Shown here piece after piece: positions 1-38,971 of a stretch of 38,971 nt of DNA. This DNA comes from Sphingobacteriales bacterium (lineage in GTDB: Bacteria; Bacteroidota; Bacteroidia; UKL13-3). Location: assembly GCA_021298155.1 (NCBI GenBank), contig JAJTEN010000018.1:1-38971 (forward strand). The letters are read 5' to 3'. The notes under the pieces are model-generated. The model was given only the letters and a program-made list of their open reading frames with translations. It ran no database searches and was not told where the DNA came from. The stretch's first letter is position 1; every line of letters starts with the position of its first letter. The position numbers and the translations under genes are program-made.

Positions 1-672
1 GTTTCATTTATTGCAAGTGGCGATCATAGCAATGGATTGGCTGCAATAAGTGCGTATAAAGACTTATACCCTACCAAAAAATTGGGAGTAATTTGGATAG
101 ATGCTCATTCAGACCTACACACACCGTATACTTCTCCCAGTGGAAATCTTCATGGTATGCCATTAGGAGCAGCATTGGGTTTAGACTATAATTCCAAAGT
201 TGAACTCGATAAAGAGGCACAATTAAAATGGAAACAATTGATTCAATTGGGAAACAACAAAATTAGCCCTAAAATTTTGCCGAGTGAGCTCGTTTTTATA
301 GACATTAGAGATATGGAGCCGGAAGAAATGAAAATTATTCAGGATAAAAATATTTTACATTTCATGCCTAAAGATAGAAAAGAGATCGGCATACAATCGA
401 TTATTGAAAAAAGTTTATTACACCTCTCACACTGCGATCATATCTATATTTCTTTCGATGTTGATAGCTTGGATCCAACTATCTCAGCAGGCACAGGAAC
501 CCCTGTTCCGGGTGGTTTATCTAAAGAAGAAGCTAAAAAATTAATTAGCGCATTTTGGAATCAACCAAACGTTTTTGCTTTTGAAATTACAGAGATAAAT
601 CCCTTATTAGATAGAATTAATCCGATGGAAGAAGTAGCAGCTAGTATAATAGCTGAGTGTTTTTCAGTTTAA
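1..672 (+). CDS. Arginase/agmatinase-family (ureohydrolase) protein, 5' end missing
   Basis: The reading frame is open from the first base, so the gene begins outside the window; 223 C-terminal residues remain. Ureohydrolases split arginine or a related guanidino compound to urea at a two-manganese centre. The metal motifs are visible: GDHS (His 9 of the fragment), DAHSD (34-38) and DVDSLDP (Asp 153 and 155), followed by GTGTPVPGGL. The position usually GGDHS reads SGDHS, which keeps the metal His. The stop overlaps the convergent stop of the acyl-CoA reductase gene by three or four bases. The substrate cannot be fixed from this fragment; arginase or formimidoylglutamase are both possible. 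Confidence 0.88.
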   Translation, partial: VSFIASGDHSNGLAAISAYKDLYPTKKLGVIWIDAHSDLHTPYTSPSGNLHGMPLGAALGLDYNSKVELDKEAQLKWKQLIQLGNNKISPKILPSELVFIDIRDMEPEEMKIIQDKNILHFMPKDRKEIGIQSIIEKSLLHLSHCDHIYISFDVDSLDPTISAGTGTPVPGGLSKEEAKKLISAFWNQPNVFAFEITEINPLLDRINPMEEVAASIIAECFSV

Positions 673-1682
673 TCTAGGTTTTTCAAAAACTGAATAACAT
701 CTATCCCATCTGCATAATCTGATAAGGATGGTTGCTGAGATTTTCCAAAAGGAACCATGCCCATATCTGGCATATTACCAACTACACATTGAATATGCTC
801 CTTGTGTAATTCTAAAAAAGTGGTGATATCATCCTTATCCTCGTAAATTGAAAACATAAGCACACTCAAAGGTGAATCTAACGCATCATCTTGTTTTACG
901 ATCAAAAAACCGTTATCGAGATGTAAATCTTGATTCATTAAAAAAAGTGCTTTGTGGTAGGTATAATTATTTGCGTATTTATTGTGATGAATGATATCCT
1001 TGTATTTTTCAAAGGCAAGAAACATAGGTTCTAAGTTGTAACCCTTTGGTACCAATAGCTTAGATACATTGCGACAACCCATACCGAAATACATAAATAC
1101 ATCGTCTGCTAACAAAGAAAGCGCTTCAGGCTGTTCATTTCCAGTTAATACCGCCAAACTTTTTCTATTTTTACGCAATATATTTGGCTTATTTTTAAAG
1201 TAATACTCAAAATATCGATTGCTATTATTACTTCCCGTAGCGATTACGGCATCAAAGTTTTTTAATTGATAATCCTCAGCTAGGCGAATATGATCAGCCA
1301 TTTTAGGTTCTATTTCAATAATTTGTGAAATCACCCATTTCATTAATACCGTATCATCGCTGCTCAACTTTACCAAAGCTTTATGACCACATAACAATAC
1401 CGACAATAAATCGTGAAAACCTACCATAGGAATATTACCTGCCATAATAATAGCAACTGTTTTAGGTTCAGTTGGAGAAGACATTTGGTAAGAATTAAGC
1501 CAATCACCTATACATTCTTCATTTAAAAGGCTTGCCCAAGCAGATATTGCCTTTAATTGCATATCTATCGTGAACCAATTATTAAACAGGTAAGCTTCTT
1601 GTAAATGAGGCATATCTGATGAAACTTGTGATAATCTGTATCCCAATTGGGAAAAAACTCCGACCCTTTGTGTATAATTCAT
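669..1682 (-). CDS. LuxC-type acyl-CoA reductase
   Basis: A 337-residue protein of the acyl-CoA reductase (LuxC) family, part of the aldehyde dehydrogenase superfamily, which reduces acyl-CoA or an acyl-enzyme to a fatty aldehyde with NADPH. Visible are AIIMAGNIPMVGFHD near 77-91, the nucleotide-fold stretch ATGSNNSNRYFEYYF near 148-162, and the likely catalytic Cys203 in GMGCRNVSK. It is shorter than Vibrio LuxC (about 480 residues). No luxE, luxD or luciferase genes are present, so light production is not implied. It is divergent from a dicluster ferredoxin 85 bp away, which could be an electron partner. The substrate is unknown. Confidence 0.85.
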   Translation of the reverse strand: MNYTQRVGVFSQLGYRLSQVSSDMPHLQEAYLFNNWFTIDMQLKAISAWASLLNEECIGDWLNSYQMSSPTEPKTVAIIMAGNIPMVGFHDLLSVLLCGHKALVKLSSDDTVLMKWVISQIIEIEPKMADHIRLAEDYQLKNFDAVIATGSNNSNRYFEYYFKNKPNILRKNRKSLAVLTGNEQPEALSLLADDVFMYFGMGCRNVSKLLVPKGYNLEPMFLAFEKYKDIIHHNKYANNYTYHKALFLMNQDLHLDNGFLIVKQDDALDSPLSVLMFSIYEDKDDITTFLELHKEHIQCVVGNMPDMGMVPFGKSQQPSLSDYADGIDVIQFLKNLD

Positions 1683-1719
1683 ATAATTTAGACTGATTCT
1701 ATTTTTTTGAAAGCGCCAA

Positions 1720-1727
1720 CAAAACTA
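1720..1727 (-). promoter_or_regulatory. Candidate -7 element for the acyl-CoA reductase gene
   Basis: TAGTTTTG on the minus strand matches the Bacteroidota -7 consensus TAnnTTTG and lies 37 bp before the start codon. No TTG sits at the expected -33 spacing, so this is a weak call. Confidence 0.25.
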
Positions 1728-1767
1728 AACTTGCAGTAGTTATCATCCTAAATAAAAATTAAGAAAT

Positions 1768-2112
1768 ATGGCAATTATTATTACTGACGAGTGTATCAAT
1801 TGCGGTGCATGCGAACCAGAATGTCCGAATAACGCAATTTACGAAGCTGGTGCCGAGTGGGCATGGGCTGATGGAAACAACCTGAGTGGAACAATTACAG
1901 TTGATGGAGAAACCATAGATGTAAGTAAACGATTTGCTCCAATTTCGGAGGATACCTACTTTATTGTAACTGGAAAATGTACAGAGTGTGTAGGATTTCA
2001 TGAAGAACCTCAATGCGCTGCTGTATGTCCGGTTGACTGCTGTGTGCCAGATCCAGACCATGTAGAAGCACAAGAAGTGCTTATGGAAAAGAAGAACAGA
2101 ATGCACCTTTAA
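1768..2112 (+). CDS. 2[4Fe-4S] dicluster ferredoxin
   Basis: A 114-residue soluble electron carrier. The first cluster motif is [12 protein letters not shown] (Cys 9, 12, 15, 19). The second is C71-x2-C74-x8-C83-x3-C87-P, the spaced arrangement of Allochromatium-type (Alvin) ferredoxins. The roughly 45 residues between the two motifs are longer than in clostridial ferredoxins. It is divergent from the LuxC-type reductase and followed by a strong terminator, so it is probably transcribed alone. A 118-residue antisense frame covering the same bases is a shadow. Confidence 0.93.
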
Positions 2113-2113
2113 C

Positions 2114-2147
2114 AAAAAAAGCTATCTCATTGAGGTAGCTTTTTTTT
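2114..2147. terminator. Bidirectional rho-independent terminator
   Basis: A7, then AGCTATCTCA paired with TGAGGTAGCT (one T-G wobble), then T8. The near-symmetrical A and T flanks let it terminate both the ferredoxin transcript (plus) and the SRAP transcript (minus); it overlaps the SRAP stop codon. Confidence 0.85.
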
Positions 2148-2889
2148 ATGAAAATAAATCTCCAAATGCATTTGGAATTGGATACAATACGGCCGGCACA
2201 TTGCTAGACTCATTATTACCTTGAATTATATGAGTAATGGGATAAGCATCCATTTCATTTGAAGGATAAGCGGAAAGCATTGCTGCAATATCGTATTGTG
2301 TTAAATTGGGGTCGAGCCATTTTTTTTCAAATTCAGTAGGCACAATACACGGCATTCGTTTTTTACTATTATGGATCCGCTGCATGAGTTCATTCGCTTC
2401 GCAAGTAATAATTGAAAATGTTTCCAAAATTTGTTGCGTTGCAGGGTTTCTCCATGCAGAATAAATACCTGCCAAGGAGAAAATAGGTTTTTTAGGTAAA
2501 TGAATATGGTGTGGAACTTTATGATTAGCTCCTCTTGTTTGCCACTCAAAAAAACCAGTAACTGGAATAAGGCATCTTTGATTATAAATACTGGATTTAA
2601 ATGATGGTTTTTCAAAAATTGTCTCACATTTCGCATTTAAGGTATTAACTCTCAATTGCATGGCTTTATCAGTATTATTTACCCAAGATGGAATTAATCC
2701 CCAATGAAATAGTGAAATACTATTTTTCATGCTTAGGATTGGAAGTTTTGGAAAAGCAAATCCATTGAGATGATAGCCAATAATACTTTCTTTCGACTCA
2801 AAAGAAGGAAATACGTCGCCATCAAAAGGCTTTTGATAATAATCTTCTACATTCTGAATGGTGCTTGCAACCGATGCGTGATAACACAT
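2146..2889 (-). CDS. SRAP-domain protein (HMCES/YedK family, abasic-site shield)
   Basis: A 247-residue SOS-response-associated peptidase (SRAP) family protein. Family members form a thiazolidine crosslink between Cys2 and abasic sites in single-stranded DNA. I start it at the ATG giving MCYHAS because Cys2 must become N-terminal after Met removal; an upstream GTG two codons earlier would give MCMCYH and bury the Cys. Other family motifs are RCLIPVTGFFEW, with the active-site Glu, and HNSKKRMPCIVP, with the active-site His. It is a single gene between a terminator and a divergent glycosyltransferase. Confidence 0.92.
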   Translation of the reverse strand: MCYHASVASTIQNVEDYYQKPFDGDVFPSFESKESIIGYHLNGFAFPKLPILSMKNSISLFHWGLIPSWVNNTDKAMQLRVNTLNAKCETIFEKPSFKSSIYNQRCLIPVTGFFEWQTRGANHKVPHHIHLPKKPIFSLAGIYSAWRNPATQQILETFSIITCEANELMQRIHNSKKRMPCIVPTEFEKKWLDPNLTQYDIAAMLSAYPSNEMDAYPITHIIQGNNESSNVPAVLYPIPNAFGDLFS

Positions 2890-2990
2890 ACACACTACTT
2901 ATTTTAAATGCAGATATAGAATTTATATTAATTACATACAAATAAAAGTAGGATAATACTTTTTTTGCCAAAGAGATTTATTATTGCTCT

Positions 2991-4109
2991 ATGAAAATTG
3001 TTGTGAATACCCGATCCCTGATTGTTAATAAATTGGATGGCATTGGATGGTTTACCTATCAAACTTTGAAACGCATTTCGCAAAATCATCCTGAACACGA
3101 ATTTATTTTTTTATTTGACCGACCATACGATTCACAATTTATTTTTTCAAATAATGTGAGGCCGATTGTGCTTTTCCCGCCAGCGCGACATCCTTTTTTG
3201 TACTTGATTTACTACGAATTTTCAGTCAGAAAAATACTTCATAAAATTAAACCAGATGTATTTCTTAGCACAGATGGCATCTTATCATTGGGCGCTAAAA
3301 CAAAGCAAATAGCAGTTATTCACGATATCAATTTTTTTCATTATCCTCAGGATTTGACATTTTTTTACCGCATTTATTATAATTTTTTGATGCCTAAGTT
3401 TGCTAAAAAAGCAAGCAAAATTGTTACCGTTTCAAATTTTAGCAAATTAGATTTGGTTCAAACCTATGGAATGTTACCAAGTAAAATCGAAGTGATTTAC
3501 AATGGAATAAACGAGGGCTATACAGAAATTAACGAGGAAGTAAAGCAGAAAACAAAATTAAAATTTAGCTCAGGAAAAGAATATTTCCTTTTTGTTGGCT
3601 CTATGAGTCCACGTAAAAATTTAGTTCGACTCATTTCTGCTTTTGCTAAGTTTAAGCAAAAAACCCAATCAGATTTTAAATTAATTTTGGCAGGTGGAAG
3701 TTTTTGGGGTGAGCAGGAAATAGCCAATGAAATAAGAAAACATCAATTAGACAAAGAAGTACTTTTTACGGGAAGGGTTTCTCAAGAAGACCTTCAACTT
3801 GTTATGGGTTCAGCATTTGCATTAACCTTTGTAAGTTATTTTGAAGGCTTTGGAATACCGCTTGTTGAAGCAATGGCTTCTGGCGTTCCAATAGTTTGCA
3901 GTAAAGACAGTTGTATGCCAGAAATAGCTGGAGAAGCTGCCTTGTATGTGGATGCATTTGACGCGAATAACATAGCTAGCGGACTCATTTCGATGTATGA
4001 AGATAGTGAATTAAGAAAACGTTTAATAGAAGCGGGAAGAAAGCAACGCCTATATTTTTCTTGGGATATTGCTGCACAAAAACTTTGGAATGTTATTGAA
4101 CACATTTAA
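2991..4109 (+). CDS. GT4-family glycosyltransferase
   Basis: A 372-residue cytoplasmic or membrane-associated retaining glycosyltransferase (GT-B fold, Glycos_transf_1). The C-terminal half has FVGSMSPRKNLVRLISAF near 201-218 and the donor-binding E-x7-E motif EGFGIPLVE (Glu285 and Glu293), then AMASGVPIVCS. The N-terminal half begins VVNTRSLIVNKLDGIGWFTYQ, as in mannosyltransferase-like GT4 enzymes. No polysaccharide genes flank it, so neither the sugar nor the acceptor can be given. The 100-bp gap upstream is AT-rich and holds no clear promoter for it. Confidence 0.88.
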   Translation: MKIVVNTRSLIVNKLDGIGWFTYQTLKRISQNHPEHEFIFLFDRPYDSQFIFSNNVRPIVLFPPARHPFLYLIYYEFSVRKILHKIKPDVFLSTDGILSLGAKTKQIAVIHDINFFHYPQDLTFFYRIYYNFLMPKFAKKASKIVTVSNFSKLDLVQTYGMLPSKIEVIYNGINEGYTEINEEVKQKTKLKFSSGKEYFLFVGSMSPRKNLVRLISAFAKFKQKTQSDFKLILAGGSFWGEQEIANEIRKHQLDKEVLFTGRVSQEDLQLVMGSAFALTFVSYFEGFGIPLVEAMASGVPIVCSKDSCMPEIAGEAALYVDAFDANNIASGLISMYEDSELRKRLIEAGRKQRLYFSWDIAAQKLWNVIEHI

Positions 4110-4127
4110 TCTAATTTGGTAATTTTG
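4096..4127 (+). promoter_or_regulatory. Candidate trpS promoter
   Basis: TTG (4096-4098), 21 bp, then TAATTTTG (4120-4127), an exact TAnnTTTG. The -33 element lies inside the end of the glycosyltransferase gene. It predicts a leader of about 35 nt before the trpS start. Confidence 0.45.
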
Positions 4128-4168
4128 AGTAAGATTTTCCTTGAAAATTTTGTTAATTCGCAAGCAAT

Positions 4169-5170
4169 ATGAGCAAAGAAATTATAGTAAGTGGGATAAG
4201 GCCAACTGGCAATTTGCATTTGGGAAATTATTTAGGAGCGGTTAGCAATTTTGTTAAAATGCAATATGAGCACAACTGTTATTTTTTCATTGCAGATTAT
4301 CACAGTTTAACCACACATCCAAACCCAGCCGATTTACATAATAATGTTAAACAAGTTTTGGTAGAATATCTAGCATGTGGACTAGATCCAGAGGCTTGTA
4401 CGCTTTATATACAAAGTGATTTGCCGCAAATACCCGAGCTTTATATGATGTTAAATATGCATGCCAACCTGGGTGAGTTAGAGCGTGTAGCTTCCTTTAA
4501 AGAAAAAGCCAGAACGCAACCCAATAATATTAATGCCGGCTTACTAACCTACCCAGTTTTAATGGCGGCAGACATCATCATTCACAAAGCCACTAAAGTG
4601 CCTGTTGGTAAAGACCAAGAGCAACACTTAGAAATGGCAAGAACCTTCGGCAATCGATTTAATCGTGTATATCAAAAAGAAATTTTTCCTGAACCATATG
4701 CATTTAATTACGGGCAAGAATTGGTAAAAATTCCTGGACTTCAAGGCGGTGGAAAAATGAGTAAAAGTGATGGTGATGGAAATGTGATAAACTTGATTGA
4801 TACGCCAGTAATTATCAGAAAGAAAATGAGCCGAGCGGTTACAGATACAGGTCCAACAGAACCCAATACACAGCCTAGTGCAGCTGTTCAGAACCTATTT
4901 GATATTATGAAATTAGTTTCTACAGCTGATAAACTGGAACATTACAAGAACCTATATGCTAATTGCGCGATTAGATATGGCGATTTCAAGAAAGATTTGG
5001 CGGAAGACATGCTAAACTTTTTACAACCCATTAGAGAGAAAATTATTGATATTCAACGCAATGAAATGCTATTGAGAAAAGTTGCTCAAATTGGAAAAGA
5101 AAAAGCCAATGAAAGTGCAAACAAAACCATACAAGAATGCAGGCAAGCCATTGGTTTTAAATCGTTTTAG
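4169..5170 (+). CDS. trpS: Tryptophanyl-tRNA synthetase
   Basis: A class I aminoacyl-tRNA synthetase of 333 residues, the usual bacterial length, charging tRNA-Trp. The HIGH-equivalent motif is GNLHLGNYLG (14-23) and the KMSKS loop is GGKMSKSDGDGN (KMSKS at 196-200). The tryptophan-pocket region NINAGLLTYPVLMAADI near 120-136 is typical. It has its own candidate promoter inside the preceding gene. No T-box or trp leader is visible. Confidence 0.97.
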   Translation: MSKEIIVSGIRPTGNLHLGNYLGAVSNFVKMQYEHNCYFFIADYHSLTTHPNPADLHNNVKQVLVEYLACGLDPEACTLYIQSDLPQIPELYMMLNMHANLGELERVASFKEKARTQPNNINAGLLTYPVLMAADIIIHKATKVPVGKDQEQHLEMARTFGNRFNRVYQKEIFPEPYAFNYGQELVKIPGLQGGGKMSKSDGDGNVINLIDTPVIIRKKMSRAVTDTGPTEPNTQPSAAVQNLFDIMKLVSTADKLEHYKNLYANCAIRYGDFKKDLAEDMLNFLQPIREKIIDIQRNEMLLRKVAQIGKEKANESANKTIQECRQAIGFKSF

Positions 5171-5202
5171 AATAGTAATTTTTTAATACACCAAGCTCCT
5201 AT

Positions 5203-6477
5203 TTAGGTTTTTTGTTTCTTTTTTTGAGCTGAGGGAAACAAAACATTATTTAAAATCAACCTGTAACCAGGTGAATTTGGGTGAAGATTTAGATCTGTTG
5301 GAGGTTCGCCTACTTGGTGCTGATAATCCTCTGGATCATGTCCGCCATAGAATGTCCATGTTCCTTTTCCAACTGTACCATGTATATAACGGGCTTCATT
5401 TAGAGATTTGTTTTCACCCAAAACAAGTACATCACTTTTTATGAAAGGCCTTCTAAACGCAGTTGTTTGACCCCAAAAGCCCTTTACAGTATTGGTATGA
5501 TTTTGATTTAACATAGCAGGCAGCATATCCCATTTAGCACTAAATTCAAATAAAGTAAAAACATCATTATCCTCTGTAACTGGCCTTGTTCCTTGCATGG
5601 CGTCTATATAACTATGCTCATAAACCATTGGATCATAGTATAGTTTATAATCTTTAAAGGCAAAACCCTTACTAAAATCTAATTTTTTATCCGCCCCCCA
5701 ATCGGCCGCATCACCATCAAAAACCTGCTCCACAATATCAAATCCATCTGCAGCCAGAGCAATATCATAGGTATCGGTTGCGCTGCACATGGCAAACATA
5801 AAACCTCCACCAATTACATAATCCCTTATTTTTTTGGCAACGGCGAGTTTCAATTCCGACACTTTAGAGAAGCCATGTTTTGCCGCCATCGCTTCATTTT
5901 CTTTTACCTCTGCCTGGTACCATGCGGCACGAGAAAAATTGGAGTAAAATTTCCCAAATTGCCCAGTAAAATCTTCATGATGCACATGCAACCAATCATA
6001 TAAACTTAATTTACCTGTAAGCAATTCATCATCATAAACCACATCATATGGAATTTCGGCATAGGTTAAAACTAATGTAACGGCATCATCCCAAGGCTGT
6101 TTAGTTTTTGGTGAATAAACTGCAATTTTAGGAGCTTTTAACAAACGTACCATTTCCATATTTACATCGGGCTTGGCTATTTCTGTAAGGATTTCGCTTA
6201 CCTGGCCCTCGCTAATTATCTCGTAACTAATGCCCCTTATTTTACATTCCTTTTCAATTAAATCTGCATAGGCAATCATAAAACTACCACCTCGATAATT
6301 AAGCAACCAATTTACTTCCAAATCTTTTTTAAGCACCCAATAAGATAATCCATAGGCTTTCAAATGGTTTTTCTGAGTAGCATCCATGGGAATTAATAAA
6401 CGAATAGCATTTGCATGTAATGTGAATAAACTCACAAAAACCAAAATGAACTTAGCTCTTTTCATTTTCTTATTCAT
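5203..6477 (-). CDS. Secreted GATase1-like protein, often mislabelled asparagine synthetase B
   Basis: A 424-residue exported protein. MKRAKFILVFVSLFTLHANA looks like a signal peptide cleaved near residue 24. I place the start at the ATG that overlaps the DUF2520 stop by eight bases; an ATG four codons later is equally good. From about residue 115 the protein resembles a class I glutamine-amidotransferase-like fold. Cys231 lies in GGGFMFAMCSATDTYD, like a nucleophile elbow, and His380 in TFYGGHDPED. Similar Bacteroidota proteins often carry the database name asparagine synthetase B, but I see no N-terminal Cys nucleophile and no SGGxDS pyrophosphatase loop. The true activity is unknown. Confidence 0.7.
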   Translation of the reverse strand: MNKKMKRAKFILVFVSLFTLHANAIRLLIPMDATQKNHLKAYGLSYWVLKKDLEVNWLLNYRGGSFMIAYADLIEKECKIRGISYEIISEGQVSEILTEIAKPDVNMEMVRLLKAPKIAVYSPKTKQPWDDAVTLVLTYAEIPYDVVYDDELLTGKLSLYDWLHVHHEDFTGQFGKFYSNFSRAAWYQAEVKENEAMAAKHGFSKVSELKLAVAKKIRDYVIGGGFMFAMCSATDTYDIALAADGFDIVEQVFDGDAADWGADKKLDFSKGFAFKDYKLYYDPMVYEHSYIDAMQGTRPVTEDNDVFTLFEFSAKWDMLPAMLNQNHTNTVKGFWGQTTAFRRPFIKSDVLVLGENKSLNEARYIHGTVGKGTWTFYGGHDPEDYQHQVGEPPTDLNLHPNSPGYRLILNNVLFPSAQKKKQKT

Positions 6478-7243
6478 TACTATTATCTTTATGTTCAATA
6501 ATACTCCGGCTTAAAACATCATAAATATGTAACAGTGGTAAATTTTCTGCTAATGCTTTTTTATGCATATCAATCGTAGCTATATCATTTCTTATGGCTG
6601 GGCCGGTTTGGGCATAACGCGGCTCCATATAATTTATTTTGTTTACCGTTTCTTCGATGAGTGGCTTAAGCAAATCAAAAGAAATTGATTTAGATTCTAA
6701 AAATGCGGCGGCCAGCGCAAATAAATGGTTTGAAAAATTATTTACCAAAACAGCGGCTAAATGTAAACTTTGTCTTTGATCTTGAGTTACAATTTGCACC
6801 TTCCTACTTATTCTATCTGCCAAGGCCTCTAAAATTCTACTATCTTCCTCTGAACTGGCTTCAATACAAATTGGAATATTTTTAAAATCAACCATATTGT
6901 TTTCACTAAAGCTTTGTATTGGCCAAAATGAACCATAATGGGTGTGGTTTTGTAAAACACTTATGGGCATCATTCCAGAGCAATGAACAAGCAAACCATG
7001 CACCTTTACCTGTTCACTAATGAGCTTTATAACCTGATCAGAAACAGTCAAAAAATACACGTCGCACTGCGCAGGAATCTTAGATAGATCTGAATAAGCT
7101 GGTATTTGATATTTCGCAGCAAATGAATTTACCTTGGCTATATCTCTCCCATAAACACCTGCTATTTGAACATCTGTTTTTAGAAAGGCCTGAACCAAAT
7201 GATGGGCTATTTTTCCATTGCCAATAATAAAAACACTAAGCAT
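6470..7243 (-). CDS. Rossmann-like and DUF2520 domain protein
   Basis: A 257-residue protein. It begins with an NAD(P)-binding Rossmann fold, MLSVFIIGNGKIAHHLVQAF, with the GNGKIA dinucleotide loop at 8-13 and a second-strand end at VYGRD. The C-terminal half (about 125-250) is a helical DUF2520 domain, with QSLHLAAVLVNNFSNHLFALA as its typical helix. It resembles short 3-hydroxyisobutyrate or pyrroline-carboxylate reductase-like enzymes, but the substrate is unknown. It is the first gene of a pair with the secreted GATase1-like protein, whose start overlaps its stop. Confidence 0.83.
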   Translation of the reverse strand: MLSVFIIGNGKIAHHLVQAFLKTDVQIAGVYGRDIAKVNSFAAKYQIPAYSDLSKIPAQCDVYFLTVSDQVIKLISEQVKVHGLLVHCSGMMPISVLQNHTHYGSFWPIQSFSENNMVDFKNIPICIEASSEEDSRILEALADRISRKVQIVTQDQRQSLHLAAVLVNNFSNHLFALAAAFLESKSISFDLLKPLIEETVNKINYMEPRYAQTGPAIRNDIATIDMHKKALAENLPLLHIYDVLSRSIIEHKDNSNE

Positions 7244-7261
7244 TGTTGTTTCCTTTCATTC

Positions 7262-7291
7262 TTGCCAAATATACTTATTTTAGTACTTTCG
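7262..7291 (+). promoter_or_regulatory. Candidate promoter of the TSP3/OmpA-like gene
   Basis: TTG (7262-7264), 19 bp, TACTTTCG (7284-7291), one mismatch from TAnnTTTG. The perfect palindrome TTCGTACGAA (7288-7297) overlaps the -7 and start region and could be an operator. Confidence 0.38.
7266..7273 (-). promoter_or_regulatory. Candidate -7 element for the DUF2520 gene
   Basis: TATATTTG on the minus strand, 22 bp before the DUF2520 start. It interleaves with the divergent plus-strand promoter. The expected -33 position reads TTC rather than TTG. Confidence 0.3.
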
Positions 7292-7309
7292 TACGAACCA
7301 AATTTTAAC

Positions 7310-8200
7310 ATGAAATTTCTTTTTACCTATATCTTCCTTTTAACCATCTCTACAGGCCTATTTGCTCAAATAAAAGAAAAAAATAAGTCTAGGATCGAAT
7401 TAAGAGATAGTGACCAAGATGGTGTGATAGATAGTAAAGATAATTGTCCAGAAACGCCACCAAACACCATCGTTGATTCTTTTGGATGTGTGAGTAAAAC
7501 AGTAAATCAGTTAGATTCTGACAAAGATGGTATTCCAGATTATCAAGATTCTTGTGCCCAATTACCAGGCATTGCAAACCTACAAGGTTGTCCAGATTAT
7601 GATGGTGATGGAATAGCTGATCCATTCGATAAATGTCCGAAACAGGCAGGAACAATTGCATTAGCAGGTTGTCCAGATAGAGACAATGATGGTATTTCAG
7701 ATGAAGATGATAAATGTCCAGATGCTTTTGGACTTTCCTACCTATCCGGCTGCATGGATAGTGATGGTGATCAAATTGCAGACCAATTAGACGATTGTCC
7801 GAACCGCCAAGGTAAGTTATCTAACAAAGGTTGTCCGGAAATAGATAAAGAACTGAGCAAAATTTTGTTAGAAGCTCAAGTGGCCATACAATTTAGCCCA
7901 GGTAGCTCAAAAATTTCAAGCAAGTCGAGTGTATTTATGCAAAAATTGATTGAGGTTATGCAGAAAAACCAGGATATGAAATTCAGTATTTATTGCTTTA
8001 CCCAAGAAAGCAAAGTCACAAGTAAAAATGACGAATTGGCAATGAATAGAGCTGCAGAAATTGAAGCTTTTTTAATTTCGAAAGGTGTATACTCAAAAAG
8101 ACTGTCATTTAAATCATATCATAAATCTGACAGAACTTTAACGCCAATAAAAGGAATAAATAATCAAACCATTATTGAACCTAAATTCATTAACCCCTAG
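7310..8200 (+). CDS. Thrombospondin type 3 repeat and OmpA-like envelope protein
   Basis: A 296-residue exported protein. The start is the ATG of MKFLFTYIFLLTISTGLFAQ, a clear signal peptide; an upstream frame extension lacks signal features and overlaps the divergent gene. Residues about 30-175 hold five calcium-binding TSP3-type units (DSDQDG, DSDKDG, DYDGDG, DRDNDG, DSDGDQ), each followed by a CP or CV/CA element. The C-terminal 110 residues resemble an OmpA peptidoglycan-binding domain, with IQFSPGSSKIS and NDELAMNRAAEIEAFLISKG. It has no beta-barrel, so it is probably a periplasmic linker between the outer membrane and the wall. Confidence 0.82.
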   Translation: MKFLFTYIFLLTISTGLFAQIKEKNKSRIELRDSDQDGVIDSKDNCPETPPNTIVDSFGCVSKTVNQLDSDKDGIPDYQDSCAQLPGIANLQGCPDYDGDGIADPFDKCPKQAGTIALAGCPDRDNDGISDEDDKCPDAFGLSYLSGCMDSDGDQIADQLDDCPNRQGKLSNKGCPEIDKELSKILLEAQVAIQFSPGSSKISSKSSVFMQKLIEVMQKNQDMKFSIYCFTQESKVTSKNDELAMNRAAEIEAFLISKGVYSKRLSFKSYHKSDRTLTPIKGINNQTIIEPKFINP

Positions 8201-8226
8201 TCAATACGAACTGCAGCTATTAGAGA

Positions 8227-9084
8227 TTACTCTTTTCTGAAGATTACACTGCGTTGGCTTAGTCCGTACCCGGTAAAAGATCCAATGGCACCTGTTACAT
8301 TTGACTTTACAGCTACCGGCGTTGCAAAAGGTCCACCATTACCGGCTGCACTTCTGAAAGAATCCCAGAATAAAAATTCTTTTCTCCCAACTGTAGCTAA
8401 ATAAATATGCAAGGTATCATTGTATTTGTAGGGACTAAAATTAAAGAAGGGTCTGGTTTGATTGTTAATTTGAGAATCATCAAAAGTATAAAACCTGGTT
8501 CCATTTCCCCATCCCGACAAAATTGGAAAGAATCCCTTTTTTAGTGTTAATCTGTAATTATCTTGTTCAGGCCCATCCAACCAATTCATATAAAAGAACA
8601 CATTGGTATCTTTACTATTTGGTTCGAACCAAAAATTAAGGCTATCAATGGTTTTTGGTTTAGGAATAAAAGTGGTTCCTGTAATACTTCTTCCATCTTG
8701 CAAAAATACTTCAAGTTTATAAGGCTTCTCGGCTACACCCCTAAAATCTGCACTCAAATAAATACCAGGAAAAATTGTGTCAACATAATCTATAAATTGA
8801 ACCCTATTTGCTATATCGAACAGGGTATCATTGCCAATTATATCACCTTCTGTAATATATACTTCGGCATTGCGCACTGCGGCAAGACTTAAACTTGGAT
8901 TAAAATAATCGAGCGTTGTAGACAGAATTACATAGTTAAAATTTATAGACAATTGATTTATGGACGCTTCTACTACTAATTCTTGTTTAGAAGGTGGAAT
9001 ATCGATTTTTATTTCTTTCTCGCAGGCAGAAAAAGAGGCTACAAAAATGAGAAGGGATAGTATACGAACCAAATTCTTTTTCAT
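8227..9084 (-). CDS. DUF4249 outer-membrane lipoprotein
   Basis: A 285-residue lipoprotein with signal MKKNLVRILSLLIFVASFSAC; lipid attachment is predicted at Cys21. The body matches the DUF4249 family: QELVVEASI near the start, LEVFLQDGRSITGTTFIPKP in the middle, and many aromatic beta-strand segments. DUF4249 genes typically follow TonB-dependent receptors in Bacteroidota, as here, four bases after the receptor stop. It is probably a surface or periplasmic accessory to the receptor. The ligand is unknown. Confidence 0.83.
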   Translation of the reverse strand: MKKNLVRILSLLIFVASFSACEKEIKIDIPPSKQELVVEASINQLSINFNYVILSTTLDYFNPSLSLAAVRNAEVYITEGDIIGNDTLFDIANRVQFIDYVDTIFPGIYLSADFRGVAEKPYKLEVFLQDGRSITGTTFIPKPKTIDSLNFWFEPNSKDTNVFFYMNWLDGPEQDNYRLTLKKGFFPILSGWGNGTRFYTFDDSQINNQTRPFFNFSPYKYNDTLHIYLATVGRKEFLFWDSFRSAAGNGGPFATPVAVKSNVTGAIGSFTGYGLSQRSVIFRKE

Positions 9085-9088
9085 ATTT

Positions 9089-11470
9089 TTAAAATTTAAA
9101 ATTCCATTGAACAGATGGCAAAATTGGGAACAAATAAACCATATAGGCTTTTACAGTTTGCGTTTGAATATCTGGTAAAAAGTAAATAAAATATGGATTA
9201 GCACGATTGTAAATATTGTAAATACTGAAGTTCCAACTACTTTCGAACTTCTTTGTTTGTTTAGCCAAATATGTAAAAGAAACATCGGCGCGATGATATG
9301 CAGGTAATCTATATGAGTTCACATCAGAGTACCTATCAACAAAAACAAATAGAGGCTCACCTGTTTGTGGGTCGATACCGAACCTATAGGCATATCTTGA
9401 ATCTGGCAATGTGGTAGCATTGCCGGTACCATACACGAAAACGAAATTAGAGGCCCATTTTTTATTAATTTGATAGCTTAGCAAGAGAGAAAAATCATGC
9501 GTTCTATCATATCTGTAGAAATAGGGTTTACCATTATTTAATTCATCAAATTGACGGGTTGTTCTGCTCCATGTATAACCAATCCAGCCATTGAATTTTC
9601 CTTCTTTTTTGCGCAAAAACAATTCGAGTCCATAACTTAACCCCTCTCCAAAAACCATTTCATTTTCGAGATTTTGGTTAAAAAACAAATTTGCCCCAGG
9701 TTTAAATTCAATTTGATTGCGCATGGGTTTATAATAAATTTCTGCAGAGGTTTCATATTGATTTTCCTTAAGGTTTCTGAAATAACCAATAGCGTATTGC
9801 CTTGCCATTTGCGGCTTTATCAACCTACTACTAGGAACCCATAAATCGAGTGGAAACTGAGCACCTGAAGTGGTGGCAAGGTGTAAAAACTGATATGTTT
9901 GGGTATATGACGCTTTAATACTAGAAACCTCATTGATAAGATAATTGGCGTTAAACCTTGGTTCGAGCCGAGGATAAAAGGCAATTGTTTTACCCGTTCC
10001 ATATACTTTAGTATTCCCATTGGGCAGGCCAGTGTCATTATCAAATTCTTGCTGAGTATAAGGCCCAACCAATTGAAATGCAACAGCCCGTAAACCATAA
10101 TTAAGCGATAATCTATGGGTTACATTCCATTCATGGAGGGCATATAAAGCATATTCATGAGCATATTGTTTATTAATTTCTTCATTTATGCTTGTAGCAC
10201 CAACGCTACCAGAAAGTATTCCCGGTGTAAAAGTGTGAAAAGTATAGTTAAATCCATATTTAACCATGTGTTTTTCGCGAGCAAACCAAGTAAAATCAGT
10301 TTTTAGGCTCCAATCAACCAAACCACTTCTCACGCTAAAACCGCCTGCACCAAATTTAAAGTCGTTAAACAATTCATAGCGATTAAACATGATGCTGGTA
10401 TTTGAAAATAATTTGGGACTAAATACATGGTTCCAACGCACGGTGGCTGTGCTATTTCCCCAACCCAAATTAAAGTTCACTGCTCTGTTCGTGGGACTTT
10501 TAAAATCGAGTATATCTCGACCAAAATAACCAGAAACAAAAAGCCTATCCTTCTCACCAAGAATATAATTTAATTTGAAGTTAAGGTCGTAAAAATAATA
10601 GGAATTTCCGGCTAAATTTTCGGGAATAAAAGGCCTTGCCAGCACATCTATATAAGTTCTTCTTCCAGAAATCAGAAAACTACTTTTACCTTTAACAATT
10701 GGCCCCTCAGCTGTTAACCTAGAAGATATGAGTCCGATACCACCGCTGTACTTGAAATTCTGATTATTTCCTTCACGCATGCTTACATTTAAAATAGAAG
10801 AAAGTCTACCGCCATAATTGGCAGGCATGCCACCTTTTATTACCTCTATCCCTTTAACGGCATCGGAGTTAAAAACCGACAAAAATCCAAATAAGTGTGA
10901 GGGATTATACACCACGGCTTCATCCATCAAGATGAGATTTTGATCTGGGCCTCCTCCGCGAACATAAAAACCAGTGCTAGCCTCTCCACCACTTTTAATT
11001 CCAGGCATAAGCGTAATTGCTTTAAGTACATCTGGTTCACCAAAAACAACAGGTAATGATTTTAATTTTTCGCCACTTATCTCAATTCTACTCATCTCAG
11101 TGCTTCGCACGTTTTTATCGAGGCGATCACTGCTAATAACAAGCTCTTTTACTTCCCTATTTTCAGGGATTAATCCAATTTGTAAGCCATTTAATTTAGC
11201 ACCTTTGATATTGATAACTTTAGCCTGAAACCCAACGTAAGAACAAATAATTTGTGAGGTATTGGCTGGAACAGATAATGAAAAGTAGCCATATGAATTG
11301 CTTGTTGTTCCGATAGTAGATTCTTTATTTTTTACCGTGGCGCCAATTAAGGTTTCGCCATTGGTACTATCTTTTACATATCCAGAAATAATAATATTTT
11401 GACCAAATGATACATTAACTAATAAAATACTAGCCAGAGATACAATCAGATTTGGTAATTTTAAAAACAT
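9089..11470 (-). CDS. TonB-dependent outer-membrane receptor with carboxypeptidase-like N-domain
   Basis: A 793-residue outer-membrane receptor. I start it at the ATG of MFLKLPNLIVSLASILLVNVSFGQ (signal peptide); a TTG eleven codons upstream is less likely. Residues about 25-110 are a CarboxypepD_reg-like domain (ISGYVKDSTNGETLIGATV). About 120-230 is the plug, with GFYVRGGGPDQNLILMDEA and IEVIKGGMPANYGGRLSSIL. The rest is the 22-strand barrel, ending in Phe (WNFKF). No SusD-type gene is present; the partner is a DUF4249 lipoprotein. The substrate may be a siderophore, peptide or sugar and cannot be told. Confidence 0.92.
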   Translation of the reverse strand: MFLKLPNLIVSLASILLVNVSFGQNIIISGYVKDSTNGETLIGATVKNKESTIGTTSNSYGYFSLSVPANTSQIICSYVGFQAKVINIKGAKLNGLQIGLIPENREVKELVISSDRLDKNVRSTEMSRIEISGEKLKSLPVVFGEPDVLKAITLMPGIKSGGEASTGFYVRGGGPDQNLILMDEAVVYNPSHLFGFLSVFNSDAVKGIEVIKGGMPANYGGRLSSILNVSMREGNNQNFKYSGGIGLISSRLTAEGPIVKGKSSFLISGRRTYIDVLARPFIPENLAGNSYYFYDLNFKLNYILGEKDRLFVSGYFGRDILDFKSPTNRAVNFNLGWGNSTATVRWNHVFSPKLFSNTSIMFNRYELFNDFKFGAGGFSVRSGLVDWSLKTDFTWFAREKHMVKYGFNYTFHTFTPGILSGSVGATSINEEINKQYAHEYALYALHEWNVTHRLSLNYGLRAVAFQLVGPYTQQEFDNDTGLPNGNTKVYGTGKTIAFYPRLEPRFNANYLINEVSSIKASYTQTYQFLHLATTSGAQFPLDLWVPSSRLIKPQMARQYAIGYFRNLKENQYETSAEIYYKPMRNQIEFKPGANLFFNQNLENEMVFGEGLSYGLELFLRKKEGKFNGWIGYTWSRTTRQFDELNNGKPYFYRYDRTHDFSLLLSYQINKKWASNFVFVYGTGNATTLPDSRYAYRFGIDPQTGEPLFVFVDRYSDVNSYRLPAYHRADVSFTYLAKQTKKFESSWNFSIYNIYNRANPYFIYFLPDIQTQTVKAYMVYLFPILPSVQWNFKF

Positions 11471-11473
11471 TTT

Positions 11474-11503
11474 CAAATTTAGGTAATAATAAACACCTAA
11501 CAA
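11474..11503 (-). promoter_or_regulatory. Candidate promoter of the TonB receptor gene, close to the start codon
   Basis: On the minus strand: TTG (11503-11501), 19 bp, TAAATTTG (11481-11474), an exact consensus. The -7 element ends three bases before the ATG at 11470, so the transcript would be leaderless or nearly so. Confidence 0.42.
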
Positions 11504-11558
11504 TGTTATTCTATTAAGGTTTATGCTATACTCAAAAAAGTCTCAACCCAAAAAAAGA

Positions 11559-12989
11559 CTAGTATACATAAAAGGAGAAAACGCCTCTACCTCCATTGGG
11601 AAATATGCCTTCAATCATAACTTGACCCCTTGAAGATTCTAATGCAGCAATTAATTCATTTACATCATCATAATTTTTTTTGTTGATTGAGGTAATAATA
11701 AAACCTTCTTGAATGCCCATTTGAGCAATTTTACCTCTTCTAATATTACTAACTCTATATCCAGATTTAATCGTTAATTTATCACGTTCAAGTTTAGAAA
11801 TGGGTTGAAAATCGGCACCCAAATTGGTAGAGCCCACGGTACCTTTTCGCATAATGGCAGTAGTACCCTCTTGGTTTAGTAATTTAAGGCTAGTATTGCC
11901 AATTTTACCGTTTCTTACATACTCGATTTTAACCTTGTCGGCCGGACGCAAATAAGCAATTTGTTCGTCAAAATTTGCTTTGCTATCGATGTCTTTGTCG
12001 TTAATTTTGGTGATAATATCTCCAGATTGAATGCCTGCTTGATCTCCTGGTCCATCTGCTAAAACATGATCAACAATAACGCCATGGTTATTTGTGATAT
12101 TTAAACGCGAGGCAGTTGGCGCATCTATATCCTTTACATCTAGCCCGGTAAACCCTCTTTGAACCTCTTTAAATTCAACCAAATCTTTAACAATTTTGGC
12201 CACAATATTAACGGGGATCGCAAATCCATAACCATTATATGATCCAGTATTGCTGGCAATTGCGGTATTTATTCCTATCAATCTACCCTCTAAATCAACC
12301 AATGCGCCACCACTATTTCCTGGATTAATAGCAGCATCTGTTTGAATAAAACTCTCGATTGGAAATTGGTTGTTTACAATATTTATATTTCTACCTTTAG
12401 CACTAACAATACCAGCAGTAACCGTTGAGGTGAGGTTAAATGGATTACCTACAGCTAGCACCCACTCACCAACTTGCACATTATCCGAATTCCCTATGGT
12501 TAAATGGGGTAAATTTTTTCCATCTATTTTCAGTAAGGCCAAATCAGAAGAGGGGTCTGTTCCAATTACTTTAGCCTGATAAGATTGTTTATTATTATTG
12601 GTGATCACTTCAATTTGATCGGCATCTTTTACCACATGAAAATTGGTAACAATATATCCATCTGCTGAAAGAATAACACCTGAACCAGAACTTGCAACTG
12701 GTCCGCGACGACCAAAAAAATCCATGCCACTCCAAAAATCGTAGAATGGATCTTGATACGCACGCTGATTGGTTAGGGTTTTTATAAATACAACTCCTTG
12801 CGTAGACGCTTGCGAGGCTTTTACAAAATCTGCAGAAACATTTGCCACACCTTTATAATTTACTTGTGATATGGCTGAACCAACACTTGCTTGCTCCATA
12901 AAAACCAGTTGAGGATTAAGCTTATTAAGTAAGAATGCGCCTGCTATACCGCCGGCAAATCCAAGAAATATTACCGCTAGTTTATTCAT
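11559..12989 (-). CDS. HtrA/DegP-type periplasmic serine protease
   Basis: A 476-residue trypsin-like quality-control protease. The N-terminal hydrophobic stretch (about 4-22) is a signal anchor or signal peptide. The catalytic triad is His118 (TNFHVV), Asp149 (SSDLALL) and Ser226 (INPGNSGGALVD). Two PDZ domains follow at about 260-360 and 385-476; the first contains NNHGVIVDHVLADGPGDQAGIQ-type PDZ sequence. A degenerate LA-loop region near 80-100 (FYDFWSGMDFFGRRG) is typical of Bacteroidota DegQ/DegP proteins. It lies downstream of the DUF1573 gene, 82 bp away. Confidence 0.95.
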   Translation of the reverse strand: MNKLAVIFLGFAGGIAGAFLLNKLNPQLVFMEQASVGSAISQVNYKGVANVSADFVKASQASTQGVVFIKTLTNQRAYQDPFYDFWSGMDFFGRRGPVASSGSGVILSADGYIVTNFHVVKDADQIEVITNNNKQSYQAKVIGTDPSSDLALLKIDGKNLPHLTIGNSDNVQVGEWVLAVGNPFNLTSTVTAGIVSAKGRNINIVNNQFPIESFIQTDAAINPGNSGGALVDLEGRLIGINTAIASNTGSYNGYGFAIPVNIVAKIVKDLVEFKEVQRGFTGLDVKDIDAPTASRLNITNNHGVIVDHVLADGPGDQAGIQSGDIITKINDKDIDSKANFDEQIAYLRPADKVKIEYVRNGKIGNTSLKLLNQEGTTAIMRKGTVGSTNLGADFQPISKLERDKLTIKSGYRVSNIRRGKIAQMGIQEGFIITSINKKNYDDVNELIAALESSRGQVMIEGIFPNGGRGVFSFYVY

Positions 12990-13071
12990 AATACAATAAA
13001 TTATATTTGGTGTTTACAATTCTTTTGCCAAACTAAAAATGGGTAAAAATGTCAGCTACAAGCCAGCGTAA

Positions 13072-14208
13072 CTACTCTGTTACATTAATTTTTACAGTTA
13101 GCATAACTTCAGGTTGATTGGGATCATTGGTAATCAACTTAATTGTTTTTGTATCTGGCCCAGCCATATTTGCCAATGAATACGTTACATCCAATGTGGC
13201 AGTTTTGCCTTTTGGAATAATGGTTTGAGACAAGGCCGGCGTTAAGCAATTGCAGGTTCTTACCACCCGATGGATAATCAAATCTTGTTTGCCTTTATTT
13301 GTAATGGTAAATTTAGCGACAGGTGTAGAAAACAAAGAATTATTGCCCAAGTCAATTTCAGTCTTATTAAATACTGCTCTGGCTGCTTTTTTTCTTTCTG
13401 ATTTGCTTAACGTACTAAAATCTTCAACAATGTTGGCCGATACATAAAATATTTTAGTTGGAATGGAATCATCATTAGTATGTATTTTAATTTCTTGCTT
13501 AACTGGACCAAATTCTACTGGTCTATTGGCATAATATTTAACTTTTAATTGCATTCCAGTATTTGGAAACATGAAATCTTGCGGCTTATTTACAATTATA
13601 TTGGTAGGTGCATCAATTCTATAAATATAAATTTTCTTGTTGCTCATATTATACAAGCCAATTTCGGTAGAATCATATTTGGTATTTTTAACCGCCGGGA
13701 AGTTTAATAAATTCGTTATCACAGCTAAATTACCATATTGGTATTTATATGTATTTGCAAAATTAAATTTCGAAGGATAAACCATTCCTTTGATGCCTAA
13801 AACCTGACTTTTAGGCGATCCATCAGACAAAACAGTAAGCACTTTATCTAACTTACCTTGTCTACCATCGGGATCAAAAACCACATTTACATATCCTGTA
13901 TCATTGGGTGCTATTGATTTATTTATCCAGGTAGTTTGGGTACAACCGCATGAAGTAATCACATCATTTATCTTTACTGGAGCATAACCCGTATTTACAA
14001 ATTTAAAGGTATGATTAACCCGACCACCTTTTTCATTGATATTTCCGAAATCATAATAAGAATATAAGAACTGAATAATACCTTTTCCAGCAGGTGATTC
14101 TTGTTCTTTGGGTGCTGCTGTTGGGGTGTTTTTCTTTTTATTTTGAGCAGAAGTAATGCAGGCCAAAAAGACCAGGTAGATAGTAACAATTGAATATTTT
14201 TTGATCAT
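13072..14208 (-). CDS. Secreted DUF1573 protein with two Ig-like domains
   Basis: A 378-residue exported protein with signal MIKKYSIVTIYLVFLACITSAQ. Two DUF1573 units are visible: IQFLYSYYDFGNINEKGG to VITSCGCTQTTW (about 44-100), and TEIDLGNNSLFSTPVAKFTITNKG to RTCNCLTPALS (about 285-340). DUF1573 domains adopt an immunoglobulin-like or ASH-like fold. The paired cysteines after each unit (CGC and CNC) are a recurring family feature. The function is unknown. Its place upstream of htrA suggests an envelope role. Confidence 0.82.
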   Translation of the reverse strand: MIKKYSIVTIYLVFLACITSAQNKKKNTPTAAPKEQESPAGKGIIQFLYSYYDFGNINEKGGRVNHTFKFVNTGYAPVKINDVITSCGCTQTTWINKSIAPNDTGYVNVVFDPDGRQGKLDKVLTVLSDGSPKSQVLGIKGMVYPSKFNFANTYKYQYGNLAVITNLLNFPAVKNTKYDSTEIGLYNMSNKKIYIYRIDAPTNIIVNKPQDFMFPNTGMQLKVKYYANRPVEFGPVKQEIKIHTNDDSIPTKIFYVSANIVEDFSTLSKSERKKAARAVFNKTEIDLGNNSLFSTPVAKFTITNKGKQDLIIHRVVRTCNCLTPALSQTIIPKGKTATLDVTYSLANMAGPDTKTIKLITNDPNQPEVMLTVKINVTE

Positions 14209-14257
14209 ATGAATAAGTTCTTTTATAAATGATTAATTTGCTTGCAATATCGTTGCA

Positions 14258-15049
14258 TCAGACGATTAATTCAAAGCTATCTGCGTCTAAGCCAACGGGG
14301 AAACTTTCCCTATAGCTTTCAATTTCAGATTTATTTAAAGTAAAAGTCTGACAAACAGCTGCTTCTTTTGCATCAAAAATTAATTCACCAGAAGCGCTAA
14401 TGATGCAAGAAGCTCCATTGTGCATCATTCCGGAAGCATCTTCTCCAATTCGATTAACAGCAACTACAAAAGATTGGTTTTCTATAGCCCTTGCTACGGT
14501 TAATGCTTTCCAATGAGCAATTCTGCGCGCTGGCCAATTGGCTACAAAAAGCAATAGATCATAATCAAAAGTAGGCTTACGTCTGATCCAAACAGGAAAA
14601 CGTAAGTCGTAACAAATAAATGGGGCTATTTTCCAACCTAAATAATTGATTATTAACCGATTGTTCCCTTTGGTGTAAAACAGATGCTCCTCTCCCATTC
14701 TAAACAAATGAGCTTTGTCGTAATACTGCGTATTAGGTATAGGTTCGAACCAAAAAAAACGATTGAAGTATTGATTATTTTCTTTAACCATTAAACTTCC
14801 ACAAACGGCAGCCCCGGTTAAAGTGCTCCATTGTTGCATTTTTTGTTGCGCTATGCCATGCATTTCCTCTGCAAATAAGTTTGCACGCATACTAAAACCG
14901 GTACTAAACATTTCTGGCAAAATGATCACATCGGTTTTGCCGGCCAAATTTGGAATAATAGTATCTAAATAATCTAGATTGGCGGCACAGCTCTCCCAAA
15001 CAATACCATCTTGTATTATACTTACGCGTAAATCATTTTTATTCTCCAT
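14258..15049 (-). CDS. Nitrilase-superfamily amidase (YafV/omega-amidase type)
   Basis: A 263-residue carbon-nitrogen hydrolase, cytoplasmic. The catalytic triad is Glu46 (ILPEMFSTGFSM), Lys112 (YYDKAHLFRMGEE) and Cys146 (APFICYDLRFPVW). These motifs closely follow YafV and the mammalian Nit2 omega-amidase, which hydrolyse 2-oxoglutaramate and 2-oxosuccinamate. The start codon overlaps the end of the sirtuin gene by 11 bases, so the two are translated from one message. Omega-amidase is the best guess, but substrate was not tested. Confidence 0.9.
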   Translation of the reverse strand: MENKNDLRVSIIQDGIVWESCAANLDYLDTIIPNLAGKTDVIILPEMFSTGFSMRANLFAEEMHGIAQQKMQQWSTLTGAAVCGSLMVKENNQYFNRFFWFEPIPNTQYYDKAHLFRMGEEHLFYTKGNNRLIINYLGWKIAPFICYDLRFPVWIRRKPTFDYDLLLFVANWPARRIAHWKALTVARAIENQSFVVAVNRIGEDASGMMHNGASCIISASGELIFDAKEAAVCQTFTLNKSEIESYRESFPVGLDADSFELIV

Positions 15050-15746
15050 GACTAAATTGTTTAAGTATGTGTTTTAACTCAATCATCCCTACAACCGCAG
15101 TTTTTGCAATAATTTTGAGGTTATCCTTTTCAATCATTTGTGGTTTAGGATCGACCAAAAATAGCGGTTTTTTTGCAGAAAAATAATGTAATAAACCAGC
15201 AGCAGGATAAACTTGTAAAGAAGTGCCAATAACCAATAAAATATCTGCCTGACTGACCATTTTTGCCGCATTTTCTATTAATGGAACATCCTCACCAAAC
15301 CAAACAATATGTGGGCGTAATTGACTACCCAATTCGCAGCATTGACCCATTTGCAATAACTCGCCATCAATTGAATAAACTAAGCGTTCATTTTTTGTAC
15401 TGCGTGCTTTTCTAATTTCGCCGTGCAAATGCAAAACCTGTTTGCTCCCCGCGCGCTCATGCAGATCGTCTACATTTTGCGTAATTATTTGCACATTAAA
15501 GTAATTTTCAAGGTATACCAATGATTCATGAGCATCATTAGGCTTAGCCTGAAGCACTGAAATTCTCCTTTCATTGTAAAAATTTAAGACCAATTCAGGA
15601 TTTTTTTTCCAAGCTTCTGGAGTAGCAACATCCTCAATTTTATGGCCCTCCCACAAGCCACCACTATCTCTAAAAGTGGCAATACCACTTTCAGCACTTA
15701 TTCCTGCTCCGGTTAATACAACCAAATTAGGTTTATTTTTGTTCAT
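15039..15746 (-). CDS. cobB: SIRT5/CobB-type NAD-dependent protein deacylase, lacking the zinc cysteines
   Basis: A 235-residue sirtuin. NAD-binding motifs are GAGISAESGIATFRD (13-27) and TQNVDDLHERAG (89-100); the catalytic base is His108 (LHLHGE). The acyl-pocket pair Tyr57-x-x-Arg60 in FYNERR marks the class III group that removes succinyl and malonyl as well as acetyl groups. The usual two CxxC zinc pairs are absent; only CC remains before ELGSQLRPHIVWFGE. It is the first gene of the minus-strand block and starts only 23 bp from the divergent giant gene. Confidence 0.92.
   Translation of the reverse strand: MNKNKPNLVVLTGAGISAESGIATFRDSGGLWEGHKIEDVATPEAWKKNPELVLNFYNERRISVLQAKPNDAHESLVYLENYFNVQIITQNVDDLHERAGSKQVLHLHGEIRKARSTKNERLVYSIDGELLQMGQCCELGSQLRPHIVWFGEDVPLIENAAKMVSQADILLVIGTSLQVYPAAGLLHYFSAKKPLFLVDPKPQMIEKDNLKIIAKTAVVGMIELKHILKQFSHGE
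15734..15741 (+). promoter_or_regulatory. Candidate -7 element for the 1454-residue secreted protein
   Basis: TATTTTTG matches TAnnTTTG, 28 bp before the TTG start. It sits three bases from the sirtuin start codon, so the two divergent genes share the same few bases. There is no clear TTG at -33. Confidence 0.3.
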
Positions 15747-15769
15747 AATTTTATATATTTACCTAATTT

Positions 15770-18700
15770 TTGAAAAAGGCAACGCAACATATTAATTTAT
15801 CTCTAAAACCACTACTTATTCTAATAAGTTTCATGTGGATTAATATAGCTGCTAGTATGGCAGGCGAGCTTCCCAAAACAGGTATACAATTTATTGAAAA
15901 TAAAGGACAATGGGAGCAAAACATTAGGTTTAAAGCAGATATTCCAATTGGGAATTTGTTTATCGAAAATAATGCATTAACGTATTTGTTTGTTGATAAA
16001 GAGGCTACACACAGATTGCAACATGGAGAGAAAATTTCAAAAGTTTCATTTCAAGCAGTTAAAGTTTCCTTTTTAGGTTCAAATCAAAACCCCGAAATAA
16101 TAAAAGATCAAAAAAGCGAAACCTATTATAACTATTTTATTGGAAATACCACTAAATGGGCGAGCAATGTTAATGCCTTCAAAAAAATAACACTTAAAAA
16201 TATTTACCCATACACCAATATGGAGATTATCTCCGAGGGTGAAAGCATAAAAATAAATTTTGTTTTATTACCTGGCGCAAATCCATCGGCCATTCAAATA
16301 AAATATGAAGGGGCAAATAAGTTGTTTATAAAAAACAAACAACTACATATTACTTCTAATTTAGGGGAACTTAGAGAAGATGAGCCCGTAAGCTTTCAGC
16401 GCGTGAATGAAGTGCAAGAGCAGATTGCGACAAAATTTATTTTAAAGAACAATGTCGTTTCATTTGCCCTTAATAAGTATAATCCAGACCTGCCCATTGT
16501 TATTGATCCAGCAGTTATTTTTGGAACCTATATGGGAAGTGCTGCAGACAATTTTGGATTTGCTGCCAGTTATGATAAATCCGGAAATGCTTACGGAACA
16601 GGAACTGTATACGCAGCTAATTTCCCGAGCACAACGGGAGCTTTTGATGTTACATTTAATGGAGGAAATGGAGACAATGGTGAATATGCGCGAGATGGAT
16701 TTATAGCTAAGTTTAGTTCAAATGGAGAGAGTTTGCTTTTTGCCACCTTTTTTGGTGGAACACATAATGAACAACCACATTCTGTATCTATATCAAATAA
16801 GGCAAATGGGAACAACAACATATTTATTTTTGGAACTACCTTTTCGTCCGATTTCCCAGTAACCAATAATTCATTTGACAATTCTTACAATGGAGGCGCC
16901 GATTTATTTGTATTAAAACTCAATGAATTTGGTAATACCTTATTGGGCTCTACCTTTATTGGCGGCTCACAAGATGACGGTATTAATGGCGATGCCAATC
17001 AATCCTATTTGGGTCAAACACACCCATTACCTTATAACTACGCAGATTGGTTTAGGGGCGAAATAATATTAGATAATACAGATAATGTGTATATATCTAC
17101 TTGCACAAAATCTCTACAAAATCAAGGCTTACCGCTCATTAATGCCTCACAATCTATTTTTGGCGGAGGAATACAAGATGCCTATATTGTAAAACTAAAT
17201 AACGCCTTAAGTACAGTATTATTCAGCACTTATTTGGGTGGCCCCGGCGATGAGTCGGCTCATTCTATTTGTATTAATTTATTAAATGAACCCATTATAG
17301 CAGGAGGAACAACTAGTAATAATTTAATGTTTGGCACAAGCTCTTTTCCCTACAAAGGAGGTGTTGATGGATTTGTTGGCAAATACAGCAGCAGCGGTGT
17401 AAAGCAAAGAATTATTTATACGGGTACAAGTGCTTATGATCAAACCTTTTTTGTTCAAATAGACGATAACAATAATATATATACAATGGGCCAAACTGCT
17501 GGTAATATGCCCAGAGACATTGGAACTTATGGAACCAATAATGCCAAACAATTTTTAGAAAAGTACAACAGTAGTCTTACTACAAAATTAACTGCTACCA
17601 CATTTGGAAAAACGGGTGGAACACAACCCAGTTTGTCACCAGCAGCTTTTTTGGTTGATATTTGCGGTAGAGTTTATATTAGCGGCTGGGGAGGCGGAAC
17701 CAATCAATCCTATCATAATGGCCTTGACAATTTGTTTGGCATGCCAATTACCAATGATGCCTTTCAGAAAACCACCGATGGATCAGACTTTTATGTAATG
17801 GTTTTGAGTCCAAACTTTGAAAACTTATCCTATGCCAGTTTTTATGGCGGTGGCCAAAGTCAGGAACACGTTGATGGTGGCACTAGCCATTTTGATAGAA
17901 GTGGTATAGTCTATCAAGCAGCATGTGCCGGTTGCGGTGGATTAAATGATTTTCCAACTACACCAACAGCCTACTCAAAAACAAACCCAGGTAAACGTGC
18001 ATTTAATACGAATGTTGGCGGATGTAATTTAGGCATGTTTAAATTTGATATGCGAACTTACCTATTGGCGCCTGTGCTGCGCGATACACTGATTACCATT
18101 TATGCAGGAAAGCCATTAAGTTATACATTTACCGCAACAGATGCCGGTGGAGATAAATTAACAATGACATACTCGGGTAGTATTTTTAATTTAGCTAATA
18201 ATCCAGCAACAATTACAACCATTCAAGATATTCCAGGCGCTATTAGTGCTGAGTTAAGATGGAATTCAAATTGCAGTGATTTTGGAAAAGATACCTTGGT
18301 AGTTGAAATTAAAATCACAGATAGTGCTTGTCCAACCAGCAATGAAATAACAGCCAAAATAAAAATAATATTATTGTCGGATCCAATTCCACCGCCCTAT
18401 CCAGAATGTATTAAGGTGATAAACGATACCACATTAGAATTGAAATGGACGAACGGTAATCCTAGCTCAGATTTTTTAAACTATCAATTACTTCGTAAAA
18501 AAGACAAAGAACAATTTAATTTATACGATTCAATAAGCAATCAACTAAACACCCTGTATTTTGATACGAAAGCTTCAGGATTATTAGATACAAATTACTG
18601 TTTTCAGTTGTTTTCATTAAACTCATGCCGAATTGCAGGAGATTCTTCTAGAATAATCTGCAGCCTGCCAAACAAAGACACAATTGGTGGGGTTTTCTTT

Positions 18701-20134
18701 AATGGATTAGCTGATGAATTTTATCAACTTCATGCCTTTGATACATTTTCAGGCAGTTTTTTTATACAGTCTCTTTTACCACAAGATTCCGTTTTTATTA
18801 AAATGAGTGGTTTTTTTGCCGACAATAAAATTGGCACAATTAGTAGCATAAATAGCATAGGATCAGGATTTGCTGGTTTTAAGTGGATCCCAGGGTGCGA
18901 ATTTATTGGATCAGATACGATGACATTAAACATTCAAGTGAGAGATAATTCGTGTCCCTTTTTTAGGCAAGGTCTTAAACGAGTTAAGTTTATTGTATTA
19001 CCTGCAAAACAAGCACTAAACCCAATAATAAATTGCCCTAGAAAAGAATCTAAAGACAGTATTTTATTGGAATGGGGAACATTTAATCCGATGCCCCTTA
19101 CACAAGAATTATGGCTGATAAGATGGGTAAACAATGTGCCAACGCCAATTCAAACTTTTACCAATTTTAATGTAAACAACTACATAGATGTATACCCATA
19201 TGACGAAAAAAATAAAGTTTGCTATTCGTTTACAAGCAAAGACTTTTGCAAGATTTGGGGAGATACGAGTAAACCAGTGTGTATTCAGGGGATAGAAAAT
19301 CCCGCTCAAAATTTACTCATTTACACGGCTAGTGTAGTTGCAGATAAAGAAATAGAATTGCTGTGGCAAAAAGCTGAAGCCGATAGTTTTTGGCGCTATC
19401 AAATTTGGAAAAAAGAAGGCAGATTATCGAGCAAATTTGAACTTCTTGCTGATATTAAAAATGTTGAGGACACAATCTTTACAGATAAAAATGTAGATGT
19501 AGATAAAGATAGCTATTGTTATAAAATTATCCATGTAGATGTTTGTGGTAATAAAAGTGCGGTAAACAAAGAAGCTTGCACCATACTTTTAACGGGCAAT
19601 GCTGAACCATTCATGAATACCATGAATTGGATGCCTTACGATTATTGGGAGCAAGGCATAAATAGATATGAGGTATTAAAAACAGAGCCCTTTTTATATA
19701 CAGATCAACTATTTACCAGTAAAACTGAAAAACCTTTAATGGCTGCTGATAAACAACTAAATTATGACAATGGTTTATATCAATATACCGTATTGGCCTA
19801 TGAAAATATTTTCGGCAATAAACAAACCAGTCGATCAAACACCATAGACCTTATACAATTGCCTCTATTGCATGCCCCCAACGCCTATACTGAAAATGGA
19901 GATGGTTTAAATGATAGTTTTGCTACAGTTCCTGTGTTTGTAAAAGAATATCACATACAAATATTTAACAGATGGGGTGAACGTATTTTTGAAAGTAGAG
20001 ATAAGAAAGCAGGTTTTAACGGGCAATACCAGGGGAAAGATATTAAATCTGATGTTTACTTCTACATCATTAATTATTCAGGTTGGGATGGAAAGGCTAT
20101 GACGAAGAAGGGCAATTTTACCCTATTACGTTAA
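15770..20134 (+). CDS. Giant secreted T9SS type B cargo protein (DUF7948, SBBP repeats, Fn3-like, gliding CTD)
   Basis: A 1454-residue exported protein. The start is TTG, because an in-frame TAA lies two codons upstream and the next Met (residue 22) falls inside the signal peptide that ends near SMAGELPK. About 32-250 is a DUF7948 domain (IQFIENKGQWEQNIRFKAD). About 255-700 holds SBBP beta-propeller-like units such as FIAKFSSNGESLLFATFFGG and DLFVLKLNEFGNTLLGSTFIGG. About 760-1350 is built of repeated cadherin-like or Fn3-like modules with cysteines. The last 90 residues are a gliding-associated type B sorting domain: APNAYTENGDGLNDSF, IQIFNRWGERIFES, and a final LLR. It is probably an adhesin or surface protein. 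Confidence 0.88.
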   Translation: MKKATQHINLSLKPLLILISFMWINIAASMAGELPKTGIQFIENKGQWEQNIRFKADIPIGNLFIENNALTYLFVDKEATHRLQHGEKISKVSFQAVKVSFLGSNQNPEIIKDQKSETYYNYFIGNTTKWASNVNAFKKITLKNIYPYTNMEIISEGESIKINFVLLPGANPSAIQIKYEGANKLFIKNKQLHITSNLGELREDEPVSFQRVNEVQEQIATKFILKNNVVSFALNKYNPDLPIVIDPAVIFGTYMGSAADNFGFAASYDKSGNAYGTGTVYAANFPSTTGAFDVTFNGGNGDNGEYARDGFIAKFSSNGESLLFATFFGGTHNEQPHSVSISNKANGNNNIFIFGTTFSSDFPVTNNSFDNSYNGGADLFVLKLNEFGNTLLGSTFIGGSQDDGINGDANQSYLGQTHPLPYNYADWFRGEIILDNTDNVYISTCTKSLQNQGLPLINASQSIFGGGIQDAYIVKLNNALSTVLFSTYLGGPGDESAHSICINLLNEPIIAGGTTSNNLMFGTSSFPYKGGVDGFVGKYSSSGVKQRIIYTGTSAYDQTFFVQIDDNNNIYTMGQTAGNMPRDIGTYGTNNAKQFLEKYNSSLTTKLTATTFGKTGGTQPSLSPAAFLVDICGRVYISGWGGGTNQSYHNGLDNLFGMPITNDAFQKTTDGSDFYVMVLSPNFENLSYASFYGGGQSQEHVDGGTSHFDRSGIVYQAACAGCGGLNDFPTTPTAYSKTNPGKRAFNTNVGGCNLGMFKFDMRTYLLAPVLRDTLITIYAGKPLSYTFTATDAGGDKLTMTYSGSIFNLANNPATITTIQDIPGAISAELRWNSNCSDFGKDTLVVEIKITDSACPTSNEITAKIKIILLSDPIPPPYPECIKVINDTTLELKWTNGNPSSDFLNYQLLRKKDKEQFNLYDSISNQLNTLYFDTKASGLLDTNYCFQLFSLNSCRIAGDSSRIICSLPNKDTIGGVFFNGLADEFYQLHAFDTFSGSFFIQSLLPQDSVFIKMSGFFADNKIGTISSINSIGSGFAGFKWIPGCEFIGSDTMTLNIQVRDNSCPFFRQGLKRVKFIVLPAKQALNPIINCPRKESKDSILLEWGTFNPMPLTQELWLIRWVNNVPTPIQTFTNFNVNNYIDVYPYDEKNKVCYSFTSKDFCKIWGDTSKPVCIQGIENPAQNLLIYTASVVADKEIELLWQKAEADSFWRYQIWKKEGRLSSKFELLADIKNVEDTIFTDKNVDVDKDSYCYKIIHVDVCGNKSAVNKEACTILLTGNAEPFMNTMNWMPYDYWEQGINRYEVLKTEPFLYTDQLFTSKTEKPLMAADKQLNYDNGLYQYTVLAYENIFGNKQTSRSNTIDLIQLPLLHAPNAYTENGDGLNDSFATVPVFVKEYHIQIFNRWGERIFESRDKKAGFNGQYQGKDIKSDVYFYIINYSGWDGKAMTKKGNFTLLR

Positions 20135-20147
20135 TTCAAACCACGCA

Positions 20148-20729
20148 TTACTTTTTACCTTCCCAATTCAAAGTTTCTATTAATCGAAGCATATCTGCTT
20201 TTAAAAATTTTAATACAGGCGCAATTGAATCTTGATTGGTTCGAGTATTAAAATAGAGTGATCCCCTCAAAAAATGTTGTGTACTATCAGTCACATAAAA
20301 TTGAGCATTAGTAGCTGTGCTGCCATCTAATTCATAATATATTCCATGATAATTAGGCTTATTAATATAGTTTTCAATTATTTGATCGGCACGCATAACG
20401 TGTTTAAAAACCATTTCACGGGAGTCGTTTAAAAGCTTAAATAAATCAGCCCTATTTTTAATTGTTCGATAACTTAAATGTAAGGTAGCTCCAAAAGGTT
20501 TATAATAGATATTGTACCAACATTCTTCCGCGGCTGGATAAGGATCGGCTTTTACCATCCCATATTTGGGAAGTTCAAAACTATAATGGCAAGCATCCAA
20601 ATAAAATCTGTCATACTCCTTATTTGGGTAATCAATTCTTTGAAACCCCCTTGGTCTGGGTGTAGTTTGATTTTCTGATGAACAAGATACAAGAACAATA
20701 AAAGAAATTAGAATAGTAAAGCTGCGCAT
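20148..20729 (-). CDS. gldD: Gliding motility lipoprotein GldD
   Basis: A 193-residue lipoprotein essential for gliding and type IX secretion in related species. I start it at the ATG of MRSFTILISFIVLVSC, one base after the gldE stop; lipidation is predicted at Cys16. A TTG five codons upstream would lie inside gldE. Family sequence is clear: PRGFQRIDYPNKEYDRF, then WYNIYYKPFGATLHLSYR, and the C-terminal DSIAPVLKFLKADMLRLIETL. Its place directly after gldE is the conserved Bacteroidota order. Confidence 0.93.
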   Translation of the reverse strand: MRSFTILISFIVLVSCSSENQTTPRPRGFQRIDYPNKEYDRFYLDACHYSFELPKYGMVKADPYPAAEECWYNIYYKPFGATLHLSYRTIKNRADLFKLLNDSREMVFKHVMRADQIIENYINKPNYHGIYYELDGSTATNAQFYVTDSTQHFLRGSLYFNTRTNQDSIAPVLKFLKADMLRLIETLNWEGKK

Positions 20730-20730
20730 A

Positions 20731-22062
20731 TTACATTGGATCAAAACTAACTTTTACACGTTTTATTTTTCTTGAATCAACCGACTCAATGGTAAAGGTA
20801 TAGTTTTTAAACCGGATTTCCTGACCCAGTTTGGGTAAAAGTGAATTAATTTCCAACAACATTCCACCCAAAGTTTCAGCATCATTTCTGATTTCTTCAA
20901 AATCATTGACAGGAACATCCATATACTTGCACAAATCGTTGATTAGCATTTTACCTTCGAACACAAAAGTATGATCATTGATGCGGGTATATACATGTTC
21001 ATCTTCATCAAACTCATCTTGTATTTCACCAAATATCTCCTCCATGATATCCTCCATACTAACCAAACCACTTGTTCCTCCAAATTCATCTACAACAATG
21101 GCAATGTGCATACGTTTGGTTTGAAACTCCTTTAGTAAATCATCAATTTTTTTACTTTCAGGAACAAAATAGGCTGGTCGAACCAACTGATGCCAGCTAA
21201 AATGTACATTTTCATTTAAGAAGGGAAGTAAATCTTTGGTAAACAATACACCCTTAACATTATCGAGATTATCTTCGAAAACTGGAACCCTACTGTAACC
21301 AGAATCTATAATGTGTACCATGAGCTCATTAAAATCTATATTTTGATCTACACCTACGATATCTGGCCTTTGTCGCATTATCTGTTTCACGTTGGTATTA
21401 CCGAAGTTCACAACACTTTTAAGCATATTTTTTTCTTGCTTGGGAGCATCCTTCTCAGAAGTAATTTCAATGGCATGCGTGAGTTCATCTACAGACAAAA
21501 CATGGCCTTTTTTTGTGATACGCTTATCAATTAAAGAAGTACTTTGTTCAAGAACATAAACAAGAGGTTGAAACAATTTATAGCTGTAAAGTAAAGGCAC
21601 TGCAACTATTCTGGCAATTTTCACATTATTTTGAGTAGCATAAATTTTCGGAACAACTTCCCCAAATAAAACTATAACAAAAGTTACAATTACAACCTCA
21701 ATTAGAAAGCCCAATATTGGATAGGATTCAAAATTAAAGAGAAGTGCAAAAAACAATGTAGATAATAAAACAATAGCTATATTAACGAAAGTGTTGGCAA
21801 TAAGGATTGTGGCCAATAATTTTTTGGGGTATCTCATTAAAAAATGAACTGCATTAGCATTGGCGTTTTGGGCTTCAACCAAATACTCTAACTGCAATTT
21901 TGTAAGCGAGAATAATGCATTTTCCGCTCCTGAATATGCTGCGGAAAGAAAAACTAAAACAATTAAACTAATTAGATAAAATAAAATTCCTATTGAATCT
22001 GCAGTGCTAATTTCTGGATTAAATAGTTGTAATAATATATTACCGGGAGGAGGTTCGTCCAT
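20731..22062 (-). CDS. gldE: Gliding motility-associated protein GldE (CNNM/CorC-like, CBS domains)
   Basis: A 443-residue inner-membrane protein. About 20-180 is a DUF21/CNNM membrane domain with hydrophobic segments near 21-43, 84-106 and 113-134. About 215-335 is a pair of CBS domains (VKQIMRQRPDIVGVDQNIDFNELM; IVVDEFGGTSGLVSMEDIMEEI). The C-terminal 80 residues form a CorC_HlyC transporter-associated domain. It is related to magnesium and cobalt efflux proteins; in Flavobacterium it supports GldD in gliding. It is followed after one base by gldD and preceded by ssb and mutY. Confidence 0.93.
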   Translation of the reverse strand: MDEPPPGNILLQLFNPEISTADSIGILFYLISLIVLVFLSAAYSGAENALFSLTKLQLEYLVEAQNANANAVHFLMRYPKKLLATILIANTFVNIAIVLLSTLFFALLFNFESYPILGFLIEVVIVTFVIVLFGEVVPKIYATQNNVKIARIVAVPLLYSYKLFQPLVYVLEQSTSLIDKRITKKGHVLSVDELTHAIEITSEKDAPKQEKNMLKSVVNFGNTNVKQIMRQRPDIVGVDQNIDFNELMVHIIDSGYSRVPVFEDNLDNVKGVLFTKDLLPFLNENVHFSWHQLVRPAYFVPESKKIDDLLKEFQTKRMHIAIVVDEFGGTSGLVSMEDIMEEIFGEIQDEFDEDEHVYTRINDHTFVFEGKMLINDLCKYMDVPVNDFEEIRNDAETLGGMLLEINSLLPKLGQEIRFKNYTFTIESVDSRKIKRVKVSFDPM

Positions 22063-22087
22063 TGTTAATTTTAGTATGATTAAGAAG

Positions 22088-22121
22088 CAAAAATAAACAT
22101 AATGGAGTACAAATGAAACAA
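22088..22121 (-). promoter_or_regulatory. Candidate gldE promoter
   Basis: TATTTTTG on the minus strand (22095-22088), with TTG 23 bp further upstream (22121-22119). The spacing is slightly long. It lies in the 114-bp gap between ssb and gldE and predicts a leader of about 20 nt. Confidence 0.35.
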
Positions 22122-22176
22122 TTTAATGAAGGAATTTCTCCACTTTTAAACATCTTGACAGTTATTAAGCATACAC

Positions 22177-22542
22177 TTACTGCTTTTCTTCCTGACTTTT
22201 GTGTGTACCCAATAGTTGGATTTGATTGGCTTTAATAATTTTTCTTTGATGTTCTATGCCAGATTTATCTCGGTAATTTTCAGATTTAATTCTACCTTCT
22301 ACATAGACTTGAATTCCCTTACCAAATTTGCCAGAAATAGCCAATTGATCAATATTTCTAGCTAGATTATCCCATACTTCAATTTGATGCCATTCAGTTT
22401 CAATCTTTTTTTGACCGTCTTTTCCGGTAAAATATTCATTTGTAGCGATAGAAAAATGGGCCACCACCCTATTATTTTCGAGGTATTTTACTTTAGGATC
22501 TTGACCTAAATTTCCGATAAGCATTACTTTGTTCAACGACAT
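22177..22542 (-). CDS. ssb: Single-stranded DNA-binding protein without the acidic tail
   Basis: A 121-residue OB-fold protein with the SSB signature MSLNKVMLIGNLGQDPKVKY, then WHQIEVWDNLARN and VYVEGRIKSENYRD. It binds single-stranded DNA during replication and repair. The C-terminus is HKSQEEKQ rather than the acidic tip ending DDLPF that recruits partner proteins. I checked the other frames past the stop and found no displaced tail. It is therefore either a short paralogue or a tail-less version. It sits between mutY and gldE. Confidence 0.93.
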   Translation of the reverse strand: MSLNKVMLIGNLGQDPKVKYLENNRVVAHFSIATNEYFTGKDGQKKIETEWHQIEVWDNLARNIDQLAISGKFGKGIQVYVEGRIKSENYRDKSGIEHQRKIIKANQIQLLGTHKSQEEKQ

Positions 22543-22552
22543 ATTCTCATCA

Positions 22553-22560
22553 CAAATGTA
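22553..22560 (-). promoter_or_regulatory. Candidate -7 element for ssb
   Basis: TACATTTG on the minus strand, an exact TAnnTTTG 10 bp before the ssb start. There is no TTG at the proper spacing upstream. It lies just past the repaired mutY stop codon. Confidence 0.3.
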
Positions 22561-22572
22561 ATTGAATATTCT

Positions 22573-23624
22573 TTATTTTGGTTCAGCCAAGGCAATATCT
22601 AAATATATTTGTAATAACCTTGATACACCTAATTGCGGCAAATTGACCTTTTGAATCCAGGTTTCATCAAATTGTAAAAAGGGTTTTCTTTTGCAATGGA
22701 TAAGAAAAAATTGAGCATAGATATGTTGATGCGTTAATAGGTGCTTTTTTCAAAGACCATTTCAATTTCTTCATGAGAAGAAATCCATTTTTTGTCAATT
22801 GCCTGTTTGATCCTATCCGATGATTCCATTAACTCTTCAGATTCTATATACGGAAGATCGTATAAACCCTCCCAAATACCACCTTTTGGTCGGCGAAAAA
22901 CAGCAATTTGAGAATTGAATTGAAAATGAAAATAGGCAATATATCTATTTTTAGGTTTTACCTTTGCTAATTTAACTGGATATTGAACCTGTGTTCCTTG
23001 CATAAAAGCAAGGCAATTCGATTGAAGCGGACAATCTACACATGCTGGTTTTTTAGGTGTACAAATTAAGGCGCCTAATTCCATCATCGCTTGATTGTGA
23101 GTGGCCGGATTTTCTTTATTTAAAAATTCATTGGCTAATTCACTAAACAATTTTTTAGCAAAACCTGTATTTATGGGTTCAGAAATCAAATAAAAACGAG
23201 ACAAAACCCTAAAAACATTACCATCTAAAACAGCAATTGGCTCATTAAAGGCAAAGCTGGCGATGGCAGCGGCTGTATATGGACCAATTCCTTTAAGTTT
23301 GAGAAGATCTGAATAATTATCAGGAAATTTGCCCGCATGATTGGAAACAATATCTTGGGCCGATTTGAGCATATTTCTACCTCTGCTGTAATAGCCCAAT
23401 CCCTGCCAAAGTTTAAGAACCTCATCCTCTGGAGCACATGCGAGGAGCTCAATTTGTGGATATTTCTGTGAAAATTTTAAAAAATAAGGCAAACCCTGAT
23501 TAACCCGAGTTTGCTGTAAAATAATTTCGGAAAGCCATATTAGATAAGGGTTATGCGTCTTTCGCCAAGGTAAATCGCGCTTATTTGATTCATACCATAA
23601 ATGAAGACTTTGCTGGCTATTCAT
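22573..23624 (-). CDS. mutY: Adenine DNA glycosylase MutY, interrupted by a one-base frameshift
   Basis: MutY removes adenine opposite 8-oxoguanine. The N-terminal catalytic part is intact: Glu33 in LSEIILQQTRV, the helix-hairpin-helix GIGPYTAAAIASF, catalytic Asp134 in AVLDGNVFRV, and the iron-sulfur cysteines 188, 195, 198 and 204. As read, the frame stops at 22734 after VFEKSTY. The -1 frame continues KHLLTHQHIYAQFF and on to the end of the NUDIX-like 8-oxoG recognition domain, stopping at 22573-22575. Adding one A to the A6 run (22745-22750) gives a normal 350-residue protein. The start is the ATG of MNSQQSLHLWYE rather than a TTG four codons upstream. Confidence 0.92.
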
Positions 23625-23686
23625 ATCTTTTCGCAAGAAAAATGAAATATTTTATAAAAAAAACACCTTTTTTCAGTTCTAATGCA

Positions 23687-23694
23687 TACATTTG
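23687..23694 (+). promoter_or_regulatory. Candidate -7 element of the HU operon promoter
   Basis: TACATTTG, an exact TAnnTTTG. The -33 position is T-rich (CCTTTTTTC) but lacks a clean TTG. It predicts a leader of about 60 nt before the HU start. Confidence 0.38.
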
Positions 23695-23761
23695 CAACCC
23701 CTTACAAATGGGCTTGTAAAATAAAAAACAACAATATTCAATCATATAATACAGATTAACA

Positions 23762-24103
23762 ATGACTAAAGCAGAAATTATCCAGGAGATTTCACTAAAA
23801 ACAGGTGTAGAGAAAAATCAAGTTCAAGAGGTTGTAGAATCATTTTTTAAAGTGGTAAGAAACAACATGACAGAAGGAAAAAATGTTTACTTCCGTGGAT
23901 TTGGTTCATTTATCATTAAAAGACGTGCAAAGAAAATTGCGCGTAACATTTCTAAAAACACTGCCATGGTTATTGATGAGCATTACATCCCATCATTTAA
24001 GCCAGCTAAGACTTTTGTTGAGAAAATCAAGAAAAGCGAAATGGTTAAAGCTAATGCAGCTAAAAGAGAAGCTGAAGATAAATTAGCCTCAAAAGAAGCT
24101 TAA
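23762..24103 (+). CDS. HU/IHF-family DNA-binding protein
   Basis: A 113-residue nucleoid protein. MTKAEIIQEISLKTGVEKNQVQEVVESFF forms the dimerisation helices, GKNVYFRGFGSFIIKRRAKK the core, and ARNISKNTAMVIDEHYIPSFKPAK the DNA-binding arm and closing strand. A 20-residue Lys/Ala/Glu-rich tail (SEMVKANAAKREAEDKLASK) extends beyond a minimal HU. Its stop TAA overlaps the ATG of the TPR gene as TAATG, so translation is coupled. It is first in a probable HU, TPR, small-peptide transcript. Confidence 0.95.
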   Translation: MTKAEIIQEISLKTGVEKNQVQEVVESFFKVVRNNMTEGKNVYFRGFGSFIIKRRAKKIARNISKNTAMVIDEHYIPSFKPAKTFVEKIKKSEMVKANAAKREAEDKLASKEA

Positions 24104-24945
24104 TGCAATTTAACAAAGCTCAAATAATTATCATTGGCGTCCTTCTGGGATTAGTGGGTATTTTAGTTTATCTAAACTATAAATCTGCCACTCCAGATAT
24201 ATTGCCAGCACCGGCTACGGGAGTAAATACTGCTCCCCGTAGCTTTGATTTTGATGCATATTTGAGTTCGTTAAAAGATTCACTAGATGCTGAAACATGG
24301 GAATATGTTAAACTTCAAACAGAAGCGGCAAACCAGAGTGAAGCAAGAATCTATGAAATTGCCACAATTTCTAATACTTGGGATTCCCTTGGCTTTAAAT
24401 TAGCTGGAGCGCATTACTTTGCCAAAATGGCCAACAGGTTAAATGATGAAAATTCATGGTTTAACGCAGGAATGAAGTTTTACGATTTTGCAGCTACATG
24501 CCAAGATACAGCTATCCAAATATATGCAAGCAAAGAGGCAATAGTTGCATTTGAAAAAGTAATTGCTTTGAATGAAAACAACATTGAAGCAAAAAATGCA
24601 CTGGCAATATGTTACATCCAAAACGATTTAGACATCATGAAAGGTGTTCAACTCCTTAAAGATGTTACACGCAGAGACTCAAATAATGTAGACGCAAATT
24701 ACACATTAGGGATGTTATCGATGCGCAGCGGCCAATACGACAAAGCATGTGAAAGATTTAAAACACTCGTTCGTGTTCAGCCAATGTCGGCCGAGTTTCA
24801 TTATTATTTGGGAGAATCCTACAGTCAGTTAGGTAAAAAGATGGATGCAATAAAATCCTTTGAAACATTTAAAGGATTGGTTCCAGATGAAAAAGCAAAA
24901 AAAGATATAGAGTCAATTATTAATAACCTTAAAAATTCTAATTAA
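24103..24945 (+). CDS. Membrane-anchored TPR-repeat protein
   Basis: A 280-residue protein. One membrane segment (about 7-25, AQIIIIGVLLGLVGILVYL) anchors it, probably with the rest in the periplasm. Tetratricopeptide units fill the C-terminal half: AIVAFEKVIALNENNIEAKNALAICYIQ, VDANYTLGMLSMRSGQYDKACERFKTLVRVQP and AEFHYYLGESYSQLGKKMDAIKSFETFKGLVP each fall in the 34-residue pattern. The gene shares one base with HU and lies one base before the 29-residue peptide gene. The role is not known; TPR domains usually mediate protein contacts. Confidence 0.85.
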   Translation: MQFNKAQIIIIGVLLGLVGILVYLNYKSATPDILPAPATGVNTAPRSFDFDAYLSSLKDSLDAETWEYVKLQTEAANQSEARIYEIATISNTWDSLGFKLAGAHYFAKMANRLNDENSWFNAGMKFYDFAATCQDTAIQIYASKEAIVAFEKVIALNENNIEAKNALAICYIQNDLDIMKGVQLLKDVTRRDSNNVDANYTLGMLSMRSGQYDKACERFKTLVRVQPMSAEFHYYLGESYSQLGKKMDAIKSFETFKGLVPDEKAKKDIESIINNLKNSN

Positions 24946-24946
24946 A

Positions 24947-25036
24947 ATGCCAAGCGGTAAAAAAAGAAAGCGTCATAAGATCGCAACCCACAAACGCAAG
25001 AAACGTCTTCGTAAGAACAGACACAAAAAGAAGTAG
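24947..25036 (+). CDS. 29-residue Lys/Arg-rich peptide (AURKAIP1/COX24, mS38-like)
   Basis: The gene begins one base after the TPR stop and encodes a 29-residue peptide starting MPSGKKRKRHK and ending KNRHKKK. Seventeen residues are Lys or Arg and three are His. The pattern (KKRKRHK, then THKRKKRLRKNRHKKK) matches the very short Bacteroidota proteins labelled AURKAIP1/COX24 domain, related to the mitochondrial small-subunit protein mS38. A ribosome-associated role is inferred from that family. The gene has the usual A-rich start and sits upstream of RNase G, an order I regard as common in this phylum. Confidence 0.8.
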   Translation: MPSGKKRKRHKIATHKRKKRLRKNRHKKK

Positions 25037-25042
25037 TGTTTA

Positions 25043-25087
25043 AATAGAAAGAGAAGTAAGTTTAAGTTCCTTACTTCTTTTTCTATT
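25043..25087 (+). other. Long hairpin after the small-peptide gene
   Basis: AATAGAAAGAGAAGTAAG (25043-25060) pairs with CTTACTTCTTTTTCTATT (25070-25087), 18 bp with one wobble and a 9-nt loop. It could end the HU-TPR-peptide transcript or protect its 3' end. No separate T-run follows it, so ordinary intrinsic termination is uncertain. Confidence 0.75.
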
Positions 25088-25138
25088 ATAACTCAAATTA
25101 CTCATTAAGTTATTCTCATTTTCGCCCTCCCTCACATT

Positions 25139-25178
25139 GCGTTTAAAATATCCAATTTTAAACGCCTAATTTTTTTTT
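25139..25178 (+). terminator. Hairpin plus T9 directly before the RNase G start
   Basis: GCGTTTAAAAT (25139-25149), loop ATCCA, and ATTTTAAACGC (25155-25165) form a perfect 11-bp stem. CTAA and nine Ts (25170-25178) follow, then the GTG start at 25182. It looks like an intrinsic terminator or an attenuator. If it lies within the leader it would affect translation. Confidence 0.55.
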
Positions 25179-25181
25179 AAA

Positions 25182-26738
25182 GTGAATTACGAATTAATAA
25201 TCAATTCAAGCCCTTCGGGAGGGGTAGATATTGCCATACTGAAAGATAAGAAGCTCATTGAACTGCATCATGAACAAGCAGATTCTAATTTTCAGGTAGG
25301 TGATGTTTATTTAGGAACAGTAGGCAAAATTATGCCAGGCTTAAACGCTGGTTTTATAGATGTTGGGCATGAGAAAGATGCTTTTCTTCATTATCTCGAT
25401 TTAGGTCCACAATTTGAATCTACACAAAAATTTACACGCATGCTCCGCAGCAGTAGGCCAAAGGATTTTGGAATCTACCCTACTCATCTTGAGCCAGATA
25501 TAAACAAAGGCGGTAAAATAACAGATATTCTTAAGCGAAACCAACAAGTGTTGGTGCAAATTAGTAAAGAACCTATTTCAAATAAGGGTCCACGATTAAC
25601 ATCTGAGCTCTCCTTAGCCGGTAGATTTTTAGTCATGATGCCCTTTGAAAAGTCTGTTAGCATTTCAAAAAAAATAGTAAAACAAGAAGAACGTAAACGT
25701 TTAAAAGAGGCTGTAAATGCTATAAAACCTGAAAACTTTGGTGTCATTATCAGAACAAATGCCGAAGGTGAAAGCATAGACGATTTGCAGAAAGACTTGA
25801 AAGATTTAATGGGCAAATGGCAAGAATTATGCAGACAATTAATGGAAGCCAGCTCTCCACAAAAAGTATTGGGCGATAACGACAGAACCTTAACCTTGGT
25901 GAGGGATTTGGTTAATGAAAATTATACCAACATTCAAATAAACGACAATTTCTTATTCAACAAAATAAAATCATACCTTAAAAGTAAATCCCCAGAATTA
26001 GAAAATATAGTAAAATTATATACTGGTAAAACACCCATATTTGAGCATTTTGGGGTAGAAAAACAAATTAAAACGAGCTTTGGAAAAGAGGTAAACTTTA
26101 TGGGAGGTTGTTACCTCATCATAGAGCATACAGAAGCATTGCACGTTATTGATGTAAATAGCGGAAATACTGCAAATAAAGGAAGCAACCAAGAAGAAAA
26201 CGCCCTCAAAGTGAATATGGAAGCGGTTGAGGAAATAGCGCGACAATTACGTTTGCGTGATATTGGGGGCATTATTGTAATAGATTTAATAGATCTGAAA
26301 ACAGCTGGCAACAGAAAATTAGTTTATGAAAAACTAAAAGAGGTAATGAAAACCGACCGCGCCAAGCATAAGATTTTACCAATGAGTCCGTTCGGACTCA
26401 TACAAATAACCCGACAAAGAGTGCGACCAGAAATGGCCGTGGTAACGAATGAAAAGTGTCCAACTTGTCTTGGAAGTGGAGAAATTCAATCGAGTGTTAG
26501 CATTGTAGACGATATAGATAGTCATGTTAAATATTTAATAGAAAACCTACATCTTAAAGGATTTACCATTGAAGTACATCCGTTTTTAGCTGCTTATTTA
26601 AAAAATGGATGGTTAAATTCATGCAGATTTAATTGGTTTTGGAAATATAAACAATGGATTAAAGTTATCCCTAATTCTAGGTTGCATTTAGTAGATTATA
26701 AATTTATGGATGCAAAAGGTGAAGAAGTAATATTATAA
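25182..26738 (+). CDS. rng: Ribonuclease G/E family endoribonuclease
   Basis: A 518-residue single-strand endoribonuclease involved in rRNA maturation and mRNA decay. An S1 RNA-binding domain occupies about 37-125 (GDVYLGTVGKIMPGLNAGFIDVG). The DNase I-like catalytic part has Asp324 (HVIDVNSGN) and Asp368 (IVIDLIDLKTAGNRK), which hold magnesium. The zinc-link is C426-x2-C429 (CPTCLGSGEIQ). The start is GTG; the coding frame matches family N-termini (ELIINSSPSGGVDIAIL). There is no E. coli RNase E-like scaffold tail. A hairpin and T-run end three bases before the start codon. Confidence 0.95.
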   Translation: MNYELIINSSPSGGVDIAILKDKKLIELHHEQADSNFQVGDVYLGTVGKIMPGLNAGFIDVGHEKDAFLHYLDLGPQFESTQKFTRMLRSSRPKDFGIYPTHLEPDINKGGKITDILKRNQQVLVQISKEPISNKGPRLTSELSLAGRFLVMMPFEKSVSISKKIVKQEERKRLKEAVNAIKPENFGVIIRTNAEGESIDDLQKDLKDLMGKWQELCRQLMEASSPQKVLGDNDRTLTLVRDLVNENYTNIQINDNFLFNKIKSYLKSKSPELENIVKLYTGKTPIFEHFGVEKQIKTSFGKEVNFMGGCYLIIEHTEALHVIDVNSGNTANKGSNQEENALKVNMEAVEEIARQLRLRDIGGIIVIDLIDLKTAGNRKLVYEKLKEVMKTDRAKHKILPMSPFGLIQITRQRVRPEMAVVTNEKCPTCLGSGEIQSSVSIVDDIDSHVKYLIENLHLKGFTIEVHPFLAAYLKNGWLNSCRFNWFWKYKQWIKVIPNSRLHLVDYKFMDAKGEEVIL

Positions 26739-26783
26739 TTACCTATGTCTTTATTTTAAGAAGAAGTTATAATTTGCGTTGAA

Positions 26784-27713
26784 ATGAATTCAATGAAAGA
26801 AACATACGCAAAGAAAATAAAAGAAGAGGCACTTCGCTTAGGATTTTCAGCGTGTGGTATTTCAAAAGCCGAATATTTAGCAGATGAAGAACCAAAGTTG
26901 AGTGGGTGGTTGAAAGAAAATCGCAATGGCAAAATGTCTTACATGGAGAATCATTTTGATATGCGATTAGACCCTAGATTGCTTGTTCCTGGTGCAAAAT
27001 CTGTGGTAAGTTTGCTATATAATTATCACAATCCAGATCCAATATTTGGTTCAGATCAGCTAAAAATTTCTTCGTATGCTTATGGAGAAGATTACCATAA
27101 GGTTATCAAGGAAAAATTATTTGAACTTTTTCAATTTATACAAGATGAAATTGGCGAGGTTGGAGGCAGGGTATTTGTGGATTCGGCGCCAGTTCTAGAA
27201 AAGGCTTGGGCGCAAAAAAGCGGTTTAGGTTGGTTGGGTAAGAATGGAAATATTATTCATAAAAAAGCCGGTAGCTACTTTTTTTTAAGTGAGCTTATAA
27301 TCGACTTAGATTTAGCAGTTGATGGCAAAGTAACCGACCATTGTGGTTCTTGCACGGCTTGCATAGACGCTTGCCCCACATCAGCTATTTACGAGCCACA
27401 TAAAGTAGATGGGAGCAAGTGCATCAGTTATTTAACCATTGAATTAAAAGACGAAATTCCCACCGAATTTAAAGGTAAAACAGAAAATTGGATATTTGGT
27501 TGTGATGTATGTATGGATGTTTGCCCTTGGAACCGTTTTGCAAAAAAACACACTGAACCAAGGTTTGAACCAAATCCATATTTAACTCAGATGAGTAGGC
27601 AAGATTGGCAAGATATAACAGAAGAAATTTTTACAAAATTGTTTAAAAATGCCGCAGTTCAGAGAACCAAATACAACGGTTTAAAAAGAAATATTGACTT
27701 TATTTTAAAATGA
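26784..27713 (+). CDS. queG: Epoxyqueuosine reductase
   Basis: A 309-residue cobalamin and iron-sulfur enzyme for the last step of queuosine tRNA modification, reducing epoxyqueuosine. The catalytic Asp133 is in [26 protein letters not shown]. Two [4Fe-4S] motifs follow: C187-x2-C190-x2-C193-x3-C197 and the group C240-x2-C243-x3-C247 with Cys213. It lacks the HEAT-like C-terminal extension of the E. coli enzyme (379 residues), which is usual in Bacteroidota. The stop is four bases before the next gene. A start at the second Met (three codons later) is also possible. Confidence 0.95.
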
Positions 27714-27717
27714 TAGC

Positions 27718-28944
27718 ATGAAGAAATTACTGATTATTTGGAGTTTATTAGTACCATTTAGCATTTTAGCTCAAAGATTATATGAGCCCAATTTTGGTAT
27801 GGTGCTAAGTGGAAATTTCAGCACTGTTCATGCCAATCACGAGAATTATGCTGGCAGAGGCATGGGAAGTATTGCTGCTTTTTTCCAAAATCCAATTACG
27901 CCTTACCACAGTAATAGATATTTGAATCGATTAGACTACACAGTAGAAGCGGGCTTATCTTGGTTAGGTTTTAGGGATAAAAACAGTGATAAAAGATTTC
28001 AGGCCAACTATATCGACTTATCACTTTACCTGAATTATGTACCCGATCAAATGAGTGATGATTTGAGGTTATTTGTTGGGTTCAGACCCTCCTATTTAAA
28101 TTTTACACAGAGTAGTATTTTAAATTTTGGCACCTATTCAGATATTTTATCTGATAGTCAAAATATAAATCAAATCGGACAAATTGATTATAGTGGCGTG
28201 ATAGGCGTGTCTGTAAATATGGGGGAAGTTGCCAATTTGGAATTGCGGTATGCGCACAGTTTTACGAATAATACCAATAGGCTATTTTTTAATGGTAGGC
28301 CAAGTGCGGTGGAGGTTGGATTACGTTTAAGTGCAGTGAGATTAAGGGATAAATTGGTTAAAGATGAGATCAATTTAGTGGGTGATTTAAATAAACGTGC
28401 ACAAGGTACTTTATTGGTTATGTTAGAAGAACCTGATGAAAAGCTTATAAAACAATTGGTGGATGAGGAAAAGATAAAAGATGCAAGTTTTGTTCGGGAA
28501 TTACAGTTCCAAACCAATAAAAATATTATTCAAGCTTTTCGGAGTGAATTTGATTTTTGTAGGGTCGAATTTTTCATGAATAAAGAGGCAAACTCAGTTG
28601 CTAAAGGAAAGTTCGAAGGGGTTTTTGTGGATGATCAATTGAATCCGAAACCATATGTTGATTTTGATACAAGCAACTATTTTATTGCTTCATTTATTGA
28701 AGACATATCTGACTATACCCAAAAACAGGATTATGGGTTATATTTTTACAATAAGAACTTTATTCAACTACCCAAGCCATATAATACCAATGCGAATACA
28801 ATGGGATTATTTATTGGTGGCGATCCATTAAATTATATAAGGAGGGTCAAAACATCAGGCTATTTCGCCGATGATTTTAAAAAGGTATTAAAGAAAGTAA
28901 ATGCTAAACTACAATTGGCACGAATACCAGTAAATGGATCATGA
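27718..28944 (+). CDS. Unrecognised exported protein, outer-membrane type
   Basis: I do not recognise this 408-residue protein. It has a signal peptide (MKKLLIIWSLLVPFSILAQ). Residues about 25-215 alternate aromatic and polar residues with many Tyr, Asn and Gly (YIDLSLYLNYVPDQMSDDLR; VANLELRYAHSFTNNTNRLF), as in outer-membrane beta-barrels. Residues about 220-400 look soluble, with a helical stretch (EEPDEKLIKQLVDEEKIKDASF) and mixed alpha/beta sequence. The gene starts four bases after queG, so co-transcription is likely, though the link may be incidental. Its stop is 37 bp from the convergent dnaN stop. Confidence 0.72.
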   Translation: MKKLLIIWSLLVPFSILAQRLYEPNFGMVLSGNFSTVHANHENYAGRGMGSIAAFFQNPITPYHSNRYLNRLDYTVEAGLSWLGFRDKNSDKRFQANYIDLSLYLNYVPDQMSDDLRLFVGFRPSYLNFTQSSILNFGTYSDILSDSQNINQIGQIDYSGVIGVSVNMGEVANLELRYAHSFTNNTNRLFFNGRPSAVEVGLRLSAVRLRDKLVKDEINLVGDLNKRAQGTLLVMLEEPDEKLIKQLVDEEKIKDASFVRELQFQTNKNIIQAFRSEFDFCRVEFFMNKEANSVAKGKFEGVFVDDQLNPKPYVDFDTSNYFIASFIEDISDYTQKQDYGLYFYNKNFIQLPKPYNTNANTMGLFIGGDPLNYIRRVKTSGYFADDFKKVLKKVNAKLQLARIPVNGS

Positions 28945-28981
28945 GATCTTGTAGTTTAATCCTTAAGCAGTCAAACAAGCA

Positions 28982-30103
28982 CTAATAGTTGTTGAGCATC
29001 ATTGGCATAATAAGCATTAAAATATCCTCATCTGCTTCTTGCTCATTTGGAACAATTACACCTGCTCTATTTGGTTGTGATAGCTCTAATGTAACTTCTG
29101 GTGCATCCATGGTATTAAGCATTTCCAAGAAATACTTGGAGTTAAATCCAATTTCCATGTCTTCACCCACAAAAGAACAAGTAAGCTTTTCTTGAGATTC
29201 ATTTTCAAAATCAATATCCTCTGCACTAACGGTAAGCTCGCTGCCTGCCATTTTAAGACGAATTTGATGTGTAGACTTATTCGAGGTAATGGCAACACGT
29301 TTAACCGCCATTAAAAACTCACCTCTGTTTATCGTCATTTGATTTGGATTCTCAGTAGGGATAACAGCACGATAGTCTGGGTATTTTTCATCAATTAACC
29401 TACAAATTAAGTTCACCTCTCCCATTTGAAAATGGGCGTTTTGATGTGTAAAGAAAACCTTCAGCTTACTGTCGTCATTCGGCAAACAGGCTTTTAGTAA
29501 ATTAAGTGCTTTTTTAGGTAAAATTAATGAATCTTCTATACCTGGTTGAACATCATTGCGTGTAAATCGTACCAACCTATTCGCATCTGTTGCTACAAAA
29601 GTGATATTATTTTTAAACAACTGCAGATAAACACCAGTTAAGTTCATTCTAAGCTCATCTGTACTGGTTGCAAAAATTGTTTTGTTAATGGCTTTTTGTA
29701 ACACTTTTGAACCAATTTCAAAATTATTTGCCCCTTCCAATACTGGGGTTTTAGGGAACTCATCACCTTTCTGACCCGTCAGTTTAAATCTTCCACTTTC
29801 ATATTTTATCTCAACAGAACCTTTTTCTTCGTTAATAGAGAAGGCCAAGGGCTGATCCGATAATGTTTTCAATAATTCTATTGTAGTTTTAGAGGGAATA
29901 GCAATGGATACATCTTCTTTAGCATCTACCTTTATGCTCGTATTCATGGTAGTTTCTAAATCTGATGAATGAATGGTAAGAATACCATCCTTAATATCGA
30001 ATAAAAAGTTATTCAATATGGGGATAATAGGTTTTGACACCACAACTCCATCAATGTACGACAGATGGCGCAATAAAACACTGCTATTTACTATAAACTT
30101 CAT
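28982..30103 (-). CDS. dnaN: DNA polymerase III sliding clamp (beta subunit)
   Basis: A 373-residue protein of the usual length, with three successive clamp domains. MKFIVNSSVLLRHLSYIDGVV opens the first, and LPKKALNLLKACLPNDDSKLKVF and VICRLIDEKYPDYRAVIP-type sequence mark the second and third. The C-terminus LMPMMLNNY carries the conserved M-P-M clamp ending. It is a single gene with a very good promoter. dnaA and recF are not next to it, which is normal for this phylum. Confidence 0.97.
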   Translation of the reverse strand: MKFIVNSSVLLRHLSYIDGVVVSKPIIPILNNFLFDIKDGILTIHSSDLETTMNTSIKVDAKEDVSIAIPSKTTIELLKTLSDQPLAFSINEEKGSVEIKYESGRFKLTGQKGDEFPKTPVLEGANNFEIGSKVLQKAINKTIFATSTDELRMNLTGVYLQLFKNNITFVATDANRLVRFTRNDVQPGIEDSLILPKKALNLLKACLPNDDSKLKVFFTHQNAHFQMGEVNLICRLIDEKYPDYRAVIPTENPNQMTINRGEFLMAVKRVAITSNKSTHQIRLKMAGSELTVSAEDIDFENESQEKLTCSFVGEDMEIGFNSKYFLEMLNTMDAPEVTLELSQPNRAGVIVPNEQEADEDILMLIMPMMLNNY

Positions 30104-30173
30104 GGTAATTATTTTTTATTTCAAGTTTAGCCGGTTACATTTTTATATTAAATCCATCAAACTTCTATGCAAA

Positions 30174-30203
30174 CAAAAATAAACGCCCACACTTAGCAAG
30201 CAA
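30174..30203 (-). promoter_or_regulatory. Candidate dnaN promoter
   Basis: On the minus strand: TTG (30203-30201), 19 bp, TATTTTTG (30181-30174). This is the exact consensus and the ideal spacing. It predicts a leader of about 65 nt. Confidence 0.5.
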
Positions 30204-30248
30204 AAACAAGTTATGCACAATAGCTAACAATTTATGCAAAAAAGTGAA

Positions 30249-31232
30249 TTAATATTCCTGCCTGCCTATCATTTGGGATGGAAATTGGGTTGGAAAAAGG
30301 TCCATTTCTGAGGAGTCTATCCTTGGTAATTTTTTCAATTTCAAATTGGGCTGACCCGCATTTACCCATGCAGTATACCAAAAAGATGCAACACAAAGTA
30401 TGGCTGAACGCATTCTTCGTTCTACCATTCCATTTAAGTACAAATGATATTGATGTGAAAACGCTTTACTGTATACTTTTTGCAACTGATTCCCTTTAAT
30501 CTCATAAGTGTATTTCGCATGTTCTGGAAATTGCTCTTGTAATTTTTTTTCAAAATAAAATACCGAATCTAAGGAAGCAAAACTATTTTCTATTATTTCC
30601 CAAGTGTAATTTAATGGTTGGTTGATATAATTGGCTGAACCAACAAAAAAATCATAATCTTCTGAGAATAATTCTGGCAATCTGGTCTCAAGAAAACCAT
30701 GAATGCCATGTTGGTTACTAAGTTGGCCATTATAATTCGAAGTAACATGTAAAGGAACATGCGCATCACCAATATAATGACCAATTTCAGCAGCATATTT
30801 TAGAATTTTTTGCTCCTGGTTTTGTTCAAATGCAGTGGTTAAGTTTTTCAATGCCCATTGAATATTCCAAGGAACAATTCCATTTGCATGAAGGGTGTCT
30901 TTTCCATATTTCTCCATGGCTTTTGAGTAACTTCTGGGTATAGTATCAAAAGGTAAAACACGTTCGTAATAGTCTATATCAATAAAGTGCTTCTCTCCTT
31001 CTCCTTTAACTAAATAACGCCTTTTATCAGGATCTACAGCATGCTCTGTAAGATAGTCGATATGCGTTTTAAAAAAACCAAATGTTTCATAAGGCATACA
31101 AAAAACAGCTAGTCTGTTAATCTTTTTATGGGCATGAAATCCCCATGCATGGGTTTTCAAATTTGGGATCAGACCGAAGAATAGGAATAAAATAAAGTTT
31201 AGATAATATAGGGGTTTAGATTTTTTTATCAT
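30249..31232 (-). CDS. Secreted zinc-dependent S1/P1 nuclease or phospholipase C-like protein
   Basis: A 327-residue exported hydrolase. I start it at MIKKSKPLYYLNFILFLFFG (signal peptide); a TTG eleven codons earlier is less likely. Cleavage after THA would leave Trp30 as the mature N-terminus, in WGFHAHKKINRLAVF. In the S1/P1 nuclease and zinc phospholipase C superfamily that Trp and its amino group bind zinc. The later metal motif HYIGDAHVPLHVT, followed by HGIHGFLETR, supplies further His and Asp ligands. Whether it acts on nucleic acid or lipid cannot be told. Confidence 0.82.
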   Translation of the reverse strand: MIKKSKPLYYLNFILFLFFGLIPNLKTHAWGFHAHKKINRLAVFCMPYETFGFFKTHIDYLTEHAVDPDKRRYLVKGEGEKHFIDIDYYERVLPFDTIPRSYSKAMEKYGKDTLHANGIVPWNIQWALKNLTTAFEQNQEQKILKYAAEIGHYIGDAHVPLHVTSNYNGQLSNQHGIHGFLETRLPELFSEDYDFFVGSANYINQPLNYTWEIIENSFASLDSVFYFEKKLQEQFPEHAKYTYEIKGNQLQKVYSKAFSHQYHLYLNGMVERRMRSAILCVASFWYTAWVNAGQPNLKLKKLPRIDSSEMDLFPTQFPSQMIGRQEY

Positions 31233-31315
31233 AGGCAAACAAAATTGATTATTGTTTGCATACAATGCAAGCGTGGGTTGACTAGTAAATGTAGAAAACC
31301 TGATTTTATTTGAAC

Positions 31316-32647
31316 CTAACTTGCTTCTTCCATTCTAATTTTTCTACCCTTTAGTTTTTCGGTTTGAACCAATTGCAATACTTGCTTAAACTTACTTGCC
31401 CTTACTGCTGCATAAGCAGAATGATCTAAGACTTCAATTTTACCCAATTCATCTTTGTTTAATTTGGCTTTTTGAAGCAGCATTCCCACAATATCCATTT
31501 TATTAATTTTATCTTTTTTACCCGCTTTTATAAACAAGGTTTTCCATTGAGGAGGATTTGGTAATTGAAAGCTAACTGGCAATTGAATCTCGGCAGGCTT
31601 GCTCTCTAAAAAGTCTGGTAAGTGATCTTTCTCATCGAGCAGAAAATAGACCTCACCTTCGGCTTCCATCCGCGCAGTTCTTCCATTTCTATGAACCATA
31701 GCATCTTCTTTTAATGGAAGTTGGTAATGGATTACTACATCAATTTCAGGAATATCTAAACCACGTGAAGCAAGGTCTGTAGAAATGAGCAATTGAATAG
31801 ATTTATTGCGCAATTTAATTAATGTTTTTTCGCGATCTATTTGCTCCAAACCACCATGATAAAATCCGTGTATTACCTTATGCTTAGTCAATTGTTCGCT
31901 AATCCTATTTACGGCATCTCGGTGGTTACAAAATACAATAGCAGATTTATCGTGTAGTGCTCCAATGAGTAATAAAAGTGCTTCTAATTTATCATCACCC
32001 AACACACGTACTTGCTTTAATTTCATACCACTAATGGGTTGTTGCATTCCTTGGGTAAAGTTAAGTGTTATAGGAGTTAGTAAGTTAATAAATTCGGGGA
32101 TTTTAGCGATAGCTGTGGCAGAGGTTAGCACTTTTTTTTCTAATTTTGCCATTTGCTTGATAATGTATTCCATTTCGTCTTGAAAGCCTGCTTCCAAAGA
32201 TTTATCAAACTCATCTAATACTAAAAATTTGCAGGTTTTTACTTGCAAATTTCCATTTCTAATATGATAGGCGATTCTTCCTGGTGTGCCAACCAAAACC
32301 GCTGGCAATTCAGATAAATTATTCTTTTCAATCCGCACTGAATGTCCACCATAACAACAATTAATTTTGTATTTGCTGCCCATTTGTTTAAACACTTGTT
32401 CAATTTGTAGAGCCAATTCTCGCGTTGGCACAATAATCATGGCCAATAATTTTTGGGTATAATTTTCGGGATAATCTGCACTTAATTTAAGTAAAAGAGG
32501 TAAAAGATAAGCAAGTGTTTTACCTGACCCTGTTGGTGAAATAAGTTGCAAATCTTTAGGAAGTTTATACGCTTCAATAGCAGCTTCCTGCATGGGGTTT
32601 AGGGCAGTAATAGAAAAATTAGGTAAAATACTTTTTAGTGAAGTCAT
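31316..32647 (-). CDS. DEAD-box RNA helicase with DbpA-type C-terminal RNA-binding domain
   Basis: A 443-residue ATP-dependent RNA helicase. The Q motif is ALNPMQEAAIEAY, Walker A is SPTGSGKT (37-44), then PTRELALQ and VGTPGRI. Walker B is DEFD rather than DEAD, followed by SAT and, in the second RecA domain, HRNGRTAR. The last 70 residues (KDKINKMDIVGMLLQKAKLNKDEL onward) form a DbpA-like RNA-binding domain; in E. coli that domain directs the helicase to 23S rRNA hairpin 92. A role in large-subunit assembly is inferred. Confidence 0.93.
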   Translation of the reverse strand: MTSLKSILPNFSITALNPMQEAAIEAYKLPKDLQLISPTGSGKTLAYLLPLLLKLSADYPENYTQKLLAMIIVPTRELALQIEQVFKQMGSKYKINCCYGGHSVRIEKNNLSELPAVLVGTPGRIAYHIRNGNLQVKTCKFLVLDEFDKSLEAGFQDEMEYIIKQMAKLEKKVLTSATAIAKIPEFINLLTPITLNFTQGMQQPISGMKLKQVRVLGDDKLEALLLLIGALHDKSAIVFCNHRDAVNRISEQLTKHKVIHGFYHGGLEQIDREKTLIKLRNKSIQLLISTDLASRGLDIPEIDVVIHYQLPLKEDAMVHRNGRTARMEAEGEVYFLLDEKDHLPDFLESKPAEIQLPVSFQLPNPPQWKTLFIKAGKKDKINKMDIVGMLLQKAKLNKDELGKIEVLDHSAYAAVRASKFKQVLQLVQTEKLKGRKIRMEEAS

Positions 32648-32725
32648 GCTTGAGCTACTTTGATAAGTGCCGCAAGGTACGAGAAAGAAATGCGAAAATG
32701 ATATGTGTATTCAGTACTCGATATT

Positions 32726-33028
32726 TTATTTTTCCTCAATCATCACAAAAACATCTTCATCATCTGCCTTCATGAGGTATTTTTCTCTTGCAAATTTTTC
32801 GAGGTTTTTAGGGTTACCAAAGAGTTCTTTTTTTTCTCGACGAACTTTGGCAATTTCTGATTGATAATAGGCCTGTTTTGCTTTTAATTCTTTTAAATTT
32901 TTGCTATATTCAAATTGATCAAAAATACTGTTACGTTCATTAAATAAAAGCAAAAGAACAAAACCCACCCCTACCAGTAAATACTTGTTTCCAAATAGGT
33001 TAATCCAGGTAAGTTTTGTTCTTTCCAT
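32726..33028 (-). CDS. DivIC/FtsB-family septum formation initiator
   Basis: A 100-residue single-pass cell division protein. A membrane segment lies at about 15-28 (KYLLVGVGFVLLLLF), a coiled coil at about 35-70 (QFEYSKNLKELKAKQAYYQSEI), then the family motif NPKNLEKFAREKYLMKADDEDVFV. In the division complex it pairs with FtsL and FtsQ. It follows enolase after five bases, so the two are co-transcribed, a common Bacteroidota arrangement. Confidence 0.92.
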   Translation of the reverse strand: MERTKLTWINLFGNKYLLVGVGFVLLLLFNERNSIFDQFEYSKNLKELKAKQAYYQSEIAKVRREKKELFGNPKNLEKFAREKYLMKADDEDVFVMIEEK

Positions 33029-33033
33029 AAATT

Positions 33034-34463
<1,430 letters not shown>

Positions 34464-34464
34464 A

Positions 34465-35568
34465 TCAGTTTTTCATCATATTTATAAAATCATCAAAAAG
34501 ATACCTACTATCCTCTGGACCAGGAGCGGCTTCTGGGTGGTATTGAACCGAGAACGCTTTTTTACCTTTAATTCTAATCCCCTCTACAGTATTATCATTT
34601 AGGTTAATGTGCGTTAATTCTACAGTAGGGTGATTCATTGTTTCTTCTAAACTCACACCAAAACCATGGTTTTGCGAGGTAATTTCGCATTTTCCTGTAA
34701 TGATGTTTTTAACCGGATGATTTAAACCTCTGTGTCCGTTAAACATTTTAAATGTGCGTAATCCTTGTGATTCAGCCAACATTTGGTGACCCAAACAAAT
34801 ACCAAATAGGGGTACATTCTTCTCTACAATTTGTTTTACTAAATCAACTTGATAGGGCATTACGGCGGGGTCGCCCGGACCATTGCTGATCATAAAACCA
34901 CTTGGGTTGAACTGTAACATTTCATCTAAAGTGGCATGGCAATTAAAAACCGCCAAGTAGGCACCTCTATCTACCAAGCACCTTAAAATATTTTGCTTTA
35001 CACCTAAGTCTAATACCGCAACTCGAATCTCAGATTCAGGGTTACCCAGGAAATATGTTTCTTTGGTAGACACAGAACTAGAAAGTTCTAAACCTTCCAT
35101 AGACGGAACAGCTGCTAATTGTTCCTTTAGTTCTTCTATAGATTTTCCTTCTGATGAAATAATGGCATTCATGGCTCCTTTACTTCTTACATGCCTCACT
35201 ACTTCACGGGTATCTATATCTGCTATGCCTACAATATTATTTAGGGCAAAATATTCTTGTACGGTTGCGTCGGCCTGTTTGCGAGAATAGGGCACATTAA
35301 AGTTTTTGCATACCAAACCTGCAATTTTAATTGAGTTAGATTCTTGCTCTTCCTGGTTTACGCCGTAATTGCCAATGTGCACATTGGTTTGAAGCAAAAT
35401 TTGACCCGTATAACTTGGGTCGGTAAAAATTTCTTGGTAACCTGTCATGCCGGTATTAAAACAGATTTCTCCGGTTGTTGAACCAATTTTTCCGATGGAG
35501 GTACCCATGAAAACTGTACCATCAGCTAGCAATAAGGTAGCTGGAAACTTATTGACTGTTCTATTCAA
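34465..35568 (-). CDS. carA: Carbamoyl-phosphate synthase small subunit
   Basis: A 367-residue glutaminase subunit that supplies ammonia for carbamoyl phosphate in pyrimidine and arginine synthesis. The C-terminal class I amidotransferase domain has the nucleophile Cys in FGICLGHQMLAES and the His-Glu pair in YHPEAAPGPED. The N-terminal domain has LLLADGTVFMGTSIGK and the GEICFNTGMTGYQEIFTDPSY motif. The start is TTG, because an in-frame stop lies two codons upstream and no ATG is close enough. carB is not in the window; pyrR and pyrB are nearby on the other strand. Confidence 0.96.
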   Translation of the reverse strand: MNRTVNKFPATLLLADGTVFMGTSIGKIGSTTGEICFNTGMTGYQEIFTDPSYTGQILLQTNVHIGNYGVNQEEQESNSIKIAGLVCKNFNVPYSRKQADATVQEYFALNNIVGIADIDTREVVRHVRSKGAMNAIISSEGKSIEELKEQLAAVPSMEGLELSSSVSTKETYFLGNPESEIRVAVLDLGVKQNILRCLVDRGAYLAVFNCHATLDEMLQFNPSGFMISNGPGDPAVMPYQVDLVKQIVEKNVPLFGICLGHQMLAESQGLRTFKMFNGHRGLNHPVKNIITGKCEITSQNHGFGVSLEETMNHPTVELTHINLNDNTVEGIRIKGKKAFSVQYHPEAAPGPEDSRYLFDDFINMMKN

Positions 35569-35585
35569 AGTAGTTTAGATTTTGG

Positions 35586-35621
35586 CAAAAGTAGGAATTG
35601 AAAGTTTCATGTGCAAATATA
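35586..35621 (-). promoter_or_regulatory. Tandem candidate carA promoters
   Basis: TACTTTTG (35593-35586) has TTG 20 bp upstream (35616-35614). That TTG is itself the end of a second exact -7 element, TATATTTG (35621-35614), which has TTA rather than TTG at its -33. The two overlapping start points would give leaders of about 10 and 38 nt. Confidence 0.45.
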
Positions 35622-35711
35622 AGTATCCACTTACATGTGATTAACTGCTAAACCCTTAACTCCCATGGTCTTCTCCATGTGTTTAAATGTAGAAAACTAA
35701 ATCTGGAAATT

Positions 35712-35741
35712 TTGTATCACAACTAAAAAACATTAATCTTG
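35712..35741 (+). promoter_or_regulatory. Candidate promoter of the EVE gene
   Basis: TTG (35712-35714), 19 bp, TAATCTTG (35734-35741), one mismatch from consensus. It predicts a leader of about 30 nt. The rest of the 211-bp carA-EVE gap shows only short imperfect repeats. Confidence 0.4.
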
Positions 35742-35779
35742 CTCTCTAGAAAATTATTTAGAAACGTAAAACTAAAAAA

Positions 35780-36193
35780 ATGAATCACTGGCTAGTAAAA
35801 TCGGAACCCTTTAAATACAGTTGGGATCAATTTGAGAAAGATGGTAAAACATTTTGGGATGGAGTGAGGAATTACCAGGCTCGGAATAATTTGAAGGGCA
35901 TGAAAAAAGGTGATTTGGTTCTTTGGTATCATAGCAATGAAGGATTAGAGATTGTGGGAATTGCAAAAGTAGTTAAGGAAGCATACCAAGATCCAACTAC
36001 TGAAGAAACTGCTTGGGTTGTAGTAGATTTAAAACCTTTTAAGAAGTTAAAAAGGCCAGTTAGTTTGGCTGAAATCAAGGCTGATTCAAGGTTACAAGAA
36101 ATTGGTTTGGTCAAGCAAGGCAGACTATCGGTTCAGGCATTAAAGCCTGAAGAATTTGACGCTATATTAGATTTATCTAGTTCAAAAAAATAA
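35780..36193 (+). CDS. EVE-domain protein (THYN1-like)
   Basis: A 137-residue single-domain protein of the EVE family, a PUA-like fold that binds modified bases. Family features are HWLVKSEPFKYSWDQF at the start, WDGVRNYQARNNLKGMKKGDLVLWYHSN in the middle, and the C-terminal KQGRLSVQALKPEEFDAIL. The ligand in bacteria is unsettled; methylated or hypermodified cytosine is proposed for relatives. It lies between carA and pyrR with its own candidate promoter, and no restriction-modification genes are nearby. Confidence 0.93.
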   Translation: MNHWLVKSEPFKYSWDQFEKDGKTFWDGVRNYQARNNLKGMKKGDLVLWYHSNEGLEIVGIAKVVKEAYQDPTTEETAWVVVDLKPFKKLKRPVSLAEIKADSRLQEIGLVKQGRLSVQALKPEEFDAILDLSSSKK

Positions 36194-36267
36194 AGCATCA
36201 AAAAATCTCAAAGTTTTTTTGCATATTTGAACCTCTGTTAATTAGTTCACAAAGGACCAAAATACAA

Positions 36268-36810
36268 ATGGAATCCAAAATAATTTTAGAAAAAAAACAA
36301 CTCGAAATTACCATAGATAGATTGTGTTTTGAGCTAATTGAAAGACTTGGTAACTTTACAGATACTGCATTAATAGGAATGCAACCCCGAGGCATTTACC
36401 TGAGCAGAAGAATCAAAAATAGGCTTGAAGAAATATTAGGTAAGCAGCCTTTTTATTACGGAGAATTGGATATTGCTTTTTATAGAGACGATTTTAGAAG
36501 AGGCAATGAACAAATCTTACCAAGCGAATTAAAGATAGATTTCAACATTCAAGATAAAAAAATTGTACTCATAGATGATGTGCTATATACCGGAAGGTCT
36601 ATCAGATCTGCTTTAGATGCCCTCACAGACTTTGGCCGACCAAACAAAGTAGAGTTATTGGTATTGGTAGATAGAAAATATAGCAGAGATTTGCCCATAC
36701 AAGCAGATTACGTTGGCATTTCTGTGGACACCCGCAGCAATGATAAGGTTAAGGTAGAATGGAAAGAAAATAGTAAAAAAGACTCAGTGCAAATAGTGAC
36801 CAACCAATAA
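36268..36810 (+). CDS. pyrR: Bifunctional pyr operon regulator / uracil phosphoribosyltransferase PyrR
   Basis: A 180-residue type I phosphoribosyltransferase. The PRPP-binding loop is IVLIDDVLYTGRS (99-111), and the flexible-loop region is YGELDIAFYRDDFRRG. In Firmicutes PyrR binds pyr mRNA and causes attenuation; here I see no antiterminator-terminator pair in the 74-bp leader, so the regulatory role is unproven. It is followed after one base by pyrB, which ties it to pyrimidine synthesis. Confidence 0.93.
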   Translation: MESKIILEKKQLEITIDRLCFELIERLGNFTDTALIGMQPRGIYLSRRIKNRLEEILGKQPFYYGELDIAFYRDDFRRGNEQILPSELKIDFNIQDKKIVLIDDVLYTGRSIRSALDALTDFGRPNKVELLVLVDRKYSRDLPIQADYVGISVDTRSNDKVKVEWKENSKKDSVQIVTNQ

Positions 36811-36811
36811 C

Positions 36812-37735
36812 ATGAAAAAGTTTTCGCAGAAACATTTACTGGGCATTAAAGATATATCAGCCGATGATATCCAATTGGTTTTTGAAACGGCAGATAACTT
36901 TAAATCGATTATTAACAGGCCCATTAAAAAGGTTCCCAGTTTAAGGGATATCACCATTGCCAATGTGTTTTTTGAAAACTCAACACGAACCCGCATTTCA
37001 TTTGAATTGGCTCAAAAGCGTTTAAGCGCTGATATTGTAAATTTCTCTGCCTCTTCCTCCTCTGTTTCTAAAGGCGAAACGTTAATTGATACCGTTAACA
37101 ATATTTTAGCCATGAAGGTAGATATGGTGGTAATGCGCCATCCAGCTCCCGGAGCTTGCCAGTTTTTAGCTAAACATGTTAATGCACAAATCATAAATGC
37201 AGGAGATGGCACCCACGAACATCCCACACAAGCCTTACTCGATGCCTATTCCATTAGAGAAAAATTAGGGTCGGTAAAAGGTAAAAAAGTAGTCATAGTA
37301 GGCGATATAACCCATTCAAGGGTGGCATTATCAAATATTATTTGCCTTCAAAAATTAGGTGCTGAAGTTATGGTTTGTGGTCCAACCACACTTATTCCCA
37401 AACACATTGGAAGCTTAGGCGTAAAAGTTGAGCACAATTTACAGAAAGCATTAGAATGGTGTGATGTAGCGAACATGTTGCGTATTCAATTAGAACGACA
37501 AGACATCAAATATTTCCCTACTTTACGTGAATACAGCATGCTTTATGGTTTAGATAAGGAACGTCTTGATTCACTAAAAAAAGAGATCGTAATTATGCAT
37601 CCTGGCCCAATCAACCGTGGTGTAGAGATAACGAGCGACGTAGCAGACAGCAAACATGCCATAATACTAGATCAAGTAGAAAATGGTGTAGCCACCCGCA
37701 TGGCGATAATGTTTTTATTGGCAGGCAGAGCATAA
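36812..37735 (+). CDS. pyrB: Aspartate carbamoyltransferase catalytic subunit
   Basis: A 307-residue enzyme joining carbamoyl phosphate and aspartate in the first committed step of pyrimidine synthesis. The carbamoyl-phosphate site STRTR is at 57-61 within FFENSTRTRISFELA. Also present are the lysine loop SSVSKGETL, the HPTQALLDAY motif and the aspartate-side HPGPINRGVEI. It is translationally close to pyrR, and no pyrI follows. Confidence 0.97.
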   Translation: MKKFSQKHLLGIKDISADDIQLVFETADNFKSIINRPIKKVPSLRDITIANVFFENSTRTRISFELAQKRLSADIVNFSASSSSVSKGETLIDTVNNILAMKVDMVVMRHPAPGACQFLAKHVNAQIINAGDGTHEHPTQALLDAYSIREKLGSVKGKKVVIVGDITHSRVALSNIICLQKLGAEVMVCGPTTLIPKHIGSLGVKVEHNLQKALEWCDVANMLRIQLERQDIKYFPTLREYSMLYGLDKERLDSLKKEIVIMHPGPINRGVEITSDVADSKHAIILDQVENGVATRMAIMFLLAGRA

Positions 37736-37769
37736 AAAAATCTCCCAAACAAAATTTGTGAGGGAGATT
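37734..37769 (-). terminator. Rho-independent terminator of fbp
   Basis: AATCTCCC (37739-37746) and GGGAGATT (37762-37769) form an 8-bp stem, extended inside by ACAAA/TTTGT. In the minus direction it is followed by a T7 run (37740-37734). In the plus direction, for pyrB, no T-run follows, so it mainly serves fbp. Confidence 0.8.
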
Positions 37770-37798
37770 AAATAAATGATTATATTGTTTAATTGGTT

Positions 37799-38794
37799 TT
37801 AAAAACCAAATGATAAAACTTTTTCAACCATATTTTTTGAACCCATAACAATGGGAACTCTCTGGTGAATTTCGGTTGGCTCTACATCTAGTATGCTTTG
37901 CACCCCAGTTGTTGCAGCACCTCCTGCTTGTATGGCAATATATCCCATTGGAATACATTCAAATAACAAACGTAATTTACCTTTAGGTGCTTTTGCAGTT
38001 GGTGGATATATAAACACCCCTCCTTTTAGTAAATTGCGGTGAAAATCGGCAACCATAGAACCAATATATCTTGCAGAATAGGGTCTGTTAGTCGCCTTAT
38101 CCGTTTCTTTTACCCATTTCAAATAATCACTTACACCGGCAGGAAATTCACCTGCATTACCTTCATTTATTGAATATATTTTGCCATCAGCTGGGGTTTT
38201 AATATTAGGGTGACTTAAACAAAACTCACCAATACTTGGGTCGAGCGTAAATCCATTCACACCTTTACCTGTGCTGTAAACCAACATAGTTGAGCTACCA
38301 TAAATAACATATCCTCCAGCTACCAATTCGCTGCCCTTTTGCAATACATCTGCTAAAGTTGGCTCAGTTCCTGGTTCTGTAACCCTGCGGTAAACTGAAA
38401 AAATAGTTCCAATAGAAACATTTACATCAATATTGCTAGAACCATCCAACGGATCGATACAAATAACATATTTACCATTCTTTGAGTAAGCTCCCTGTAA
38501 AGGAATCATATCATCATTTTCTTCGCTGGCCATGGCACATATTTCGCCTCCTTTTTCTAATGCCCATATGAAAGTTTCATTTCCAATAATGTCTAATTTC
38601 TTTACATCTTCTCCTTGTACATTTACAGAACCATGTTCGCCTAAAATTTGAGTTAAACCAGCTTTGTTTACCTCGGCGCTAATCATTTTAGCGGCAATTC
38701 CAATATCGCGTAAAATCCGAGATAATTCACCTTTCGCATATGGAAAATCTTGTTGCTTTTCAATAATAAATTGACCGAGTGTTGTAATTGACAT
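37799..38794 (-). CDS. fbp: Fructose-1,6-bisphosphatase, class I
   Basis: A 331-residue gluconeogenic enzyme hydrolysing fructose 1,6-bisphosphate. I start it at the ATG of MSITTLGQFIIEKQQDFPYAKGEL; a TTG 13 codons earlier overlaps the promoter. The metal site is IDPLDGSSNIDVNVSIGTIFSVY. The substrate site includes YIGSMVADFHRNLLKGGVFIYP, and the tail includes FECIPMGYIAIQAGGAATTG. A good promoter lies just upstream and a terminator downstream, so it is a single gene. Confidence 0.97.
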   Translation of the reverse strand: MSITTLGQFIIEKQQDFPYAKGELSRILRDIGIAAKMISAEVNKAGLTQILGEHGSVNVQGEDVKKLDIIGNETFIWALEKGGEICAMASEENDDMIPLQGAYSKNGKYVICIDPLDGSSNIDVNVSIGTIFSVYRRVTEPGTEPTLADVLQKGSELVAGGYVIYGSSTMLVYSTGKGVNGFTLDPSIGEFCLSHPNIKTPADGKIYSINEGNAGEFPAGVSDYLKWVKETDKATNRPYSARYIGSMVADFHRNLLKGGVFIYPPTAKAPKGKLRLLFECIPMGYIAIQAGGAATTGVQSILDVEPTEIHQRVPIVMGSKNMVEKVLSFGF

Positions 38795-38811
38795 AAGGGA
38801 TAATATTTCCG

Positions 38812-38842
38812 CAAACCTAGGGTTATTCAACAATTAATACAA
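38812..38842 (-). promoter_or_regulatory. Candidate fbp promoter
   Basis: On the minus strand: TTG (38842-38840), 20 bp, TAGGTTTG (38819-38812), the exact consensus. It predicts a leader of about 12 nt before the ATG at 38794 and supports that start over the upstream TTG. Confidence 0.5.
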
Positions 38843-38860
38843 ATACCAATATTTCATTTC

Positions 38861-38971
38861 TTAACGTAACAAAGTTACCGAACCGCTATATGTATACTTT
38901 TTACCGTTAAAACTGGTTGCGTTTACTTGGTATATATAAGCATCTTGCTGGCAATCTTGTCCTTTGTTAAA
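38861..38971 (-). CDS. C-terminal end of a T9SS type B (gliding motility-associated) cargo protein
   Basis: The last 36 codons of a gene entering from the right edge. The fragment reads FNKGQDCQQDAYIYQVNATS, then FNGKKYTYSGSVTLLR and a TAA stop. The pattern of YIYQV, FNGKKYTYSG and a terminal TLLR matches the end of the gliding motility-associated C-terminal domain; compare the final Y-FYIINYSGWDGK-x-FTLLR of the large protein at 15770-20134. The rest of the gene is outside the window, so its function is unknown. Confidence 0.72.
   Translation of the reverse strand, partial: FNKGQDCQQDAYIYQVNATSFNGKKYTYSGSVTLLR

Follow-up and report, generated by a model that had tools for sequence, protein, structure and literature searches.

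How should a mutY gene be read when its frame is lost at a short run of A and the end of its protein continues in another frame? In the window, which is the whole stretch of 38,971 nucleotides analyzed here, the broken gene runs overall from 23624 to 22573 on the minus strand (Table 1). We find that its break is an ordinary singleton frameshift and not a new mechanism, the two main readings, an error of the assembled sequence and a very recent mutation, both being ordinary.

Table 1. Features of the mutY locus, in window positions.
Feature	Position	Strand	Evidence
mutY main frame, ending ahead of the premature stop	22737..23624	-	ATG at 23624-23622; TIGR01084 and HhH-GPD matches
A6 run, site of frame loss	22745..22750	-	read in DNA
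Premature in-frame TAA of the mutY main frame	22734..22736	-	read in DNA
Rest of the MutY C-terminal domain, -1 frame, 58 codons + TAA	22573..22749	-	homology, hhalign
ssb, next gene downstream of mutY, full open frame	22177..22542	-	TIGR00621, 113.6 bits, cut-off 53.95

The earlier note on this sequence had placed the loss of frame, by a single base, at the A6 run, and this proved correct to the base (22750-22745); the stop of the main frame and the uninterrupted -1 frame down to 22573-22575 that it described are both seen in the DNA. Past the run, the codons of the main frame are out of register with MutY until the premature TAA, and the -1 frame stays open up to the TAA at 22575-22573, translating as KKHLLTHQHIYAQFFLIHCKRKPFLQFDETWIQKVNLPQLGVSRLLQIYLDIALAEPK before that stop. 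Since 230 of 20,000 base shuffles of this far piece also remained open, an open frame is in itself modest evidence, and what decides the matter is the homology of the far piece. Against an alignment of MutY from 20 relatives, taken from 28 proteins with coordinates at the 29 loci read, hhalign gave a probability of 98.5 (E 3.8e-15), with a reported identity of 62% over 53 columns. The MutY of the nearest relative has 350 residues, of which 1-293 fall on the first piece and 293-350 on the second, so that the two pieces are consecutive and a full length of 350 fits, in agreement with the proposal that one extra A would give a MutY of that size.

The piece before the break is identified as MutY by TIGR01084 (324.8 bits versus a cut-off of 286.5), matches HhH-GPD with 61.3 bits (cut-off 26.2), also exceeds the cut-off of HHH, and carries the cysteines C-X6-C-X2-C-X5-C, which we take to be the 4Fe-4S motif of the enzyme. 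The C-terminal 8-oxoG-recognition domain lies in a single frame with the catalytic domain at all 29 relatives' loci read, and here it is divided between two frames. Before the break, NUDIX_4 is matched in part (profile positions 5-41 of 113, 22.1 bits, below the cut-off of 35), a second match covering positions 5-72 (25.2 bits) extends through the premature stop, and the intact relative L004 scores 52.9 bits against the same cut-off. The recognition domain is thus not wholly intact beyond the break, as had been proposed, because the break falls inside this NUDIX-like domain; what does lie beyond it is the part with the 8-oxoG loop.

To place that loop, the profile of the relatives was aligned with Geobacillus MutY (PDB 6q0c/6u7t) over positions 3-336 of 348, and its segment ekkhiLshqkifakfy falls on SFEHAFSHLVWQLTVF of that chain, which makes L-T-H in the far piece the counterpart of the F-S-H loop. 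Only two codons separate L-T-H from the codon that absorbs the end of the A run. This gene thus resembles Geobacillus MutY and the TIGR01084 family in its HhH-GPD domain, four cysteines, NUDIX-like domain and loop aligned to F-S-H, and differs from them in that its C-terminal domain is cut by the frame break. Judged from its domains, the short product would retain the glycosylase domain without the loop that, according to a passage in PMC10993402, reads 8-oxoG. The same paper, in its section 8, describes E. coli MutY lacking the C-terminal domain as active in vitro, though it favors 8-oxoG:A less strongly, and reports that the mutation frequency in cells rises 500-fold.

The break is private to this genome, as the alignment of mutY from close relatives suggested in the earlier note reveals. 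Besides this genome, the genus is represented by 18 genomes; a mutY match (E 1e-30 or better) is present in 16, and every one of the 16 is a single open frame of 350-402 codons, so that neither the same break nor the further decay that would have marked a shared pseudogene occurs in any of them. The other two, G001 and G017, have weaker matches below the mutY cut-off and were left out before the counts; G001 is rated 97% complete, and the lack of a MutY-level match in the two may be a true absence or an assembly gap. In the wider kinship, 38 of 40 relatives have a MutY-level match and none of the 38 has a stop inside it, the odd open frames being one of 157 codons at a contig end (G036) and one of 638 codons (G032). 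At the site itself, the A run is A7 in the nearest relative, L004, and A8 in L006 and L016, and the longest run is at most five in the remaining 26 of the 29 loci read. The tract is therefore not kept: a run of at least six A is reached by 3 of 16 same-genus relatives, and by none of the 13 other loci read.

An old pseudogene is ruled out by the far piece, where conserved columns are kept and dN is below dS. Compared with the reference genome G006, the far piece has dN 0.28 and dS 1.245, and the part of the C-terminal domain before the break has 0.231 and 1.906; between G006 and a second reference, G004, dN is 0.445 and dS 2.862 past the site, with dN 0.53 and dS 3.515 ahead of it. The dN/dS of the far piece is about 0.22, a rough ratio, as all are here, since dS is saturated (above 1). 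All eight columns conserved in relatives are retained. Of the far-piece columns at which the window and G006 differ, 13 set the window apart from the other relatives and 7 set G006 apart, with 1 tie; the corresponding counts are 8, 14 and 2 for the stretch of the C-terminal domain that precedes the break and 20, 15 and 3 for the catalytic domain. By a two-sided binomial test (13 of 20), this lean of the far piece toward faster change does not reach significance (about 0.26). The absence of decay downstream that had been claimed thus holds broadly, although the window is somewhat more often the divergent sequence. That slight excess of lineage changes, also expected under loosened selection, speaks for a recent mutation and against an assembly error, whereas the retained columns and the low ratio leave no trace of age.

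To see how often such breaks occur in the assembly, 1,097,038 bases of the same genome, window included, were compared with the open reading frames of G006 (400,000 bases) and G004 (794,944 bases). A first pass, taking the best subject per reference, gave 431 comparisons over 362 distinct stretches and 408,242 bases, of which the share beyond the window amounts to 328 coding stretches with 372,815 bases. None of these 328 stretches has a single-base break, and 175 of 200 simulated single-base deletions were detected, which rules out a general homopolymer fault of the assembly. The mutY break is the sole single-base break seen in the compared stretches, which hold 1,061 A/T runs of at least six, the mutY run included (758 of six, 303 of seven or more). 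The first pass flagged six entries, namely mutY twice, L156, L165, L177 and L190, and when all subjects were included in a second pass (453 comparisons), seven were flagged, the previous six and L210, with no further single-base break.

Four of the flagged genes carry longer out-of-frame deletions, of about 25 bases in L210 (about position 5590), 40 in L156 (1150-1400), 55 in L165 (2650-2900) and 82 in L177 (18850-19100). Both sides of each deletion still match relatives, with a protein identity of about 55-61% for L210 and 89-96% for the others, and the deletions may be assembly errors, mixed strains or real. The relative of L165 is an M13-family peptidase; L156 and L210 share a single G006 gene as their relative, with no NCBIfam or Pfam match. 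The L190 entry, near 14665, is a false frame break, being a leader mismatch upstream of a nearer ATG. In the reverse direction, with the genome's own open reading frames set against relatives, G004 has, at places where our genome is open, a small frame break (L219, 2650-3000) and larger deletions (L212, 18300-18750); comparisons of G006 with G004 gave no breaks in 69 and 71 cases in the two directions.

From these data we give about even chances to the reading that mutY is intact and ordinary in the living cell, and that the break is a mistake in the assembled sequence, local and isolated. The consensus would hold the wrong length of a short A run, and the cell would make the usual two-domain MutY, whose C-terminal loop finds 8-oxoG:A and which removes the A. 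This reading is favored by the privacy of the break, with mutY open in all same-genus relatives that have it and the C-terminal part in frame at every locus read, by the homology and retained columns of the far frame, and by the four other genes with deletions, which may be assembly errors but may equally be real or reflect mixed strains. A survey of frame transitions with GeneTack (PMC3711429) expects singletons validated by BLASTp to stem from sequencing error and not from true indels, and our case resembles those singletons in being a homology-supported frame transition in one genome only. Counting against an assembly error is the scarcity of single-base breaks in this genome's assembly, with none in the 328 stretches outside the window. 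What is observed is the break itself, that no relative shares it, that the far piece is homologous and not clearly decayed, and that a recoding signal is absent; that the break is an error is inferred, and appears slightly more likely than a very recent real mutation. The gene should not be annotated from the consensus, without the reads, as a lost MutY or as a case of recoding.

It is a serious possibility, to which we assign somewhat less than an even chance, that replication slippage has very recently caused a real loss of frame in the strain sampled, or in some members of its population. Because the truncated MutY keeps the catalytic domain without the 8-oxoG loop, such a strain would be expected to act as a mutator of the G:C to T:A type, in line with the effect of removing the C-terminal domain in E. 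coli. If the break is real, this would be a natural mutator strain, in a genus without a detectable MutM domain, that could be tracked in its habitat through counts of run length. The lack of a general homopolymer fault fits this reading, and the A7 and A8 runs of relatives make slippage at the site plausible. A precedent is found in H. pylori, where, according to part of a review (PMC8875331), slipped-strand frameshifts in a homonucleotide tract of mutY raise the mutation rate about 26-fold. On the other side, besides the missing trace of age, the mutS and mutL matches of the genome contain no internal stop, and hence nothing points to a defect in mismatch repair of the kind that favors slippage.

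The loss of MutY could also be costly in this genus. The Fpg/MutM domain PF01149 was found in none of its 19 genomes by a search that was positive in 8 of 14 controls and likewise negative in a Bacteroides control, and OGG_N was found in one of the 19 (G018, 25.2 bits over a cut-off of 23), with a stop inside. On this search of PF01149 and OGG_N in 19 genomes, the usual glycosylases for 8-oxoG:C may be missing from the genus, and it is from this that we infer a cost of losing MutY, which weighs against a recent mutation. A second mutY as a backup was rejected, as the sole other match in the genome (26% identical) is an endonuclease III by TIGR01083 (238.8 bits versus a cut-off of 211.7).

A reversible mutator switch, in which slipped-strand changes in the length of the A run turn the full MutY off and on within the population, is very unlikely. 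The run does vary, from six A in the window to seven and eight in the three relatives named above, and the H. pylori case, in which mutY is likewise interrupted by a change in homopolymer length, offers a precedent (Huang et al. 2006, as cited in the part of PMC8875331 concerned). There, however, an effect on mutation rate was reported, while here we have one sequence and a short run in a tract that is not visibly kept, and no further single-base break turned up in the coding bases compared, which include 303 A/T runs of at least seven. We hold it equally improbable that, in a Bacteroidia population of a genus without a detectable MutM domain, slippage always sustains a recurrent and reversible mutator subset whose MutY lacks its 8-oxoG-reading end.

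Programmed -1 frameshifting by tandem slippage usually takes place at an X XXY YYZ heptamer. At the A6 run the zero-frame codons are GAA AAA AGC, and no such heptamer was found there in phase; the AAA in the P site (lysine tRNA) could re-pair one base back, but the A-site codon cannot. The RNA from 22760 to 22660 folds with -11.9 kcal/mol (z -1.43), and 18 of 200 shuffles were as good, which is not significant. The homology of the frame beyond the break would suit recoding, and slippage is described in PMC3017870 as rescuing frameshifted genes in insect endosymbionts, which have many tracts of at least nine. Efficient slippage of RNA polymerase in vivo is likewise described, in a passage of PMC5009743, at a run of nine, against six here; as the break occurs in one genome only and at a run of six, these precedents do not fit. 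Functional recoding, in which the ribosome or RNA polymerase would slip on the A run and yield some full-length MutY beside the short form, is the least probable reading of all, relatives having no need of it with their mutY in one frame (16/16). Among the three readings of the earlier note, a sequencing indel and a recent mutator mutation survive, and the ribosomal slip, with no shared break, usual heptamer or significant fold, is unsupported.

As for the surroundings, mutY is followed downstream by ssb, then gldE and gldD, and an IHF/HU-like gene lies divergently upstream. Within window positions 20148-26738, one strand carries the order gldD, gldE, ssb, mutY, and the opposite strand carries the IHF/HU-like gene, a TPR protein and a ribonuclease of the Rne/Rng family. 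Elsewhere in the window, an apparent frame break at 7185-7304 is false and corresponds to the 5' leader of an OmpA-like gene; the listed start of that gene at 7199 (window 7199-8200) is probably too early, as that frame contains, farther along, the signal-peptide-like MKFLFTYIFLL.
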